From positions 1-64,000 of IMG/VR virus record IMGVR_UViG_3300025872_000041: a DNA stretch of 64,000 nucleotides; one strand, given 5' to 3'. Made by a program: the position numbers and the translations under genes. Below the pieces are notes generated by a model, which saw only the letters and a list, made by a program, of their open reading frames with translations, made no database searches and was not told the origin of the DNA. This DNA comes from a virus. Positions 1-64,000 of the stretch are shown in pieces (the stretch's first letter is position 1; every line of letters begins with the position of its first letter).

Positions 1-261
1 ACCTCCTCCGTAGGTTTGTTCGTAGTAGTGTTCACCAGTTATTGGTAATGTACTTTCAGGATAATCAATTCCATGAACTGTTCCTTTGTTGTATGCAGTT
101 TCAATTCTTTCCTTCTCCATTTCTTTGGCTTGTTGAATTAAAGAATTTTTTCTTTCACTCCAAACTCCCAAAGTTATTAGTCCTTTTGCATATTCATAAT
201 CTAAATCGAGTAGTTTTTCAATGTACCACTCCACTGCCGTTTGTTGTTTATTGTTTGTCAT
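1..261 (-). CDS. Partial 'MTNNKQQ' family small phage protein (C-terminus outside window)
   Basis: The reading frame opens with ATG at 261 and stays open to the window edge, giving 87 codons. The product starts MTNNKQQTAVEWYIEKL and continues with a charged, probably helical stretch. Proteins starting like this are common as small hypothetical proteins in Bacteroidota phages and prophages; no biochemical role is known to me. The start overlaps the stop of the preceding gene as ATGA, so translation is probably coupled. The first 22 bases are nearly identical to those at two other starts in the neighbouring gene. Confidence 0.75.
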   Translation of the reverse strand, partial: MTNNKQQTAVEWYIEKLLDLDYEYAKGLITLGVWSERKNSLIQQAKEMEKERIETAYNKGTVHGIDYPESTLPITGEHYYEQTYGGG

Positions 262-770
262 ATTATGTTTGTCCACTTTGCGTGTTGCCATAAACTTTTT
301 CCGCATTTTTTACAAGGTACACATGTTATAGTTGCTACCTTTGGCGATGGTTTATATGCGGGTTCAAATACTTCACAAAAATGTGTTATGTTTGTTGTTG
401 TGCCTGTTGTGGAAATGTTATTACCTGTTGCGATGCCACTTTCAGTTGTGCCTGTTGTTCTCGATGCCTTCATATATCCGTCATTAAATCCGTCTTCATA
501 AGCACTTGCCTTTATCGTTGAAAGTGTTGCACATTGTTTGATGGTTTCGGCTTCCATTTTGTCTTCGTACATTTCACGGGCTTTATTATACCCAGTTATA
601 AAAGCATTTCTTTCTGAATTACTGAATGGATAAAGTTTCATCGCTAATTCTGCAACATCAACTTCCGTTTGTTGTTTATTTTTTGTCATAGTTCTTTTGT
701 ATTCACCCCATTCTTTATGGGCTTGTTCTATTAATAAGCCCACTGCATTTTGTTGTTTATTGGTTGTCAT
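258..770 (-). CDS. Hypothetical protein with two tandem 'MTxNKQQ' N-termini
   Basis: The product has 170 residues and no recognised catalytic domain. Residues 1-27 begin MTTNKQQNAVGLLIEQ. A second family start (MTKNKQQTEVDV) follows at residue 28 (ATG at 689), so the real protein may be the 143-residue form, or the ORF may be a fusion of a decayed copy to an intact one. The middle is helical with a GYNKAREM motif. The C-terminus has a Ser/Thr/Gly-rich linker (about residues 100-130) followed by CVPCKKCG, a possible zinc knuckle. It overlaps the gene upstream by 14 bases and the gene downstream by 4. Confidence 0.75.
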   Translation of the reverse strand: MTTNKQQNAVGLLIEQAHKEWGEYKRTMTKNKQQTEVDVAELAMKLYPFSNSERNAFITGYNKAREMYEDKMEAETIKQCATLSTIKASAYEDGFNDGYMKASRTTGTTESGIATGNNISTTGTTTNITHFCEVFEPAYKPSPKVATITCVPCKKCGKSLWQHAKWTNII

Positions 771-981
771 TGTTTGTGTCTTTAACCCAGTAAAAGTCTA
801 GTAAGGTTCTCATAAAGAATCTCTTAATAAAGTTAGGTTTACTATATGTAGCAAATGCAATAGTATTTACCATAATCTTAGTAGATAAGCAATACCATCC
901 TACTATTTTTTTTGGCTTTGGAAAGCTTTCAATTTTAGCTTCTAATATGTCTCGTAATGAATCTTTGCTAATCGGTGTCAT
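757..981 (-). CDS. Hypothetical protein, 74 residues, basic
   Basis: This is a small basic protein with a moderately hydrophobic centre around residues 28-45 and an aromatic C-terminus. It has no known motif. It sits in the overlapping minus-strand operon, sharing 14 bases with each neighbour. That supports real translation but says nothing about function. It could be a peripheral membrane protein, but the hydrophobic stretch is short and contains lysine. Confidence 0.6.
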   Translation of the reverse strand: MTPISKDSLRDILEAKIESFPKPKKIVGWYCLSTKIMVNTIAFATYSKPNFIKRFFMRTLLDFYWVKDTNNDNQ

Positions 982-1918
982 TGTTTTCTAATTTTTCTAG
1001 TTGTTTTTTTAATCTATCTACACTACCCCAGATAATACCTGCATTAGGGTCTAGTTGCTTAATCTTAGCTACTAACTCTTCTTGTGCACCTCTAGAGTAA
1101 AACCCCTGTTCTATGTCATCTGCTAAGTTTTGTAAGTGCATAGGAGCATGTATAGAGATACGTAGGTCATAACTGTGCCACTTAGTCTTCCAATCTACAA
1201 AGGCAATACCTTTAGTTAGCTTTCTAAGTAAGTTATGCAAGGTCCAGTTACGTACTCTTACAATAGATCTATCACTACCAAACACGTGAAGAAAGCGTAG
1301 AAACCACCTAGGGCAGAATTTAGGCTTAGCGTCATGGTCCATAGCAAGTACTAAAGGATAAAGAGCATTAAAGTAATCACCTTCTTCATGCCATAGATGT
1401 ACTCCTAAGTAACCATACTTCTCAAATCCTTTGGGAAAGAAGATATAACGGAAATCATCTAATTCAATGTTACGGGTGAATATCATACCTCTCTTTCTAC
1501 CTCTCCAGAACAAGAAGAAATACTTAATATCTTGTAAGCGCTCTTGTAGGGTAGGAGGCTTATAAAATTTACTGTTTTTGTCTATTTTACCCATATTTTC
1601 TTTTCTTTTTTTAAATTCTTTACGTTGTCCAACTCTTTCTTTAAGTTTTGCAAGTGCATCAGACTGATAGATTTCTCCATATGCACCTCCTAAAAACTTA
1701 TCTAGTTTTTCACTGTCTTGTATGAACTTAAGTACTTCCTCACACATACGAGATGCTGTATACTCTCTACGCTCACATATCTCAGAATTTAAGAAGTCTT
1801 TAATCCTCTGTACATGTAGTTTAGCATATGCATCCATAGCCTGAGTAATGTCTACTTCATTATAGACTCCACTCTCATCTCTGTTAAGAAATTCCTTTGC
1901 TGTTGGTAGGTTCTTCAT
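968..1918 (-). CDS. Hypothetical phage protein, 316 residues, two-part
   Basis: Residues 1-70 (MKNLPTAKEFLNRDE, then MDAYAKLHVQRIKDFL) follow a pattern common in small Bacteroidota-phage proteins. After a Lys-rich linker near residue 105 comes a different, aromatic-rich part (FWRGRKRGMIF, FRYIFFPKGFEKYGYLGVHLWHEEGDYF) that I cannot assign. The C-terminus is helical. The change of character suggests a fusion of a common N-terminal module to an unrelated domain. It overlaps the upstream gene by 4 bases (ATGA) and the downstream gene by 14. Function unknown. Confidence 0.75.
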   Translation of the reverse strand: MKNLPTAKEFLNRDESGVYNEVDITQAMDAYAKLHVQRIKDFLNSEICERREYTASRMCEEVLKFIQDSEKLDKFLGGAYGEIYQSDALAKLKERVGQRKEFKKRKENMGKIDKNSKFYKPPTLQERLQDIKYFFLFWRGRKRGMIFTRNIELDDFRYIFFPKGFEKYGYLGVHLWHEEGDYFNALYPLVLAMDHDAKPKFCPRWFLRFLHVFGSDRSIVRVRNWTLHNLLRKLTKGIAFVDWKTKWHSYDLRISIHAPMHLQNLADDIEQGFYSRGAQEELVAKIKQLDPNAGIIWGSVDRLKKQLEKLENNDTD

Positions 1919-2172
1919 AGTGCCTCTATCCTTTGGAGTAACTCTGTTACATCCGCCTGGTTAAGATAGCCTAATACATCATTAGTTATCTCTGTATCAT
2001 AGCATATATGACCACCATATAATACTGCTAACTCATATAGACCATTAGATCCACCATAACTATATGGGGATTGTATAACACTAGCACCATAACCATTAGG
2101 AAACTCTACTCTTACATGTATCCCATTATCATGGTTAGTCATAGGTTTAAATTCTAAATCTTCAAATGTCAT
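1915..2172 (-). CDS. Hypothetical protein, 85 residues
   Basis: This is a small acidic protein, probably mostly beta strand (repeated GYGASV, SYGGSNGLYELAVLYGGH patterns) with a short C-terminal helix. No family recognised. It overlaps the genes on both sides (11 bases upstream, ATGA downstream), so it is co-translated with the operon. Confidence 0.65.
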   Translation of the reverse strand: MTFEDLEFKPMTNHDNGIHVRVEFPNGYGASVIQSPYSYGGSNGLYELAVLYGGHICYDTEITNDVLGYLNQADVTELLQRIEAL

Positions 2173-2353
2173 CTGGTTTTTTAATTAGGTTATCTAAAAA
2201 TTCTTTATACTGTTTCTCTGCTTCTAAATAGCTTTTTTCTATTGCTTGCGGTCCTGCATAATGTGCATGATGTCCTTTTAACTCACCAATACAATAACCA
2301 ATAATATTGGCCATCTTTAATTTATCTTCTAAGTGTTCTGTTTCTGTTTTCAT
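2162..2353 (-). CDS. Hypothetical protein, 63 residues
   Basis: This short helical, charged protein with two His/Tyr-rich patches (KGHHAHYAG) has no recognised function. Its ATG overlaps, as ATGA, a stop in another frame left over downstream of the homing endonuclease gene. That suggests its original upstream partner gene has been interrupted or replaced (see findings). Confidence 0.6.
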   Translation of the reverse strand: MKTETEHLEDKLKMANIIGYCIGELKGHHAHYAGPQAIEKSYLEAEKQYKEFLDNLIKKPDDI

Positions 2354-2401
2354 ATCCTTGTTTTACTAAAGCCATATTCTTTTGCTACATCTGGGTTATT
2401 T

Positions 2402-3136
2402 TTACCATTTTTTATATTTAAAAATAAAGTAAGGATGTTTATTAGGAAACTTATCATTTAAATATTTATGTATAGTTGCTCTATGTATATTAAAATATTT
2501 AGAAGTTTCTTCTTGGGTAGTAAATGATTTATATAATATTCCATCTTTTGTAAAAACATCTATACCAACCCGTCTATTTGTATTTTTTTTTCTAGCTGTT
2601 GTAGATCTTATATTATCATAAGATCTATCATTAGTATATTCCCACATATATCCATATGCAGTAATTTGTTTTTTTCTACAACATTTTATAATATTTGTTT
2701 TTAAAAAATTTAATTCATTTTGTATATCTTTTAGTTCATCCCAAACTTTAATAATTTTTTTAGTACTAATATCTATTTGATTAATTTTAATACCCCAGTT
2801 TTTAGGTCCATCGTTTCTATCACCTCCAAGACTAAAGTTTACTAAAATACCTGAATCATCACAACATTTTCTACCATAAAAAGAAATAAGTTCTATTTCT
2901 TTAAGCTTAACTTCTTCTTCATTAGAACTTTCATAAACTATATCCACTTTATATTCTGTTTTCTTAACTATGTTTTTCCAAAAAGTAGTTCTTTTAGTTT
3001 TTTCATAAGCTCTGGAATACTTAGTATTATGTTTATATACTTTATGAATAGGTGGTGTTTTACCTATACCTACATAAAAAATTTGATTTATATCTGTTCT
3101 AGTATGAGTGTATACATAAAAATTATCTTGATGCAT
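2402..3136 (-). CDS. GIY-YIG homing endonuclease with NUMOD1-like DNA-binding end
   Basis: The 244-residue protein has a GIY-YIG nuclease core near its N-terminus (YVYTHTR at about 8-14, FYVGIGK at about 20-26). Conserved charged positions and a glutamate-containing KLKEIELISFYG stretch lie near residue 95. The middle contains repeat units of the 'GYMWEY' type, and the C-terminus (about 195-235) reads as a NUMOD1-type helix-turn-helix (SFTTQEETSKYFNIHRATIHKYL). Such enzymes are selfish elements that cut gene copies lacking the insertion. It has its own host-type promoter at 3155-3185, unlike its co-translated neighbours. The codons are very AT-rich, consistent with independent acquisition. 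Confidence 0.88.
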   Translation of the reverse strand: MHQDNFYVYTHTRTDINQIFYVGIGKTPPIHKVYKHNTKYSRAYEKTKRTTFWKNIVKKTEYKVDIVYESSNEEEVKLKEIELISFYGRKCCDDSGILVNFSLGGDRNDGPKNWGIKINQIDISTKKIIKVWDELKDIQNELNFLKTNIIKCCRKKQITAYGYMWEYTNDRSYDNIRSTTARKKNTNRRVGIDVFTKDGILYKSFTTQEETSKYFNIHRATIHKYLNDKFPNKHPYFIFKYKKW

Positions 3137-3154
3137 GTTTGTAGTTTTATACTA

Positions 3155-3185
3155 CAAATATACATCATATAAATTATATAAACAA
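3155..3185 (-). promoter_or_regulatory. Bacteroidota-type promoter for the homing endonuclease
   Basis: On the minus strand the -33 element TTG (3183-3185) is followed after exactly 20 bases by TATATTTG (3155-3162). This is the classic Bacteroidota sigma-A promoter form. The predicted transcript start is a few bases upstream of the ATG at 3136, leaving a leader of about 12 bases. Confidence 0.7.
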
Positions 3186-3186
3186 A

Positions 3187-3570
3187 TTACTGTTTAAGTT
3201 TAAGTCCTAATTCTATAGCTTCTTCAGATGATAGCTTATCATGTATAAAATTGTGGCACATCCTGCATACTGCTTTCCATGTACTAGATTCTAGATAATA
3301 TTTACTTCTATCTTTACCAGAATAAAGGTGATGTACATCTGTACTCATTACAGTACATCCAGGAAGTTTAGCTTGACATGTAGGATGTTTACTTAAAAAC
3401 TCTACACGTAGTATACTATACTCTTGATTCTCTACCACTTTCTTTTTGGAGATTTTAGGTAAAGACTTTGGTTTACTATACTTATTAGCACAGTTCTTAC
3501 AATAGCCTTTACCTAATATCCTTTTCCAAAAGTTAGGTACAGTAATTCCACAGTCTTGACACTGCTTCAT
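3187..3570 (-). CDS. HNH-family nuclease-like protein with N-terminal zinc motif
   Basis: The 127-residue protein starts with CxxCG and GYCKNC, a possible zinc ribbon. Its second half carries an HNH-like pattern: CQAKLPGCTV (about 70-79), VHHLYSGKD (about 84-92), then CRMCHNFIHD (about 107-116). Cys pairs flanking His-His fit zinc-stabilised HNH nucleases common in phages. A role in recombination or packaging is possible but not shown. It overlaps the upstream gene by 4 bases. Confidence 0.75.
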   Translation of the reverse strand: MKQCQDCGITVPNFWKRILGKGYCKNCANKYSKPKSLPKISKKKVVENQEYSILRVEFLSKHPTCQAKLPGCTVMSTDVHHLYSGKDRSKYYLESSTWKAVCRMCHNFIHDKLSSEEAIELGLKLKQ

Positions 3571-3887
3571 ATTAAATCATCTAATCCTATATCAAAGGCA
3601 GCTGATACTTCTTCATAAAGATCCGGATCACTATCTTTGATAAGCTCTACCACAGGGTAAAGAATATCATTAACCTGATTCAACATAATATACATATCAT
3701 GCTCTTTAAGCTTTTGTATGTTTTCATCTGTTAATATCATTGATAGAGTTACAGAACTACCCATAAATGGTACAGTAGAACTTATCTGTGCTTCCGCAAT
3801 AAGTTCTTCAAGTTCCTCTAATTGAATTAGATTGTTTAAATAACAGAATACAATCTGTCTGTTGTCAAGGCCGTGGAATTTTGTCAT
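3567..3887 (-). CDS. Hypothetical acidic protein, 106 residues
   Basis: This is an acidic, helical protein with no recognised motif; the C-terminus is rich in Asp/Glu (KDSDPDLYEEVSAAFD). ATGA overlaps on both ends tie it to the HNH gene and to the 154-residue gene upstream. Confidence 0.65.
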   Translation of the reverse strand: MTKFHGLDNRQIVFCYLNNLIQLEELEELIAEAQISSTVPFMGSSVTLSMILTDENIQKLKEHDMYIMLNQVNDILYPVVELIKDSDPDLYEEVSAAFDIGLDDLI

Positions 3888-4348
3888 GAGATTTGGTAGA
3901 AATTAATTGGTAAGATACCACTATCTATTAATTTGTCAATGATATCTTTTTTATTGATACCTAAGTCTTTAAATGATAGCGTACATACAAATTTAGGATC
4001 TGGTTCTGTATTTTCCCAAAAAGGATTTAAGAAAGGATGATCCTTAAAGAAATGTCCCAATAAACAATTACTAAATTTAATCATCATCTCTTGTTTCCAG
4101 GAGTTTAGAATAAACTGAGTTTTTCTATGGGCTTTGATAACCCGTAGTTTTTTAGCTTCAGACATTTCTTTGAGTTCTTCTTCCGTATACATGCTAATAC
4201 CAAATATGGCACGCTTGTACAAGAAGTTCTGATTAGGATTAAAGGGGTCTTTGTCATAAACTTGATAAGACTTACCATTAAAGTTCTTTGTGTTTGCTTG
4301 GTATGTAGATAGCTTTCCGCTATACATAACCCGGTTCTCTTTTTTCAT
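3884..4348 (-). CDS. Conserved-looking hypothetical protein, 154 residues
   Basis: The basic N-terminus is followed by a helical centre (MYTEEELKEMSEAKKLRVIKAH) and an aromatic stretch (FKDHPFLNPFWE). The C-terminus reads like a small alpha-beta domain. No family recognised. It lies 22 bases downstream of the radical SAM gene and overlaps the next gene as ATGA, so it belongs to that operon. Confidence 0.65.
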   Translation of the reverse strand: MKKENRVMYSGKLSTYQANTKNFNGKSYQVYDKDPFNPNQNFLYKRAIFGISMYTEEELKEMSEAKKLRVIKAHRKTQFILNSWKQEMMIKFSNCLLGHFFKDHPFLNPFWENTEPDPKFVCTLSFKDLGINKKDIIDKLIDSGILPINFYQIS

Positions 4349-4370
4349 ATGTGGTAATTTAGTTTGTTGA

Positions 4371-5204
4371 TTAGAAGATGTACCTAATAGTGTCTATATC
4401 AAAGTATTGTGTATACAAGTACTTAAATGTATCCAACCATTTGGTTTTGTAGCTCAAAGGATAGCGCATAATCTGTTCATTATTCTTTATTTCTGAGCTA
4501 TATTTCATTAGGTTTTGAGCTAGAACACTTGCCCGTTGCATTTGTAATGCATGATTAGTAAGAGCAATAACCTCACACTTATTCTCACCGGCAATATGTT
4601 TTATCTCATTAAATAAATCATCATAGAGTTCTTCCCAACCTGGGTAGAAAATAACTGGACTGTAGTTTATGTGTACCTCCCATCCTAAATCCTTTAATCT
4701 ATTAATATCTTTTATTCTATCAGATATCTTTTGCATCTTAGGTTCTAGTATATCAGAGAATACTTGAGGCATAACACTAACCCGGACTCTTGGTTTCTTA
4801 TTAAAACTACTAACGTCTAGAGTTAGTAATGAAGGATATTTAGTGGCCATAGTAGAGTTAAGTCTAGGATGGTCATCATATCTCTTAAGATAATCAATCA
4901 AGGGTTCAGGCATATGCTTCTGCATAAGTACTAGATCACTATTACAGGCTATGTCTACCATAGTATACACAGGGTCCTGTTGATCCGGCTGTTTAACATA
5001 GTTCTTCTCCCACTCTAATACAGAGTTAAAGATATCATCTACGTTAGTGTTTACATAAACTCTGTTCCCGTTGTACCGGGACATATAACAGTAAGTGCTA
5101 ACGCACCCACCAAAGCATCCGTAGATTACATTTGGTGCAATGCAGTTAGCACTATTGTTATTGTCTTTAGTCTCTAAAGTCTTAGTCTTTTGTAACTTAA
5201 TCAT
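4371..5204 (-). CDS. Spore-photoproduct-lyase-like radical SAM protein
   Basis: The 277-residue protein has a Cys cluster near the N-terminus, C30-x3-C34-x4-C39-Tyr, in the place where radical SAM proteins bind their iron-sulfur cluster. The later part resembles the spore photoproduct lyase group: alternating strands and helices, then VHINYSPVIFYPGWEELYDDLF (split here only by memory of the family) near residues 175-200. Spore photoproduct lyase repairs UV thymine dimers; some phage relatives have unknown substrates. Residues 8-40 include an extra Cys21. Spacing differs from the usual CX3CX2C, so activity is uncertain. A terminator-like hairpin precedes it. Confidence 0.72.
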   Translation of the reverse strand: MIKLQKTKTLETKDNNNSANCIAPNVIYGCFGGCVSTYCYMSRYNGNRVYVNTNVDDIFNSVLEWEKNYVKQPDQQDPVYTMVDIACNSDLVLMQKHMPEPLIDYLKRYDDHPRLNSTMATKYPSLLTLDVSSFNKKPRVRVSVMPQVFSDILEPKMQKISDRIKDINRLKDLGWEVHINYSPVIFYPGWEELYDDLFNEIKHIAGENKCEVIALTNHALQMQRASVLAQNLMKYSSEIKNNEQIMRYPLSYKTKWLDTFKYLYTQYFDIDTIRYIF

Positions 5205-5208
5205 AATA

Positions 5209-5233
5209 ATAGGGCTGAGTTTCCCCAGCCCGT
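5209..5233 (-). terminator. Hairpin between the SSB-tailed gene and the radical SAM gene
   Basis: GGGCTG (5212-5217) pairs with CAGCCC (5226-5231). On the minus strand it is followed by a TATTATTA tract, so it is a weak intrinsic terminator or an attenuator ahead of the radical SAM operon. Confidence 0.5.
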
Positions 5234-5238
5234 ATTAA

Positions 5239-5766
5239 TTAGAAATCAAATGTTACGTCAGAATCAGAGGTTACAGAAACTTCAATCTCTTCTTCTTTTA
5301 CTTCTACTTTAGCTTTAGGAGCAGGCTTTACAGCAACTGCTGTTGTTCCACGGCTAGAATTAGACTCACGGATCTCATCAACATTAGTGTGTTGAATAAA
5401 TACATCTTGATCTTCTGTGTCAAGAGTGTAATAAGTACGTCTGTAAATAGCCTGATCTTCAAATAAACAAACGGGACCATCTTGACCAGCACGCTTAACA
5501 CCAAAATCAGGATTAGATTCCATGATGGGCTCAAGAGATTCTTTAACGGTAATCTTACCGCTTAACTCTTGATTAGCTTCCCAACCAATTGCTTTTAAGT
5601 CTGATACTAGACCTGGTACAATAGATGATCTTACTTTCCTACGTACCCAACCATTAGATACTTCAATAGCATCTTGTTCAACACGTACAAAACCATACTC
5701 AGGATTGTTTTGAGACACACGGATTACGTTGCCGAACTCATCAGCAACAACTTTAACTTTGTTCAT
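5239..5766 (-). CDS. Conserved phage protein with SSB-like acidic tail
   Basis: The 175-residue product has a beta-rich main body (VRVSQNNPEYGFVRVEQ, KITVKESLEPIM, IYRRTYYTLD). A Lys/Pro/Ala linker follows at about residues 140-160, and the protein ends in an acidic tip, SVTSDSDVTFDF. This layout, an OB-like body plus flexible linker and acidic tail ending in Phe, is that of phage single-stranded-DNA-binding proteins. I recall similar sequences in crAss-like genomes. The gene is monocistronic, between two hairpins, consistent with strong expression. An SSB role is inference. Confidence 0.6.
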   Translation of the reverse strand: MNKVKVVADEFGNVIRVSQNNPEYGFVRVEQDAIEVSNGWVRRKVRSSIVPGLVSDLKAIGWEANQELSGKITVKESLEPIMESNPDFGVKRAGQDGPVCLFEDQAIYRRTYYTLDTEDQDVFIQHTNVDEIRESNSSRGTTAVAVKPAPKAKVEVKEEEIEVSVTSDSDVTFDF

Positions 5767-5802
5767 AATATTTTTTAGGGTTTTTTAAATTGTTTAATGC
5801 AT

Positions 5803-5827
5803 AAAAAAACCGGCTATTAACCGGCTT
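5803..5827 (-). terminator. Intrinsic terminator downstream of the 83-residue gene
   Basis: On the minus strand AGCCGGT pairs with GCCGGTT around a 5-base loop (CCGG core, two wobbles) and is followed by seven T residues. It overlaps the stop of the gene at 5826-6077. Confidence 0.75.
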
Positions 5828-6077
5828 ACATGTCTGGAAGTAAATCTTCCGGGAGTATATCAGCTTCAAACTCTGAAGGGTCTATCTCCTCTATCTCTAG
5901 TTCTTCAACTTCTAGGATTGTAATTGTTGTACTGCTAATAGATGCACCAAAGAACGGGTCTTCAACTACATCACCGGCATTAAGGCACATGAGGTATTGC
6001 AAGTCATCATCAGTGCAGTCAAGATACTGCTCTACAGATAACTCTATAACCTTACCATTCCTTAATTGGTACAACAT
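5826..6077 (-). CDS. Hypothetical very acidic protein, 83 residues
   Basis: ATG at 6077 gives MLYQLRNGKVIELSVEQYLD. An upstream TTG at 6086 is in frame but less likely. The second half is almost all Glu, Asp, Ile and Leu (ILEVEELEIEEIDPSEFEAD), suggesting a binding partner for a basic protein or a DNA mimic. Residues 1-50 look beta-rich. It stands alone between a terminator and a palindromic hairpin. Function unknown. Confidence 0.65.
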   Translation of the reverse strand: MLYQLRNGKVIELSVEQYLDCTDDDLQYLMCLNAGDVVEDPFFGASISSTTITILEVEELEIEEIDPSEFEADILPEDLLPDM

Positions 6078-6083
6078 CTCATT

Positions 6084-6123
6084 CAAATATATAGAGTAAT
6101 TAAATTAATTAACTACTCTATAT
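6084..6123 (-). promoter_or_regulatory. Palindrome with promoter-like box upstream of the acidic protein gene
   Basis: ATATAGAGTA (6089-6098) and TACTCTATAT (6114-6123) form a perfect 10-bp inverted repeat around a 15-base AT spacer. On the minus strand TATATTTG (6084-6091) overlaps its inner edge, but there is no TTG at the expected -33. It could be an operator or a U-poor terminator for the upstream gene. Confidence 0.4.
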
Positions 6124-6145
6124 ATAAGTTATTTCTATTATAAGG

Positions 6146-6592
6146 CTATTGCCAAGTAATTTTAATACCCTTTGGCAACATTTCAATATCAATAAGTAGA
6201 GCTCTACCCTCTTCTCCAATCACTAAACTCACGGGTTTGTCTGCTTTAATATTTTTAATTGTGTGAGAAACCGGCTTAATCAAGTCAGGTTTAGCAGTTA
6301 CAGCTACAACATTATCAGGATACTCTACATTGGTAACAGTTTTTTCTGACTTTCTGTGCCAGAATCCTGGTGATTTAGCTTCTACAATATCCTTACACTT
6401 ACGGACATAGCCTTTTTGTCCATGAGTTAAGTGTTTTTTAGGATGTTTCTTTACTTTGTGCATAGGTGTTGCAAAATTTACAACTACATGTTGTTCATAC
6501 CCAGTAATAATCTGGACAGCTTCTAAGTCAAAGCCATACTTCTGCAGGTTTTGAATTCTTTTGGTTGCTTGTTTAACTTCTGTGTTATTCAT
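6146..6592 (-). CDS. Hypothetical basic protein, 148 residues
   Basis: The N-terminal helix (KQATKRIQNLQKYGFD) is followed by a strongly basic His/Lys stretch around residues 43-60 (MHKVKKHPKKHLTHGQKG). The C-terminal half is beta-rich (PVSLVIGEEGRALLIDIEML). The basic stretch suggests nucleic acid binding; no family recognised. Transcribed alone, with a terminator hairpin upstream. Confidence 0.65.
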   Translation of the reverse strand: MNNTEVKQATKRIQNLQKYGFDLEAVQIITGYEQHVVVNFATPMHKVKKHPKKHLTHGQKGYVRKCKDIVEAKSPGFWHRKSEKTVTNVEYPDNVVAVTAKPDLIKPVSHTIKNIKADKPVSLVIGEEGRALLIDIEMLPKGIKITWQ

Positions 6593-6633
6593 GATAGATG
6601 ATTTTTTATATATTTACAAGGTAGCCACATTAG

Positions 6634-6663
6634 AAAAAGGGCCAGGATTTCTCCCAGCCCTTA
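6634..6663 (-). terminator. Intrinsic terminator after the endolysin gene
   Basis: On the minus strand AAGGGCTGGGA pairs with TCCTGGCCCTT around GAAA, then TTTCTAA. This is a long GC-rich stem downstream of the endolysin stop. Confidence 0.75.
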
Positions 6664-6699
6664 TATACTAATTCTCTAATCAACTACCACATTGCGAGC

Positions 6700-7194
6700 T
6701 TATTTAGCGGCTCTAAGAGCACTCAGGTAGTTTGGGTCACTGGCGTAGACACCATCAATTTTACGTAGATACTTATTCTGTATATCAATGTAGCATCTTA
6801 CATTGTCTCTGTAAGACTTATACTTTGCATATACACCATGTTTGCCATCTACATACTTACACTTATGGTAAGTTAATCCAAACATGTTCTTGGCTTTTAC
6901 ACCAACGTTACTCTTACCAATGCTAGATTCTATCTTAGCTTGGGCAACAGCAACAGCCGGTAATACACAGCCATACTTCACTAACTCAGCTGTTAAGCCA
7001 GAGTCAGTAAGTTTCATATCTTCCACAGTCTTTTCAATTGTAACAGTGTCTTTAACTACCGAGACAATCTCGGTACTTAGATCCATCATAGATGTAAACA
7101 ATAATATTACATTCAGGGATAGAGAAACAATAAACAATTTCTTGTACGATTTAGTGTGAGTCACACTGAGATCATCATTAACTTTTAATATCAT
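6700..7194 (-). CDS. Membrane-anchored glucosaminidase endolysin
   Basis: The 164-residue protein has one N-terminal hydrophobic segment (about residues 19-37, LFIVSLSLNVILLF) after a short basic cytoplasmic stretch. The rest is a beta-N-acetylglucosaminidase (GH73-type) domain: LPAVAVAQAKIESSIGKS around residue 80 with the likely catalytic Glu, then NMFGLTYHK, and YRDNVRCYIDIQNKYL. It should cut peptidoglycan. A non-cleaved anchor is the layout of signal-arrest-release endolysins, which reach the periplasm through host secretion and are activated on release from the membrane. It is flanked by terminators. Confidence 0.85.
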   Translation of the reverse strand: MILKVNDDLSVTHTKSYKKLFIVSLSLNVILLFTSMMDLSTEIVSVVKDTVTIEKTVEDMKLTDSGLTAELVKYGCVLPAVAVAQAKIESSIGKSNVGVKAKNMFGLTYHKCKYVDGKHGVYAKYKSYRDNVRCYIDIQNKYLRKIDGVYASDPNYLSALRAAK

Positions 7195-7207
7195 AGGATT
7201 TTAGATT

Positions 7208-7240
7208 AAAAATGGGGGTACCGTATAGACCCCCATTGTT
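7208..7240 (-). terminator. Intrinsic terminator after the 48-residue gene
   Basis: AATGGGGGT and ACCCCCATT form a 9-bp stem. On the minus strand it is followed by TTTTTAAT. It separates the small beta protein gene from the endolysin gene. Confidence 0.8.
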
Positions 7241-7278
7241 TTCAACTTATAACTAATCTAAATACGAAACACTCTAGT

Positions 7279-7425
7279 TTATACGGAACCAGAGTACTTC
7301 ATCATTGTAATTCTTTGACCGGTCTTAACCATAAGACCAATAATAGTGCCATTCTGTGACACTTTACCTATGATTTTACCTTCAATCACAGGTCTTGGGT
7401 TTGTAAACATTGTAGTTTTTGTCAT
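7279..7425 (-). CDS. Small hypothetical beta-rich protein, 48 residues
   Basis: ATG at 7425 gives MTKTTMFTNPRPVIEGK and ends MKYSGSV. An internal ATG at 7410 is an alternative start. The pattern PVIEGKIIGKVSQNGTIIGLMVKTG suggests a small beta barrel. It overlaps the 3' end of the upstream gene by 44 bases in another frame, and a strong terminator follows it. It is too short for assignment. Confidence 0.5.
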   Translation of the reverse strand: MTKTTMFTNPRPVIEGKIIGKVSQNGTIIGLMVKTGQRITMMKYSGSV

Positions 7426-7723
7426 AAAATAGGGTTTTAGTTGGGTAATATTTAACAATCATGTGTATGTAACGATCATAAAGCACATACTGTACTTCAC
7501 AATCGTCACATTTCATAGTAACTAACATCTTCTGTTCTGATACTTTCATTACAAAGGCATTATCTACACCCTCTTCTTCTGCTAAACTAATAACAGCAGC
7601 TGTATCATCACAAGTTAACCGGTGACAGATTTCATCACTTTCAAATTTATGTACTTTAATCTTAATAGATTGAGAGTACAATGTATTAGAAAGGAAGAGG
7701 GTCAATATCAGTAGTTTCTTCAT
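7382..7723 (-). CDS. Secreted hypothetical protein with signal peptide, 113 residues
   Basis: I place the start at ATG 7723 (MKKLLILTLFLSNTLYSQS) because it gives a textbook signal peptide with cleavage near residues 17-19. A longer in-frame start at 7777 buries that signal inside the protein. The mature part has Cys pairs (CHRLTC, CDDC) and is beta-rich. Export of a phage protein next to lysis genes suggests an envelope role such as lysis help or superinfection exclusion; this is inference. It overlaps the end of the upstream gene. Confidence 0.65.
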   Translation of the reverse strand: MKKLLILTLFLSNTLYSQSIKIKVHKFESDEICHRLTCDDTAAVISLAEEEGVDNAFVMKVSEQKMLVTMKCDDCEVQYVLYDRYIHMIVKYYPTKTLFYDKNYNVYKPKTCD

Positions 7724-8318
7724 TGAATATTGATTGAGTTGCCGGCAAGATACTATATCTTTTTGGAATTCTTTCATCCCTAACTTTTTCAGGAGTAGAG
7801 TTGTTCATACCAAACTTACATAGTCTGCAATTCAGAGATGTTAAGATAGCATCTACAGTATCTAGATCAAAAGACTTTATTCTTTTAAGTTCCTCTCTAA
7901 ATTCTGTAAAGAATCCGCGCATACTTTCAAGGATAACAATAATGTCATCACCATAAAGAGCATCTACTGATTCATCAAATGATAAATTAAAGTAATTACT
8001 AAAGAATGAAATCTTAAAAGATACACAGTGTGCACTATCTTGATCCCAATCTACACTCTGTTTTTCATAAACGGGCTTTCGCTTAACAGATAGTCTACCA
8101 TCTTTGAAATAGATAGGAGTCTGTATTTTAATAGAGAAGTCCTGAACAGGAATGTTTTTAGTCCATTTTGTAGGAGTTGTAGCAAACCAAACACTTAGTT
8201 TTTTCTTACTGTAATCATAGGACCAATGCCAGCTATCATAAATAACCAGCATAAGTTGTGTGTTATCATCATGAAAACACTGTACTTTTTTTGCTTTTTT
8301 AAATGTAAAAGAGTTCAT
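7686..8318 (-). CDS. Hypothetical protein with SSB-type C-terminal tip, 210 residues
   Basis: The N-terminal half is beta-rich and aromatic (LMLVIYDSWHWSYDYS, VWFATTPTKW); the centre is helical (FFTEFREELKRIKSF). The last residues, TTDIDPLPF, closely match the acidic -PF tip by which single-stranded-DNA-binding proteins recruit partners. The family is not recognised, and this could be a replication or recombination accessory factor. A terminator hairpin lies just upstream of its start. Confidence 0.6.
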   Translation of the reverse strand: MNSFTFKKAKKVQCFHDDNTQLMLVIYDSWHWSYDYSKKKLSVWFATTPTKWTKNIPVQDFSIKIQTPIYFKDGRLSVKRKPVYEKQSVDWDQDSAHCVSFKISFFSNYFNLSFDESVDALYGDDIIVILESMRGFFTEFREELKRIKSFDLDTVDAILTSLNCRLCKFGMNNSTPEKVRDERIPKRYSILPATQSIFNEETTDIDPLPF

Positions 8319-8335
8319 TGTAGTAGTTTAATTAA

Positions 8336-8362
8336 AAAAGGGGTGCTCGTATACACCCCCGG
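8336..8362 (-). terminator. Intrinsic terminator
   Basis: GGGGTG (8340-8345) pairs with CACCCC (8354-8359); the minus strand continues with six T residues. It ends the transcript of the gene at 8409-8654. Confidence 0.8.
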
Positions 8363-8408
8363 TTACAAATATTAATATTTAAAAACACATTGGACTGTAG
8401 TATACGAC

Positions 8409-8654
8409 CTACAGTCCTCCGATTCCGGCCACTAAATCATCCCACATCTGTTGTGTATAGCCAGAGATGATTAACTCTCTCTGATCTACACTAAGATAAG
8501 GAAATGCTGATTGCACATGTCCACCTTGCATATAGAAGTTTAAATCTATATGATTAACGGGACCAACCTCATGTTCACCACCCTTTATGTCTTTGACAAG
8601 AAGAATGATTTTACCTGGTTCTTCAGTTTTACGGTAAGAAAGTATCTGGCTCAT
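8409..8654 (-). CDS. Hypothetical protein, 81 residues
   Basis: ATG at 8654 (MSQILSYRKTEEPGK) is chosen because it lies directly after the stop of the upstream membrane protein gene; the longer frame would run through that gene. The product is small, mixed alpha-beta, with conserved-looking DLNFYMQGGHVQSAFPYLS. No function recognised. Confidence 0.6.
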   Translation of the reverse strand: MSQILSYRKTEEPGKIILLVKDIKGGEHEVGPVNHIDLNFYMQGGHVQSAFPYLSVDQRELIISGYTQQMWDDLVAGIGGL

Positions 8655-8655
8655 G

Positions 8656-8838
8656 TTAATCTTCAATAAAACGGTCAAAGAATACCATAACAAAGAACAT
8701 TGATACTAATAATGATACGGCAGCATACAGATAATTTACATTACCAGTAAACATAAGCAATACCATAGTACAAATTTGTGTGATTCCTAATGAAGTCATT
8801 ATCAATGAGGACACTAGTTTAAAATTAAATTTTTTCAT
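8656..8838 (-). CDS. Small membrane protein, two transmembrane segments (holin-like size)
   Basis: The 60-residue protein has a basic start (MKKFNFK), hydrophobic segments at about 8-29 and 34-53, and a charged tail (FFDRFIED). This topology suits a small holin or other inner-membrane protein. It lies about 1.5 kb from the endolysin gene, which makes a lysis role possible but unproven. Confidence 0.6.
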   Translation of the reverse strand: MKKFNFKLVSSLIMTSLGITQICTMVLLMFTGNVNYLYAAVSLLVSMFFVMVFFDRFIED

Positions 8839-8885
8839 ATGTGGTTTTTATTAATTAGTTACAAGATTATATATCTGCTAAAAGA

Positions 8886-8912
8886 AAAAGGAGGCCCAAT
8901 AACCTCCTTTGA
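8886..8912 (-). terminator. Terminator closing the tRNA-like/RNA locus
   Basis: AAAGGAGG pairs with CCTCCTTT around an 8-base loop and is followed on the minus strand by TTCTTTT. It lies downstream of the second tRNA-like gene. Confidence 0.8.
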
Positions 8913-8977
8913 CGTAATACAGATATGAAAAAGATTTTAACCACTCATTGGTTAGGGCCACTATTGGGTAGCCTTTG

Positions 8978-9084
8978 TAGTCAGGACAGGATTTGAACCT
9001 GTATGATAAGTAGTAAAGTTGTTTAAGTGACAATACACTTACTTATCTATTCACTTCTAGCGTCTACCATTCCGCCACCTGACT
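8978..9084 (-). tRNA. tRNA-like gene A, oversized centre, anticodon not assignable
   Basis: The ends are those of a class II (Leu-type) tRNA. There is a 7-bp acceptor (AGTCAGG/CCTGACT), a D arm GGCGGAATGGTAGACGC, and a T arm ACAGG-TTCAAAT-CCTGT with discriminator A. The segment between D and T arms is 57 bases, about 24 more than in the normal tRNA-Leu nearby. No canonical 5-bp/7-base anticodon arm is visible. The centre instead holds an 8-bp helix, GATAAGTA/TACTTATC, enclosing TAAGTG/CACTTA. It may be a processed or inserted tRNA, a decayed one, or a tRNA mimic. Confidence 0.6.
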
Positions 9085-9091
9085 ATGTTTA

Positions 9092-9259
9092 TTAAGAACT
9101 GCTGTAACACCAACCACCACATTCTAAGCATTCATAAACTATTTCAGAAGGTGCTAATACCATCCTCACATTACAGCAGTAAGGACCTGTTCCTTCGACT
9201 TCGTTCAAATCAGATTCGTCAGTGTTGATTTCACTTAAGGTATTTTCTTTAACTGTCAT
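9092..9259 (-). CDS. Small Cys-rich protein, 55 residues
   Basis: ATG at 9259 starts MTVKENTLSEINTDESD; the C-terminal half has YCCNVRM and CLECGGWC, two Cys clusters suited to zinc binding. It lies between the two tRNA-like genes on the same strand. The acidic N-terminus plus zinc site suggests a small adaptor protein. Function unknown. Confidence 0.6.
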   Translation of the reverse strand: MTVKENTLSEINTDESDLNEVEGTGPYCCNVRMVLAPSEIVYECLECGGWCYSSS

Positions 9260-9277
9260 ATTTAGATTTATTATTTG

Positions 9278-9392
9278 TAGTCAGGACAGGATTTGAACCT
9301 GTAATGGTAAAGTGATTTTGTTAGCGGAACTACGGCTTCCACACCGCAATTCCAATTTTCACATTTAGCGTCTACCATTCCGCCACCTGACT
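9278..9392 (-). tRNA. tRNA-like gene B, same ends as A, different 65-base centre
   Basis: The acceptor, D arm and T arm are identical in sequence to tRNA-like gene A. The region between D and T arms is 65 bases and unrelated to A. It can fold as GGAA/TTCC and CGG/CCG around TGTGGAAG. No anticodon arm with U33 is evident. Identical shells around different cores imply duplication followed by replacement or rapid change of the centre. Confidence 0.6.
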
Positions 9393-9398
9393 ATAAAA

Positions 9399-9440
9399 AA
9401 CCCCAGCAGTTTCTGTTGATCAGACAAGCTTACTGGGGGT
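9399..9440 (-). terminator. Intrinsic terminator before tRNA-like gene B
   Basis: CCCCAG (9401-9406) pairs with CTGGGG (9433-9438). The minus strand continues with GGGGTTTTTT directly before the tRNA-like 5' end. The loop is long (26 bases) and has internal pairing. Confidence 0.65.
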
Positions 9441-9544
9441 TGTTACTAGTTATGTATTCCCAGTAACTAGAATGACCATTTAGCAGTTCTTACGGTATGC
9501 TTAATGGTACATGGCCTATGAATACTATTCACAGGGTTGATCTT
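9440..9544 (-). other. Non-coding stretch with further hairpins
   Basis: On the minus strand this holds, in order, TGAAT/ATTCA, a roughly 10-bp bulged helix ACCATT-AGCA/TGCT-AATGGT, and CTAGTTA/TAACTAG, before the terminator at 9399-9440. No open frame longer than about 22 codons is seen on either strand. It is likely part of the same RNA locus. Confidence 0.5.
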
Positions 9545-9745
9545 AAAAAACAACTCCTTGCATGATCACCATGCTTTTAGATTTTACTGAACATAGTTTA
9601 CTGTTCACCTGTTGCTAAAGTGCGCACTGGCAGAGCAGGGTCCATCACAGTAACCTTGAGGCATTTACTCACTTGGGTAATTACTCCCAGGAGTCAAGGT
9701 TTCTTTCAACGGTGCTAATCCGTCTTCTGTAAGAAGTTGTTTTTT
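9545..9745 (-). ncRNA. Candidate structured RNA closed by a 15-bp stem
   Basis: Bases 9731-9745 pair with 9545-9559 along 15 bp (one G-U). On the minus strand the RNA ends in six U residues, so the closing stem also works as its terminator. Inside are CTTCT/AGAAG, ACGG/CCGT, AACCTTGA/TCAAGGTT (8 bp), GAACA/TGTTC and GCATG/CATGC helices. It begins three bases after the tRNA-Leu and has no credible ORF. A long closing stem with an open interior recalls regulatory RNAs such as 6S RNA, but no family is recognised. Confidence 0.6.
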
Positions 9746-9747
9746 GG

Positions 9748-9833
9748 TACTACCAGTGGGAATTGAACCCACACTGTCATTACTGACAACAGGATTTTAA
9801 GTCCTGCGCGTCTACCTATTCCGCCATAGTAGT
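9748..9833 (-). tRNA. tRNA-Leu (TAA anticodon)
   Basis: This is a complete class II tRNA of 86 bases: acceptor ACTACTA/TGGTAGT, D arm GCGG...CGC with GGTAGA loop, and anticodon arm CAGGA-CTTAAAA-TCCTG giving anticodon TAA. It has a long variable arm with TGTCA/TGACA, T arm GTGGG-TTCAATT-CCCAC and discriminator A. CCA is not encoded. It is the first gene after a host-type promoter and could supplement the host pool for UUA/UUG codons, which are frequent in these AT-rich genes. Confidence 0.93.
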
Positions 9834-9839
9834 ATAGTA

Positions 9840-9870
9840 CAAATATACAACTCACCCGGTAATAGGGCAA
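9840..9870 (-). promoter_or_regulatory. Bacteroidota-type promoter of the tRNA/RNA locus
   Basis: On the minus strand TTG (9868-9870), a 20-base spacer, then TATATTTG (9840-9847). The tRNA-Leu 5' end at 9833 lies at about the predicted transcription start. This indicates early transcription by host polymerase. Confidence 0.75.
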
Positions 9871-9879
9871 GTTGTATAT

Positions 9880-10038
9880 TTATCCTTCATAAGTTTGATT
9901 CTCTAATGCATTAAGATCACTTTCATTCTTAGCGTCTTCATGGCATTGTTGGCACATGTGAAATTCATCACACTGACAAGTTAATTCCGGACTAATGCTA
10001 TACATAGCATACATGTCACTTGCTTCTTCAAAAGTCAT
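9880..10038 (-). CDS. Small Cys/His-rich protein, 52 residues
   Basis: ATG at 10038 starts MTFEEASDMYAMYS. The centre, CQCDEFHMCQQCHED, is a probable zinc-binding knuckle; the ends are acidic. The start overlaps the stop of the upstream membrane protein gene as ATGA. Function unknown. Confidence 0.6.
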   Translation of the reverse strand: MTFEEASDMYAMYSISPELTCQCDEFHMCQQCHEDAKNESDLNALENQTYEG

Positions 10039-10214
10039 ATCTCTTTAGTTTTATTAGGCCAACTCAAAAAAGCCAGTAACCAGTAACCCAATGCTAAGAA
10101 AGCACTAAAATACTGAACACCGGTACCTACCTGACATACTGTTAAGGCTACCCAAGCAGCCAACAAGCCTAATACTATCAGTACCAAGCTTGGAATCTCT
10201 TTATATATATTCAT
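10035..10214 (-). CDS. Small membrane protein, 59 residues, two transmembrane segments
   Basis: ATG at 10214 gives MNIYKEIPSL followed by hydrophobic segments at about 9-27 and 33-51 and a basic tail (PNKTKEI). The size and hairpin topology are holin-like, but such proteins are diverse. It is translationally coupled to the zinc-knuckle protein downstream. Confidence 0.6.
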   Translation of the reverse strand: MNIYKEIPSLVLIVLGLLAAWVALTVCQVGTGVQYFSAFLALGYWLLAFLSWPNKTKEI

Positions 10215-10231
10215 ATCTGTTTTTATTTTAA

Positions 10232-10266
10232 AATAAAGATTGGGGATTAGATCGTTTGTTCACTAA
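10232..10266 (-). terminator. Hairpin at the end of the 41-codon frame
   Basis: GGGGATTAG and CTAATCCCC form a 9-bp stem; the minus strand continues CAATCTTTATTTTA. It is probably the terminator of the preceding minus-strand genes and overlaps the last codons of the candidate frame at 10247-10372. Confidence 0.55.
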
Positions 10267-10372
10267 TCCCCTTTAGAAACACCCTTTGTGTTTCAAAGGT
10301 ATCTTTAGGTACCTTGACGTGAGGCCAATCACGGATAAAAATACACCCTATGGCCAGTAGAGTGTTCTGCAG
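10247..10372 (-). CDS. Candidate small protein lacking a standard start, 41 codons
   Basis: The frame reads (CTG)QNTLLAIGCIFIRDWP, then HVKVPKDTFETQRVFLKG and a stop at 10247. It has a protein-like composition and looks conserved. No ATG, GTG or TTG exists between the upstream in-frame stop and the body; only CTG (10372 and later) or ATA are available. It could be a real gene with a rare start, or a gene that lost its start. It lies 16 bases downstream of the 70-residue gene. Confidence 0.35.
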   Translation of the reverse strand: MQNTLLAIGCIFIRDWPHVKVPKDTFETQRVFLKGISEQTI

Positions 10373-10387
10373 AGTTTATATAACTCT

Positions 10388-10600
10388 TTATCTTTTGTAT
10401 CTGCCAATGACAGTTACTTCCGCAGTTATGTGGCCGTGTGTAGAATTTACCCGGACATAAAGTAACCGCTTACCCCTAATTAAAGGATATGATTCATTAT
10501 AACAACAACCACATCCGTCATTAGAGTAATAAGTGGGAAGTTTACGCTTAATAAAGTTCTTCACTTGACCTAATGTAGAGAAGACTATAAAGTTCTTCAT
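10388..10600 (-). CDS. Hypothetical protein, 70 residues
   Basis: I choose ATG at 10600 (MKNFIVFSTLGQVKNF), right after the stop of the upstream gene, over the longer frame that would run back through it. The protein is basic, with a CGCC cluster near residue 30 and a beta-rich end (GHITAEVTVIGRYKR). Function unknown. Confidence 0.6.
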   Translation of the reverse strand: MKNFIVFSTLGQVKNFIKRKLPTYYSNDGCGCCYNESYPLIRGKRLLYVRVNSTHGHITAEVTVIGRYKR

Positions 10601-10601
10601 G

Positions 10602-10799
10602 TTAGTTAAGCATATAACATCCAATATCAGCCAAAATCCGGGCCTGTGTATTAGACTTACCACACTCAGTAGTTAAATATTGGATAGTGCGGTAATATCC
10701 AACAGTGTCAACAATCTGCTTAATAGCAGCTTTAGTTTGATCATCCATAATACGTAACATAGTATTATGTCTAACAGTAGGTTCAAAAGTGTTTTCCAT
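10602..10799 (-). CDS. Hypothetical helical protein, 65 residues
   Basis: MENTFEPTVRHNTMLRIMDD is followed by helices (KAAIKQIVDTVGYYRTIQYL, NTQARILADIG) that resemble a small helix-turn-helix unit. This is too little to name. It is coupled to the next gene by a one-base gap. Confidence 0.55.
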   Translation of the reverse strand: MENTFEPTVRHNTMLRIMDDQTKAAIKQIVDTVGYYRTIQYLTTECGKSNTQARILADIGCYMLN

Positions 10800-10884
10800 T
10801 TCTATATCTATTTAAGTTTAGTTCAATTAAAAAATCCGGTAATACTAGTAGGTATAATACCACAGAGTATAATAAAAGAACTAC

Positions 10885-10936
10885 AAGGTCCTCTAGATGT
10901 GTTAGTAGGATATACCATACCTTGTAGTTTTTATCT
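10885..10936. repeat. Inverted repeat CTACAAGGT/ACCTTGTAG
   Basis: A 9-bp inverted repeat with a spacer of about 28 bases lies around 10890-10928. T-rich sequence follows on both strands, so it could terminate transcription either way. It overlaps the 39-codon frame at 10902-11021. Confidence 0.45.
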
Positions 10937-11021
10937 CCCATCTGCATTCAGTAGTACACCATACCAGTTCATTAGTATGTAGATACCACTGCTCACCCTT
11001 TGGAAGTGAGTTATGATGCAT
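10902..11021 (-). CDS. Possible small basic/aromatic protein, 39 residues
   Basis: ATG at 11019-11021 opens MHHNSLPKGEQWYLHTNE and ends RYGISY. It starts 15 bases after the stop of the upstream gene on the same strand. The composition is plausible (Trp, Tyr, paired Cys) but short. A further frame of 31 codons (10823-10918) follows and I do not call it. Confidence 0.35.
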   Translation of the reverse strand: MHHNSLPKGEQWYLHTNELVWCTTECRWEIKTTRYGISY

Positions 11022-11036
11022 TAAAGTAAAGGGAGC

Positions 11037-11411
11037 CTAAGCCCCCCCAAAAATTCTAGGTAAGAAAGCCAAATGACTATCTCTTTCTTCAACAGCTCTT
11101 TCATGCCAACGAGTACCCTCGTTTAACTCATAACCGTTGTTTAAGAAAGCGACAGTCTTTTCTCTTAGCCTGTTAAGAGCATCACTCATATCTACCTTAA
11201 TATGATCAGCAAACTCCTTACGGGTTAGCGTAAACGCAAACTTACCATGATAGCAGATGTGCGCAAATAAAACAGGGTTACTAATGTATCCCCATCTTTC
11301 TTTACCTTCTACTGTAGTGATGCAATGCTCTATCATTCTACCATAAGGAAGCTTAACAACTAACTCAATTGTTACTCCTTTAATATCTAATGTTTCTTTT
11401 ATTGTTTCCAT
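11037..11411 (-). CDS. Hypothetical protein, 124 residues
   Basis: ATG at 11411 (METIKETLDIKG) is preferred to an in-frame GTG at 11417. The first half is beta-rich (VTIELVVKLPYGRMIEH); the second is helical (ALNRLREKTVAFLNNGYELN) and ends LPRIFGGA. No family recognised. Upstream lies a repeat-rich non-coding region. Confidence 0.65.
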   Translation of the reverse strand: METIKETLDIKGVTIELVVKLPYGRMIEHCITTVEGKERWGYISNPVLFAHICYHGKFAFTLTRKEFADHIKVDMSDALNRLREKTVAFLNNGYELNEGTRWHERAVEERDSHLAFLPRIFGGA

Positions 11412-11490
11412 ACCCACTCATATAGTGACGCTTTGAGCCTAAATGCTGTTTATACTCGCTCAAACGAGTGTTAATCAATGTATTAGCCAT
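11380..11490 (-). CDS. Possible 36-residue basic peptide overlapping the next gene
   Basis: ATG at 11490 gives MANTLINTRLSEYKQHLGSK and ends at 11380, overlapping the start of the 124-residue gene by 32 bases in another frame. It could be a leader peptide that couples translation. Weak support. Confidence 0.3.
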   Translation of the reverse strand: MANTLINTRLSEYKQHLGSKRHYMSGYGNNKRNIRY

Positions 11491-11778
11491 ATAATGGCCC
11501 ACTTGTTCCCACCTAACCCCACTTCTTACCACTTTGCTACATATGTAGTTTTATGGTGAAGTGTGTTAGTCATTTACTCTCACACCCTTACAATTGTCAG
11601 AAAAAAGTTAAACAAAATGACAATTGTCTCAAGAATTCCCGGGTTGAGACTTTCAAAAGTTAAACAAAACTATATTTAACTATATAACAAGCTTATGGAG
11701 CCACCATAATTTAATCTCTGGACAATTGAGAACTTGTATAGAAAGTGCCTATGCCTGTAACCCGTAAGGGCACACACC
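11491..11778. promoter_or_regulatory. Non-coding region with direct and inverted repeats
   Basis: No gene is seen here. It contains ACAATTGT at 11590-11597 and 11620-11627 with a related GACAATTGAG at 11721-11730. Two exact copies of AAAGTTAAACAAAA lie at 11604-11617 and 11656-11669. A 7-bp hairpin, GTCTCAA/TTGAGAC (11626-11632 and 11644-11650), lies between them. Repeats of this kind suit repressor binding or a replication origin. Confidence 0.5.
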
Positions 11779-12042
11779 TTATTCAGGTGTGCACCAATAC
11801 AGAGTTGTAGGATTCCCATCCTGGTCAATGATGGGATCACCAATGATTTTGTAGGGCAGTTTATCCCCTACTTTCATGTCACCCACCTCTTGATCACCCA
11901 CAGCAATGACCCCAAATTTAAGGTCTGCTACTTGGATGCGTGACTCAATCTTCTTACCATTGGGCAAAGTCACGGTCTTGGTTCCCAATGTTCCTGTTGT
12001 GCAAATAATTGCTTTGTCTGTTTTTTTATAAAAGTACATCAT
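11779..12042 (-). CDS. Hypothetical beta-rich protein, 87 residues
   Basis: Starts MMYFYKKTDKAIICTTG (a second ATG follows at once). It is composed of short strands with Gly turns (LGTKTVTLPNGKKIES, KFGVIAVGDQEVGDMKVGD) and ends CTPE. It is the first minus-strand gene at the divergence zone. Function unknown. Confidence 0.65.
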   Translation of the reverse strand: MMYFYKKTDKAIICTTGTLGTKTVTLPNGKKIESRIQVADLKFGVIAVGDQEVGDMKVGDKLPYKIIGDPIIDQDGNPTTLYWCTPE

Positions 12043-12237
12043 GGTAGTTTTTGCGGGGGGTTAGTCCCGACTCTAAGTAAGGAGGGGAGTTGATAGCTTA
12101 TAGACCTCCACATCCTCACCCATAAAATAATCTCCATATACGTGGTAGGGGGTATTAGAGTGAACCCCATGTACGGGGGGATACTTGTTGATAAAATGTT
12201 AGTGGGGGTAAATATATAAAGTGTAATCTTGTATATC
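12043..12237. promoter_or_regulatory. Divergence zone with five G-runs
   Basis: Transcription diverges here. The plus strand carries runs of G at 12055-12060, 12084-12087, 12148-12152, 12175-12180 and 12204-12208, striking in an AT-rich genome. CCCC-ATGTAC-GGGG (about 12165-12178) can form a hairpin. A minus frame across the region looks like a shadow. No clear TAnnTTTG promoter is visible on the plus side. Confidence 0.5.
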
Positions 12238-12366
12238 ATGGAGAATGAAGAAGTTAGAGAAGATAATAAACCAACCAGCACCACTTGTATTAGGTGTGGT
12301 AGACCAATGGATCCCAGAGATCCTTGTGATTGTAATGAGTTGGTATTTGTATATTGGGAAATTTAA
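12238..12366 (+). CDS. Small zinc-ribbon-like protein, 42 residues
   Basis: ATG at 12238 opens MENEEVREDNKPTSTTC; the core is CIRCGRPMDPRDPCDC, a CxxC...CxC zinc site. It is the first gene of the plus-strand late region and ends six bases before the ATG of the next gene. It may be a small transcription or packaging accessory; function unknown. Confidence 0.6.
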   Translation: MENEEVREDNKPTSTTCIRCGRPMDPRDPCDCNELVFVYWEI

Positions 12367-12371
12367 TAATT

Positions 12372-12611
12372 ATGGAAGAAAATAAAGAGCTTACACCTGA
12401 AGAGGTAAAAGAGCGCAAAGAGAAGTTGGTTCAGTACTATACTGAACAAGTAGAGTTTTTAACTGTACAGTTAAAGTATGAAACGTTGGTTACTGACATT
12501 GAGGAACAGAGAGCTAAGCGCTTGCAGTTTCAGGTGATGGTAGCTAACATGTTAGCTGAGGAGCCTGAAGAGGAGGAAGCTGAGCAACCTAGAACACTTA
12601 AGAGGTCATGA
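12372..12611 (+). CDS. Hypothetical coiled-coil protein, 79 residues
   Basis: ATG at 12372 (MEENKELTPEEVKERKEKL) is used rather than an upstream TTG at 12354. The whole sequence is charged and helical, with heptad-like spacing around residues 10-60 and an acidic end (EEPEEEEAEQP). It probably oligomerises. The start of the next gene overlaps its stop as ATGA. Confidence 0.65.
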   Translation: MEENKELTPEEVKERKEKLVQYYTEQVEFLTVQLKYETLVTDIEEQRAKRLQFQVMVANMLAEEPEEEEAEQPRTLKRS

Positions 12612-12976
12612 TTGTAAATCAAGTTAGTAAGAAGGTTAAGATGGGGAAGAGTGATATTGTAAAGTATCAGCTTCTCACCCATTGTTATCTGGAGAAGATT
12701 AATGTTAGTAACGCTGATCTTGATTGTCTTACTATGCTTGCATTTAACGGAGAGATTGAGCTTACTGAGTTTTGTAATTATGCATCAGACGAGGGGGTAT
12801 TTAAAACCCCTCAGTCTGTGCGTAATGCGGTTATTAAGTTTGAGCGTAAGGGAATGATTGAGAAGAATGGTAAGGGTAGAAAGATGATTAAGTTAGCAAC
12901 CTCTCTTAATGTACAAGCTAAAGGTAATGTTTTATTAGATTATAAATTTGTAAGTCTTGAATCCGAAGAAGTATAA
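12608..12976 (+). CDS. Winged-helix-like DNA-binding protein, 122 residues
   Basis: Residues about 20-100 read as helices with a wing: LLTHCYLEKINVSNADLDCL, then FKTPQSVRNAVIKFERKGMIEKNGKGRKMIKL. The 'TPQSVRN..I.K...KGMI' pattern is typical of winged helix-turn-helix domains. A helix-turn-helix gene ahead of the terminase is usual in crAss-like structural blocks. It could be the late regulator or a small-terminase-type DNA binder. Confidence 0.65.
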   Translation: MIVNQVSKKVKMGKSDIVKYQLLTHCYLEKINVSNADLDCLTMLAFNGEIELTEFCNYASDEGVFKTPQSVRNAVIKFERKGMIEKNGKGRKMIKLATSLNVQAKGNVLLDYKFVSLESEEV

Positions 12977-13340
12977 AGACATTTTAAAGGAGACATCTAT
13001 AGAGTTAGAAATGGAACAAAAGGTGATTAAAGCAGTGACAGACTTTTACTGGGATAAAGCTAGGAAGTCTCTCTCTTCTTTAGAGGATCCCCATGTACTT
13101 ATAGATGGTCTTGGTACGTTTAATATTAAGTGGGATATTCTTCAGACTAATATCCGGAGATATTCTGAGTACTTAGAGAACCGGGAGAACTTGATTTTTT
13201 CTAGGTATCATGTGTACAAGAGTACAGTAGATAAGCTAGAGAAGATGCAAAATTTAGAGATTAAAATGAAAGAAGAGTATGAGAAAAAGAAAGATCATAG
13301 AAAAAATAAAAAACAACAAACTGACGACTCTGTGGAATAA
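12957..13340 (+). CDS. IHF/HU-like DNA-binding protein, 127 residues
   Basis: I keep the TTG start at 12957 because the N-terminal KYKDILKETSIELE helix fits the family; the first ATG (13011) would remove it. Residues 20-70 (VIKAVTDFYWDKARKSLSS, then VLIDGLGTFNIKWDIL) resemble the helical start and 'GLGTF' strand of IHF/HU proteins as found in crAss-like phages. A Lys-rich tail follows. DNA bending for packaging or transcription is the likely role. It overlaps its neighbours by 20 and 62 bases. Confidence 0.6.
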   Translation: MNPKKYKDILKETSIELEMEQKVIKAVTDFYWDKARKSLSSLEDPHVLIDGLGTFNIKWDILQTNIRRYSEYLENRENLIFSRYHVYKSTVDKLEKMQNLEIKMKEEYEKKKDHRKNKKQQTDDSVE

Positions 13341-13614
13341 CAAAGAACTTATTCTTGAGGGAATTAAGAATTATTTATTTACTACAGATACTATTGAGCA
13401 GATTGCTCTTGAGCGTAACACTATTTGTTTGGCTTGTCCTAATGTAGACCTTAGTGGTGTTAATTGTTTAGCACCTGGTACACAACCATGTTGTTCTGAG
13501 TGTGGGTGTTCTTTAAAGTTTAAGACACGGAGTTTATCTTCTGAGTGTCCATTAAAGAAATGGCCGGCTTTACTTACTGAAGAACAAGAGAATGATTTAT
13601 TATCTAAACTATGA
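13279..13614 (+). CDS. Zinc-binding protein, 111 residues
   Basis: The basic N-terminus (MRKRKIIEKIKNN) precedes KLTTLWNNKELILEGIKN, then a Cys array: CLACPNVD (about 50), NCLAPGTQPCCSECGCSL (about 62-79) and ECPLKKW. This pattern, with many Cys and a final CPLxKW, recurs in small phage proteins near the terminase. It probably binds zinc and perhaps DNA. Its start lies within the previous gene. Confidence 0.6.
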   Translation: MRKRKIIEKIKNNKLTTLWNNKELILEGIKNYLFTTDTIEQIALERNTICLACPNVDLSGVNCLAPGTQPCCSECGCSLKFKTRSLSSECPLKKWPALLTEEQENDLLSKL

Positions 13615-14423
13615 GTGTAATATTTAAATCCCAGAATCATAAATATGAGTCAGTAGATACTGACGGTATAGAATGGACATCAGTGACCTCGTTTATATCT
13701 AAGTATAAGAAGCCATTTGATGCTCAAACTGTAGCAGAGAAGTCAGCTAAGTCTAAGAAGTCTAAGTGGTACGGTATGACTGTAGAGGATATTTTACAGG
13801 CATGGTCTAATGAATCTAATAGAGCTATTGATCAGGGTAACTGGTATCACAATCAGCGTGAAGCAGACTTACTCCAGTTAAATACTATTGAAAGACATGG
13901 TTGTATTCTACCTATTATTAGGCCCCTAGTTACTGATGATATAAAGTATGCTCCAGCACAGAAGCTAGTAGAGGGTATGTATCCGGAACATTTTGTTTAC
14001 TTGAAGTCTGCTGGTATATGTGGTCAATCAGATCTTGTAGAGGTGGCAAAAGGTTATGTAAATATCACAGATTATAAGACGAATAAAGAGATTAAGAAAG
14101 AATCCTATGTAAATTGGGAGGGTGTTAGTCAGAAGATGCTAACGCCCGTTAGTCACCTAGATGATTGTAATTTCTGGCATTATGCACTACAGTTGTCTAC
14201 ATATATGTATATTATATTGAAGCACAACCCTAAACTAAAGCCGGGAAAACTAACAATTCACCATGTATTGTTCTATACAGAGGGTACAGATAAGTTTGGA
14301 AACCCTATTACCAAGCTTGATGATCAAGGAGAACCTTTAGTTAAAAAGATTGTCCCATATGATTTGCCTTACCTTAAAACAGAGGTGATAAACCTAATTA
14401 AACATAAACAAGATGCTAATTAA
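13611..14423 (+). CDS. PD-(D/E)XK nuclease (Cas4/RecB type), 270 residues
   Basis: The key motifs are in order: a helical HNQREADLL around residue 80, then GQSDLVEV with Asp near 141, then ITDYKTNK with Asp and Lys near 153-155, and a C-terminal ALQLSTYMYIL helix (Q motif). These are the catalytic Asp, Asp/Glu-x-Lys and Gln of RecB-family nucleases. A PD-(D/E)XK gene just upstream of TerL is a recurring feature of crAss-like phages, pointing to DNA processing linked to replication or packaging. The start overlaps the previous stop by 4 bases. Confidence 0.85.
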   Translation: MSVIFKSQNHKYESVDTDGIEWTSVTSFISKYKKPFDAQTVAEKSAKSKKSKWYGMTVEDILQAWSNESNRAIDQGNWYHNQREADLLQLNTIERHGCILPIIRPLVTDDIKYAPAQKLVEGMYPEHFVYLKSAGICGQSDLVEVAKGYVNITDYKTNKEIKKESYVNWEGVSQKMLTPVSHLDDCNFWHYALQLSTYMYIILKHNPKLKPGKLTIHHVLFYTEGTDKFGNPITKLDDQGEPLVKKIVPYDLPYLKTEVINLIKHKQDAN

Positions 14424-14928
14424 ACTATTTGATATAGTTAATAATAAGGTGGTGCCTACAGAGCACTGTTATACAATCTCCTCTCTTAATGATATAATGA
14501 CGGAATATCCAGAGGATTATTTAAAAGTATATACCTACCTGTTTTATATGACTTGCCCTAACCCAGATCTTAATCCTTTCTTCAATGTTCCTGAACATGA
14601 GAAGGAAGAGATTATAATGTCTGAGATTGATATGGATGTTTCTACTGAGGATGATTTAATTATCCGGGGTATGAATACATGTAAGAAGTTATACGAGACT
14701 CCTACGTATAGAACGTATGTAGGAATTAAGTCTATGCTGGATAGATTAGCCCATTACATGGAGACTACGGAAATACAGCATGGTAGAGATGGTAATATTA
14801 CAGCTTTAGTGAATGCTGCTGCTAAGTTTGAGCAGATTAGACAGTCATTTAAGGGAGCATATAAAGATTTAGCTGAAGAACAGCAAAGTCAAGTAAGAGG
14901 AAATATAGGATTAGCTTATGATCAATGA
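14413..14928 (+). CDS. Conserved hypothetical ahead of TerL (small terminase candidate)
   Basis: The 171-residue protein is largely helical. Notable stretches are VYTYLFYMTCPNPDLNPFFNVPE (around 40-60, broken by Pro) and helices TCKKLYETPTYRTYVGIKSML and AAAKFEQIRQSFKGAYKDL. Position two genes before TerL and helical make-up fit a small terminase, but no DNA-binding motif is evident. It overlaps the nuclease gene by 11 bases. Confidence 0.55.
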   Translation: MLIKLFDIVNNKVVPTEHCYTISSLNDIMTEYPEDYLKVYTYLFYMTCPNPDLNPFFNVPEHEKEEIIMSEIDMDVSTEDDLIIRGMNTCKKLYETPTYRTYVGIKSMLDRLAHYMETTEIQHGRDGNITALVNAAAKFEQIRQSFKGAYKDLAEEQQSQVRGNIGLAYDQ

Positions 14929-15151
14929 TATAGAACACAGCTTGTACGACTGGTTGTTTAATTACAACACGTACACAAAACAATGGAATGCTTTTCATCG
15001 TGATGATAAAGAAGCATATTTTGGTAATGGTAAAGAATGTAAGTCAAAGATTGCATCTAAGACAATTGATACATTACTTTATATGATTATTACTACAAAT
15101 GGTAAACCTGAAAACTTTGAAAGCATTGTAGACGTTGTAGAAGATGAATAG
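14918..15151 (+). CDS. Hypothetical protein, 77 residues
   Basis: This is a short helical, aromatic protein (SLYDWLFNYNTYTKQWNAFHRDD) with an acidic end. It overlaps the previous gene by 11 bases and TerL by 8, so it is translated with the packaging genes. Function unknown. Confidence 0.6.
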   Translation: MINDIEHSLYDWLFNYNTYTKQWNAFHRDDKEAYFGNGKECKSKIASKTIDTLLYMIITTNGKPENFESIVDVVEDE

Positions 15152-17336
15152 TATTATTGAAATTCCTACTTGGGATAATGGTGTTTGGACAATTACAGAA
15201 TTTTCTTCTAGAGAGGAATGGAGAAGTTATTTACTTACACTATTTAAGGAACCAGGGCAGTATAATTTTAATGAGACTAGTCTATTGTTTAATAAAGAGG
15301 CAACTACTTTTAATAAGTTAGGCTTCTATACAGTAGCGCCTTTTAAATCTAAGGATTACATATATTACTGGGATGACCAGAAAAAGAAATGCAGGAATGG
15401 TGTACTGTATAAGGATCAAACAAATGTTTGGTACTTAAGCAGAGATTATTACATGTGGTTAAACTTCTTACCTATTTATGATAAAGAAGAGAAGAGGTTT
15501 GGATTTGCTAAAGTCCGGGATGCTCAGTACCACATGGCTCTGTATGAGATCTTGGCTGAACTATACTACAAGCACGTAGCTATTCTTAAGAAACGTCAGA
15601 TTGCATCTTCATACTTTCATGCTGGTAAACTAATCAACTCATTATGGTTTGAAGAGGGTGTTACTCTTAAGATAGGAGCTTCGCTTAAAGATTATATAAA
15701 CGATAAGGGTACATGGAAGTTCTTAGATGAGTATGCATCGTTTCTGAATGAGCATACAGCCTGGTACAGACCAATGAATCCGGATAAAGTAATGCTATGG
15801 CAGCAAAAGATTGAGGTAAGAAAAGGGAATAAGAAAACTGAGGTAGGATTAAAAGGTACTATACAAGGTATGTCATTTGAGAAATCTGCAACAGCGGGTG
15901 TGGGTGGTCCTTGTCAGTACTTCTTCCACGAGGAAGCAGGTATTGCTCCTAAGATGGGGGAGACATATGAATACTTACGACCTGCATTACAATCTGGTAT
16001 GGTAACTACCGGGGTATTTATTGCAGCAGGATCTGTCGGTGACCTTGATCAGTGTGAACCATTAAAGAACTTAATCATGAACCCGGAAGCTAATGATATC
16101 TTTGCTGTAGAAACTAATCTATTAGATAGTAAAGGGACTATTGGTACAGCCGGATTATTTATTCCTGAACAGTGGTCAATGATGCCGTATGTAGATAAGT
16201 ATGGTAACTCATTAGTAGAGACTGCTTTAGAAGCTATTAAAGAAGAGAGGATTAAGTGGAAGAAAGAGATTGAGCCTGATAAGTACCAGTTACGTATCTC
16301 CCAGAAGCCTACAAATATTGAAGAGGCTTTTGCATTTAGAAGAGAGTCTGTATTTTCTGTACATTTACTTGCTGCACAATTACGAAGAATTGAAGATAAA
16401 GAATATGCTTATGAATTATTAGAGTTATATAGAGATGAGCATAGTAATTTAGCTGTTAAAGACTCTAATAAACTACCTATTAATGAGTTTCCTATCTCTA
16501 AAAAGACAGAAGATAAGACAGGATGTTTGGTCGTGTGGGAAAGACCTAAAAAAGATCCTACATTTGGAATGTATTATGCAAGTATTGACCCGGTTTCTGA
16601 AGGTAAGACTACTACCTCTGATTCTCTTTGTTCCATTTTTGTTTATAAAGCTCCTGTGGAAGTATCTAGAGAAGAGGGTGGAGAGCAGAAAACGCATATA
16701 GAACAGGATAGAATTGTAGCAGCATGGTGTGGACGTTTTGATGATATCAAGAAAACACATGAAAGACTAGAGTTAATTATTGAGTGGTATAACGCTTGGA
16801 CATTAGTGGAGAATAACGTATCCCTATTTATCCAGTACATGATATCTCAGAGAAAACAGAGATACCTAGTTACTAAAGATCAGATCTTATTCTTGAAAGA
16901 CATTGGTAGTAATGCTAGTGTATATCAACAGTATGGTTGGAGAAACACGGGTACATTATTTAAAGCTCATTTACTTTCTTATGCAATTGAATTTCTTAGA
17001 GAGGAGATTGATCATGATTATAAAACAGATGGTACAGTTGTAAAGACTACCTATGGTGTATCTAGAATACCAGATCCTATGCTGATCAAAGAGATGTTGG
17101 CATATAGAGAGGGTTTAAACGTGGATAGATTAGTGGCATTTACAGCTCTTGTAGCCTTTGCAAAAATCCAACAATCAAACCGTGGATATTTAAAACGTAG
17201 AGAACTAAACCCTGAAAGTTTGGATAAGTCAAAAGATTTATATAAATTAAAAGTAGGGGCTTTTAGGCATATTGGAAAAAGTGGGTCTTCTAGCAATATG
17301 CAAAGACCAAAACAGGCGTTTAGAAATTTAAAATGA
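15144..17336 (+). CDS. terL: Terminase large subunit
   Basis: The 730-residue packaging motor cuts and pumps phage DNA into the prohead. The ATPase half has a degenerate Walker A (ILKKRQIASSY, about 147-157). Walker B is YFFHEEAG (about 258-264) with the catalytic Glu pair, inside GGPCQ...IAPKMGETY. The nuclease half begins near residue 473 with MYYASIDPVSEGKTTTSD, supplying the first metal-binding Asp, and has later acidic positions (VENNVS). Length and position ahead of the portal fit crAss-like TerL proteins. The stop overlaps the start of a small gene as ATGA. Confidence 0.92.
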   Translation: MNSIIEIPTWDNGVWTITEFSSREEWRSYLLTLFKEPGQYNFNETSLLFNKEATTFNKLGFYTVAPFKSKDYIYYWDDQKKKCRNGVLYKDQTNVWYLSRDYYMWLNFLPIYDKEEKRFGFAKVRDAQYHMALYEILAELYYKHVAILKKRQIASSYFHAGKLINSLWFEEGVTLKIGASLKDYINDKGTWKFLDEYASFLNEHTAWYRPMNPDKVMLWQQKIEVRKGNKKTEVGLKGTIQGMSFEKSATAGVGGPCQYFFHEEAGIAPKMGETYEYLRPALQSGMVTTGVFIAAGSVGDLDQCEPLKNLIMNPEANDIFAVETNLLDSKGTIGTAGLFIPEQWSMMPYVDKYGNSLVETALEAIKEERIKWKKEIEPDKYQLRISQKPTNIEEAFAFRRESVFSVHLLAAQLRRIEDKEYAYELLELYRDEHSNLAVKDSNKLPINEFPISKKTEDKTGCLVVWERPKKDPTFGMYYASIDPVSEGKTTTSDSLCSIFVYKAPVEVSREEGGEQKTHIEQDRIVAAWCGRFDDIKKTHERLELIIEWYNAWTLVENNVSLFIQYMISQRKQRYLVTKDQILFLKDIGSNASVYQQYGWRNTGTLFKAHLLSYAIEFLREEIDHDYKTDGTVVKTTYGVSRIPDPMLIKEMLAYREGLNVDRLVAFTALVAFAKIQQSNRGYLKRRELNPESLDKSKDLYKLKVGAFRHIGKSGSSSNMQRPKQAFRNLK

Positions 17337-17494
17337 TAAACTGGTGCATGAGTACTACAGCGATGGAAAATGTTACAGTTAATGTAACTTATATCAGTTA
17401 TTATTCTGATGAAGATGAAGAAACTGTTGACATTAATGTTAATGAATTAATAGAACAATTTAATACAACAATTACAGACTATGCAGTTATATAA
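17333..17494 (+). CDS. Small acidic protein between TerL and portal, 53 residues
   Basis: ATG at 17333 (overlapping the TerL stop) opens MINWCMSTTAMENVTVNV; the centre is acidic (YYSDEDEETVDINVNELIEQF). It overlaps the first portal codons by 14 bases if the portal starts at 17481. No function known; tight coupling supports translation. Confidence 0.55.
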   Translation: MINWCMSTTAMENVTVNVTYISYYSDEDEETVDINVNELIEQFNTTITDYAVI

Positions 17495-20228
17495 TGCTAT
17501 GCAGCTCAAAAATGGAGCTAAGGCAGAATACAATAAGATGAGTACTCTTACTCAACCAATCCAATTTATTCCAAGAAAGGATAAAGATGATGATTGGGCT
17601 GCACATAACCTTGATTGGTTAGAGTGGCAGGGTATGAAGCAGTTGCGTAGAAATGCACGCAGACTCTCTAAGAACTACAAGCTTGCTAAAGGTATTATTG
17701 ATCGTAGTGATTATATAGTTGAGGAAGATGTAGAGTATGCTGAATTAATTGATGTTCTTACTAAAGAAGATCAGTCAGCATTAGAGTTAAAATTTTACCC
17801 AATTATTCCTAATGTAATTAATGTATTAGTAGCAGAATTTGCTAAAAGAAATACAAGAGTAACATTCCGGGCTGTAGATGAGATCTCCTACAATGAATTA
17901 TTAGATCAGAAAAGAGCTATGATTGAGCAAAGGCTATTAGCTGATGCTGAACGTAAGATAGTTATGAGTATGATTGAGCAGGGTGCTGATATGGAAGATC
18001 CTGAGATTCAGAAAGCATTAGCCCCAGAAAATCTTAAATCATTACCTGAGATTGAACAGTTCTTTAAGAAAGACTATCGTTCAATGTTAGAAGAGTGGGC
18101 AGAACATCAAGCCCGTGTGGATGAGGAAAGATTTAAAATGGATGAACTTGAGGAAAGAGCTTTCCGTGATATGTTAATCACAGATAGAGAGTTCTGGCAC
18201 TTTAAGATGAATGAAGATGATTATGAATTAGAATTGTGGAATCCTTTGGTTACTTTCTATCATAAGTCTCCAGACATTAGGTATATCTCTCAAGGTAACT
18301 GGGTAGGTAAAGTTGAGTTATATACAGTCTCTGATATTATTGACAAGTATGGATATTTAATGACTGATGCTCAATTACAATCATTAGAAGCTATTTATCC
18401 AACAAGAGCAGCAGGATATCCATTGCAAGGAATGCAAAATGATGGTTCTTACTATGATGCTACTAAGTCTCATGAATGGAATACTAACATGCCATCATTA
18501 CAATACCGTCAGTTTATGTCTGTATGGGAGCAAAATAGTACTGCTGGTAATGATATAGTTAGTTATATCATGTCTGAATCTGAAGATTATACAGATTATC
18601 AGAATACAGATATGTTACGTGTAGCTCATATCTATTGGAAGTCACAGCGTAAAGTTGGACATTTAATTAAGATTGATGAGACCGGACAAGTTATGCAAGA
18701 TGTGGTAGATGAGTCATATGCTATTACTCAAAAACCTATCTATGATACAAGTGTACTTAAGAATAAAACTAAAGAGAACTTAATTGCAGGAGAACATATT
18801 GATTGGATTTGGATTAATGAGGTATGGGGTGGAGTAAAAATTGGGCCTAACTACCCTGCATATTTTGGGATGAACAACAATGCAAGTGGTATTAATCCTA
18901 TTTACTTAGGTATTAATCGTTCTAAACCAGGACGAGTACCTTTCCAATTTAAAGGAGATTCTACATTGTACGGTTGTAAATTACCAGTAGAAGGATCTGT
19001 ATTCTCAGATAGAAACACTAAGTCTACATCTTTAGTAGATTTAATGAAGCCTTACCAGATTGGTTATAACATTGTAAATAACCAAATTGCTGATATTCTT
19101 GTAGATGAATTAGGTACTGTGATCATGTTAGATCAGAATGCTTTACCTAGACACTCATTGGGAGAAGATTGGGGAAAGAACAACTTAGCAAAAGCCTACG
19201 TTGCAATGAAGAACTTCCAGATGTTACCATTGGATACATCTATCACTAACACTGAGAATGCTCTTAACTTTCAACACTATCAGGTATTAAACTTAGAACA
19301 GACACAGCGTTTGATGTCTAGAACTCAATTGGCTAACTACTTTAAGCAGCAAGCATTTGAGGTAATAGGTATTACACCACAGCGTCTTGGAGAACAAGTA
19401 GAGCAAGCAACAGCTACTGGTGTAAGAATTGCTGTATCAAACTCTTATGCACAGACAGAGACATACTTTATTAATCACTGTGATTACTTAATGCCTCGTG
19501 TACATCAGATGCGTACAGACTTAGCCCAGTTCTATCAGTCAACCAAACCATCTATTAGATTGCAGTATATTACCTCTACTGATGAGAAGGTTAACTTTGA
19601 GATGAATGGTACTGACTTATTGCTTAGAGACTTTAATATCTTCTGTACGACCAAAACTAATCACAGAGCTACTCTGGAGCAGTTAAAGCAATTGGCTATC
19701 ACAAACAACACCGCAGGTGCCTCTATTTATGATTTAGGTAATATCATGAAGGCTGAGTCTATTGCAGAAGTATCTCACATCCTTAAATCTTCTGATGAGA
19801 AACAACAAGCTCAACGTCAGCAGGAAATGCAACAACAACAAGCTATGCAAGAGCAGGCTTTACAAGCTAAGAATCAAGAGGCTATGATGAAGATGCAGTT
19901 TGAAGCTGAAGAGAATGAGAAGAATAGACAGAATGATATTGTTATTGCTGAAATTAGGGCTGCTGGTTATGGTGCTGGTGTAGATATTAACCAAAATTTA
20001 CAGTCTGATTATCAAGATGCTATGAAAGATATCCGTAAGAGTGAGGAGTTTCAGCAACAAATGGACTTAAAGAAAGAATCTGCCAGTACTCAGAAAGCTA
20101 TTAACATGGATAAGTTATCTATTGAAAGAGAAAAGCTTGCTTCACAAAGAGAGATTGCTAATAAACAATTAGAAATAGCTAGAGTGAACAAGAATAAGTA
20201 TGATGTTAAAGATAACAAGAAGAAGTAA
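17481..20228 (+). CDS. Portal protein
   Basis: The 915-residue protein forms the dodecameric ring at the DNA entry vertex. It has a helical N-terminal clip/stem region, a long central wing region, and a Gln-rich coiled C-terminus (QQAQRQQEMQQQQAMQEQ, then EAEENEKNRQNDIVIAEIRAAG) typical of crAss-like portals. ATG at 17481 is used; ATG at 17499 or 17538 (MSTLTQPIQFIPRK) would also be plausible and would avoid most overlap with the small gene before it. The downstream 107 bases are non-coding with promoter-like AT sequence. Confidence 0.85.
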   Translation: MQLYNAMQLKNGAKAEYNKMSTLTQPIQFIPRKDKDDDWAAHNLDWLEWQGMKQLRRNARRLSKNYKLAKGIIDRSDYIVEEDVEYAELIDVLTKEDQSALELKFYPIIPNVINVLVAEFAKRNTRVTFRAVDEISYNELLDQKRAMIEQRLLADAERKIVMSMIEQGADMEDPEIQKALAPENLKSLPEIEQFFKKDYRSMLEEWAEHQARVDEERFKMDELEERAFRDMLITDREFWHFKMNEDDYELELWNPLVTFYHKSPDIRYISQGNWVGKVELYTVSDIIDKYGYLMTDAQLQSLEAIYPTRAAGYPLQGMQNDGSYYDATKSHEWNTNMPSLQYRQFMSVWEQNSTAGNDIVSYIMSESEDYTDYQNTDMLRVAHIYWKSQRKVGHLIKIDETGQVMQDVVDESYAITQKPIYDTSVLKNKTKENLIAGEHIDWIWINEVWGGVKIGPNYPAYFGMNNNASGINPIYLGINRSKPGRVPFQFKGDSTLYGCKLPVEGSVFSDRNTKSTSLVDLMKPYQIGYNIVNNQIADILVDELGTVIMLDQNALPRHSLGEDWGKNNLAKAYVAMKNFQMLPLDTSITNTENALNFQHYQVLNLEQTQRLMSRTQLANYFKQQAFEVIGITPQRLGEQVEQATATGVRIAVSNSYAQTETYFINHCDYLMPRVHQMRTDLAQFYQSTKPSIRLQYITSTDEKVNFEMNGTDLLLRDFNIFCTTKTNHRATLEQLKQLAITNNTAGASIYDLGNIMKAESIAEVSHILKSSDEKQQAQRQQEMQQQQAMQEQALQAKNQEAMMKMQFEAEENEKNRQNDIVIAEIRAAGYGAGVDINQNLQSDYQDAMKDIRKSEEFQQQMDLKKESASTQKAINMDKLSIEREKLASQREIANKQLEIARVNKNKYDVKDNKKK

Positions 20229-20282
20229 TAGCCTTATATTACAAAAAATACGGCTTTAAAATCAAATTTTTAAAGTTTATTA

Positions 20283-20312
20283 GAAGTAATATATTATATT
20301 CTTAATGTACAC
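20283..20312 (+). promoter_or_regulatory. Possible late promoter motif
   Basis: AATATATTATATTCTTAATG followed by TACAC lies 24 bases before the scaffold-like gene. Similar AT-rich TTA(A/G)TGTA patterns occur before 26005 and 49329. No TAnnTTTG box is present, so it may be a phage-specific late promoter. Confidence 0.3.
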
Positions 20313-20335
20313 TACAAACTAAAATAACCAACTAT

Positions 20336-21562
20336 ATGAGTGAAACCAAACCAACTGAGCAAACCACCGTACAACAAGTAGATATCAACATTGATGATAT
20401 CTTTGGTGGAGCTCCGGGAGCAGATAGTATCATGCTTCCAACAGAAGAAGAAAAGAAACCAAGTATCTTTTCATCTCCTAAAACGGATTTAACGTTCTTA
20501 GATAAAGAAGAAGAGGATGAGGATGGTAACATCAAGAAACCAACTCAATCTGCTGAACAAGTTCTTAAAGAGTTAACCAATGAGGTTGATGATTTATTAG
20601 AGCAAGAAGAGGAGTCACCCAGAGGAGGTAGACCTAAAGTAGATAAGAGTGGTATGGTGGAAACCTTCTCTAAACTTATTGAAGAGGGTGTATTGATTGG
20701 TTTTGAAGATGATAAACCAATGGATGAATACTCTATTAAAGATTGGAAGGAGCTCTTGCAAGCTAACTTTGAAGAAAAGGAGCGAGCAATTAAAGAGCAA
20801 ACTCCAAAAGAGTTCTTTGAAGCGCTTCCTGAAGAACTTCAGTATGCTGCCCAGTATGTAGCTAATGGTGGTACAGATCTTAAAGGTTTGTTCAGTGCAT
20901 TAGCACAAGTAGAAGAAGTACGTGGTTTAGATCCTACAGATGAAATGGATCAAGAACAAATTGTACGTTCTTATTTGCGTGCTACTGGATTTGGTAATGA
21001 TGAAGATATTGATGAGGAAATCACAACCTGGAAAGACTTAGGTAAGTTAGAACAACAAGCTAATAAGTTTAAACCAAAGTTGGATAAGATGCAAGAGTCT
21101 ATTGTAGCCCAAAAGATTGCTGAACAAGAGCATATGAAGGCACAACAAGAACAAGCAGCAGCAGCTTACATGGATAACGTGTATGAGGCTCTTAAACCCG
21201 CTGAGTTAGCTGGTGTTAAGTTGGATAAGAAAACCCAGTCTATGTTATATGCTGGTCTTGTACAACCTAACTATCCTTCTATCTCAGGAAGAAACACAAA
21301 CCTATTGGGTCATTTGTTAGAGAAACATCAATTTGTAGAACCTAACTACCCATTAGTAGCTGAAGCGCTGTGGTTATTGGCAGATCCTGATGGATACAAG
21401 TCAAAGATCATGGAGCAAGGCAAAAATAAAGTGGTTGAAAACACTGTAAGGCAACTTAAAACAGAACAGTCAAGAAAAGTTTCTAGTACTGTACCTGAAG
21501 AAAGAGAGGAACCCAAACAGCGTAAGATTCCAAGACAAGCAAATATTTTTAAAAGATTTTAA
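20336..21562 (+). CDS. Scaffold-like protein, 408 residues
   Basis: The protein is acidic and low-complexity at the N-terminus (KEEEDEDGN near residue 60), helical through the centre, and ends in a basic tail (EEREEPKQRKIPRQANIFKRF, broken at residue 400). The place between portal and major capsid, high charge and basic C-terminus are those of phage scaffolding proteins, which guide prohead assembly and then leave. No protease is seen nearby. Confidence 0.7.
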   Translation: MSETKPTEQTTVQQVDINIDDIFGGAPGADSIMLPTEEEKKPSIFSSPKTDLTFLDKEEEDEDGNIKKPTQSAEQVLKELTNEVDDLLEQEEESPRGGRPKVDKSGMVETFSKLIEEGVLIGFEDDKPMDEYSIKDWKELLQANFEEKERAIKEQTPKEFFEALPEELQYAAQYVANGGTDLKGLFSALAQVEEVRGLDPTDEMDQEQIVRSYLRATGFGNDEDIDEEITTWKDLGKLEQQANKFKPKLDKMQESIVAQKIAEQEHMKAQQEQAAAAYMDNVYEALKPAELAGVKLDKKTQSMLYAGLVQPNYPSISGRNTNLLGHLLEKHQFVEPNYPLVAEALWLLADPDGYKSKIMEQGKNKVVENTVRQLKTEQSRKVSSTVPEEREEPKQRKIPRQANIFKRF

Positions 21563-21595
21563 CAACACAACAAACAAACAAATAAATAAATAATT

Positions 21596-23215
21596 ATGGC
21601 AACTCCAGTTTTAAACAATGGTATATTTCTGCGTGATACCAGCTACCAAGCTAGCTCTCACGTAGATTCATACCACCTCGTAAACATGCTGAAAAGCAGT
21701 GAACCTATGGACATGGGTCCAGTAGACTTATGGGCAATGGCTCAAAAAGTTGAAATGCCCTTGTATCAATTCTCTAGTTTTGGTGGAAAAAACATCATCT
21801 CTGTAGACAATGCTCGTGGTGAGTACAAATGGCAAGTTCCTGTAGCTCAAGATCTTCCTTACATTGTAGAAGATATTGAATCTGCAAATGCTGCTAAAGG
21901 TGTTGATGGTACTACCTTCAAAATCAAATTAAACAAGCGTTCTTTTGGACATGGTGATATCATTACTTATGACAAATACAACGGTTTGGAAATGTATGTA
22001 ACTGCTGCTGATATTCTTCCTACAGGTGATGGTTTCATCTACACTGTTCAGTTAGTAAACAATGACAACGCTAAATACTTGGATAACAAATACTTAGCAT
22101 CTGGTACTAAAGTTTTCCGTAAAGGTTCTGCTCGTGGTGAATACGGTGAGCGTTTCTCTGATATCGGACACTATGGTGCTGGTTTCCGTGAATTCTACAA
22201 CTTCGTAGGTGGTGCTGAAGCTCACGTATCTTACTCAATCTCTAGTCGTGCTGACTTGATGTTGAAGGGTGGTATGAAAGCTGATGGTACTGTTCCTGTT
22301 GTAGAAATCTGGCGTAACTTTGATAAGTCTATGGACCCTGCAATCAATAGCTTGGAGTCTATGGTACAGACTATGGGTAAAGATGCAGTTAAGCGTGCAT
22401 TTGACAATGGTCAGTTAAGCCGTACTTTCTTGACTACTATGGAAGCTGCTCACTTGAGCAAAATTGCTAATGACATTGAGACCTACTTGATGTGGGGACA
22501 AGGTGGTAAGATTAAGCAAGATGGTCCAGATGATATCCGTTTGTCAGTGGGTCTTTGGAAGCAGTTGGATAACTCTTTCAAGCGTATCTACAACAAATCT
22601 AGTTTCACTTTGGATATGTTCCGTGCTGAATTGTACAACTTCTACGTTGGTAAAGTTGACTTCCAAGGTCCAGATCCTAAGCGCCAATTGATTGTACAAA
22701 CCGGTTTGGGTGGTATGAAAATGGTGAATGAGGCTATTAAGAAAGAAGCTGTTAACAGTGGTTTGGTTATCAATGCTTCTGAAGTTGGAGCTATTACCGG
22801 TAAAGGTATGGATTTGAACTTTGGATTTGCATACACCAGCTACGTAATTCCTTTCTTGGCTAACGTTAAGTTTGTATTGAACCCTGCATTTGATAACTTA
22901 CATACTAACGATATTGAAAACCCCTTAATTGATGGTCATCCTTTGAGTTCATATAATTTCATTATCTTTGACATTACTGATAACGTAAATGAAAACCTTT
23001 ACTTGTTGAAATTGTCTTGGGATAATCAATTGAAGTGGTTCTACCAAAACGGAACTATGGATTATATGGGCCGTAGCCAAGGATTCCAATCTTCTGGTAA
23101 CTTTAACGGATACCGTGTAATGATGTCTCAAACAATGCCTGCAGTTTGGGTAAAAGACCCAACTAAAGTGTTGAAAATTGTTATGCGTAACCCTATTACT
23201 GGCGGAAGCTTCTAA
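21596..23215 (+). CDS. Major capsid protein
   Basis: The 539-residue protein sits directly after the scaffold-like gene, with codons rich in favoured, C-ending triplets unlike neighbours, a sign of high expression. Features include a VDSYHLVNMLKSSEPMDMGP start, a W-x(n)-DKSMDPAINSLESM helix region and a strongly ordered C-terminus (MSQTMPAVWVKDPTKVLKI). HK97-type folding is assumed from context, not shown by sequence alone. A terminator-like hairpin follows. Confidence 0.85.
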   Translation: MATPVLNNGIFLRDTSYQASSHVDSYHLVNMLKSSEPMDMGPVDLWAMAQKVEMPLYQFSSFGGKNIISVDNARGEYKWQVPVAQDLPYIVEDIESANAAKGVDGTTFKIKLNKRSFGHGDIITYDKYNGLEMYVTAADILPTGDGFIYTVQLVNNDNAKYLDNKYLASGTKVFRKGSARGEYGERFSDIGHYGAGFREFYNFVGGAEAHVSYSISSRADLMLKGGMKADGTVPVVEIWRNFDKSMDPAINSLESMVQTMGKDAVKRAFDNGQLSRTFLTTMEAAHLSKIANDIETYLMWGQGGKIKQDGPDDIRLSVGLWKQLDNSFKRIYNKSSFTLDMFRAELYNFYVGKVDFQGPDPKRQLIVQTGLGGMKMVNEAIKKEAVNSGLVINASEVGAITGKGMDLNFGFAYTSYVIPFLANVKFVLNPAFDNLHTNDIENPLIDGHPLSSYNFIIFDITDNVNENLYLLKLSWDNQLKWFYQNGTMDYMGRSQGFQSSGNFNGYRVMMSQTMPAVWVKDPTKVLKIVMRNPITGGSF

Positions 23216-23227
23216 TAATAAACATAT

Positions 23228-23265
23228 CAACCCAGAGTCACTTCGTTGCTGGCTCTGGGTTCTAA
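23228..23265 (+). terminator. Hairpin after the major capsid gene
   Basis: ACCCAGAGTCA (23230-23240) pairs fully with TGGCTCTGGGT (23250-23260) with one wobble, then TCTAATT. The stem is strong and the T tract is poor; it may also stabilise the capsid mRNA 3' end. Confidence 0.65.
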
Positions 23266-23286
23266 TTAAAAAAAATATAAAATAAA

Positions 23287-23721
23287 ATGGCAATCTCTAC
23301 ATTTTCTCCCGCTTCTCCAGATGCTTTCTTAGTAAAAGAATCTGATATGTCCTTAGCTAAATTTGGACACATTAATGCTATTGTAAATGAATTAAATACA
23401 AAAGCTGCTGCTATTACTACTGCTAATGTAACTCAATCTAGTAGCATTACTTCAGGTGTTACTGTGAATGCTGAAGCAGGTGTTATTACTACAGTATCTA
23501 GTACTTTAGCTGCTGATGCTTCTGCTGTATTTGTTGTTACAAATAGCAAAGTGTTAGCTACTTCTAAAGTTTTAGTATCTGTACAATACGCAGGAAATGG
23601 TATTGCATATGCAACTATTTCAGCTATTGCTGCTAATAGTTTCAGTGTAAAACTTTACAATGTGCATTCTTCTGCTGCATTAAATGCTGCAGTATCTGTA
23701 CATTTCTCAGTAATTAATTAA
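23287..23721 (+). CDS. Capsid decoration/head-fibre-like protein, 144 residues
   Basis: After a short N-terminal segment (LAKFGHINAIVNELNTKAAA), the protein is Ala/Ser/Thr/Val-rich and beta-like throughout (VTVNAEAGVITTVSST, VFVVTNSKVLATSK, SVQYAGNGIAYATIS). A simple beta protein of this size encoded next to the capsid gene is usually a decoration or head-fibre protein. It is transcribed between two hairpins. Confidence 0.6.
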   Translation: MAISTFSPASPDAFLVKESDMSLAKFGHINAIVNELNTKAAAITTANVTQSSSITSGVTVNAEAGVITTVSSTLAADASAVFVVTNSKVLATSKVLVSVQYAGNGIAYATISAIAANSFSVKLYNVHSSAALNAAVSVHFSVIN

Positions 23722-23727
23722 AAAATT

Positions 23728-23753
23728 ATAGGGGAGTTAATAGCTCCCCTATA
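23728..23753 (+). terminator. Intrinsic hairpin after the decoration gene
   Basis: ATAGGGGAG and CTCCCCTAT form a 9-bp stem with a 7-base loop; an AT tract follows without a run of T. Confidence 0.65.
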
Positions 23754-23774
23754 TAATCAAACCAACAAAAAACC

Positions 23775-24788
23775 ATGAGTATAACAATTGTAGAAAGGTA
23801 CCCACAGAACAAAAAAAGTACTGTAAGTGTACGTCCCTATTTTGATTCAACAATCAATAATATGGGTCTTGAAAAGTACGGATTATCCCTTTTTGATGGG
23901 GTATTTCATGAAGAACAACTTGCTTGTCTTGAGATTAACGGGATTAAGCGCTATGTAACTGGATTAAATGAATTTGCTCCTGAAGTAAAATTCTTACCAG
24001 ATGATGAGCGTGAAGCTAAAATCAGAGAGATTAGAAAAGTAGTTTCTCAATTAGAAAAGGAATTAGCAGCTAACGTTGTTAATCCTGATGATCCTGATTT
24101 CTGGAATAAGATTAAACTTCTTAAACCAGATAATGATGAGTTCTGGAGTAAGATTGCAATAAGATGTGGTAATGAACCATTATTCTTAGAGCCTGCTAAA
24201 GATCCATATGATCTTATCAAGCTTTATGCAATTGAGTCAAATGGTTTTAGTATTGTAGCTAAAAACTACGATGATGCAAGACGTAGGGCCGTTCCTCCAA
24301 AATTCTATTTAGATAGAGCTGAAGAGACTGTAACAATTAAAACAGAAAGTAAAAAGTTACGTAACAAAGCTTTGTCTGAATTACAAAAAATGTTTGACAA
24401 GAACCAAGGAAAATTATTTTATATTGCCAAAGTTCTTGACATTGATAGTGCACAGTATAAAAAGTCTACACCTAATGATATTGTTTATGATAACATGGAC
24501 AAATACATTAATGGTGAGACAATTGAAACTGATAAAACTAAAACAGCAGAGAAGTTCTTAGCACTTGCTAATGAGGATTTAACTAATCTTAAACTCAGAG
24601 CAGTTGTTAAAGATTCTTCTTTTTATAAATATATAGTTAGTAAGAGTGATGGATTTATTTATCATCTTGAATCTAGCACAATGCTTGGTAGAACACCAGC
24701 TGATATAGTTGAGTATATGAAAAATCCTTTAAATCAGGATGTTTCTGACAAGATTATAGAGAAGGTTGAAAAGCATTGGAAAGAGTAA
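23775..24788 (+). CDS. Structural-block hypothetical, 337 residues
   Basis: This is a mixed charged protein with a basic N-terminal arm (YPQNKKSTVSVRPYFDSTI), a helical centre (DDEREAKIREIRKVVSQLEKEL), DPDFWNKIKLLKPDNDEFWSKI with paired Trp, and a helical C-terminus. The arrangement is found in structural blocks of Bacteroidota phages, but I do not know its role. It is flanked by hairpins. Confidence 0.65.
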   Translation: MSITIVERYPQNKKSTVSVRPYFDSTINNMGLEKYGLSLFDGVFHEEQLACLEINGIKRYVTGLNEFAPEVKFLPDDEREAKIREIRKVVSQLEKELAANVVNPDDPDFWNKIKLLKPDNDEFWSKIAIRCGNEPLFLEPAKDPYDLIKLYAIESNGFSIVAKNYDDARRRAVPPKFYLDRAEETVTIKTESKKLRNKALSELQKMFDKNQGKLFYIAKVLDIDSAQYKKSTPNDIVYDNMDKYINGETIETDKTKTAEKFLALANEDLTNLKLRAVVKDSSFYKYIVSKSDGFIYHLESSTMLGRTPADIVEYMKNPLNQDVSDKIIEKVEKHWKE

Positions 24789-24805
24789 TCTAATATAGAA
24801 TAACA

Positions 24806-24836
24806 CTGAGGGGGTATAATATAATACCCCTACAGT
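24806..24836 (+). terminator. Hairpin between structural genes
   Basis: AGGGGGTAT pairs with ATACCCCT around TAATATA. It lies 9 bases before the ATG of the connector-like gene. Confidence 0.55.
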
Positions 24837-24844
24837 TAACACAT

Positions 24845-25546
24845 ATGAATAACGATATACTCCAGTTAAAAATTAAGCAGCGGCTTAATAAGTTGGCCTC
24901 AAATGATTATGATAATCTTGAGGCATGGCAGATTATTGAAGCTTTTAACAAGGCACAACTAGAATGGGTTAGAAGACAACTCCATGCTAGTAATGTTTTC
25001 CGTGAAGGTGATGAGGGTTCTAAAAGACGTATAGATGATTTACAGATCTTGTTGTTAGAATTACCAATAACTGGCTTAAATAAACCTGAGTATTTTGAGT
25101 CTAACCCTTTACCTGCTGATTACTTAGAGTATAAGAAAGTGTCTACTGATGCTAAATCAGAATGCTGTCCTGCTGATTCAATGACTGTATATCTAGTTGA
25201 AGAAGCTAATACTGCAAACTTATTAGTTGATGAATTTAGAAAGCCCAGTTTTGAATGGGGTGAAACATTCTGTACTATCATGGGTAATAGAATAAAGATC
25301 TATCATGATGGTTTATTTACTATTGTAAATCCTATTCTTACATATTACAGGAAACCAGCTTATATAGAAATCACTGGTGCAGTAAATCCTTACACTGGTT
25401 TAGTATCTACAGTTGATGTAATTTGTGAATTTAAAGATGATATAACTGAAGTACTTATTGATGAAACAGTTAGCATTATTGCTGGTGATATTGAATCAGT
25501 AAGTCAGTTTGCTCGTGGTTCTCAAAACGCTGAAAGAAATAATTAA
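24845..25546 (+). CDS. Head-tail connector-like protein, 233 residues
   Basis: The N-terminal helices (LKIKQRLNKLASNDYDNLEAWQ, cut near residue 28) contain 'AFNKAQLEWVRRQL', then PLPADYLEYKKVSTDA and a beta-rich end with an IDETVSIIAGDIES helix. This pattern (helix, 'LP.DY..Y.' strand, terminal helix) fits gp6-like adaptor/ring proteins below the portal. Assignment is by pattern and position. Confidence 0.55.
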   Translation: MNNDILQLKIKQRLNKLASNDYDNLEAWQIIEAFNKAQLEWVRRQLHASNVFREGDEGSKRRIDDLQILLLELPITGLNKPEYFESNPLPADYLEYKKVSTDAKSECCPADSMTVYLVEEANTANLLVDEFRKPSFEWGETFCTIMGNRIKIYHDGLFTIVNPILTYYRKPAYIEITGAVNPYTGLVSTVDVICEFKDDITEVLIDETVSIIAGDIESVSQFARGSQNAERNN

Positions 25547-25548
25547 AG

Positions 25549-25953
25549 ATGATTAATAAATTACAAAGACCTTCTTCCTCTGTCCATAAAGCAATGGGAG
25601 AGTTGATTTATGAGTTATTACATGCCTCAACTAAGGTGCATGTTGCTCATCTATTAAGTACAAATTATTCAGCACACGTTGCAATGGGAGAGTTTTATGA
25701 TTCTCTTGTAGATATTACGGATGGTTTAGCAGAACAGTATCAGGGTAAAGAAGAGGTATTATTACCTTACCCGGATCAAGCAGCTATTCCTACTATTAAA
25801 ACTACAGATGAAGCTGTAAAATATCTTCGCAGTTTATATGATAAAATTGGTCTTGTTCAAGGTATGGTAATATGCTCTAGTATCATAAATACTATGGATG
25901 AAATCAAGGCTTTAATAAATTCTACAAAATATAAGTTGCTTTTCTTAAAATAA
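25549..25953 (+). CDS. Dps/ferritin-like helical protein, 134 residues
   Basis: Residues 20-70 contain HASTKVHVAHLLSTNYSAHV, then MGEFYDSLVDITDGLAEQYQG. Spaced His and acidic residues on two helices recall the Dps half-site (H..W...H/F..D..D...E). I recall a family of such small proteins (DUF5856-like) in phage structural blocks. Iron binding is possible, but a purely structural role is as likely. It starts two bases after the connector-like gene. Confidence 0.55.
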   Translation: MINKLQRPSSSVHKAMGELIYELLHASTKVHVAHLLSTNYSAHVAMGEFYDSLVDITDGLAEQYQGKEEVLLPYPDQAAIPTIKTTDEAVKYLRSLYDKIGLVQGMVICSSIINTMDEIKALINSTKYKLLFLK

Positions 25954-26004
25954 TTTAGTATAATATTAGTGTATCTATTTATAAACAATTAAAAAAATAA
26001 AATT

Positions 26005-27435
26005 ATGTATTTCAATCATGCTTTCAAAAAGGTGTTCCTTGGGACTGGTACTTACCAGAAAAGCGCCAGCGGAACTACTGCATCTGAATTGACCACTGTA
26101 GGTAACTTTGGTCTTTACAATGCCTCTACTTTTGTAAACTTAAATGCTACTACCGGAACAAACTTTATTCTTGCATCTTCTAGCTTAACTCCTGCTAATG
26201 ACAAGATTGGTCCTTTCCACGGTGGTTATGCTGAGTCTTCAAAGTCTAAAACTATTAACCCTAAGTACATTAGCGGTTTCTACAAAGTATCTCCTAAAAC
26301 TGCAACTAATAGTATTGTTGCTGTAGGACTTACTGCTGGTTTGAACAACACTCCTTATGCTGCTTGTACCAAAACTTACAAGTGTGATGAAACCTACTAC
26401 TTACGTGTAGATGTTAAAGGTTCTCCTGCTTTGCGTTTCTTGGGTCGTAATGCTTACTATGTAGCTGATTACTACACTGGTTGTTGCGCTACTGGTCAAA
26501 CTAGTGTTGATCCTGCTGCAGTTATGGTTGGTTGGGCTAAGAGCTTGGCTGAAGATCCCCGTATTAATCAGTTCATTTCTCCTGTAGCTTACGTTAGTAC
26601 TAATGCTGGTGTTAGCTACACTGCATATGTTAATCCTACTTCTGCTAACGTTGGTAAAGTAATTGAAATTAAAATTACTAACGGTGGTAGTGGTTATTCT
26701 TCTGCTCCTACTGTAGCTATTGCTGCTCCTGCTTCAGGTGTTCAAGCTACTGCTACTGCTACTATTTCTGGTGGTGCTGTTACTGCAATTACCATCAATG
26801 TATCTGGTTCAGGTTATGTTTTATCTGATGCTGCTGGTGTTACTTTCTCTGGTGGTTCTGGATCTGGTGCTGCTGCTTACGCTGTTAAAGCTATCTCTTG
26901 GGATTCTTTTGTTGAAGATACTACTCCAACTGCTGACAACAAAGCTGGTATTATCATTACTGGTGCTTATGTTGACACTAAGTTTGGTGATTGTTCTTTC
27001 CAACCTACTGATCATTTTGAAAAAGAGGGCGTTATTGTTTTAGCTTCTGAAATTGATCAAGTTGGTGATCCTTGTGCTTTTGGTGGAACTTGTGTTAATA
27101 CTTTACAACTTCCTAAGCAAGGTGAAGGTTTTGGTGAAACTATCATCCGTGATTTGATTTTGTCTGAGCGTTATGCACAGAATCATTTCAATGATGATCC
27201 ACGTATCCGTGAAATCTTGAATGGTAATGCAGTATTTGGTGTTAACCGTAACAACTCTTACTACCGTTATATGGTTGTACACAATGTACCTCGCTTCAGT
27301 AATCCTACTAGCACATTTGATAATGATCAGTATGTGTGTGAAGTAATTACTAGCTCAGTAGCTTCTACTTTTGAAAGCGATATGGCTTCAATTTTGAGCG
27401 CTGCTGGTAATGGTGTAACTTTACAATCATTGTAA
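26005..27435 (+). CDS. Major structural protein with inserted GGSGY repeat domain, 476 residues
   Basis: The codons are favoured and regular, as in the capsid gene, suggesting abundance. The N-terminus (MYFNHAFKKVFLGTG) is followed by KTYKCDETYYLRVDVKGSP, RNAYYVADYYTGCC and a C-terminal DLILSERYAQNHFNDD helix region. Residues about 208-295 are an inserted bead-like segment (NGGSGYSSAPTV, GSGYVLSD, GGSGSGAAAY) of the type found in marine phage and bacterial surface proteins. It could be a tail or collar component. A strong terminator follows. Confidence 0.6.
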   Translation: MYFNHAFKKVFLGTGTYQKSASGTTASELTTVGNFGLYNASTFVNLNATTGTNFILASSSLTPANDKIGPFHGGYAESSKSKTINPKYISGFYKVSPKTATNSIVAVGLTAGLNNTPYAACTKTYKCDETYYLRVDVKGSPALRFLGRNAYYVADYYTGCCATGQTSVDPAAVMVGWAKSLAEDPRINQFISPVAYVSTNAGVSYTAYVNPTSANVGKVIEIKITNGGSGYSSAPTVAIAAPASGVQATATATISGGAVTAITINVSGSGYVLSDAAGVTFSGGSGSGAAAYAVKAISWDSFVEDTTPTADNKAGIIITGAYVDTKFGDCSFQPTDHFEKEGVIVLASEIDQVGDPCAFGGTCVNTLQLPKQGEGFGETIIRDLILSERYAQNHFNDDPRIREILNGNAVFGVNRNNSYYRYMVVHNVPRFSNPTSTFDNDQYVCEVITSSVASTFESDMASILSAAGNGVTLQSL

Positions 27436-27455
27436 TAACACTTTATTATCATATA

Positions 27456-27490
27456 AAAAGGGGAGGAGTGATCTTCCCCTTTTTTTATTT
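27456..27490 (+). terminator. Strong intrinsic terminator
   Basis: AAAAGGGGA pairs with TCCCCTTTT and seven T residues follow. It ends the head gene transcript. Confidence 0.9.
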
Positions 27491-27544
27491 AGATTTATTT
27501 AGTAAATTATATATGAGTAGGCATACCGTCTATTTAACAATCCT

Positions 27545-28093
27545 ATGGCACAAAAACACATCCTCAGTTTAGATATTCCAGAAACTCTTAATGCAAAAAT
27601 CTTTAGAGTTGTAGATACTAGTACATACAGTACAGAGTTAGGAATTACTTGTAATAGATTACAAATTTTACTTCCGGGGTATTTAGAGGAAGTAGTTCTT
27701 GAGATTTTACCTAATAGTGAAAACGTATTTAATGCATGTACTTTACATTTGCAAGATACAAACTGTGATACAGCATTAAGTGAATTACCTGACGGTATTT
27801 ATACTTTGCGCTACAGTGTTGCACCAAATGATAAAGTTTGGGTAGAATATAATCACTTACGTATAGCACAATCTATGAATATATACTACAATATTCTTTG
27901 TAGTATTAACTTGTCTGGATGTGAGCCATTACCTGCAGAAAAAGAAAAATTAAATAAGTTAAGGTTGTTAAAGATGATGTTAGAGGGTGCTAAAGCAAAA
28001 GTAGAATTTTGCCATAGTCCTGAACAAGGTCAAGCAATATATAACTATGCTAAGAAACAACTTGAAAAACTAAACTGTACTTATTGCAATTAA
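27545..28093 (+). CDS. Tail-associated hypothetical, 182 residues
   Basis: A beta-rich first half (ILSLDIPETLNAKIFRVVD, LPDGIYTLRYSVAPND) is followed by a helical C-terminus (EKEKLNKLRLLKMMLEGAKAK, cut at residue 152) with paired Cys (CNRL, CSINLSGC, CTYC). The small beta domain plus helical hairpin is seen in Bacteroidota phage tail regions. Exact role unknown. Confidence 0.6.
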   Translation: MAQKHILSLDIPETLNAKIFRVVDTSTYSTELGITCNRLQILLPGYLEEVVLEILPNSENVFNACTLHLQDTNCDTALSELPDGIYTLRYSVAPNDKVWVEYNHLRIAQSMNIYYNILCSINLSGCEPLPAEKEKLNKLRLLKMMLEGAKAKVEFCHSPEQGQAIYNYAKKQLEKLNCTYCN

Positions 28094-28109
28094 TTAAATA
28101 TAAACCAAT

Positions 28110-28238
28110 ATGAATTGTCAAAATTGTGGATCAAGATTAAGTTGTGGTTGTCAAAAGAAAACTGCATCTGATGGTAAACAAGTCTGTGCTAATTGTATAG
28201 ACGGGTATGAACAAAGTTTAAAACAAAAAAATGGGTAA
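28110..28238 (+). CDS. Small zinc-finger-like protein, 42 residues
   Basis: ATG at 28110 opens MNCQNCGSRLSCGCQKK and continues with VCANC. Six Cys in CxxC, CxC and CxxC pairs suggest two bound zinc ions. It overlaps the next start by 8 bases (ATGGGTAA). Such tiny Cys proteins accompany tail genes with Cys-rich partners; function unknown. Confidence 0.6.
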   Translation: MNCQNCGSRLSCGCQKKTASDGKQVCANCIDGYEQSLKQKNG

Positions 28239-28479
28239 GTGCACTAACTGTGATGAAGCTAAAGTTTCTTTAAAATTTGGTGAAGCAATGTATGCTGAAT
28301 TTAGAGAGACCAAGTATGGTATTGAAACTGGTTGTAGTGATACAGCAGAAATAGATATTTACAACAAAGAGGTTTTTGATCTCATGAAATTAATTGATGC
28401 TGAGTATACTGAGACTGAAGTTGTAGATTATGGTCCTCAATACTTATTAACTCAAGCAGGAAATAGATTCATTGTATAA
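28231..28479 (+). CDS. Hypothetical acidic protein, 82 residues
   Basis: Starts MGKCTNCDEAKVSLKFG, then an acidic centre (DTAEIDIYNKEVFDLMKLID) and GPQYLLTQAGNRF. One CxxC is present. It is coupled to both neighbours (overlap of 8 bases upstream, 1 downstream). Function unknown. Confidence 0.6.
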   Translation: MGKCTNCDEAKVSLKFGEAMYAEFRETKYGIETGCSDTAEIDIYNKEVFDLMKLIDAEYTETEVVDYGPQYLLTQAGNRFIV

Positions 28480-28934
28480 TGCGTAGTTACGATCCTACTA
28501 TAACACAACTACCTCCTTACTTCTCACAAGAGGTAAATATTTACTATGATGTTATTCCAATTGTAGATGTTGTAAATAACATTACAAAGAAAATAACACT
28601 AGATAATTTATCAGCTGTTTTATCTCAAAAAGGAGATCAGGCATATGATGAAACAATTACATCTATATCTTTAGTAGGAGATCTGATAAAAACTATTGTT
28701 TTTAATAGAAGAAATGCTGCAGCACTTACTGTATCCTATGTAGATACTTATGTGCACTATGAAAATACACCTAATATAGAATGGACTGCTATTCATAACA
28801 TGAATAAATATCCTTCCGTTACTGTTGTAGATTCTGCTGGAAGTATTGTTGAAGGAGCTGTTGATTATCTCTCTCTTAATAGTTGCAAGATTACTTTTTG
28901 TGGAGCATTTAGTGGCAAAGCTTACTTTAACTAA
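28479..28934 (+). CDS. Tail-fibre-type protein with C-terminal beta module, 151 residues
   Basis: The last 50 residues (WTAIHNMNKYPSVTVVDSAG, then VDYLSLNSCKITFCGAFSGK) are the short 'WT..HN..KYPSV.VVDS.G' module found at C-termini of many phage fibres and adhesins. The N-terminus (DPTITQLPPYFSQEVN) is an adaptor-like strand region. It is probably a small fibre or the attachment piece for the larger ones downstream. Confidence 0.65.
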   Translation: MRSYDPTITQLPPYFSQEVNIYYDVIPIVDVVNNITKKITLDNLSAVLSQKGDQAYDETITSISLVGDLIKTIVFNRRNAAALTVSYVDTYVHYENTPNIEWTAIHNMNKYPSVTVVDSAGSIVEGAVDYLSLNSCKITFCGAFSGKAYFN

Positions 28935-28961
28935 AAAATAAAAATATAAAATAATATAATC

Positions 28962-30395
28962 ATGGCAAAAAAATTCTTAACAGCGATAGACCTCAATAAA
29001 TGCGAACTGCAGAATGCGGTCATCCAGAACTTAGGTACAGCACCAGGAACTCCTGCTGCAGGTCAGGTCTACTTCAACTCCTCTACTGGAGACAAGTCAA
29101 TCTACTTCTATGATGGTACTGCCTGGGTAGACGTAGGAGGTGATTTAAGGTCAATTGTAGCTGGTAACGCTATATCTGTTAGCGGAACCAGAGATATTAC
29201 CGTAAACGTTCTGTATGACGATGCTTCTATTGGTTTAAATGGTTCTAATCAACTTTCCATTAAGGCAGGTGGTGTTACTAACGGAATGTTGGTTAACTCT
29301 TCTCTTTCTGTAGTTGCTGGAGCAGGTCTTACTGATGGAGGTTCTGTTGCTCTTGGAGCTTCTGTAACTCTTAACATTGGAGCAGGTACAGGTATTACTG
29401 TAAACGCCAATGACGTAGCTCTTGACACCACTTCTACTCGTAACACTGATCACTCTGCAGTTATTTTGACAGCAGGTGCAGGTTTAACTGGCGGAGGAGA
29501 TATCACAGCTTCACGTTCTTTTGCAGTAGGTGCAGGAACTGGTATCACAGTTAACGCTGATGACATTGCTATCACAGGTGCTGGATCATTGACTACCAAC
29601 TACTTAACTAAGTGGAATGGTACAGGATTCTCTAACTCAACTATTACAGATGACGGAACTACCGTAACTGTCGGTGGCAACTTAACTGTAAACGGTACAG
29701 TAACTTATGTTAACTCAAACACTGTAGAGATTGGTGATAACATTCTTCTTCTTAACAGAGATGAAGTTAGTTCTCCTTCTCAGAACGCAGGTATTGAAGT
29801 AGAAAGAGGAACAAGTACTAACGTTTCTTTCATCTGGAATGAGACTAGTGACTACTGGTCTACTGTAACTGAGCCTTTACACGTAGGTTCTATTGCTGAC
29901 GCTGGTGCTGCTTACACAGGAAACAAATACTTGGTAAGTGACTCAGGTGTAATCAAATACTTAACTTCTGCTGATTTAGCAGGTGACGTTATTACAGGAA
30001 TCACAATCAGTGGATCTAACGGTGTTGCAGTTGCTGGTTCAGGAACAACTTCTATCACTGTAAGTGGTGTAAACGCTACTACAAGTGCTGCAGGTGTTGT
30101 AGAATTGGCTACTAGTGCTGAAGTAAATGCTTTAAGTAGCTCTACAGTAGCAGTAACTCCTTCTGGATTAGCTGCTTTGCGTTATGCTGCAACAGGTCCA
30201 GCAGCTCCAGCTACTAGCATGATAGTGACTCACGCTTTAGCTTCTAACGATATCATAGTTCAAGTTTATGAACTAGCTACTGGTGAGAACGTAGAGTGTG
30301 ACGTAGTACGTACAACCATCAACGTAGTTACTTTAGGATTCTGTTCTCCTGTTGCTACAAATGCTCTTAGAGTATTGGTGATTAAAATTGCTTAA
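28962..30395 (+). CDS. Tail fibre protein, 477 residues
   Basis: The N-terminus (DLNKCELQNAVIQNLG, GTAPGTPAAGQVYFNSSTGD) is the usual fibre attachment region. The body repeats Gly/Thr/Val beta turns (GAGTGITVNANDVAL, GAGTGITVNADDIAI). The C-terminus carries a 60-residue tip domain with MIVTHALASNDIIVQVYE. Codon choice is more C-rich than in neighbours. No S74 domain. A terminator overlapping a promoter follows. Confidence 0.8.
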   Translation: MAKKFLTAIDLNKCELQNAVIQNLGTAPGTPAAGQVYFNSSTGDKSIYFYDGTAWVDVGGDLRSIVAGNAISVSGTRDITVNVLYDDASIGLNGSNQLSIKAGGVTNGMLVNSSLSVVAGAGLTDGGSVALGASVTLNIGAGTGITVNANDVALDTTSTRNTDHSAVILTAGAGLTGGGDITASRSFAVGAGTGITVNADDIAITGAGSLTTNYLTKWNGTGFSNSTITDDGTTVTVGGNLTVNGTVTYVNSNTVEIGDNILLLNRDEVSSPSQNAGIEVERGTSTNVSFIWNETSDYWSTVTEPLHVGSIADAGAAYTGNKYLVSDSGVIKYLTSADLAGDVITGITISGSNGVAVAGSGTTSITVSGVNATTSAAGVVELATSAEVNALSSSTVAVTPSGLAALRYAATGPAAPATSMIVTHALASNDIIVQVYELATGENVECDVVRTTINVVTLGFCSPVATNALRVLVIKIA

Positions 30396-30417
30396 TTTAA
30401 TTAAACTATTATCTTTG
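30388..30417 (+). promoter_or_regulatory. Bacteroidota-type promoter overlapping a terminator
   Basis: TTG (30388-30390), a 19-base spacer, then TATCTTTG (30410-30417). The box runs into the first stem base of the terminator that follows, so transcripts from it would begin inside the hairpin and could escape it. Confidence 0.5.
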
Positions 30418-30447
30418 CTAGGGGCCTAAAAACCCCTAGCTTTTTTA
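30416..30447 (+). terminator. Strong intrinsic terminator after the 477-residue fibre gene
   Basis: GCTAGGGG pairs with CCCCTAGC around CCTAAAAA; six T residues follow. Confidence 0.88.
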
Positions 30448-30463
30448 CATTACAAACAAAAAC

Positions 30464-33400
30464 ATGAAGTCACTCAGCAGCAAAACCTATCAATGTGGTG
30501 TAACTATACAAGGTTTAACCACTCTTTCAGGGACTGTTTATTTAACAGGAATAACCAACACAGCTAGCTGGGATCATGTTATTGTAGGAACAACTGCACA
30601 AGGACAACTATATACTAGAACCTATGCTCAATTAATGTCAGATATTACATCTGGCATAGGCTTAAGTGGTTACGTTCCTACATCTCGCACGTTAACTATT
30701 AACGGTGTAAGTTATGATTTAACTGCTAATAGGTCTTGGACAATTACAACTCCTTATGTTTCTAAACTACAGCATACCGTAAAGGCAGGTGTAGCTATTA
30801 ACAAGGGACAAGCAGTTTACGTTACTAGTGCAGATGGAACTAACATGATTGTTGGTTTGGCTTCTAATGCTTCTGAAGCCACATCTTCTAAGACTATGGG
30901 TCTTTTGGATGCCACAGTTTCTACAAATGGTTTTGCCAATGTAGTGACAGAAGGTCTTTTAGATGGATTAGATACCTCAACTGCAGGCGCAGCAGGTGAT
31001 CCTGTGTGGTTGGGAACAGGAGGAAACTTAATTTACGGCTTAATCAATAAACCGTATGCCCCTGCTCACTTAGTTTTTATCGGTATAGTAACCCGTAAGA
31101 ACTCTAACAACGGAGAAATCTTCGTTAAAGTACAGAATGGATTTGAGTTAAACGAGATTCATGATGTAGATTTAAAAACAAACTTACCAGTAAACGGAGA
31201 GTTATTAGGATTTAACGGAACTCTTTGGGTAAACAAGACTATTGCTGGATGGTTAGGATACACTCCTGCCAATGCTAGCGGAACAACAAATTACATTTCT
31301 AAGTTCACAGGATCTACTACTTTAGGTAACTCTCAGATCTACGATGATGGTTCAAATGTAGGAATAGGTACTACTACCATGTATGGTAAACTATCTATTT
31401 CTTCTGGAAACTCTAACGGTATACGTATTGATACTAATGGTGGGGGATACTCCGCTTTAAACATAGGAGGTACAGGTGCACTAACTGTTGATGCCCCAGG
31501 TATTACTGGAGGTAGATTTCAAATAACAGATAGTGGTAATGTGGGAATAGGTACTCCTAGTCCTTCACACAATCTTCACCTATATGGTGCTGGTGACCGA
31601 ATTATAAAGATTGAGAACTCAGGTACATATCTAATGTATGCAGGTCTTATTTCTAATGAAGGTTATATAGGATCAACTAACGCTACACCTTTAGGATTTT
31701 ATACTAATAATGTAAATAGAATATATATTAATACTTCGGGAAATGTAGGTATAGGAACTACAACTCCTTCACAAAAGTTAGATGTAAACGGATATGCTAA
31801 ATTTACAAGTGGTATCATTTTAGATGGTGGTGCTACGTCTCACTATAGAGAGTTTATATGGAATACATCTGGTTTTAACAGATGGGATTTATATGTACAT
31901 GGTGCTGAGCCAGGAAGTAATGTTGGGGGTGATTTATTTTTAGCAAGATATGCTGACAATGGAGCTTACCTTGGAAATGCAGTAATATTCCAACGCTCAA
32001 CTGGAAATGTGGGGATTGGTACTACTAGTCCTTATTCTAAACTTGAAATAACACCTTCAAGCGTAGCATGGGGAGAGGGTATTGTAATAAATCCAGCAAG
32101 TGGATATTCTGCTGTTTTTTATAGACTAGAGGGAGCTCAAGGTAGTAATTATACTGGAACTTGGGCAGTAGGAAAAGCATTTTCTGGAGATGGTGGAGGA
32201 GAGTTATTACAAGTAGTAAAAAATGGACTTACGGGAAGTGCTGCCTATAGAGTTGATGCTTCACAACAGTGGAAAACAAATGGTGATTCAATTTTTGGAT
32301 TTAACGTAGGAATTGGTACTACAAGCCCCGGAAATAAATTGCACATAGTAGGGGCCGCTAATGGCTCAGATGCAGGTAATATTAGAATAGATTCTACAGA
32401 TCAATATGGTGGTTTAGTTATCAATGAAAATACTACATTCAGAACTTTTTTAGGATACGGTAACGCTAATCATATATTTTCAAATGCTCAATCAGACAGC
32501 ACCGCTTTAAGAGCAGCTAACTATCTACACTTAGGAGCAAGCTCAGTTGCAACTATAACCATAAATGCTTCTGATAATGTAGGTATTGGTACCACTAGTC
32601 CTGCTTATAAGCTAGATGTTGCTACAGGTAATGATAATGCTATTAGAATTTTAAATAGCTCCGGTAGTAACAACAATGGTCTTGCTTTATCTGTAGGTAG
32701 TGGCACTCCCTGGTTAGATTTTTACGGTGGTAGGTTTGATATTAAATACAACACCTCACCTGGTAGTTGGAATTCTGGAGCTAATACGTTTTTAAGCATT
32801 TTATCATCTGGTAACGTAGGAATAGGTACTACTAATCCATATGAAAAACTTGAAGTGAGTGGAGCAATATCAGCAACGGGTTCTGTTGTTGGTTTATCTG
32901 CACAAGGACATTCTACAACACTTGCAGTACAATCAGGAATCAGTTTCTTATATGCAGTTGACTGGGGAGCAGAATTTAAACCATTATCAGTACAAGCTAA
33001 AACTATAAGTTTAGAAACAGGAACTGGCTCAACAACTTCAAGATTATTTATTGATAATTTAGGAAATGTAGGTATTGGTACTATTAGTCCTGGTACAGCT
33101 TTAGCAGTAAACGGTGGTACTGCTGGTCAGGCTACAGTACATATTCAACACACAAGCGCTAGTGGATATTCTGGTATAGACTTTTATGAAAATACAGGAA
33201 CCCATGTTGGAAGTTTATGGCACGCTAATTCGGCAGGGGTAGGTAGTAACCAAAATGCTATGACTTTAGCCGCTAGAACTCCTGGCGATAAAGTTTATAT
33301 TGTAGCAGGGGGATATGATCCAGCAACTTCGGGGGGTATTACTATAGACGCAGGTAACGTAGGAATAGGCACAACAACACCTTCTACTAAATTAGACGTA

Positions 33401-34081
33401 AGTGGAGTTATTACAGCTACAGGCGGTAACAGTACTAACTGGAATACTGCGTATGGCTGGGGTAATCATAGTTCAGCAGGTTACGTTCCACAAGCAAGAA
33501 CGCTTACTATTAATGGAACTAGCTATGACTTAAGCGCAAATAGAAGCTGGACAATAGCAACAACAACTCCAGGAGGATCTGATACACAATTCCAATACAA
33601 CAGTTCTGGATCTTTAGCAGGAGCCTCTGCTTTGACTTACAACTCTACTACTAACAGAGTAGGTATTAACCAAGCTTCTCCAGGATATGACTTAGATGTA
33701 AACGGACAAGTAAGAGTACAAGATAAACTTAGAATAGGAACTGGTAACGGAGTAGTACACATGTCTTCTACGGCTACTATTAATCCTAGTGCTACTACTG
33801 TTGTATGGGCTCAAACCGTAAGCGTAGGTATGTGTGCCTTTATTGAGTACTATATTTTAAACAACAACTCACTTACAGACCAAAGAGCTGGTACAATCAT
33901 GGTTACCTGGAATCAATCAGGAACGCCTACAATCGCTCATACGGAAACAACTACCCCTGACATAGGGTCAACTACCTCTGTTAACTTTACAAGCTCTCTA
34001 GTGGGCTCAGATGCAAGAATTAACGCAGTCAACTCAAGTGCTAATCCTTACACGATAGTAATGAGTTATAAATATTTCTAA
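30464..34081 (+). CDS. Tail fibre with nine or more 'GNVGIGTT' repeats, 1205 residues
   Basis: The N-terminal attachment-like region (CGVTIQGLTTLSGTVYLTG, cut at residue 28) is followed, from about residue 290 to 1000, by units of about 60-100 residues each starting with GNVGIGTTSP..KL.V.G or a variant. These mark bead-like beta segments of trimeric fibres. GWGNHSSAGY and SYDLSANRSWTI stretches recur in the next fibre genes. The C-terminus (YYILNNNSLTDQRAG and DARINAVNSSANPY) is a distinct tip; no S74 chaperone is present. It probably binds host surface sugars. Confidence 0.82.
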   Translation: MKSLSSKTYQCGVTIQGLTTLSGTVYLTGITNTASWDHVIVGTTAQGQLYTRTYAQLMSDITSGIGLSGYVPTSRTLTINGVSYDLTANRSWTITTPYVSKLQHTVKAGVAINKGQAVYVTSADGTNMIVGLASNASEATSSKTMGLLDATVSTNGFANVVTEGLLDGLDTSTAGAAGDPVWLGTGGNLIYGLINKPYAPAHLVFIGIVTRKNSNNGEIFVKVQNGFELNEIHDVDLKTNLPVNGELLGFNGTLWVNKTIAGWLGYTPANASGTTNYISKFTGSTTLGNSQIYDDGSNVGIGTTTMYGKLSISSGNSNGIRIDTNGGGYSALNIGGTGALTVDAPGITGGRFQITDSGNVGIGTPSPSHNLHLYGAGDRIIKIENSGTYLMYAGLISNEGYIGSTNATPLGFYTNNVNRIYINTSGNVGIGTTTPSQKLDVNGYAKFTSGIILDGGATSHYREFIWNTSGFNRWDLYVHGAEPGSNVGGDLFLARYADNGAYLGNAVIFQRSTGNVGIGTTSPYSKLEITPSSVAWGEGIVINPASGYSAVFYRLEGAQGSNYTGTWAVGKAFSGDGGGELLQVVKNGLTGSAAYRVDASQQWKTNGDSIFGFNVGIGTTSPGNKLHIVGAANGSDAGNIRIDSTDQYGGLVINENTTFRTFLGYGNANHIFSNAQSDSTALRAANYLHLGASSVATITINASDNVGIGTTSPAYKLDVATGNDNAIRILNSSGSNNNGLALSVGSGTPWLDFYGGRFDIKYNTSPGSWNSGANTFLSILSSGNVGIGTTNPYEKLEVSGAISATGSVVGLSAQGHSTTLAVQSGISFLYAVDWGAEFKPLSVQAKTISLETGTGSTTSRLFIDNLGNVGIGTISPGTALAVNGGTAGQATVHIQHTSASGYSGIDFYENTGTHVGSLWHANSAGVGSNQNAMTLAARTPGDKVYIVAGGYDPATSGGITIDAGNVGIGTTTPSTKLDVSGVITATGGNSTNWNTAYGWGNHSSAGYVPQARTLTINGTSYDLSANRSWTIATTTPGGSDTQFQYNSSGSLAGASALTYNSTTNRVGINQASPGYDLDVNGQVRVQDKLRIGTGNGVVHMSSTATINPSATTVVWAQTVSVGMCAFIEYYILNNNSLTDQRAGTIMVTWNQSGTPTIAHTETTTPDIGSTTSVNFTSSLVGSDARINAVNSSANPYTIVMSYKYF

Positions 34082-34115
34082 TACAAACATTGTTGGATAG
34101 TGAAAACAATAAAAA

Positions 34116-34826
34116 ATGAAGCAAGCTACAATTTACAAAATCACAAACCCTAATGGAAAAGTTTACATAGGTAAAACTATGTGCTTGTCTAGTAGGACTT
34201 CTTGTTACAGAAACTGTAACTGTAAGAAGCAACCCTTAATTTACAATAGTATAAAAAAGTATGGTTGGGAAAACCATACTTTAGAAGTTTTAGAAACATG
34301 TAATCCCGACTTACTTTCTACTAAAGAAATTGAGTATATTACTTTGTTAAATACTTTCTACAAAAACAATCCTTTAGGTATGAACATGACTGCAGGTGGA
34401 GATGGTACTTTTGGTAGAGTAGATACAGAAGAAACTAAATTAAAAAGAAGTAGTCATCACTTAGGGCAGAAAAGATCAGAAGAAACAAAACAACTTATGA
34501 GTTTAGCAAAGAAAGGAAGGGCTCCAAAAAAGTCTAATTATGCTTGCTCTGAAGAAGCCAAGAAAAAAATATCAATAGCTAATAAAAATAAAATTAAACC
34601 TGATAGTTATAAATTAGCATGTTTAAACACTAGAGAAAAGAATCTATTAGAAAATCATGGTGGTATATTGCAAATTAATCCAGTAGATAATTCTGTAATA
34701 AAAGAGTGGGCAACTACCATAAAAAACATAGCTTCTACTTTAAATTATGATGATAGTCATATAGGAAAGTGTATTCGTGGAACTAAGAAGTTAGCATACG
34801 GATTTGTTTGGAAATATAAATACTAA
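34116..34826 (+). CDS. GIY-YIG homing endonuclease inserted between fibre genes
   Basis: The 236-residue protein opens with IYKITNPNGKVYIGKT (about 6-21), the GIY-YIG core, then an IKKYGWENHTLEVLE strand and a catalytic-type KEIEYITLLNTF with Glu. Following are NUMOD3-type repeats (HHLGQKRSEETKQLM, YACSEEAKKKISIANK) and a C-terminal helix-turn-helix (IKNIASTLNYDDSHIGKCI). Very AT-rich codons contrast with the flanking fibre genes. Its 34-base gap upstream has no terminator; it likely spreads by targeting the fibre region. Confidence 0.9.
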   Translation: MKQATIYKITNPNGKVYIGKTMCLSSRTSCYRNCNCKKQPLIYNSIKKYGWENHTLEVLETCNPDLLSTKEIEYITLLNTFYKNNPLGMNMTAGGDGTFGRVDTEETKLKRSSHHLGQKRSEETKQLMSLAKKGRAPKKSNYACSEEAKKKISIANKNKIKPDSYKLACLNTREKNLLENHGGILQINPVDNSVIKEWATTIKNIASTLNYDDSHIGKCIRGTKKLAYGFVWKYKY

Positions 34827-34829
34827 AAC

Positions 34830-37800
34830 ATGTCTAATGAATTTATCGTAAAAAACGGACTTATAGTAGGGGGTAACGTAGTTACCTCAGGGACTATTAC
34901 TATTAATGGTGCTCTTGCAGCTACTCAATCTTGGGTTACATCTCAAGCTTATTTAACTTCTGCTAGTTTAAGCGGATATGCTACTCAGTCTTATGTGACT
35001 AGTGCAATAGCTGCCTTAGTAGATGCAGCTCCTGCAGCATTAGATACGCTTAATGAACTTGCAGCAGCACTTGGAGATGACGCTAGCTTCTCTACTACTA
35101 TTACAAATAGTATAGCTAACAAGGTAGCTAAGTCTGGAGACACTATGACAGGTAGTCTATTGTTTGCAAATGTTACAGACAATGTAAGATTACAAAAAGG
35201 AAGTAGCTTTTTAAACTTACGTGATCCTTGGAATAATATACATTTATATAATGCAGGAGATGGAAATTACATAGATTCAAACATACACTATTGGAGATCA
35301 CAAAGTGCATCCTATTGGATGACTTTAAATAATGGAAATTTAGGTATTGGTACTGTCAGTCCTGTATCCCGTTTAGATGTTGATGGAATTATTTCTTCTA
35401 GGGGCATTTTTATTGCCCAGAACAGTGGAACATATAATGTAATATACAACGCTTCAAACAGTGTTACTATGTACTTGGGAGGATCTGGAGATCCAGCAAA
35501 CTACTATGATAATACAACACACAACTTTAGAAGTAGTGGTGGTGGAACTACTTACGCAGTAATTACTAATGGTGGCAACGTAGGAATAGGAACTACTGCT
35601 CCTACACATTTATTAAGCTTGAGTAGGGCTACACAAGCTGCCGCTTATCAATTAAATATAAATAACGTTGGCGGTATTAGTGATGGTAACTTTACGGGAA
35701 TCAGGTTTTCGCAAGATTTAGATGCCGCAACTGAACTTGGAAACATAAAACTTCATTATTACAGCACTGGAGCTACTGACTTATCATTTGGAACACGATA
35801 TTCTCCAACCGCTGTTTACATCCAAAGTGGAGGTAACGTAGGTATTGGAACTACAGCTCCTAATTATAAACTTGATGTAGCTGGTTCTATAAATATATAT
35901 AGCGGCAATAGTTTAAGATGGGGTAGTGGAGATGCTGAGATTATTAATAGTGGATATAATCTTTTATTTAAGACTTATAATGGGTCTGCACTTACTGAAA
36001 AAATGCGTATTACTCCAGGAGGATCTCTTCTACTAGGAGACGTAGCAGTTCCTGCTGAATCGGCATGGTATGGAACTGCTGTATTTGGTAAAAGCGGAAC
36101 TGATAAAGTTATAAGTGGTTATCTATCATCTAGTACTAACGGTGCTGTAATTGGAGGGCATAACTCAGGATTAGGTGCTTGGGCACCTTTTAATGTAGTT
36201 GGTTCAGAATTAAGATTTAGTATTCAAGAAAATAGAGCCGTAACAATTGATGCTGCTAGAAACGTAGGTGTTGGAACTTCTACTCCTTCTGAAAAATTTC
36301 ACGTTAGTGGTGCTGCTATATTTGATGGAGGATCAGGTAACTCTTCTACAGATGCTGTAGTTTACATAACTAAGTCAAATAATAATGACTGGGGATTATA
36401 TGTAAATGCTTCTGGTCTTGACTATGGTATGTATACTAGGGTATCTCCTTCTGCAGGATATGCTATTGGTGTAAATAATGGAACTAATTGGACTACTAGA
36501 ATTACTGGAGATGGTAGAGTTCACTTAAATAATAAAGACACAATAGCTTCATACGATTCTTGGCTTAGACTTAATCAATCTGGAGAATATGGTTCTGGTG
36601 TATACACTCCTGGTATTCTTAGAAACGATGGTGAATTTATTAACTATGGAGGTATTTACGGATACAATACAATAAGAGGAAGAAAGTCACAGACTAACAA
36701 TCTCTACACAAGTGCTGCTCTTTGGACAGAATCTTACGACAACACAACCACAGGTATAGCATTTCATATTAGTGGGGTAGTGGGTAAGTTCCTTGAGATG
36801 CGTACTAACGGTGTTCTTTATTGGGACAACCAAACTGTTATTCACTCAGGAAACATAGGGTCTCAAAACGTTAGTTATGCAAATAATGCAGGCTATGCAT
36901 CAGAATCTGGTCAAGTAACTAATCAAACAGGACAACTTCTTAGGTACGACAATAGAATTATCTCTCCTTCAGAAACTACTGCAGGTTATCTTCAGTTCGG
37001 ATTTACTTCTTGGAATAATGACGGAGGAGCCCCATATGCAGATTATTTGCATATGCGTTCTTACACCGATAGTTCTGGTGGAACAGACAATTTGGTCATG
37101 TTCAAGAAGTCAGGTATTGGAATGCGTATCTATCAGCAAACATTTGGATCTACTACTCCTTATGCTGATTATGTTGACGTATGGACAACTGCTAACTTCA
37201 CTTCAACTAACGTAAGTAACTGGAACACAGCCTTTGGGTGGGGAAATCACGCTTCTGCTGGCTATGCTACTACATCTTATGTAACTACCCAAATCAATAA
37301 CTTAATTAATGGAGCACCAGGAGCACTAGATACTCTAGATGAATTGGCTGCTGCATTAGGAGATGATTCAAACTTTGCTACTACAGTAACTAACAGTATT
37401 GCAGGTAAGGTATCTAAGTCTGGTGATACCATGACTGGTGCTCTTACTCTTAATGCTGGTCTGAATGCATATGCTTCGCCTATTTATGTTAACGAGATTA
37501 GATTTAGAGATACTGCTGGAAGTCCTCAAAGTGATCCTTACTCTATGCGTTGGATAAGTGAAGCTTCTGCTAGAGGTGCAGGTAACAGCTGGCTTGAATT
37601 CCAACTTAACGATGATAACAATGAAGAGATTAGAATTTATGGAAACTCTTGTGTAGGTTATGGTTGTGGTTCTGTTTCTGAAAACCTTTACCATGTATTT
37701 AGAGCAGATGGTTATGCATGGCATGCAGGTAATTTAGTAGTTGTTGGAACTATATCAGCTTCTGGTTACAATTCTGGAAACTGGGATACAGCATATGGTT

Positions 37801-38213
37801 GGGGTAATCATGCCTCAGCAGGATATGCGCTCAACTCTGCTTTAGCAAACTACTTACCCTTAAGTGGAGGATCAATTGGTGGAGCCTTGACTGTTAATGG
37901 AAATTTAACTGTTAATGGAACTATTACAGAAAACTCTTCTATTAAACTAAAAGAAAACGTAGAAACAAGTGAGGGAAATTTAGAAAAGGTAGTAAATTTG
38001 AGACCAGTCACTTACAATAAGATTGGGTCTGAAACTACTGAACTAGGTCTTATTGCAGAAGAAGTTGCTGAGGTGTACCCAGAATTTGTACAATATGATG
38101 AGAACGGAGAACCTATAGGGGTTCACTACTCTCGCTTAACTGCTGCTCTTATAGGTGCAGTAAAGGAATTAACTAATCAAGTCCAAGAATTAAACAAAAA
38201 GATAAATGGCTAA
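34830..38213 (+). CDS. Tail fibre with C-terminal Peptidase_S74 chaperone, 1127 residues
   Basis: The N-terminus (MSNEFIVKNGLIVGG) and two paralogous blocks (SYVTSAIAALVDAAPAALD and SYVTTQINNLINGAPGALD, each followed by SGDTMTG) frame a body with four GNVGIGTTAP-type repeats. The last 90 residues are an intramolecular chaperone of the Peptidase_S74 family: SSIKLKENV near residue 1037 supplies the Ser/Lys dyad, followed by LGLIAEEVAEVYPEFV and a helical end. It should trimerise the fibre and then cut itself off. Confidence 0.88.
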   Translation: MSNEFIVKNGLIVGGNVVTSGTITINGALAATQSWVTSQAYLTSASLSGYATQSYVTSAIAALVDAAPAALDTLNELAAALGDDASFSTTITNSIANKVAKSGDTMTGSLLFANVTDNVRLQKGSSFLNLRDPWNNIHLYNAGDGNYIDSNIHYWRSQSASYWMTLNNGNLGIGTVSPVSRLDVDGIISSRGIFIAQNSGTYNVIYNASNSVTMYLGGSGDPANYYDNTTHNFRSSGGGTTYAVITNGGNVGIGTTAPTHLLSLSRATQAAAYQLNINNVGGISDGNFTGIRFSQDLDAATELGNIKLHYYSTGATDLSFGTRYSPTAVYIQSGGNVGIGTTAPNYKLDVAGSINIYSGNSLRWGSGDAEIINSGYNLLFKTYNGSALTEKMRITPGGSLLLGDVAVPAESAWYGTAVFGKSGTDKVISGYLSSSTNGAVIGGHNSGLGAWAPFNVVGSELRFSIQENRAVTIDAARNVGVGTSTPSEKFHVSGAAIFDGGSGNSSTDAVVYITKSNNNDWGLYVNASGLDYGMYTRVSPSAGYAIGVNNGTNWTTRITGDGRVHLNNKDTIASYDSWLRLNQSGEYGSGVYTPGILRNDGEFINYGGIYGYNTIRGRKSQTNNLYTSAALWTESYDNTTTGIAFHISGVVGKFLEMRTNGVLYWDNQTVIHSGNIGSQNVSYANNAGYASESGQVTNQTGQLLRYDNRIISPSETTAGYLQFGFTSWNNDGGAPYADYLHMRSYTDSSGGTDNLVMFKKSGIGMRIYQQTFGSTTPYADYVDVWTTANFTSTNVSNWNTAFGWGNHASAGYATTSYVTTQINNLINGAPGALDTLDELAAALGDDSNFATTVTNSIAGKVSKSGDTMTGALTLNAGLNAYASPIYVNEIRFRDTAGSPQSDPYSMRWISEASARGAGNSWLEFQLNDDNNEEIRIYGNSCVGYGCGSVSENLYHVFRADGYAWHAGNLVVVGTISASGYNSGNWDTAYGWGNHASAGYALNSALANYLPLSGGSIGGALTVNGNLTVNGTITENSSIKLKENVETSEGNLEKVVNLRPVTYNKIGSETTELGLIAEEVAEVYPEFVQYDENGEPIGVHYSRLTAALIGAVKELTNQVQELNKKING

Positions 38214-41200
38214 TTTATTATCCAATACCACAATAGGCGGTTACCAGTCTATACACACAGGTAACATCGGGAGTTATGCTTTAACCAGTCTTCCGTCTCA
38301 TAACCATGACGATAGGTATTTTACTGAGACTGAATCTGATGGAAGATTCCAACCCTTAGAAAACCAAAGAGTATCTACTTCAAGTACTGTAAGATTCTCA
38401 AATACTTATACTACTGCATGGTTTAGAAATGACAACTCTAACACAGGTCTGTATAATGAAAGTACTACAATGCATTGGTCATCACAAGCAAATGGTTATT
38501 GGGATGCATCATCTACGACTGGTTTATCCGCAATTAGATTCTACACAGGAGGTCATGTAAGTGCATTGAGAGGTTATCTTTATGCTAACTCATCAAATGA
38601 AATTGGTTTCTTAAACTCAGCAGGTAACTGGGGACTAAGAATGGACAACAGTTACAATGTTCAAGTATATGGAGCACTAACCGTAGGTAGTGGTACATCG
38701 GCTGATATTTATATGACAGATACGGATGAGACTACTAGACGTATACACACAAACAGCGGTAGAATAGGATTTCTAAATTCTTCTAGTAACTGGGGAGCTT
38801 ATTGTGATAATACTGGTAATTGGTTTAGTGATCATTCTATGCGTGCTCCTATTTTTTATGACTCTCAGGATACTAGTTATTATTTAGATCCTAATGGTAA
38901 TTCACGTGTAGTAAACATTGAAGCAGTAGGGTTTGTTGGTTTTAATGGTAACCAAACAAGAGATAAGTTAAGAGTTTGGGATAGTGGTACTTATACTATT
39001 GGTATGAAAAATGGCTATGATTATGGTCATTTGGGTACTGATGAGTATGCTATGTCATTTCAAATGAATAACAATAGTGGTAGAGGATTCTGGTGGGGGG
39101 ATGAAGCACATAATGATAATCAAGGTGCAGCATCTCTTACAACAGATGGTAGAATGGTTATTGCAAAATCTCTTTCAATTGGTGAAGGAGAGGCTGTAGT
39201 TTCTCCAAGTTCTGTACCATTATATGTTACTGGTACAACTAGTGGTTTAGATGTATTAGCAGTAGACGGAGTAAATGGACGTTTATTTACAGTAACAGAT
39301 GACTTAAGTGACTCTTTGTTTTCAGTAAATACAATTGCAGGTCTTCCTGTAATTGAGGCTTTTGCTGACAATAGAGTTAATATTGGTAAATACGGATCTA
39401 ACTCTATTACAATTTCAGATAGTAAAATTGCTATCAATAGTGATACAGTAGATGCAAACTTCCCATTCTATGTAGGAGACAGAAGTGTAGCAGGTTCTAG
39501 ATACTCTTTGACTAATAAGGGTATGGGCTTTAACCTAGCCGATAACTACGCTCAGCTACAATTATTTGGAGGAAACGGATCTTACATTGATTTTGTAACT
39601 TCTACTGGTCAAGATAGTGGAGGAAGAATTATGTGGAATAGTAGTAATTACTTTATTGTAAGTGGTGATATGTACTTCAATAATACATTGTATACATACA
39701 CTCTGGTCGACCGTGATAATAATAACTACTACCTAAATATGGATGGTACCTCTAGACTGGGTACATTGAATATCAACCAGTTAAGTGTTTACGGAAACAC
39801 TTACTTGGGAGATGGTAACGGAGATGAAGTTCACATCAATGACATTCTTAGAGTAGGAGCAACTGATTCAGGTGATGCACACTTCTACTTTGGTGAAGGT
39901 TCTCAAGCAGGTTCTGATTATGGTTTACATTGGTATTGGGATTCAGGTTACACCTTTACTTGGAATACAAGGAATGCTGGTACAGATACTGCTTTGTTTA
40001 ACTACGTTACAAATGATACTACCTATGTAAACTGGTCTAGGAATTTTAACATGCAGAATCGTGAGGTTAACTACGTTAGTCAACTTCACTTTAATGCGGG
40101 TACTAGATTTATTAATAATGGATCTAACTATTTAAATTTTCAAGTAAATTCAGATAGTTACGGCTCAATTCAAGTTAGAGATCAAAATAGTGTATTAAAA
40201 GGGCATTTAGGTTACTTTGATGCTAATGGATTTGGACTTCTAAACTCTTCAGGTTCTTGGGGTATTAGATTAAATCCTGGTAATGGAGATACTCTTTTAT
40301 ATTCTGGGGGAAACTGGAAATTAACAACTATTTCTGCAGGCATATCAGTTAATGGTAATGTTTATACAAACCAAAACTTTGGAGACGGTTTAGTAGGTGT
40401 TTATTCTTCTACTAGATACCAAGGTGTATTTGCAATGGGTGATGCATACAAGTTAGCTACTGATGGAACTTCTACTGGGTCTCTTTATGGTATAGCATGG
40501 ACACATACAAACGTAGGAGGACAATCTAAACCTGGATTAGATCACCAAGCGTTGTTTGTGACTAATGGTAATACTCAAACAGCTATTGGTACAGGTATCT
40601 GGACTGCAGGACTTATTACTACAACTTCTTATGGAACATCTGCTAACTGGATAGCCGCTTACAACTGGGGAAATCATGCTAGTGCGGGATACTTAACAGG
40701 AATAACATCAGGACAAGTAACAGGTGCTTTAGGGTATACTCCTTACAACTCTAGTAATCCTAATGGATATATTACAGGTTATACAGAAACCAATACTTTT
40801 TTAGGTGATGGAGGTGCTGCAGATACACATCCTGGAACAGACAGAATAATATTTACAGGACAAATTAGTACAGGAGCTGCTCTTTTAGGTATGCCTGCTA
40901 CTGATAATTCTAATGCTATTTTAAATATTAACAGACATCCTGGAGAATACAATAGTCAATTAGGATTCAGTTCTAATGGAAGTATGTATTATAGGAGTTT
41001 TAGTGCAACTGCTATAAATAATTCTCAGGCTTGGAGACAAGTTTGGGATTCGGGTAATCTAACTAATTTAAATCAACTTTCTAATGGTCCAGGCTATGTT
41101 ACTTCTTCTGCCTTAAGTTCTTATGTACCTCTGTCTGGAACTACATTAACGGAAGGAAACTATTTCTACTTTAGAAGTAATAGAGGATCTTACTTGGGAG

Positions 41201-44200
41201 GACTAGACAGTCCTAGTCTTCAAGCATATGCTACAGGTGGTAATGCTGCGTTTATGTCATTCCATAGAGCAGGAAACTATGCTGTAAACTTTGGTTTAGA
41301 TTCTGATAACATAATGCGTATTGGTGGATGGTCTGCTTCTGCAGATCGTTGGGTACTGGATATGAGTGGTAACAATACTGTTGCTGGTTCATTCCGTGCT
41401 CCTATCTTTTATGATTCAAATGATACTAACTACTATCTTGACCCTAATAGTAACTCTAACCTTACTAATTTAAGTATTGTAGGATACCAATCTATTGGAG
41501 GTACCACATCTAATGGACAAAGTAACTTTCAGTGGGATGGAGCAACTTATCAGAATCCTAATCAATGGACTGCCCGTCTTATTCTTAGAAGAGATAACGC
41601 TTCTACAGGAGTAAATGGTTCTATTCCATCTTTAGTAATATTCAACAATAACGGAGGAGATCAAACTACTGCAAGTATGGTATTTGCTTCCAATGAATGT
41701 GTTGTAGGAAGTAACTCAGTAAATTTAGCAGGTATTGTAGCTAAGAAAGAAAGCGTTGGAAACTGCGGAGGATGGTCTTCAGGTTCTTTAAATTTCTTTG
41801 TAAAGAATTTTGCTACTAGAATAGACTCCTTAGCATTGACTCCAGACGGTAATGCAACCTTTAGTGGACTTATATATTCTACTGGATACGGTAACTCTAG
41901 TCAGTGGAATACCGCATTTGGGTGGGGTAACCATGCATCTGCTGGATACCTTACTTCTCTACCTTCGCATAATCACGATGATAGATACTATACAGAAAGT
42001 GAATCAGATGGTAGATATGCATACAAAGCTGGTGCAGCTGGTCAAGATTTCAGCGCTGATAAACTTAGTTCTTATCATTTAAGAAATCATTATGGTGTAA
42101 GTACTAATCATTCTTATGGAATGTACTTTGATAATGATCTATCTCCTGCATATGGAATATATAGAGAAAGTGGATCATGGGATCATCCTTATCCTGATTT
42201 AAGAATTGCATTTCATACAGGAATTAAATTAGGAGCAAATTCCGGCTATCAAGGTATAAAATTTTATACTGACTATGACATGGTTACACAAGTCATGTCT
42301 GTTAATAATGGAAGTGATCCACTTGGGGCAGGTAATGTATATGTTAACAATAGCTTACAGGCTGGAAGTTCATTAAGAGCACCTATTTTTTATGACTCTA
42401 ATGATACTGGTTATTATCTAGATCCTAACAGTAATTCTGTACTGAATGGTGTAGGTACATATAAAATCTGGAATCATAGTCTTGGATCAAACTATTATTT
42501 TGCAAATGGGGATTGGGGTTTTAGACATACCACTCCTTCTGGTTGGATTCAGTTTGGCCCTGCAAATAGTTCTCATGCTCACATTTACACAGATAGACCT
42601 AACTTCTATTTTAATGCAGATCTTTTAGTAAATGGTGCTACTGTAATTACATCATCTAGTATAGGTTCTCAAAGTGTTTCATACGCAACCACTGCAGGTA
42701 GTTTAACAAGCATGAACATTTCCCAGTTTACTAATAATAGTGGATACATAACTGGTATTTCATTTGCGAATGTTTCATCTAAGCCAACTACAATTAGTGG
42801 TTATGGAATTACAGATGCAATTACTACTGCTAATATAGGAAGCCAATCAGTAAGTTACGCAACTACTGCAGGTACAGCAAATGCAGTAGCGTGGGGTAAT
42901 GTATCAAGTAAACCGTCTTTACTTATGTATTATCAAGGATTTACTCTTGATGCAAATACAATGGATGGTAACTCAACTGGATTTACATATTCAGTAAATG
43001 CTCCTTATACAGGACCTATTGCTAGATTCAGTGAGACAGGATATTCACTTCAACTTAACGCTGCCTATAGTGGTAGTGGAACAGGTATTGCCTTTAGAAC
43101 AAGAAATGGCGATGCTGGTTCATTTAACCCTTGGAGAGTACTACTTAACGATGCAAACTATACAGCTTACTCCCCTTCTCTTACAGGATCAGGTGCTTCA
43201 GGTACTTGGGGAATCAATGTTACAGGTAGTGCAGGATCAGTAGCATGGACTAACGTAAGTTCTCGTCCTACTGCCTTGTCTCAGTTCTCCAATGATCTAG
43301 GCAACTATGGTGGATTCTTGACTTCATTGGGATTTAGCTACTCAACTGGGGTAACTGGAAACCATGTTGTTCAACGTGATTCTAATGGTTACATATACGC
43401 TAACCATGTAAATTTCAATACATCTGAGACTGAGAACCCAACAATTAGTAGTTTTATTACTTCTAATGGTGATGGTTGGTCTAGAAAATCAAGTATTGCT
43501 CACGTAAGAAATCAACTTGGAAATTATGGTGGTTGGTTAACCACTTCAGGTAAGGCTGCGGACTCAGAATTATTTGATGGAACTGATTCAATATACTTCG
43601 TTAAAGGTAACGGTGTAAATACACTTGGATATAGAACAACTGGTAATAGTGGTGCTAATTCTGCTGGAGGATTATCTTCTGGGTTCTACGATGGAAGTGG
43701 TATGTCAAATATGCCAACAAGTGATTGGTACCATTTGATTGTAAATGCTCACCATAATAGTTCAACAAGTAACCAATATGAGTTCCATATAGCAACTGCT
43801 TTCTGGAATAAATCAGACTTCTTTGTTAGAAGTATTAGTCCTGGAGATGTAGGACCTTGGAGAACACTTGTACATAATGGAAATATAGGTAGTCAATCAG
43901 TAAGTTATGCTTCTACAGCAGGAAGTGCTACTACTGCAGGAAGTGCAACAATGGCACAACAACTTAGTAAGTTTGGTGACATCTATGGACAAGACTGGAA
44001 TAGTTACTACGTAAGTGGTAAGTTAATTGTATCTAACGCACTAGGACACAGTGGAGCTAACAGACCTAACCTTACCTACGATTACGGTGTAGCTTTATCT
44101 TACGGAGAAACTGGTGGTCCATTATTGCAAATGTACTTCCCAGAAAACTCAGGTAACATTGGTACTATTTTTAGAAAAGGTACTTATAGAACTGGTTGGA

Positions 44201-44805
44201 ATGGAAACTGGAGTACATGGAAAACATTGGTAGAGCAAGAAGGTAACTTGTGTACTATTGTAGGAGGTAACGGAACAGGTTTAGAAGTTCACGGTAATGT
44301 AGGTTACAACCAAGATCCTTTGACTTACTTCTTGATAAGAGGTCAAGCAGACACTAGTTGGAAAGCACTTAAAATACGTCTTACTGGGGATGCTGGAGGT
44401 CAAGACATTGAATTCAGACGTATTGCTGAAAACGGTGCAGACTCAAGAATGTGGTACGTACCTAGAGGCGGAAATACTGTTAACTTTGACTACCCGATTG
44501 TTCAGCCTTCAGATTCTAGACTTAAGGATAACATCACTCCTATCAGTACTCCTGTAGAAAAGATTAAGGCTTTGAGCGGAGTAGAGTTTGATTGGAACTC
44601 AGGTGAGCAAGTAGGCACACATGACGTAGGTCTTATTGCTCAAGATGTTGAGGCAGTACTTCCAGAAGCCGTTACTACTCAAGAAGATGGATACAAGAAC
44701 TTGGCTTACACTAAGATTATTCCTCTCTTGGTAGAAGCAATGAAGGAACAGCAGTCTACCATTGACAGTTTACTTACTCGTATAAAAGCATTAGAGAATA
44801 AATAA
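38206..44805 (+). CDS. Giant tail fibre with Peptidase_S74 chaperone, 2199 residues
   Basis: This is the largest gene in the window. The body repeats RAPIFYDS.DT.YYLDPN.NS three times (about residues 210, 1065 and 1390), YGWGNHASAGYLTS-type linkers, SHNHDDRY(F/Y)TE(T/S)ESDGR twice, and GNIGSQSVSYATTAG several times. A C-terminal S74 chaperone starts with SDSRLKDN near residue 2101 and has VGLIAQDVEAVLPEAV and a coiled coil at the end. It is probably a long receptor-binding fibre. It overlaps the previous fibre gene by 8 bases. Confidence 0.88.
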   Translation: MANLLSNTTIGGYQSIHTGNIGSYALTSLPSHNHDDRYFTETESDGRFQPLENQRVSTSSTVRFSNTYTTAWFRNDNSNTGLYNESTTMHWSSQANGYWDASSTTGLSAIRFYTGGHVSALRGYLYANSSNEIGFLNSAGNWGLRMDNSYNVQVYGALTVGSGTSADIYMTDTDETTRRIHTNSGRIGFLNSSSNWGAYCDNTGNWFSDHSMRAPIFYDSQDTSYYLDPNGNSRVVNIEAVGFVGFNGNQTRDKLRVWDSGTYTIGMKNGYDYGHLGTDEYAMSFQMNNNSGRGFWWGDEAHNDNQGAASLTTDGRMVIAKSLSIGEGEAVVSPSSVPLYVTGTTSGLDVLAVDGVNGRLFTVTDDLSDSLFSVNTIAGLPVIEAFADNRVNIGKYGSNSITISDSKIAINSDTVDANFPFYVGDRSVAGSRYSLTNKGMGFNLADNYAQLQLFGGNGSYIDFVTSTGQDSGGRIMWNSSNYFIVSGDMYFNNTLYTYTLVDRDNNNYYLNMDGTSRLGTLNINQLSVYGNTYLGDGNGDEVHINDILRVGATDSGDAHFYFGEGSQAGSDYGLHWYWDSGYTFTWNTRNAGTDTALFNYVTNDTTYVNWSRNFNMQNREVNYVSQLHFNAGTRFINNGSNYLNFQVNSDSYGSIQVRDQNSVLKGHLGYFDANGFGLLNSSGSWGIRLNPGNGDTLLYSGGNWKLTTISAGISVNGNVYTNQNFGDGLVGVYSSTRYQGVFAMGDAYKLATDGTSTGSLYGIAWTHTNVGGQSKPGLDHQALFVTNGNTQTAIGTGIWTAGLITTTSYGTSANWIAAYNWGNHASAGYLTGITSGQVTGALGYTPYNSSNPNGYITGYTETNTFLGDGGAADTHPGTDRIIFTGQISTGAALLGMPATDNSNAILNINRHPGEYNSQLGFSSNGSMYYRSFSATAINNSQAWRQVWDSGNLTNLNQLSNGPGYVTSSALSSYVPLSGTTLTEGNYFYFRSNRGSYLGGLDSPSLQAYATGGNAAFMSFHRAGNYAVNFGLDSDNIMRIGGWSASADRWVLDMSGNNTVAGSFRAPIFYDSNDTNYYLDPNSNSNLTNLSIVGYQSIGGTTSNGQSNFQWDGATYQNPNQWTARLILRRDNASTGVNGSIPSLVIFNNNGGDQTTASMVFASNECVVGSNSVNLAGIVAKKESVGNCGGWSSGSLNFFVKNFATRIDSLALTPDGNATFSGLIYSTGYGNSSQWNTAFGWGNHASAGYLTSLPSHNHDDRYYTESESDGRYAYKAGAAGQDFSADKLSSYHLRNHYGVSTNHSYGMYFDNDLSPAYGIYRESGSWDHPYPDLRIAFHTGIKLGANSGYQGIKFYTDYDMVTQVMSVNNGSDPLGAGNVYVNNSLQAGSSLRAPIFYDSNDTGYYLDPNSNSVLNGVGTYKIWNHSLGSNYYFANGDWGFRHTTPSGWIQFGPANSSHAHIYTDRPNFYFNADLLVNGATVITSSSIGSQSVSYATTAGSLTSMNISQFTNNSGYITGISFANVSSKPTTISGYGITDAITTANIGSQSVSYATTAGTANAVAWGNVSSKPSLLMYYQGFTLDANTMDGNSTGFTYSVNAPYTGPIARFSETGYSLQLNAAYSGSGTGIAFRTRNGDAGSFNPWRVLLNDANYTAYSPSLTGSGASGTWGINVTGSAGSVAWTNVSSRPTALSQFSNDLGNYGGFLTSLGFSYSTGVTGNHVVQRDSNGYIYANHVNFNTSETENPTISSFITSNGDGWSRKSSIAHVRNQLGNYGGWLTTSGKAADSELFDGTDSIYFVKGNGVNTLGYRTTGNSGANSAGGLSSGFYDGSGMSNMPTSDWYHLIVNAHHNSSTSNQYEFHIATAFWNKSDFFVRSISPGDVGPWRTLVHNGNIGSQSVSYASTAGSATTAGSATMAQQLSKFGDIYGQDWNSYYVSGKLIVSNALGHSGANRPNLTYDYGVALSYGETGGPLLQMYFPENSGNIGTIFRKGTYRTGWNGNWSTWKTLVEQEGNLCTIVGGNGTGLEVHGNVGYNQDPLTYFLIRGQADTSWKALKIRLTGDAGGQDIEFRRIAENGADSRMWYVPRGGNTVNFDYPIVQPSDSRLKDNITPISTPVEKIKALSGVEFDWNSGEQVGTHDVGLIAQDVEAVLPEAVTTQEDGYKNLAYTKIIPLLVEAMKEQQSTIDSLLTRIKALENK

Positions 44806-44817
44806 TTATATTTGTAT

Positions 44818-45528
44818 ATGGCACTACATCATGGTCCTATAATTCCAGGAATTGTTTTAAATCGTGAATACTACTTAGATCCCGTGTTAGGAAAATCCTA
44901 TAACGGTAGTACCTCTGCTAGTAATCTTGTTGCAAACTCAATTTATAATCCTATTAACGCTACTGCTAATTTAACAAATGGTGCTGAGTTTTCTTCTCTT
45001 GGTGCAGGATCGTTTTTCTTTGATGGTAGTAATGACCAAATTAGATATGATTTAGGAGCTAATACATATAATCCTTTAGGTTTACCTGAAATTTGTACCG
45101 TATATGCTTGGGTATATCCTATATCTTCTACAGGAGGAATATTTTCACACTATAGTGGTGGACCTGTAAATTTAGGATATGAATTAGCGGGTGGAAAGAT
45201 TGGAGTGTATCAGTACTACACTGAATGGAGAGAGTATATTAGTACAGGTCCTTCTGTTCCTTTGAATACTTGGTCTCAGATTGCATGGGTTAGAAACAGT
45301 TCTACTACTATGAATTTATATTTAAATGATAGTTTGAATGGGACTCTAACTGCTGATACTGGTACAGGACAATACTTTGGAGGAGGTAACCAAGGAGTCT
45401 TAGGTTCTTTGTGGGGATGGAGATTTTTTAATGGTTATATTGGTGTGTTTATGATTTATTCTGAGGCACATAATTTATCTAAAGTACAACAGACTTTTAA
45501 CATGTACCGTAGTCGGTATGGTGTATAA
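44818..45528 (+). CDS. LamG-like (concanavalin fold) protein, 236 residues
   Basis: ATG at 44818 (MALHHGPIIPGIVLNREYY) is used rather than a TTG six bases upstream. The core is a LamG/laminin-G-type jelly roll: SFFFDGSNDQIRYDL, TVYAWVYPIS, NTWSQIAWVRNSSTTMNLYLN and GYIGVFMIYSEAHNLSKVQQ. Such domains bind carbohydrates. It is the first of three tandem LamG genes and probably decorates tail fibres or virions. Confidence 0.8.
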   Translation: MALHHGPIIPGIVLNREYYLDPVLGKSYNGSTSASNLVANSIYNPINATANLTNGAEFSSLGAGSFFFDGSNDQIRYDLGANTYNPLGLPEICTVYAWVYPISSTGGIFSHYSGGPVNLGYELAGGKIGVYQYYTEWREYISTGPSVPLNTWSQIAWVRNSSTTMNLYLNDSLNGTLTADTGTGQYFGGGNQGVLGSLWGWRFFNGYIGVFMIYSEAHNLSKVQQTFNMYRSRYGV

Positions 45529-45542
45529 ATACAACTAAAGCA

Positions 45543-46673
45543 ATGCCAACTAAAGTAGGACCTAAAACAGTTAAACAAGGTTTAACATTCTCTTTTAACA
45601 CAAAGGACATTAAGAATTCTTATTTAGGCAAGCCTATTGTAAATTATATATCTACAATAGGAAATCCTGCAGAGGTTATGTCTAGAGGTGAGTTTGGTCA
45701 ATATTATAATCTTGTCCCAATTTTTGAAACATATGGTTTAATACCTTATACTCTTTCTATGGAAATGAAGGGTAATATTTTTGGAGACTGTCTTGTTTAT
45801 ATGCAGAATGGTTCATATACTAAGTATGGATTTGTAGGTCAATGGGTAACTTTAACAACAGAGTGGCAACGTTTTGTATTTCCTAATATTACGCCTTCTG
45901 GTCCAGACGCTACTTGGCAAGCAAATACTCCTGGAGATAACAGAGCAATGCTTGCTACTTATACTATCTATGGTACAGGAAGAAATCCTACAGTTAGAAA
46001 TGTTCAGATAGAAGCAGGACCTTATGTTAGTCCTTTTACAGTAGGAACAAGATCTACAACGGAAGCTTTAAAAGATCTTACTGGTAATACTACAATTACT
46101 CTTACAAATCTTTCTTATAATTCTTCAGGTCAAATTGTTTTTGATGGAACAGATGACTATTTAACACTTTCTTCAGGGTTCTATCCTACAAGCAGTTGTA
46201 GTGTAGAATTTGTTTTTAGACATACCCATAATCTTGTTGGATCTAGATATCTTCTTTATGGTGCCGGAGGAATAGGATTTACAATATTTATGAGAGGAGA
46301 TTGGGCTGGTGATCTTTTATATTTTTTAAGAAGAGTTAATAATAGTGGAAACTATGGTGATTCCGCTTGGGGATATACTACCGGTATATATTATTCAGCT
46401 CCTGCTAATGAAACAATTCATTTTATATTTACACATGAGGCAGGAACTGGACAGTTTAAATGCTATAAGAATGGTGTACTTGTTAGAACAATAGATGGCA
46501 ACTTAAAAGATTCTGGAGGTTTAAATACTACTCAAGCAGTACACTATATAGGAGGAACTCCTGGAGATAACTTTCCAATGACTCTTCCTGTATTTAAAGT
46601 TTATAATAGAGTTCTTCTAGCCTCTGAGGTGGTAGAGAATTTTAATGCAATTAAAACACAACATAATATTTAA
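45543..46673 (+). CDS. LamG-like protein with carbohydrate-binding N-terminal region, 376 residues
   Basis: Residues 1-170 (VKQGLTFSFNTKDIKNSYLG, cut at residue 27, later YTLSMEMKGNIFGDCLVYMQ) look like a beta-sandwich of the carbohydrate-binding-module kind. The C-terminal 200 residues are a LamG domain (IVFDGTDDYLTLSS, CSVEFVFRHTH, IHFIFTHEAGTGQFKCYKNG, PVFKVYNRVLLASEV). It is homologous in layout to its downstream neighbour and probably binds glycans. Confidence 0.8.
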   Translation: MPTKVGPKTVKQGLTFSFNTKDIKNSYLGKPIVNYISTIGNPAEVMSRGEFGQYYNLVPIFETYGLIPYTLSMEMKGNIFGDCLVYMQNGSYTKYGFVGQWVTLTTEWQRFVFPNITPSGPDATWQANTPGDNRAMLATYTIYGTGRNPTVRNVQIEAGPYVSPFTVGTRSTTEALKDLTGNTTITLTNLSYNSSGQIVFDGTDDYLTLSSGFYPTSSCSVEFVFRHTHNLVGSRYLLYGAGGIGFTIFMRGDWAGDLLYFLRRVNNSGNYGDSAWGYTTGIYYSAPANETIHFIFTHEAGTGQFKCYKNGVLVRTIDGNLKDSGGLNTTQAVHYIGGTPGDNFPMTLPVFKVYNRVLLASEVVENFNAIKTQHNI

Positions 46674-46675
46674 TA

Positions 46676-47962
46676 ATGGGAATAACACAGGGATATGGTC
46701 AGATAGTAAAAGACTCTTTAGTATTATCTATTGACACTAAAGACATGCTTAATTGCTATAAAGGTAAGCCAGGGACAAATATTCTTGGTACACCTGTTCA
46801 ATGGGGAGGTAATGCTAATCTAGTAAACTATGCAAATGGTCAAAGTTACTTTAGCCAAGTCGGACAAGAACAAGCTTATATTCCCCAATTAGGAGAAAAA
46901 ACAGTACAGTATGTTTTAATTAGGAATGACTACAATTGTTGTGGTTGTGGGGACTACTGTTATTGTTGTCCTTCGCTATGGAGGTACGGAGATTGGGGAG
47001 TCCCTATTGAAGCTTCTACTACTTACACTTATTCTATTATTTATAAAACACAATCTGGTTACACACATCCGAATTTTATGTATCATTATCAGTATGGTCC
47101 TTCTGGATACGTTACTGAATATGGAGTACATACAGAAGGGCAAAGAACTCATTTAGGGGATGGTTGGTATTTTGCTTGGAACTACCTAACAACAAGTGCA
47201 AGTACAAGTATGTTTTATCCTGGAATGTGGTACTATCAATATGGAGTTCCAGACAAGGTCTCTTTAGCTGCGGTAAATCTTGTAAAAGGAACAGAGATAC
47301 AAGATCCTAGACAAATGTTTTTACCTTTAGCTACTAGAACAACGACTCAATCTGTACTTGATCTTACAAACAATAGTACTTCTATAACAGTAGTTAATAC
47401 ACCATTTGGCACTAACATGCAACTAGAATTTGATGGAACTAACTCACACGTAGTTATAGAAAATCCATTAGTTTATGCTTCTAATACAAGAAGTTTTGAA
47501 ATGGTCTTTAAAACATATGGGGGATCTATGATGCCTATAGCAGTTATGACAAATGCTTCATCTATTACTTTCTATGAAAGATTCTGGTTAGGTATAGAAA
47601 ACAATAGAGCGCAGTGGCATGGATGGGGATCATCAGATCCTCAAGGATCAAAAGTAGTAACAGATGGTAACTGGCATCATGTTGTCTTTACTTACAATAA
47701 TAGTAATAAACAAATGAAAGTTTACACTGATGGTGTACTTGAAGTTACTGCTACAAATGATACTGAAGGTTCTAATATTTCAGCGTCTTCTGCACAGAGG
47801 TGGTATTTAGGGCATGACCCTATATCGCAACAATGGTATGGAGGTGCACCATCTCAGTTTAATGGGGAGATAGGTGTATTTAAACAATACAATAAGATAC
47901 TTTCAGATTCGGAAGTATTACAAAATTTTAATCACTACAAAACAAGATACAACATTTTTTAA
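46676..47962 (+). CDS. LamG-like protein with Cys-rich loop, 428 residues
   Basis: It shares the layout of the preceding gene: KDSLVLSIDTKDMLNCYKG at the N-terminus, then a variable domain, then a LamG domain from about residue 240 (QLEFDGTNSHVVIE, RSFEMVFKTYG, NWHHVVFTYNNSNKQMKVYT). Residues about 85-105 contain seven Cys in a short stretch (NCCGCGDYCYCCP), absent in the paralogue; it could bind metal or form disulfides in a surface loop. Confidence 0.8.
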   Translation: MGITQGYGQIVKDSLVLSIDTKDMLNCYKGKPGTNILGTPVQWGGNANLVNYANGQSYFSQVGQEQAYIPQLGEKTVQYVLIRNDYNCCGCGDYCYCCPSLWRYGDWGVPIEASTTYTYSIIYKTQSGYTHPNFMYHYQYGPSGYVTEYGVHTEGQRTHLGDGWYFAWNYLTTSASTSMFYPGMWYYQYGVPDKVSLAAVNLVKGTEIQDPRQMFLPLATRTTTQSVLDLTNNSTSITVVNTPFGTNMQLEFDGTNSHVVIENPLVYASNTRSFEMVFKTYGGSMMPIAVMTNASSITFYERFWLGIENNRAQWHGWGSSDPQGSKVVTDGNWHHVVFTYNNSNKQMKVYTDGVLEVTATNDTEGSNISASSAQRWYLGHDPISQQWYGGAPSQFNGEIGVFKQYNKILSDSEVLQNFNHYKTRYNIF

Positions 47963-47964
47963 TT

Positions 47965-48312
47965 ATGACACATTTTATAAATCGCAGATGGCTAATTATT
48001 CCCGCTACAGCAGTAGAAAGCATTAACTTTGATGAGATATTAGAAAACTCTTTAGATACTTTAAGATACTCTGTAGATGGTACGAAAACTTTTATTAAGT
48101 ACAATCTTGTAGAAACTACAGAAACTGAAGTAGAAACTGTTAACTCTGAAACGGGTGAAAAGTTAATTGTAACCGTTCCTGCAGGTATTTACGGTAGACC
48201 TAACATTTATCAAGAAGGTATGAAAGAGTATACTCATGAGGAAATTCTAGAATTGTTATCTACGGATGAATGGAACACAAGTGACAACCCGTTAAGTAAC
48301 TTGACAAAATAA
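47965..48312 (+). CDS. Tail-associated hypothetical, 115 residues
   Basis: Starts MTHFINRRWLIIPATAVES. The body is a small acidic domain with repeated Glu-Thr (ETTETEVETVNSETGE), then GIYGRPNIYQEGMKEYTHEE and an LSTDEWNTSD end. The 'RWL.I.' opening is common to small proteins near phage fibres. It has no known function. The next promoter overlaps its last codons. Confidence 0.6.
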   Translation: MTHFINRRWLIIPATAVESINFDEILENSLDTLRYSVDGTKTFIKYNLVETTETEVETVNSETGEKLIVTVPAGIYGRPNIYQEGMKEYTHEEILELLSTDEWNTSDNPLSNLTK

Positions 48313-48331
48313 ACTTTATTGAGTATATTTG
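48301..48331 (+). promoter_or_regulatory. Bacteroidota-type promoter
   Basis: TTG (48301-48303), a 20-base spacer, then TATATTTG (48324-48331), with an AT-rich leader of about 30 bases to the ATG at 48368. The fit is strong. Confidence 0.75.
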
Positions 48332-48367
48332 TTATGTATACAAATCTAAAATTATAATTTTACAACA

Positions 48368-48874
48368 ATGGCACTTAAAATCACAAAAAGCATTGGTACC
48401 GATAAAGGTATTACCAATGAAGCTTACGTACGTATTGCTGACTACCAAATCTCTAAGAGTGGTAACGCTAACTTCCGTATTCAATTATTCATGAGCGCTG
48501 CAGATGCAGTAGCTTCTCCTAACGCTATGGCTCCTATTGACGGAGGTCAAGCACGTAACCAACAAATTGGTGAGTACTTGTCTATTCCTTTGACTAAGCA
48601 AGTTGAAGAGACTAAGACTCGCACTATGATGCAGCCTGTACAGAAGGACGTAGTTAAGACTCGTACTATCACTAACGAAGCAGGTGAAGAAGTATCAGAA
48701 GAGTACACTGTACAAGAGTACGTAACTGAAGAAGTTACTGAAGAGTACACCGTTACTTTGACTGTTCCTGATTTGTCTTCTGCAGAAGGTGTTGACATTT
48801 TTGCATTTGGTTATAGCCACTTGAAAGCCAAACTTGTCAGTTTATTCTCTGCCGCAAAGGTAGAAGACTGCTAA
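48368..48874 (+). CDS. Tail-associated hypothetical, 168 residues
   Basis: Favoured codons suggest abundant expression. The protein is beta-rich with a long Glu/Thr/Val stretch in the middle (TITNEAGEEVSEEYTVQEYV, then TEEVTEEYTVTL). The N-terminus (ALKITKSIGTDKGITNEAYV) and C-terminus (FAFGYSHLKAKLVSLFS) look like a compact domain. It has its own promoter and no partner in the same transcript except the next gene's promoter. Confidence 0.6.
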   Translation: MALKITKSIGTDKGITNEAYVRIADYQISKSGNANFRIQLFMSAADAVASPNAMAPIDGGQARNQQIGEYLSIPLTKQVEETKTRTMMQPVQKDVVKTRTITNEAGEEVSEEYTVQEYVTEEVTEEYTVTLTVPDLSSAEGVDIFAFGYSHLKAKLVSLFSAAKVEDC

Positions 48875-48875
48875 T

Positions 48876-48907
48876 TTGGCATAGTTTAAAGAAAAGTATT
48901 ATATTTG
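48876..48907 (+). promoter_or_regulatory. Bacteroidota-type promoter
   Basis: TTG (48876-48878), a 21-base spacer, then TATATTTG (48900-48907), 25 bases before the ATG of the 93-residue gene. Confidence 0.7.
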
Positions 48908-48931
48908 CATAAACCAACTAAATATATAATC

Positions 48932-49213
48932 ATGGCTACCAAATTAACTGAACAAGAAATCGAAGCAATCAAAGGCTTCCAGCAAAAGACTCAAAACGTA
49001 ATTATGGATTTGGGTAAGATCGAACTTCAAATGAATGACTTGCTTTCTGTAAAAGAGAAAGTAAAAGAAGCAATGGCTGAAGTAGTAAAAGAACAGAATG
49101 AGTTCTTCCAATCTATTGAAGCTAACTACGGTAAAGGTCAGATCAATTTGGATACCTTTGAGCACATTGCTGCTGAAGCTCCTGCAGAACCTACTATGTC
49201 TGTAGTAGAGTAA
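48932..49213 (+). CDS. Coiled-coil hypothetical, 93 residues
   Basis: ATG at 48932 (MATKLTEQEIEAIKGF); an in-frame TTG at 48905 lies inside the promoter box and is rejected. It is helical almost throughout (MDLGKIELQMNDLLSVKEKV, then KEAMAEVVKEQNEFFQS) with heptad spacing. The 'LTEQE...FQQK' opening is common in small phage proteins of unknown function. It has its own promoter and terminator, so it is a separate unit. Confidence 0.65.
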   Translation: MATKLTEQEIEAIKGFQQKTQNVIMDLGKIELQMNDLLSVKEKVKEAMAEVVKEQNEFFQSIEANYGKGQINLDTFEHIAAEAPAEPTMSVVE

Positions 49214-49237
49214 TCTCTAATTATTTTTAATTTTAAT

Positions 49238-49266
49238 AAAAAGACTCCTTCGGGGGTCTTTTTTAT
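49238..49266 (+). terminator. Strong intrinsic terminator
   Basis: AAGACTCC pairs with GGGGTCTT around a TTCG-type loop, then six T residues. Confidence 0.9.
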
Positions 49267-49286
49267 TAGTGATTAATTGTTTATAT

Positions 49287-49302
49287 TATAGTGTACACTA
49301 TA
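49287..49302. promoter_or_regulatory. Perfect 16-bp palindrome (operator candidate)
   Basis: TATAGTGTACACTATA reads the same on both strands. It lies 27 bases before the ATG of the 512-residue gene and upstream of a TATATTTA box (49315-49322). A related half (ATGTACAC) occurs before the scaffold-like gene. Confidence 0.5.
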
Positions 49303-49328
49303 GTCGTGTACTCTTATATTTATAAAAA

Positions 49329-50867
49329 ATGCTTCCCGTAGGTTCAAATTATAAAAGCACAGGATGTTCAGAGGTATCATCTAACTGCGTTATCTGGCAA
49401 GGTCCTAACATTCCTTGTTTAAGTCTTTGTAAAGGAGATACAGTAAGTGAAGTAGTTGCAAAACTGGGTGAACAGTTATGTGATGTTTTAACTGATTGCT
49501 GTATTGATATTGCAACTTTAAACTTATCATGTCTTAGTTTAGGTTCTACACCAGCTAATTCTACAGCTTTAATACAAGCTTTAGTAACTAAAATTTGTAG
49601 TTTACAATCACAGATTAGTGCTATTAGTGTTCCTCCTGCAGCTAATTTAACTTGTTCAGTAGCAGCTTGTTTGCAAGCAGCCGCTGGTGGTGCAACATTA
49701 GGTGTTGTATCATATGCCCAGTTATTAGGAACTAGGCTTTGTACATTAGAAACAACAGTTACTACTTTACAATCTAGTGTAGTTAGTAATAGTAATTCTA
49801 TTACAACTATTAATAACACCCTTTCTTCTTTAAGTACAAACTATGCACCTAAGAATTCTACTTACGTTTGTTTAAGTAGTGGTTCTGCACCATTGACTAC
49901 AATTGTTTCTACTATTGAACAGAAGCTTTGTGATCTACAATCAGTTGTTGGAACTCCGGCTTTATTATCAGCCAGCATTGTTCCTTACTGTGATATCTCT
50001 AATGAGCCTGCTTTAAGTACTACTGGTACTATGGCAAGTGCTTATTCAGATAGATGGAAGACTACTGTATCTACTGTAGCAGATAGCGTAAATAATCTTT
50101 GGATTACAATCTGTGATTTACGTAATGAAATTGAGTCATTAAAAGCATGTTGCACTAAAACTTGTGCTGATATTGATTTAGGTTTCTTATTAGATATGAC
50201 ATCTAGTACAAACTTACGTGTACGGTTAACCGGCACTAGTGTAATTCCTTCAGGTTTTGTACAATGTCCTACACCAGGATCAACTATTACATTATCTGTA
50301 GCATCTCCAGTAAGTAATATTCCTTTTACTGAGACCTACAACTTCCCTAATATTGCTAACTTAATTGGTGGTACTAACTATTATGATTTGAACTTGTCTA
50401 GCACTCAGTTAGATTTGTCTGGTTCTTATCAAGTAGCTATTGCTTATTGTTTCACTGATAACCAAGGTTTGGTTTGTCAGAATACTTTAACCTACAACGT
50501 TACCTCTAATATTAGTTGTCCTACATTATCATTATCTTCTGCTTTATCTGGAACAACCTATACTCTTAGTTATAGCTTTAATAACGTTTACTCGTCTAGC
50601 TCTACTAAGAAATATAGAATCAAATTGTATACTAATGCTGATGCATTGCTTTCACAAAGTACTACTAACATTGCAAATACATATGGTGGAACTATTAGTG
50701 GTACACTTCAAGGTCTTACAGTTGGAACCTACAAGGTAGAAATTTCAATTATTGATGTAGCATCTGGAGTAGATGTAGTTAGCAAAGTTTGTCCTAAACA
50801 AACTACTGTTGTTGGTTCAGGCAGTTGTCCTCCAATAAGCAACCTTAATTCCTTTATAATTAACTAA
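49329..50867 (+). CDS. Cys-rich tail/adhesion structural protein, 512 residues
   Basis: The N-terminus (GCSEVSSNCVIWQGPNIPCL) is a pattern I know from Bacteroidota phage and prophage tail proteins. It continues with helical, Cys-bearing units (LCDVLTDCCIDIATLNLSCL, VTKICSLQSQIS, IEQKLCDLQSVV) and ends in two beta-sandwich, fibronectin-like domains (about residues 290-390 and 395-500). It is the first of three Cys-rich genes in a unit and is probably a tail or baseplate adhesin. Confidence 0.7.
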   Translation: MLPVGSNYKSTGCSEVSSNCVIWQGPNIPCLSLCKGDTVSEVVAKLGEQLCDVLTDCCIDIATLNLSCLSLGSTPANSTALIQALVTKICSLQSQISAISVPPAANLTCSVAACLQAAAGGATLGVVSYAQLLGTRLCTLETTVTTLQSSVVSNSNSITTINNTLSSLSTNYAPKNSTYVCLSSGSAPLTTIVSTIEQKLCDLQSVVGTPALLSASIVPYCDISNEPALSTTGTMASAYSDRWKTTVSTVADSVNNLWITICDLRNEIESLKACCTKTCADIDLGFLLDMTSSTNLRVRLTGTSVIPSGFVQCPTPGSTITLSVASPVSNIPFTETYNFPNIANLIGGTNYYDLNLSSTQLDLSGSYQVAIAYCFTDNQGLVCQNTLTYNVTSNISCPTLSLSSALSGTTYTLSYSFNNVYSSSSTKKYRIKLYTNADALLSQSTTNIANTYGGTISGTLQGLTVGTYKVEISIIDVASGVDVVSKVCPKQTTVVGSGSCPPISNLNSFIIN

Positions 50868-50869
50868 TC

Positions 50870-51406
50870 ATGAGCTGTAATTGTCAACCAAAACCCTGTG
50901 GCTGTGAGGATACCAAATTGGTATCCCCAGTTACTACTGAATGTGCTATCTCTGAACTATGTGATGAGGTAGTAAGTTTTGAATGCGTTAAATATACCGG
51001 TAATGATATTTATACTATTGATATCAAGAAGAATGAGCGTCTTGATTTAGTAGTAAAAAAATTAGTATTATATTTAACTAATCCAAACTGCTTTAATCCA
51101 CTAGCTACTTGTCAATCAATCAAGAATTTTAATATTAGTAATGTTAAACAAACCGAAGCAACTGTCAGTTATACTGTTCCTGGTGCTCCTGCTACTATTA
51201 CTTCAACTAAATTACAATGGTCTACAGACCCTGCGTTTGTAACGGTTACAGGTTCTCAGTCAATTCTTGTTAGTGCTACGCCTAAGTGGACTATTATTAA
51301 CTTGTCAGCAAACACAACTTATTATGTAAGATTACTTACTAGTACTTCTGGTAGTGCTGATTGCTGTACATCTATCACCTTATCATTTAAAACATTAACA
51401 ACCTAA
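50870..51406 (+). CDS. Cys-rich protein with fibronectin III-like domain, 178 residues
   Basis: It begins MSCNCQPKPCGCEDTK, a Cys-dense start like those of the preceding gene's family. The middle (KNERLDLVVKKLVLYLTNPN, NCFNPLATC) matches the helical unit of the 512-residue protein. Residues about 85-178 form a fibronectin III-like domain (FNISNVKQTEATVSYTVPG, NLSANTTYYVRLLTSTSG). It overlaps the next start by one base. Confidence 0.7.
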   Translation: MSCNCQPKPCGCEDTKLVSPVTTECAISELCDEVVSFECVKYTGNDIYTIDIKKNERLDLVVKKLVLYLTNPNCFNPLATCQSIKNFNISNVKQTEATVSYTVPGAPATITSTKLQWSTDPAFVTVTGSQSILVSATPKWTIINLSANTTYYVRLLTSTSGSADCCTSITLSFKTLTT

Positions 51407-51849
51407 TGGCATCTTTATATTTAACTTTTACTCCTCCTAATCCTATACCAGCTCTTGGTTATTTGGTAAAATACAGAGTTAATTCTCCTCAAGGAGCATG
51501 GCAAAGTATGGTTTTTCCACAATCTAGTGGACCAATTCAGTTAGCAGGATTAACATCAACTGTTTATGATGTTGAAGTATATGCACGTTGTGGTTCTGGC
51601 GAAGACGTAACGCTTAGCTTAGTATCATCTGATACAACTATTGTACAAAGTTGTACTAGTTATACAGTTAATAATCCTACAGGAAGTGCTAAGCTTTTAA
51701 ACTATGAAGCTTGTGGTACAAGTGGTGAAGAAGTTAATTTAAATATTAATGCTGGAACTACTATTTCATTATGTATTGTTACTGGACAGTATACAGCCGC
51801 TTCGGGATTAGTTGTTACCGCAGGTAGTGCTTGCGTACCACCACTTTAA
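51406..51849 (+). CDS. Fibronectin III-like protein, 147 residues
   Basis: The first 85 residues are a fibronectin III-like domain (YLVKYRVNSPQGAWQSMVF, LAGLTSTVYDVEVYARCG). The rest is a small beta domain with Cys (NYEACGTSGEEVNLNINAG, SLCIVTGQYTAASG). It lies directly after the related gene. Such domains occur on virions and may bind host glycans or mucus. Confidence 0.7.
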   Translation: MASLYLTFTPPNPIPALGYLVKYRVNSPQGAWQSMVFPQSSGPIQLAGLTSTVYDVEVYARCGSGEDVTLSLVSSDTTIVQSCTSYTVNNPTGSAKLLNYEACGTSGEEVNLNINAGTTISLCIVTGQYTAASGLVVTAGSACVPPL

Positions 51850-51895
51850 TTTGGATAATTAAAAATCATTTACTATATTAATATTGTATAAGTAC

Positions 51896-51958
51896 TAAGA
51901 GGGTTTGTTGGTTTACCCCTCTGATTAGACCCCGGTGTAAAAAGCCGGGGTTTATTTT
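51896..51958 (+). terminator. Tandem hairpins, second an intrinsic terminator
   Basis: AGAGGG (51898-51903) pairs with CCCTCT (51917-51922). Then ACCCCGG (51929-51935) pairs with CCGGGGT (51945-51951), followed by TTATTTTAT. The pair ends the Cys-rich gene unit. Confidence 0.8.
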
Positions 51959-51966
51959 ATAATAAC

Positions 51967-51995
51967 TTGATTATAAACTATTTTTACTACATTTG
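51967..51995 (+). promoter_or_regulatory. Bacteroidota-type promoter ahead of the metallophosphatase gene
   Basis: TTG (51967-51969), an 18-base spacer, then TACATTTG (51988-51995), 17 bases before the ATG at 52012. The spacer is slightly short. Confidence 0.55.
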
Positions 51996-52011
51996 ATAAA
52001 ACAATTACCGC

Positions 52012-53220
52012 ATGTATTCACAAGAATTAAAAGATAAGGTAGCTAAAAGTAAAGAATGGAAGCTATCTAATATTGAGTGTGCAAGAAGAATTGGTATTAC
52101 TTTAGATGAATATTTAAAGATTAAAAAGTCTCTAGGATTTAAATCTAAAAAATTAAAATACAATTCAGAACATAATGTAGAAAGAATTAATTCGGAGTCT
52201 TATGATTTAGAAAAAGGCACAGGTAAGATAGAGAAATTAGTATCAGTTAATCCTAAAACCCCTGAAGAGATTATAGAGATCTTGGGTATAGATACTACAG
52301 AGTGGAAGTTATCTCAATATTGGAATAAGGAGAGAAGTGATAAATGGTTAGTATCAGCTTTAGTAACTAAAGTAGTAAAGACTAAAGAAGATTATCTAAA
52401 AGACATCATAGAAAACTTTAAACCGGATTATAAACCAGTAGTAGTAAAGAAGCAAAAGAGACACCGATATGTAAGCTGTGTACTATCTATGCAAGATATG
52501 CATATTGGTAAGGATGGTAATGATGATATCATAGAACAGTACTTTGCTTCACTAGAACAACTTACAGAGAGTGTATCTAATAATTACTTTATAGATGATC
52601 TAGTGTATGTTGTAGGTGGTGATATATTAAACATGGATACGTTTAATGGTACTACTACATCAGGTACTCCGGTAGAGAACTCTGATAAAGCCTACAAAGT
52701 ATATGCTGAAGCTTTTGATGCCCTATACCGGGGCATTCGTTTTTTAAAGGAGAGGTGTGAGACATTACATATAATGTTTATACCCGGTAATCATGATAGA
52801 CTATCATCTTATCATCTAGTACATGCTCTCTCTAAAGCTGTACAAGAGGATGGTATAGTATGGCATGCTGATTATGCAGAGAGAAAAGTACTTACGTTTA
52901 ACAATAACTTCTTTGCATTTGAGCACGGAGATGTAAATACTAAGAACTCATTACTAGTTTATGCTACTGAATTTTCAGAGCCCTGGGGTAATACTAAATT
53001 TAGAACTCTATATACTGGACATTATCATAAGAAGAAAACTGTAGAGTATATTACAGAGGATGAAATAACTGGTTTCTCTATTAAGATTATTCCTAGTCTA
53101 TCTAAAACAGACTACTGGCACTACCATAATAAGTTTATTGGTAGTAAGAGAGCTGCCCTTATTGAGGTTCATGACTATGACAATGGTAAGATTGGAGAGT
53201 TTGTTTATAACTGTATTTAA
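52012..53220 (+). CDS. Metallophosphatase (calcineurin-like), 402 residues
   Basis: The N-terminal 130 residues hold a helix-turn-helix-like start (KVAKSKEWKLSNIECARRIG, cut at residue 28). The C-terminal part carries all metallophosphatase motifs: DMH (about 162-164), GGD (about 203-205), GNHDR (about 259-263), HGD (about 304) and GHYH (about 335-338), which bind two metals. Related phage enzymes act on nucleic acids, but the substrate here is unknown. Its place before the ring-like genes fits the crAss-like structural block. Confidence 0.85.
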   Translation: MYSQELKDKVAKSKEWKLSNIECARRIGITLDEYLKIKKSLGFKSKKLKYNSEHNVERINSESYDLEKGTGKIEKLVSVNPKTPEEIIEILGIDTTEWKLSQYWNKERSDKWLVSALVTKVVKTKEDYLKDIIENFKPDYKPVVVKKQKRHRYVSCVLSMQDMHIGKDGNDDIIEQYFASLEQLTESVSNNYFIDDLVYVVGGDILNMDTFNGTTTSGTPVENSDKAYKVYAEAFDALYRGIRFLKERCETLHIMFIPGNHDRLSSYHLVHALSKAVQEDGIVWHADYAERKVLTFNNNFFAFEHGDVNTKNSLLVYATEFSEPWGNTKFRTLYTGHYHKKKTVEYITEDEITGFSIKIIPSLSKTDYWHYHNKFIGSKRAALIEVHDYDNGKIGEFVYNCI

Positions 53221-53259
53221 TCTGGATTAAATTTTGTATCTTATTAATGTAGTCAAGGT

Positions 53260-53841
53260 ATGAGAGGATATAAAGCACCTGATTTACATGCCTCAAGGCT
53301 GAGAATAAAACCTAAGAGAATCTTAACAAAAGATTTTTTAGCAGAGTTCAAGGAGAGGCATCCTGAGTTTTCTACATTAGATGACAAAACTATCAAGAAG
53401 ATAGTGATGAAGTTTAATGAAAATATTTGGAAAGAGGTAATTGCGTATAGAGATGGAGTTGAGTTACCAGAAAGTCTGGGATACCTGTTCATAGGTACCT
53501 GTACATTTAACCGTGACACTAATGTAAATTATGGTCTATCAGTTAAATACGGTAAAGAAATAAAGAACAGGAATCTAGAGTCAGATTCTAAGTTAGCTAA
53601 GATTTTCTATACAAACTATCAGACCAAATATAAGTTTGCAAACCGTGAGTTATGGGGTTTTCAAGCAGTTAGACAATTCAAGAGATCTGTAGCTAAAGAG
53701 TATCCTGTGTCTTGGCAAAAATATATTGTTGTAGATTCATATAAGAAAGTGTCAGAGATGTTTTCAAAAGCTCTTAGAAAGCAAAGAGTTAAGAAAGAAG
53801 ATAAGGATATACTTAGCTCATATGATGAATTTGAATTTTAA
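53260..53841 (+). CDS. Structural-block protein, IHF-like, 193 residues
   Basis: Residues 20-80 (TKDFLAEFKERHPEFSTLDD, KTIKKIVMKFNENIWKEVIA, then ELPESLGYLFIGTC) match a pattern I recall from crAss-like phages. It resembles the helical core and 'G.lfIG' strand of IHF/HU proteins. The rest is basic and aromatic (NYQTKYKFANRELWGFQAV), ending in Lys-rich and acidic runs. It probably binds DNA or the portal region. ATG at 53260 follows a 40-base gap. Confidence 0.6.
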   Translation: MRGYKAPDLHASRLRIKPKRILTKDFLAEFKERHPEFSTLDDKTIKKIVMKFNENIWKEVIAYRDGVELPESLGYLFIGTCTFNRDTNVNYGLSVKYGKEIKNRNLESDSKLAKIFYTNYQTKYKFANRELWGFQAVRQFKRSVAKEYPVSWQKYIVVDSYKKVSEMFSKALRKQRVKKEDKDILSSYDEFEF

Positions 53842-53846
53842 TAAAA

Positions 53847-54512
53847 ATGGTAACTATTGGAACCGTAGTCTCAAGGGTAAAAAATCAAGTTAAGAGTGTA
53901 AGACAAGATGCATTTCTTACTAATAGGTATGTTTATAATGTTATAATTAAATATGCCCAAGTTCTGATGAGGAGACAAGACTCTCAGAATAAACTATCTA
54001 AATTTAATTCTATTTGGCAAACTTTACCATGTTTAGAGTTAATTGAAATAGATAAGGTTGAAGCATGCTGCGCTGGTATAAAATCTGGGCGCACTATAAT
54101 GCGTACAAAAGATAAACTTCCCACATTCATGGAAGGTTACTGGGGTCCTTTAATTAGATCTGTAACGTCTATAGATGGTAGTCAGGAATTAAATCCTACT
54201 ACACCTGGTGTTTATACCTCTATGACTAAGACTACAGGTTTTAAATATAACAACACTAAGTACTACTGGTTTTTAAACGGTTATTTATATATGCCGAATA
54301 TTAGCTGGGAAGCTTTAAAGATAGAAGGTATTTTTATTCAAGATGTATCTCAGTATACAGATGAAGATACTTGTATTAAAAGAATGGATCATAAGATTAA
54401 TGTTCCTGAATTTTTATTAGCTGAAGCAGAAAAAATGGCTATCCAAGATTTTATTGGAAGATTACAGATTCCTTCAGATTTATCAGATGACAATATTAAC
54501 TTAAACAGATAA
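53847..54512 (+). CDS. Ring/tail-tube-like protein 1, 221 residues
   Basis: N-terminal helices (SRVKNQVKSVRQDAFLTNRY, then IIKYAQVLMRRQDSQNKL) are followed by LPCLELIEIDKVEACCAGIK and a GRTIMRTKDKLPTFMEGYWG region. These are patterns I know from ring/tail proteins of crAss-like phages. The end (FLLAEAEKMAIQDFIGRLQ) is helical. It lies directly upstream of the second ring-like gene, which supports a connector or tail-tube role. Confidence 0.65.
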   Translation: MVTIGTVVSRVKNQVKSVRQDAFLTNRYVYNVIIKYAQVLMRRQDSQNKLSKFNSIWQTLPCLELIEIDKVEACCAGIKSGRTIMRTKDKLPTFMEGYWGPLIRSVTSIDGSQELNPTTPGVYTSMTKTTGFKYNNTKYYWFLNGYLYMPNISWEALKIEGIFIQDVSQYTDEDTCIKRMDHKINVPEFLLAEAEKMAIQDFIGRLQIPSDLSDDNINLNR

Positions 54513-54516
54513 GGCA

Positions 54517-55371
54517 ATGCTTACAGAATTAAAATATAAAACCTTTGATGAATTACTTGAAGATGTAAGCGTTGATTTCTCAATGTATTCTTTAGAGGGT
54601 ATGATTGAGCCTCAACAACTTATTAAAGTTGTTCAGAGAATAAATTATGATTTAGGTTTAAGAATATTTAAAACTAAAGAAGAGGTTCTAGACATTGAGA
54701 ATAATCTGGTAAAACTACCAGATGATTTCTATGTAATGAACTATGCTTTACTTTGTGGTCAATACAAAGTTGAACAGCCGGCCATGAGTGGTACTCACGT
54801 TGAGGAAGTTATAATTGACCCGGCAACTGTTACTACTCCATGTGGGGATACTTGTATTACTGATTGTGGTGATCATATGCGTCTTGTACAAAAATTACAG
54901 TATGAGACACGAATATACGATATAAATACACCAATTACATTAACTGGTAACTCTAAAAGTATTTCTTGTGATTGTCCTAATACCTCTTATAAATCACCAT
55001 ACGTTGGTAAACTTAAAGATGGTTTTATATACATGAACTTAGAGACTGGAAAACTATATGTTAACTATCAAGGAGCTTTAGAAGATGAGGATGGTAACTT
55101 ATTAATCTTAGATCACCCAATGATTAATGAGTACTATGAGTATGGTTTAAAGCAAAGAATACTTGAGAATCTTTATATGAATGGAGAGGACGTAATGCAA
55201 AAGTTAAATCTTATTGAACAAAGATTCAGAGGAGCTCGTAACAATGCATTGTCTATTGTAAATACTCCTAACTTTAAAGAGTTATCTAAATTGCATGATA
55301 TGAATAGACGTGCTATGTATGGCAAGTACTACGATCAATTTAAAAGTTACAACTATAATAGTTCTAGATAA
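54517..55371 (+). CDS. Ring/tail-tube-like protein 2, 284 residues
   Basis: N-terminal helical part (LTELKYKTFDELLEDVSVDF, cut at residue 21), then IKVVQRINYDLGLRIFKTKE and a 'LPDDFYVMNYAL' strand, typical of P22 gp10/T7 gp11-like tail tubular proteins. A Cys-rich loop (CGDTCITDCGDH) sits near residue 112 and a second CDC near 150. The C-terminus is helical. Its start is 5 bases after the previous stop, and its stop overlaps the next ATG. Confidence 0.7.
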   Translation: MLTELKYKTFDELLEDVSVDFSMYSLEGMIEPQQLIKVVQRINYDLGLRIFKTKEEVLDIENNLVKLPDDFYVMNYALLCGQYKVEQPAMSGTHVEEVIIDPATVTTPCGDTCITDCGDHMRLVQKLQYETRIYDINTPITLTGNSKSISCDCPNTSYKSPYVGKLKDGFIYMNLETGKLYVNYQGALEDEDGNLLILDHPMINEYYEYGLKQRILENLYMNGEDVMQKLNLIEQRFRGARNNALSIVNTPNFKELSKLHDMNRRAMYGKYYDQFKSYNYNSSR

Positions 55372-58300
55372 TGGATGGTAAAACCAGTTTAATTCACACC
55401 GAGCTATATAACAAAGGCTTACTAAAAGATGTAAGTGATGCTTATATTGGTGAGGGATATTGGACACATGCTAGAAATGCTGTAAACAATTCTCCTTCTG
55501 GAGATGTTGGAGTATTAGGTAATGAGCCTAGTAATATAGCTTGTGTAGAAGTACCGTATACTATTATAGGTACTATTTATATAAGTAATGGTAAGTGGGC
55601 TATTTATTCAACCAATGATTTTTCTTCAGAGATTGGTTTGTTTGATGAGAATGGTTGTACATACAATACAATTCATAATGATCCTTTAAACCAGTGTTTT
55701 AAGTTTAATAAGGTTTACCCAATTATTGGGGTATCTAAATATACCTCTGATTGTACTTGGAATCTTTATTGGGATGATGGTAATAATCCATCAAGAACAA
55801 TGAATATTGGTAAGGAGGAAGCTTGGCCTTATAGTCCTTTAAACTGGGAAGGTGTTCCGTATCTTATGAATGACTTAGATCCGGGACCATGTAAAGATGA
55901 AGTATCTAGTGGTGTATTGGATTGTGATAAACTTAGATTAGCAGCGTATGCTAAAACTCCTTGTATTCAAGTAAAGAAGGGTGTTGGTCTAGGTACATTA
56001 CTTAACGGATCATATCAAGCTACAATTGCATATTCTGTAAATGGTATTAAGGTTACAGATTACTTAGCTATTTCTAACGTTCAAGCATTATGGACTCATG
56101 ATAATGTTAATGGTTCTTTAGATATTATCATTAGTGATATAGATACAGACTATGATGAATTTGAATTAGTCTTAATAGGTTTTGTTAATCAACAAGCTGT
56201 AGCAAGAAAGATTGGTTATTATTCTACTCAAACAACTACTATATCTTTAGATGCTGTTGATCCAACATTAGCAACAGTTCCTTTAGAACAAATACCTTTA
56301 CGTACCCCAGCATATGAGAAATCAGCGGGTATGTATAATGTAAATGATTATTTAATTAGAGTTGGTCCTACTACATATGAAGACTTTAATTATCAACCTC
56401 TAGCTAATAATATTACAGCAAAGTGGGTGGGTGTAGAATACCCAGCTGATTATTATTATAAAGGCGGAAATAAACCAACATTTTTAAGAGATGAAGTATA
56501 TAGTTTCTTTATACGATGGATTTATGATACCGGTGATAAATCATCTAGCTATCATATTCCAGGACGTGCTCCAAAGCCCGGAGAACTTAATAATAATTCT
56601 AGCCCTGATCACATTATAGATTTTGGTCAAGAGCAAGAATGGCAAGTAAATAATACAGCTACAATTCTACCTGCTTCTGGAACAACAGATGATGGTGGTC
56701 TTATTAAGTATTCTGGTGAGCTAGCTTATTGGGAATCTACTGAGAAGTATCCTGATAATAAACCAGAGATCTGGGGAGATCTTTGTGCTGAAAACATTAG
56801 ACATCATAAGATGCCTGATGATATTGTAATACCTAATTATAATCCTACTACTAATAGTATTATTATTTTAGGTGTTGAGTTTTCTAATATAGAATTTCCT
56901 GTAGATCAAAACAATCAATACATTACTAGTATTATAGGTTATGAGATTTTAAGGGGTACTAGAGAGGGTAACCGTACTATTATTGCTAAGGGTCTTATTA
57001 ATAACATGCGGGAGTATGATATACCCGATAAGATTGCAGGTGATAAAGTTACAACTGGTTTATATGTAAACTATCCTTATAACTTCTTAGACCATGATCC
57101 ATTCTTAGGTAGAGATAAAGCTACTTTAGATAGACCCGGTAATAGAAGTGTACAAACTAAGGGTGGAGCATTTAGAGATAAAGATAAATATGATAGCACT
57201 GGATTAAGTAATGTAGATGTTACATTATTTGATGGTGTTAAAAGAGATATCTTTTCTTTTCATTCACCTGAGACAACATTTAGAAATCCTTTCTTATCTG
57301 CCACAGAATTAAAAGTTTATGGTGAAGTATATGGTAATGTAATTGGTAGATTTATTCCGGTTGAGAATCATCCTAAAGATAAATTTATAACAGATACAGC
57401 TGTGATACTTTCTTCATTAGCTGGTGTTGCTATTGGTGTGACTGCAGCTAATGCTGCTAATGGAAATGCTTTGGATCAAGGTAAAGCTGCTATTATGACA
57501 GTTGCTTTAGGTAGTATTATAGGAACACCAGTAGCAGGTGCTTCAGGCGCAGTAGTAGGAGCATTTGCTGGCGCAGCTGCTTATGCAATAGGTCGAGCAT
57601 TTTTACTATCTTATTATTGGTTAGAATCAACAAGAAACATAGTTGAAATTATAGAATCTATTGGTAAAAAAAGACAGTTTGCTTATCAGTATGTATCACA
57701 TGGTTTTTATAATAATCTTATAAAAGCTGCTGTTGGTAGCAGAAGAAGGGGTATTAAAAACTCTTTATATCTTGATCCTGTTGTTCAGGAATATGATAAC
57801 ATATATAGAATTAATAATCTTTATAGAGCAAACACTGTTGTTTTAACTACTGAAAGAACAATTAATGATCCAATAACTAAAGACAATACATTATTTACTA
57901 TTGGTCATATTGCACGCTCACAAAATGGCAGACCCGATTTAAGTGTTTATGGTGTTGATGATAAAGGTAATCCTTTTAATGCTAAAGATATCTGGAAAGA
58001 ACCAGAGGCATATACTCAAACATCTGTTACCTCTGCTCATTATGCTGCTTTAAAAATTAAGAATGATAATCTGTATGGTCAACTAGATGGTATTAGACAA
58101 ATACCTGTAGGGTGTATAAACCTTTGGACTATTAATAAAGCTCTTAAAGCTACCTCTGGTTTAGTGTTTGGTGGAGATATGTATGTAAACCGCTACACTG
58201 AAAAATCTACATTCTTCTATTTTACACAGTGGATGCAGAATTTACCAGATAGCACAGAGTGGGATTATAGATTATACAACATGCTTCCTTATCCAAGATA

Positions 58301-60110
58301 TTGGATGAATACTGGAAAGTATAATGTTGGTGATTTATTAGATATTGTTTTTGAGCCAACTAGTGATAGCATTCTACCTAATGATTATCATCATTTAGAT
58401 AGAAGAATGACTTCTGGATTTTTGATGGTTAGGTTTGCTTATATGTATTTGTTTAATTCTGGCGTTAGAGATTTCTATGTAGAGTCAGAAATTAACTTAG
58501 CATATAGAGATTATGATGATAATCCTGGTAAGAGACACTACGATTTTAGAACATATAGTAACTATGAGCAGTTGTTTAGTGCTCCATACATTAAAGATAC
58601 AAACTACTATAAGTATGATTACTCTTTAAGTATTAGTAAACATGTATCAAACTTTGTTTCATGGGGTAATCTTCAACCAAGAATATATGATCCTAATAAT
58701 GTAAGTTGCTTTACCTCTTATGAGACAAGAGTTATTTATTCTTTACAACAACAGTATGAATTAAGAAAAGATAACTGGAGACAGTTCTTAGCAAATAACT
58801 ATTACGACTTTAATTCTAAGGTTGTAACTATGAGAAACTTTGGTAAAACTGGTGCAGTTATTATGTTCAATGATAGCTCTCCTATTTTATTTCAAGGTGC
58901 AGAAACTTTAGATCTTAATGGTGGAACTAAATTAACTATTGGTGATGGTCAGTTATTTAATGGTCAACCATTACAAAATGTAATAAATGTAGATCCTGAG
59001 TTTGAATATGGTAGTTGTCAGAATAGATTATCTGTAATCAATACTCCAGCAGGTTTATTCTATGCAAGCCAAAACCAAGGAAAGGTATTTTCTTTTGGTC
59101 AAGGAATACAAGACATTTCTAAGTCTGGTATGAAGTGGTGGTTTTCACAATACAGTCCTTATGCTGTTCTTGAAGATTTTCCTGATCTAGATCCTATAGT
59201 ATTAGATAATACAATTATTGGGGTTGGATTACAAACTACTTATGATAACATAAATGAGATTCTTTATTTCTGTAAGAAAGACTATAAATTAAAACCTGAG
59301 TTTAAAGGTAAATTTAAAGCCGGAGCACAGAACAAACTCATATCTACAGAGTATGCAGGATTAATAATTAATTTAGGTGATCCTACATATTTTGATGATG
59401 TATCATGGACTGTTAGTTATGATCCTAAAGCAAAAGCATTTATATCTTTTCATGACTGGCATCCAGATTTAGTAATGGCTAGTAAGACATACTATATGAC
59501 AGTTAAGAATAATACTATTTGGAAACATAACTTAGTATGTAACTCTTTCTGTAATTACTATGGTGTTGATTATCCATTTGAGATTGAGTATGTACAGAAC
59601 CAAGGTCAAACCGTTACAACAACTAGATCAGTAGAGTATATTCTAGAATGTTATAAGTATTCTCCTAACTGTTTAGATTATCATCACTTATTAGATGAAA
59701 ATTTTGATCGGGCTATTGTATATAATACAGAACAAATTTCTGGGGACTTAGTATTAAACTTATCTCCTAAGAATAATCCTTATTTAATTAATAACTATCC
59801 TTTAGTAAATGCTAGTAATATTGATATCTTATTTTCTAAAGAAGAACAGAAATATAGATTTAATCAATTCTGGGATATTACTAATGACCGTGGTGAATTT
59901 ACTGGAACTTTTGTACCCATGTGGACTACTGAACCTAACGGTTATATTAGGAATATTAATGCAACTTACGTAAATTATAATAAGGGAGCTACACAAAGAA
60001 AGAAGTTTAGGCATTATATTAATAAGGTTGTATTAAAGAAGCTTATTTCCGGGTCATCTAAATTCTTATTAAAACTCTCCAACAATAAACTACTTGCATC
60101 ATTTAGATAA
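55371..60110 (+). CDS. Giant tail (muzzle/stabilisation-like) protein, 1579 residues
   Basis: The position after the ring-like genes and the length match the large tail protein of crAss-like phages (named muzzle in phiCrAss001, tail stabilisation protein elsewhere). The N-terminus (MDGKTSLIHTELYNKGLLKD) is followed by beta-rich domains with VLGNEPSNIAC. Residues about 675-750 are an unusual Gly/Ala-rich hydrophobic stretch (AGVAIGVTAANAANGNAL, AGASGAVVGAFAGAAAYAIG) that reads like membrane helices. The C-terminal third is aromatic beta structure ending in a basic tail (TQRKKFRHYINKVVLKK). Confidence 0.72.
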   Translation: MDGKTSLIHTELYNKGLLKDVSDAYIGEGYWTHARNAVNNSPSGDVGVLGNEPSNIACVEVPYTIIGTIYISNGKWAIYSTNDFSSEIGLFDENGCTYNTIHNDPLNQCFKFNKVYPIIGVSKYTSDCTWNLYWDDGNNPSRTMNIGKEEAWPYSPLNWEGVPYLMNDLDPGPCKDEVSSGVLDCDKLRLAAYAKTPCIQVKKGVGLGTLLNGSYQATIAYSVNGIKVTDYLAISNVQALWTHDNVNGSLDIIISDIDTDYDEFELVLIGFVNQQAVARKIGYYSTQTTTISLDAVDPTLATVPLEQIPLRTPAYEKSAGMYNVNDYLIRVGPTTYEDFNYQPLANNITAKWVGVEYPADYYYKGGNKPTFLRDEVYSFFIRWIYDTGDKSSSYHIPGRAPKPGELNNNSSPDHIIDFGQEQEWQVNNTATILPASGTTDDGGLIKYSGELAYWESTEKYPDNKPEIWGDLCAENIRHHKMPDDIVIPNYNPTTNSIIILGVEFSNIEFPVDQNNQYITSIIGYEILRGTREGNRTIIAKGLINNMREYDIPDKIAGDKVTTGLYVNYPYNFLDHDPFLGRDKATLDRPGNRSVQTKGGAFRDKDKYDSTGLSNVDVTLFDGVKRDIFSFHSPETTFRNPFLSATELKVYGEVYGNVIGRFIPVENHPKDKFITDTAVILSSLAGVAIGVTAANAANGNALDQGKAAIMTVALGSIIGTPVAGASGAVVGAFAGAAAYAIGRAFLLSYYWLESTRNIVEIIESIGKKRQFAYQYVSHGFYNNLIKAAVGSRRRGIKNSLYLDPVVQEYDNIYRINNLYRANTVVLTTERTINDPITKDNTLFTIGHIARSQNGRPDLSVYGVDDKGNPFNAKDIWKEPEAYTQTSVTSAHYAALKIKNDNLYGQLDGIRQIPVGCINLWTINKALKATSGLVFGGDMYVNRYTEKSTFFYFTQWMQNLPDSTEWDYRLYNMLPYPRYWMNTGKYNVGDLLDIVFEPTSDSILPNDYHHLDRRMTSGFLMVRFAYMYLFNSGVRDFYVESEINLAYRDYDDNPGKRHYDFRTYSNYEQLFSAPYIKDTNYYKYDYSLSISKHVSNFVSWGNLQPRIYDPNNVSCFTSYETRVIYSLQQQYELRKDNWRQFLANNYYDFNSKVVTMRNFGKTGAVIMFNDSSPILFQGAETLDLNGGTKLTIGDGQLFNGQPLQNVINVDPEFEYGSCQNRLSVINTPAGLFYASQNQGKVFSFGQGIQDISKSGMKWWFSQYSPYAVLEDFPDLDPIVLDNTIIGVGLQTTYDNINEILYFCKKDYKLKPEFKGKFKAGAQNKLISTEYAGLIINLGDPTYFDDVSWTVSYDPKAKAFISFHDWHPDLVMASKTYYMTVKNNTIWKHNLVCNSFCNYYGVDYPFEIEYVQNQGQTVTTTRSVEYILECYKYSPNCLDYHHLLDENFDRAIVYNTEQISGDLVLNLSPKNNPYLINNYPLVNASNIDILFSKEEQKYRFNQFWDITNDRGEFTGTFVPMWTTEPNGYIRNINATYVNYNKGATQRKKFRHYINKVVLKKLISGSSKFLLKLSNNKLLASFR

Positions 60111-63100
60111 TGGCAAAGAAAAAACCTATAGTATCTCCTTTAGGTCAGTGGGCTTATCCCGGTGAAGTTACAATCATACCCTCTTCTAACATAACAATGA
60201 AGGGGGTTAATTATCCTGTATTAGGTGTAGATGATTTAGGTAACAGCCAGATGATGATGCCAGGTCAAGATTATAATTTTGCTGGACAATATGTAACTGA
60301 GTATCCTCAGATGCAGTTTGGTGGTATGTCTAAAAGAAAGATAGACAAAATTCTTAATCAGAACAAAGATTTAAACTTTGTTCAAAGAATGTATCAATCT
60401 AATACACCAAGTATAATTATACCCGGTCAGAAATATCCTTCTACACATTTTATGGAAAGCTCTGATGGTCGTGTATATCCTACAGTTGTACAAATGCCTG
60501 ATGGTAGTTTACAATACTTAGGAGATAATGCATATGATTATGCAAATCAGACCGGTCAGTATATTGAGTTTCCTAATGATAGGCAAGCTAGAAGATTTGC
60601 TAAGAGTTATAAAAAAGGAACCGGGGTATTACAAGAGTTTGGTAAAGGTGGTTTAAGACAGTGGTTTGCTGAAGAGTGGACCGATGTTAAGACCGGTAAA
60701 CCTTGTGGTAGGTCAGGTGATGAGAAAGGTTCTAGACCTTATCCTGCATGCAGACCTAAGAAGCGGGTAAATGAAACAACCCCCAAGACTACATCAGAGA
60801 TGTCATCTGCAGAGAAGGCTAAGTTTAAAAGAGAGAAAACATCTGGTAAGCGTATAGACTATAATCATAAGCGTAGACAAGATGGTGGTGAAACAGGATG
60901 GTTAGATGAATATCAAACTGGTGGTAGTGAACAGAATCCTGAAAGAATGCAGGGTATTGATATCAAGCGTAAAAAGAAAAATGTAAGCGATAGTCCTAGA
61001 TATCAGTATGATGATAAAGGTAATTTATTATATACTCCAGAATTAAGTATATGGCCATACGCATCAGATGGTAGTTCAAGAGATGAATTTTTAGTAAATC
61101 CTAAATTATCTGTTCAGAATTTAAATCCGACTTTAGAAGAATTTATAAATGTTGCTTCTCCATATTATCCGATAGATAATAAGTTAGTAACGGATCCAAA
61201 AATTAATTTACAATCCTCTAATTATCAAAGATCTCTAGAACAAGAATATGTTTTACCACAGATAGTTGGTAAGTCATTTGGTAATTTACCTATAGTTAAA
61301 GATGATGGATATTCTCCAAATAGAAGATGGGTCTCTAATTTAAGAGCTAAAGATACTGGTGCAAAATTTGGTAAAGATTCTTATGCCTATGTTTTAAAAA
61401 CTAATCCAAATAATTTAGTAGATTATTCTACAAAAAAGGCTATTGAAGCTGCAGTATCTTCAAATGATGAAGATTTTTATGATTATTTAGCAAAAAATAA
61501 TTATTCACCTAATATGGTGCAGCAACTTGAAAAAAACCGTCCTGATCAAATCTGGAATCGTGCGGAACAAATGCGGGTTGAAATGCGTAATAATCCAGAA
61601 ATAATGTCTTGGGCTAATCTGCATAATGTGGATTTGGGATATAAAGAAAAAGGAAAAGGTGATGATTCTTTTGCTTCTAAAATTCCGGAATCTATTTATG
61701 CAAATAGATTAGTAAGAGCAGGATTACCTACAAATAGACCTGACTATGAATATAAACCGATGGAAACTTATATAGTACAAGATCCTTCTAAGTTTGATCT
61801 TGCTGGTTATTTTCCAATGGGTTCTATAGTAAAAGATGCTGAGCAAAAAGTACTTAATAAAAAAATACCAGGAAAATTAAAAAGAGAATATATCTATAGT
61901 AATAGTCCAGAATATTTTGAAAAAGAAGCTTATATAAAAGATGAGATGGCAAGAAGAATGGGTATTAATCCAAGTGCTTTTGATTCTGGAGAGTATCTTA
62001 TTCACTATAATCAATCACCTATAACAGAATATACACCAGGTAAGAAATATGGTGGATGGTTAGAAGAGTATCAACGTGGTGGAACATTACCTCCTATATA
62101 TACATCTAATCCAAGAAAAGTACAATTTTATCAGGATAGTTTAAATTTATATAATAAATATCAACCATCCTTTGATAAATATAAAAACTGGACTAGACTA
62201 AATAATATACAAACTGCTTCTTTACAAGGTAATGATTTATTTAATCAGCATTGGGGTCCTTTTAAACCTAAAGGTCCTTCTCCTTATAATGAGCATATAG
62301 TAATAAAACCTGTAGAAGAAATGATGCATCATTATCTAAGACCTCGTGGGGGTCCAGGTAATTTTACTCATCTTACTGAAAGACCAGGAAATAATTATTT
62401 AGAAACTAAACTATCTGATTATCTTACACCTAATTCAAGAGAAACTCGTCTTTGGCATGCAGTTGATAATAATGGTAGGTACTTACCACTGGGTGTTGGT
62501 ATAACTCCTTCTCAAAAAAGAAGTAATGATGCTAGAAGAAGTAGAACGTGGCCTGTTAGTGTAACTAAAAAAGATTTTCTAGATTTAGGATTAACTGGTG
62601 TTACTCCAGATTTAAATTCTGTTTTTAGATTTAAAAAACCAGTACAACCTTATATTTTAACAAATCCAGAAATTACTCCTAAAGTAGTAGAACCAGTTTC
62701 AGTAGTAGAACCACCTAAGCCTTCTTTATTTGTATCTAATATAGATAGGGACATGTATACTCCCGGTGGAGGAATGGCTAGAGAATATAACATTGGTGTT
62801 ACATTACAAGATGGCAACCGGAAATCATTCAGAACTGAAAAAGAATTTCAGGATTGGAAGGCTGCAAATAACTTAGATATTAGTAAAGCTAAAGTAACTG
62901 AAGGTAGAGGTTATAGTTATGACTATCCAGAAAATAAGAAGTATGGTGGATGGTTGAATAAATATCAAACAGGTGGTTGGGCTGGTTGGACACCTAATGT
63001 AGGTAAGCCATATATGAGAACTAGTCCTGCAGGTAATGCCGGCTACACTGATAATACTAGAGTAGTTAATCAGAATACAAATGTTAGTGCAGAGAATAGA

Positions 63101-64000
63101 AAAGCAGCGGAAGCAGCTGAATATGCTAAACGTGTAGGTAGTATTAGTCAGGGTAAAACTAAATCTGCTTATGAAAAAGCAAGAGAAGCTAGTTCATTAG
63201 TAGCACAAGCAGAACAACGTAAAGGTTCTGCTGATCCTTTAGACTATGTATTAGATATGGTTAATCCGGCTACGTATGGATTTGCCGGAGCTGATCTAAT
63301 AGGTAATACTGCAATGGGTGTAAACAACTTAGCTAAAGGTAATTTTAGTGAAGCTGCTGGTAATGCTTTTGATGCTGGTATGAATGCTTTGTATTTATTG
63401 CCTGCAAAAGGTGTTGCTAAAGCTATTGCAAGTCCTATGGCATTTAGACCTGTAGAAGGTATGATGTATAGAGGTCTTGGTAAAGAAGGTTTTAGAGATG
63501 CTATAGAGTCAGGTGTATTTAGACCTAAACAACTTAATTATTCTCCCGGTAGATCTCTTGCTGAAAAAGCTAACTCTCCAAAACAATTTAGTAGTACATA
63601 TTATGCACCAAGTAAAAAATTTGGAGTTGTAGAAAGATATGGTTCAGATTATGTAGCTGAAGTACCTTATAATGAAGCTGATTTTTTTAGAAGGTATAGT
63701 AAAAGAAATGATTGGAGTTATTCTACTCCAAGACAAATTCCTATTACTGAAGGAAGAATATTAAAGAAAGATTGGTTACTAGGATATAAACCAATAGATG
63801 TTTCTAATGCACAATCTTCTATGAATCTATCTAAAATGGATGGTAGCTATTTAGTTCGTGAACTTTTAGGAGAAGCAATTAAAGGTAATCAAAATAGAAA
63901 AGCAATTGCTGAAGGAAATGCTTGGTTAAAAAATTGGATTGATGATCCAATAACTCAAACTAAGATAGATACTGATTTAGGTTGGATTCCACAAAGAAGT
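60110..64000 (+). CDS. Partial giant mosaic cargo-like protein (C-terminus outside window), at least 1297 residues
   Basis: ATG at 60110 overlaps the previous stop. The frame is open for 1297 codons to the window edge. Residues about 165-250 (FAEEWTDVKTGKPCGRSGDE, cut near residue 202, then YPACRPKKRVNETTPKT) match a basic domain known from phage virion proteins (DUF5872-like). YGGWL(D/E/N)(E/K)YQ(T/R)GG spacers occur near residues 263, 645 and 944 and split the protein into modules. After the third comes a hydrophobic stretch (about 1045-1115), then MMYRGLGKEGFRDAIESG (about 1118), an ADP-ribosyltransferase-like start. It probably travels in the head and enters the cell with the DNA. Confidence 0.72.
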   Translation, partial: MAKKKPIVSPLGQWAYPGEVTIIPSSNITMKGVNYPVLGVDDLGNSQMMMPGQDYNFAGQYVTEYPQMQFGGMSKRKIDKILNQNKDLNFVQRMYQSNTPSIIIPGQKYPSTHFMESSDGRVYPTVVQMPDGSLQYLGDNAYDYANQTGQYIEFPNDRQARRFAKSYKKGTGVLQEFGKGGLRQWFAEEWTDVKTGKPCGRSGDEKGSRPYPACRPKKRVNETTPKTTSEMSSAEKAKFKREKTSGKRIDYNHKRRQDGGETGWLDEYQTGGSEQNPERMQGIDIKRKKKNVSDSPRYQYDDKGNLLYTPELSIWPYASDGSSRDEFLVNPKLSVQNLNPTLEEFINVASPYYPIDNKLVTDPKINLQSSNYQRSLEQEYVLPQIVGKSFGNLPIVKDDGYSPNRRWVSNLRAKDTGAKFGKDSYAYVLKTNPNNLVDYSTKKAIEAAVSSNDEDFYDYLAKNNYSPNMVQQLEKNRPDQIWNRAEQMRVEMRNNPEIMSWANLHNVDLGYKEKGKGDDSFASKIPESIYANRLVRAGLPTNRPDYEYKPMETYIVQDPSKFDLAGYFPMGSIVKDAEQKVLNKKIPGKLKREYIYSNSPEYFEKEAYIKDEMARRMGINPSAFDSGEYLIHYNQSPITEYTPGKKYGGWLEEYQRGGTLPPIYTSNPRKVQFYQDSLNLYNKYQPSFDKYKNWTRLNNIQTASLQGNDLFNQHWGPFKPKGPSPYNEHIVIKPVEEMMHHYLRPRGGPGNFTHLTERPGNNYLETKLSDYLTPNSRETRLWHAVDNNGRYLPLGVGITPSQKRSNDARRSRTWPVSVTKKDFLDLGLTGVTPDLNSVFRFKKPVQPYILTNPEITPKVVEPVSVVEPPKPSLFVSNIDRDMYTPGGGMAREYNIGVTLQDGNRKSFRTEKEFQDWKAANNLDISKAKVTEGRGYSYDYPENKKYGGWLNKYQTGGWAGWTPNVGKPYMRTSPAGNAGYTDNTRVVNQNTNVSAENRKAAEAAEYAKRVGSISQGKTKSAYEKAREASSLVAQAEQRKGSADPLDYVLDMVNPATYGFAGADLIGNTAMGVNNLAKGNFSEAAGNAFDAGMNALYLLPAKGVAKAIASPMAFRPVEGMMYRGLGKEGFRDAIESGVFRPKQLNYSPGRSLAEKANSPKQFSSTYYAPSKKFGVVERYGSDYVAEVPYNEADFFRRYSKRNDWSYSTPRQIPITEGRILKKDWLLGYKPIDVSNAQSSMNLSKMDGSYLVRELLGEAIKGNQNRKAIAEGNAWLKNWIDDPITQTKIDTDLGWIPQRS

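What the first reader, a model, noticed from the sequence alone, without database searches (positions are those of the whole stretch)
9545..9745. Unassigned structured RNA closed by a 15-bp stem next to a phage tRNA-Leu
The minus-strand RNA is bounded by a 15-bp helix (9731-9745 with 9545-9559, one G-U), holds at least five internal helices and ends in U6. It starts three bases after a tRNA that has a clean host-type promoter, so it is very likely transcribed. It has no ORF and fits no RNA family I know. The long closing stem with an open interior suggests a polymerase-binding or regulatory RNA made early in infection.
Basis: partly seen in the sequence, partly recalled or inferred. Interest (0 to 1): 0.75.

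Follow-up and report, generated by a model that had tools for sequence, protein, structure and literature searches.

The report
Phage tRNA-array RNA, full-length freshwater-1
A 200-nucleotide RNA carried right behind a tRNA in an aquatic crAss-like phage is real; its middle is the catalogued but unexplained freshwater-1 RNA, and relatives show that the whole RNA sits in tRNA arrays of two unrelated phage groups and probably pairs with a second copy of itself.

Summary
In detail: the minus-strand RNA 9545-9745 is closed by a 15-bp stem. It is not unassigned. Its middle (9582-9649) matches Rfam RF02979, freshwater-1 RNA (66.3 bits, E 2.7e-15, below the gathering score of 72); close homologs pass that score. 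Rfam models only 62 nt. Here 68 distinct relatives define a ~200-nt RNA. A structure with closing stem P1, a covarying helix P2 and hairpins H1-H5 pairs in 97.7% of cells, with 252 compensatory cells against 76 in shuffles. It occurs once per genome in 29 of 29 member records, both crAss-like and T4-like (Gp23) phages up to 310 kb. In 53 of 63 cases it begins within 6 nt of a tRNA 3' end (ten anticodon types). It is often followed directly by another tRNA. A near-identical phage lacks it. The H3 tip is self-complementary in 62 of 63 distinct members but with four different palindromes (GUGCAC, UGGCCA, GUCGAC, GUGCGCAC), exchanged about 12 times on the tree. I infer a trans-acting RNA cut out by tRNA-processing enzymes that forms homodimers through a kissing loop. 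The molecular function remains inferred.

The parts
9545..9745 (-). full-length freshwater-1-type structured RNA, about 200 nt
   Evidence: model R1, 199.8 bits; 97.7% of pair cells intact over 39 relatives
9731..9745 (-). P1, 5' strand of the closing stem
   Evidence: 15 bp with 9545-9559; 8 of 9 aligned pairs have double changes
9545..9559 (-). P1, 3' strand of the closing stem
9727..9730 (-). P2, 5' strand (ACAG)
   Evidence: ACAG/CUGU, ACAU/AUGU and ACUG/CAGU in relatives; 100% paired
9647..9650 (-). P2, 3' strand (CUGU)
9708..9724 (-). H1 hairpin GACGG-AUUAGCA-CCGUU, nearly invariant
   Evidence: 23-mer spanning it found exactly in 40 IMG/VR stretches
9654..9699 (-). H2 long hairpin with covarying basal and middle helices
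9608..9639 (-). H3 hairpin CCUG...CAGG
9619..9628 (-). H3 tip, 10-nt palindrome AGUGCGCACU, proposed kissing-loop (homodimer) site
   Evidence: palindromic in 62 of 63 distinct members with four different cores
9588..9607 (-). H4 hairpin UGAACA-GUAAACUA-UGUUCA
   Evidence: all 6 pairs have double changes
9560..9574 (-). H5 hairpin GCAUG-GUGAU-CAUGC
   Evidence: all 5 pairs have double changes
9582..9649 (-). part that matches Rfam RF02979 freshwater-1
   Evidence: 66.3 bits, E 2.7e-15, gathering score 72
9745..9833 (-). tRNA-Leu(UAA) whose 3' end abuts the RNA
   Evidence: ARAGORN, Rfam tRNA 61.2 bits
9840..9847 (-). Bacteroidota-type -7 promoter box TATATTTG
   Evidence: TAnnTTTG about 95-120 nt upstream of the RNA in 13 loci
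9395..9440 (-). likely intrinsic terminator of the tRNA-RNA transcript
   Evidence: sequence and fold

Best explanation
It is a phage-encoded, trans-acting structured RNA of about 200 nt, the full-length form of freshwater-1 RNA. It is transcribed with tRNAs and released by the tRNA-processing enzymes: its 5' end by maturation of the 3' end of the upstream tRNA, its 3' end by RNase P cutting the next tRNA or by a terminator. It folds into a junction closed by P1 and P2 that displays hairpins H1-H5, and two copies pair through the self-complementary tip of H3 (kissing loop) to give a homodimer, possibly larger assemblies. Shown: homology, structure, position, single copy, two unrelated phage lineages, palindromic covariation. 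Inferred: processing, dimer formation and any role in infection, most likely next to the phage tRNA pool or the ribosome, in the same niche as GOLLD.
For: Rfam core match, with homologs above the gathering score. Closing stems of 8-23 bp with very different sequences in relatives. 97.7% of pair cells intact, 252 double-changed cells against 76 +/- 8 shuffled and at most 38 in slid controls. 53 of 63 members begin -5 to +6 nt from a tRNA 3' end, ten anticodon types; 29 of 61 have a tRNA within 60 nt downstream, usually -3 to +7 nt. One copy in each of 29 records, 9 crAss-like by TerL and 16 with Gp23. H3 tip palindromic in 62 of 63; four palindrome cores with 12 changes on a tree built without H3. 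Three further palindromic cores among four alternatives has a chance of about 1e-3 if tetraloops were random. GOLLD, an RNA of the same phage tRNA niche that forms homo-oligomers (PMC12286853), is on the same strand of 7 of the member phage records searched.
Against: No RNA-seq or biochemistry. One member (L113) has a non-palindromic tip (GUACACA). GUGCAC/UGGCCA switches could be exchange of whole hairpins between phages rather than repeated mutation. Fourteen records of crAss-like relatives, including a near-identical phage, lack the RNA (many are fragments), so it is probably dispensable.
Confidence: 0.58

Rival explanations
1. It is a cis-acting element of the tRNA precursor: it helps processing of the array or keeps RNA polymerase reading through long untranslated tRNA arrays (put-like antitermination).
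For: Always near or inside tRNA arrays, one copy per genome.
Against: Not tied to the start of the array: in L110 many tRNAs precede it. It is joined to ten different tRNA types. Conserved loops and a conserved palindromic tip are not needed for this. In the window it follows a single tRNA found by ARAGORN.
Confidence: 0.18
2. It is a base-pairing small RNA that regulates mRNAs through its invariant unpaired stretches (GAAAG, GAUGGA, AAAUC).
For: Several single-stranded segments are nearly invariant.
Against: Invariant segments spread over a complex junction are more typical of a structural RNA; no target was sought or found.
Confidence: 0.12
3. One reading: 6S-like RNA that binds RNA polymerase early in infection.
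For: Long closing stem, small size, plausible promoter box.
Against: No 6S match; the interior is a multi-helix junction, not a promoter-like open bubble; position in tRNA arrays.
Confidence: 0.04
4. The H3 palindrome serves the DNA level (a dimeric protein site or a recombination site) and the RNA merely contains it.
For: Perfect DNA palindromes of 6-14 bp.
Against: The surrounding helices evolve as RNA; four unrelated palindromes argue against one protein's site.
Confidence: 0.06

Closest known systems
freshwater-1 RNA (Rfam RF02979)
   Same: Homologous core H3-H4 and flanks; 66.3 bits in the window, up to 84.7 bits in homologs.
   Different: The Rfam model is 62 nt and lacks P1, P2, H1, H2 and H5; the phage carriers, tRNA position and palindromic tip are not part of the Rfam entry as seen here. 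The window has a longer H3 tip.
GOLLD RNA (RF02032)
   Same: Phage RNA in tRNA islands, homo-oligomeric through RNA contacts (PMC12286853); on the same strand of 7 member records.
   Different: 416 model positions, no match in the window record; forms nanocages, which is not shown here.
ROOL RNA (RF03087)
   Same: Phage RNA near tRNA islands, assembles with quaternary kissing loops (PMC12286853).
   Different: 574 model positions, not found in these records (without a positive control).
6S RNA
   Same: Size and closing stem.
   Different: No family match, no open central bubble.

Membership tests
freshwater-1 (RF02979) | covariance-model score at or above the gathering score of 72 bits | tested here: not met
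   window 66.3 bits, E 2.7e-15, full model 1-62; an insertion in the H3 tip probably costs score
freshwater-1 (RF02979) | homology to sequences that do pass the gathering score | tested here: met
   L011/L090, 84% identical over the element, scores 84.7 bits; L087, L122, L128, L110 and L100 also pass
freshwater-1 (RF02979) | core helices CCUG/CAGG with capped hairpin and following 6-bp hairpin with 8-nt loop | tested here: met
GOLLD (RF02032) | match to the GOLLD model | tested here: not met
   none in the window record
GOLLD/ROOL-like homo-oligomer | self-association through RNA contacts | not testable with these tools
   indirect: palindromic tip in 62 of 63 members
6S RNA | match to any 6S family | tested here: not met
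   E-value limit 10
6S RNA | binding to RNA polymerase | not testable with these tools
   needs pull-down

The most novel reading that the evidence does not exclude
Freshwater-1 is a small self-assembling phage RNA: cut out of tRNA precursors as a cassette, it forms kissing-loop dimers, and with the second, often palindromic H2 tip (UAAUUA or UAGCUA) higher-order RNA-only assemblies. It would be a compact counterpart of GOLLD and ROOL shared by crAss-like and T4-like phages of Bacteroidota.
Probability: 0.3. Interest if true: 0.82.

Novelty: new member of a known kind. Interest (0 to 1): 0.62.

Why it matters
In Rfam freshwater-1 is a 62-nt motif without a known function. Here it gains its full architecture, its carriers, its genomic niche and a testable way of self-association. 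It shows one single-copy RNA cassette shared by unrelated large phages, adding to the evidence (GOLLD, ROOL) that phage tRNA islands are where self-associating RNAs of unknown function reside.

Tried and rejected
blastn of the element against 50,697 phage records found nothing beyond tRNA or chance, so no record of that collection carries a copy detectable this way. Two genome-contig hits (L159, L160) are chance pattern matches without the rest of the RNA; L161 is the window phage or a near copy, binned with a Chitinophagaceae MAG. One gapped viral scan had a wrong spacing and returned nothing. Other Rfam hits (mir-BART7, rdlD, flavi_FSE) are below gathering scores and chance-like. A group I intron, RNase P, tmRNA or SRP reading was considered by eye and dropped; Rfam agrees. 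GOLLD as an alternative solution (mutual exclusion) was rejected, since both occur together. The L017 partial model hit (22.9 bits) was not followed. A window-wide search for TTTG...TAnnTTTG promoters was not significant (7 against 3.45 expected), so the promoter claim rests on local conservation only. The 2017 source paper of the Weinberg motifs is not in the library.

Full report
Setting. The window lies in a 114.6-kb IMG/VR virus record. Its terminase is 68-100% identical to many virus contigs and about 24-26% identical to crAss-like phages of gut origin. The finding is on the minus strand, between a tRNA-Leu(UAA) (9745-9833) and a stretch with a further conserved hairpin and a terminator.

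Observation. The 15-bp stem is present exactly as described, and the region folds better than shuffles (z -2.76). The encoded CCA of the tRNA overlaps the first base of the stem. The U6 is inside the stem, so it is not by itself a terminator; a better terminator is at 9395-9440.

Identity. Rfam at gathering scores gives nothing here. With the E-value threshold the middle, 9582-9649, matches freshwater-1 (RF02979) over its whole model with 66.3 bits, E 2.7e-15, gathering score 72. Homologs of the same RNA pass that score: L090 84.7, L087 82.7, L122 74.5, L128 73.4, L110 72.9, L100 72.1 bits. The window RNA is therefore a member by homology. The Rfam model covers only 62 of about 200 nt.

Relatives. 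An invariant 23-mer from the 5' part, a gapped pattern from the core and shorter patterns gave, with covariance model R1, 90 matches, 68 of them distinct. Matches from different searches coincide: the 5' 23-mer and the core pattern largely find the same RNA.

Structure. In nearly all of 42 less redundant members the flanks form a closing stem of 8-23 bp although its sequence differs from phage to phage. On an alignment of 39 sequences, a structure with P1, P2 and H1-H5 pairs in 97.7% of cells, 28 of 41 pairs have changes on both sides, and 252 cells carry double changes. The shuffled control gives 76 +/- 8 and slid versions at most 38. The middle of H2 also covaries (CUU/AAG, CUC/GAG, CUCUC/GAGAG, CUUC/GAAG). 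The conserved structure differs in part from the minimum-energy fold of the window sequence alone.

Context. Of 63 distinct members with enough upstream sequence, 53 begin between 5 nt before and 6 nt after the 3' end of a tRNA, of ten anticodon types. Several of the others follow the tRNA-like elements described below. Of 61 with downstream sequence, 29 have a tRNA within 60 nt, mostly starting -3 to +7 nt from the end of P1. So the RNA occupies a slot in the array as if it were a tRNA, which is the basis for inferring release by tRNA-processing enzymes. A TAnnTTTG box precedes the tRNA-Leu in 13 loci, crAss-like and T4-like, consistent with Bacteroidota hosts (consensus from established knowledge of that phylum). 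The RNA occurs exactly once in each of 29 records searched whole. Nine have a terminase related to the window's, sixteen have the T4-type major capsid protein Gp23, four have neither. It is patchy: the record of L003, whose terminase is 99% identical to the window's, has the tRNA-Leu followed directly by the next element, and 14 crAss-like records, many of them fragments, lack a match.

Self-association. The tip of H3 was not constrained by the gapped pattern scan. In 62 of 63 distinct members it is a palindrome of at least 6 nt; the cores are UGCA, GGCC, UCGA and GCGC, and the exception is L113. On a tree built without the H3 columns, these states change at least 12 times. Stem pairing explains the outer pairs, but not why the four unpaired tip bases are nearly always self-complementary (1 in 16 by chance each time). 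The simplest reading is an intermolecular kissing loop. H2 tips are palindromic (UAAUUA, UAGCUA) in most members, but UCGCAA in about a dozen, so a second contact is only a possibility.

Relation to known RNAs. GOLLD and ROOL are phage RNAs near tRNA islands that form homo-oligomeric cages, with kissing loops (PMC12286853). GOLLD is found in 7 of the 28 member phage records searched, crAss-like and T4-like, always on the same strand as this RNA and in two cases about 2 kb away. They are therefore neighbours rather than alternatives. ROOL was not found, but that search had no positive control.

Limits. There are no expression data; E-values of R1 are rough; the 2017 description of the motif could not be read here, so it is possible that its authors noted a phage or tRNA context. 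The library held no paper naming freshwater-1. What the RNA does for the phage is inferred only from its niche.

Noticed in passing
window 9279-9392 (-) and 8979-9084 (-); also L003 5233-5359 (-), L084, L100, L108, L114, L122, L158: tRNA-like elements with a constant acceptor stem (AGUCAGG/CCUGACU), D arm and T arm but a hypervariable body replacing the anticodon and variable arms (total 88-180 nt); about 23 distinct copies, several per phage. They look like natural tRNA scaffolds carrying variable RNA, and the freshwater-1 RNA sometimes starts right behind one.
   Followed up: partly
window 9474-9510 (-): Conserved hairpin with covarying stem and the tip GCAUACCGUAAGAUCUGC, often followed by a U run, in 8 distinct versions in related phages; no Rfam match; possibly a terminator with a conserved loop.
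   Followed up: partly
window 11408-11469 (-): Pistol ribozyme, 63.4 bits.
   Followed up: no
records of L086, L102, L109, L131, L137, L153, L228: GOLLD RNA shares the genome, and the strand, with the freshwater-1 RNA.
   Followed up: partly
L161 (JAFMJI010000035.1, 45 kb): A contig binned as a Chitinophagaceae MAG carries the window phage's RNA and an identical terminase, a weak hint at the host.
   Followed up: no
L103 and L122: Members with about 60 nt inserted in H2.
   Followed up: no
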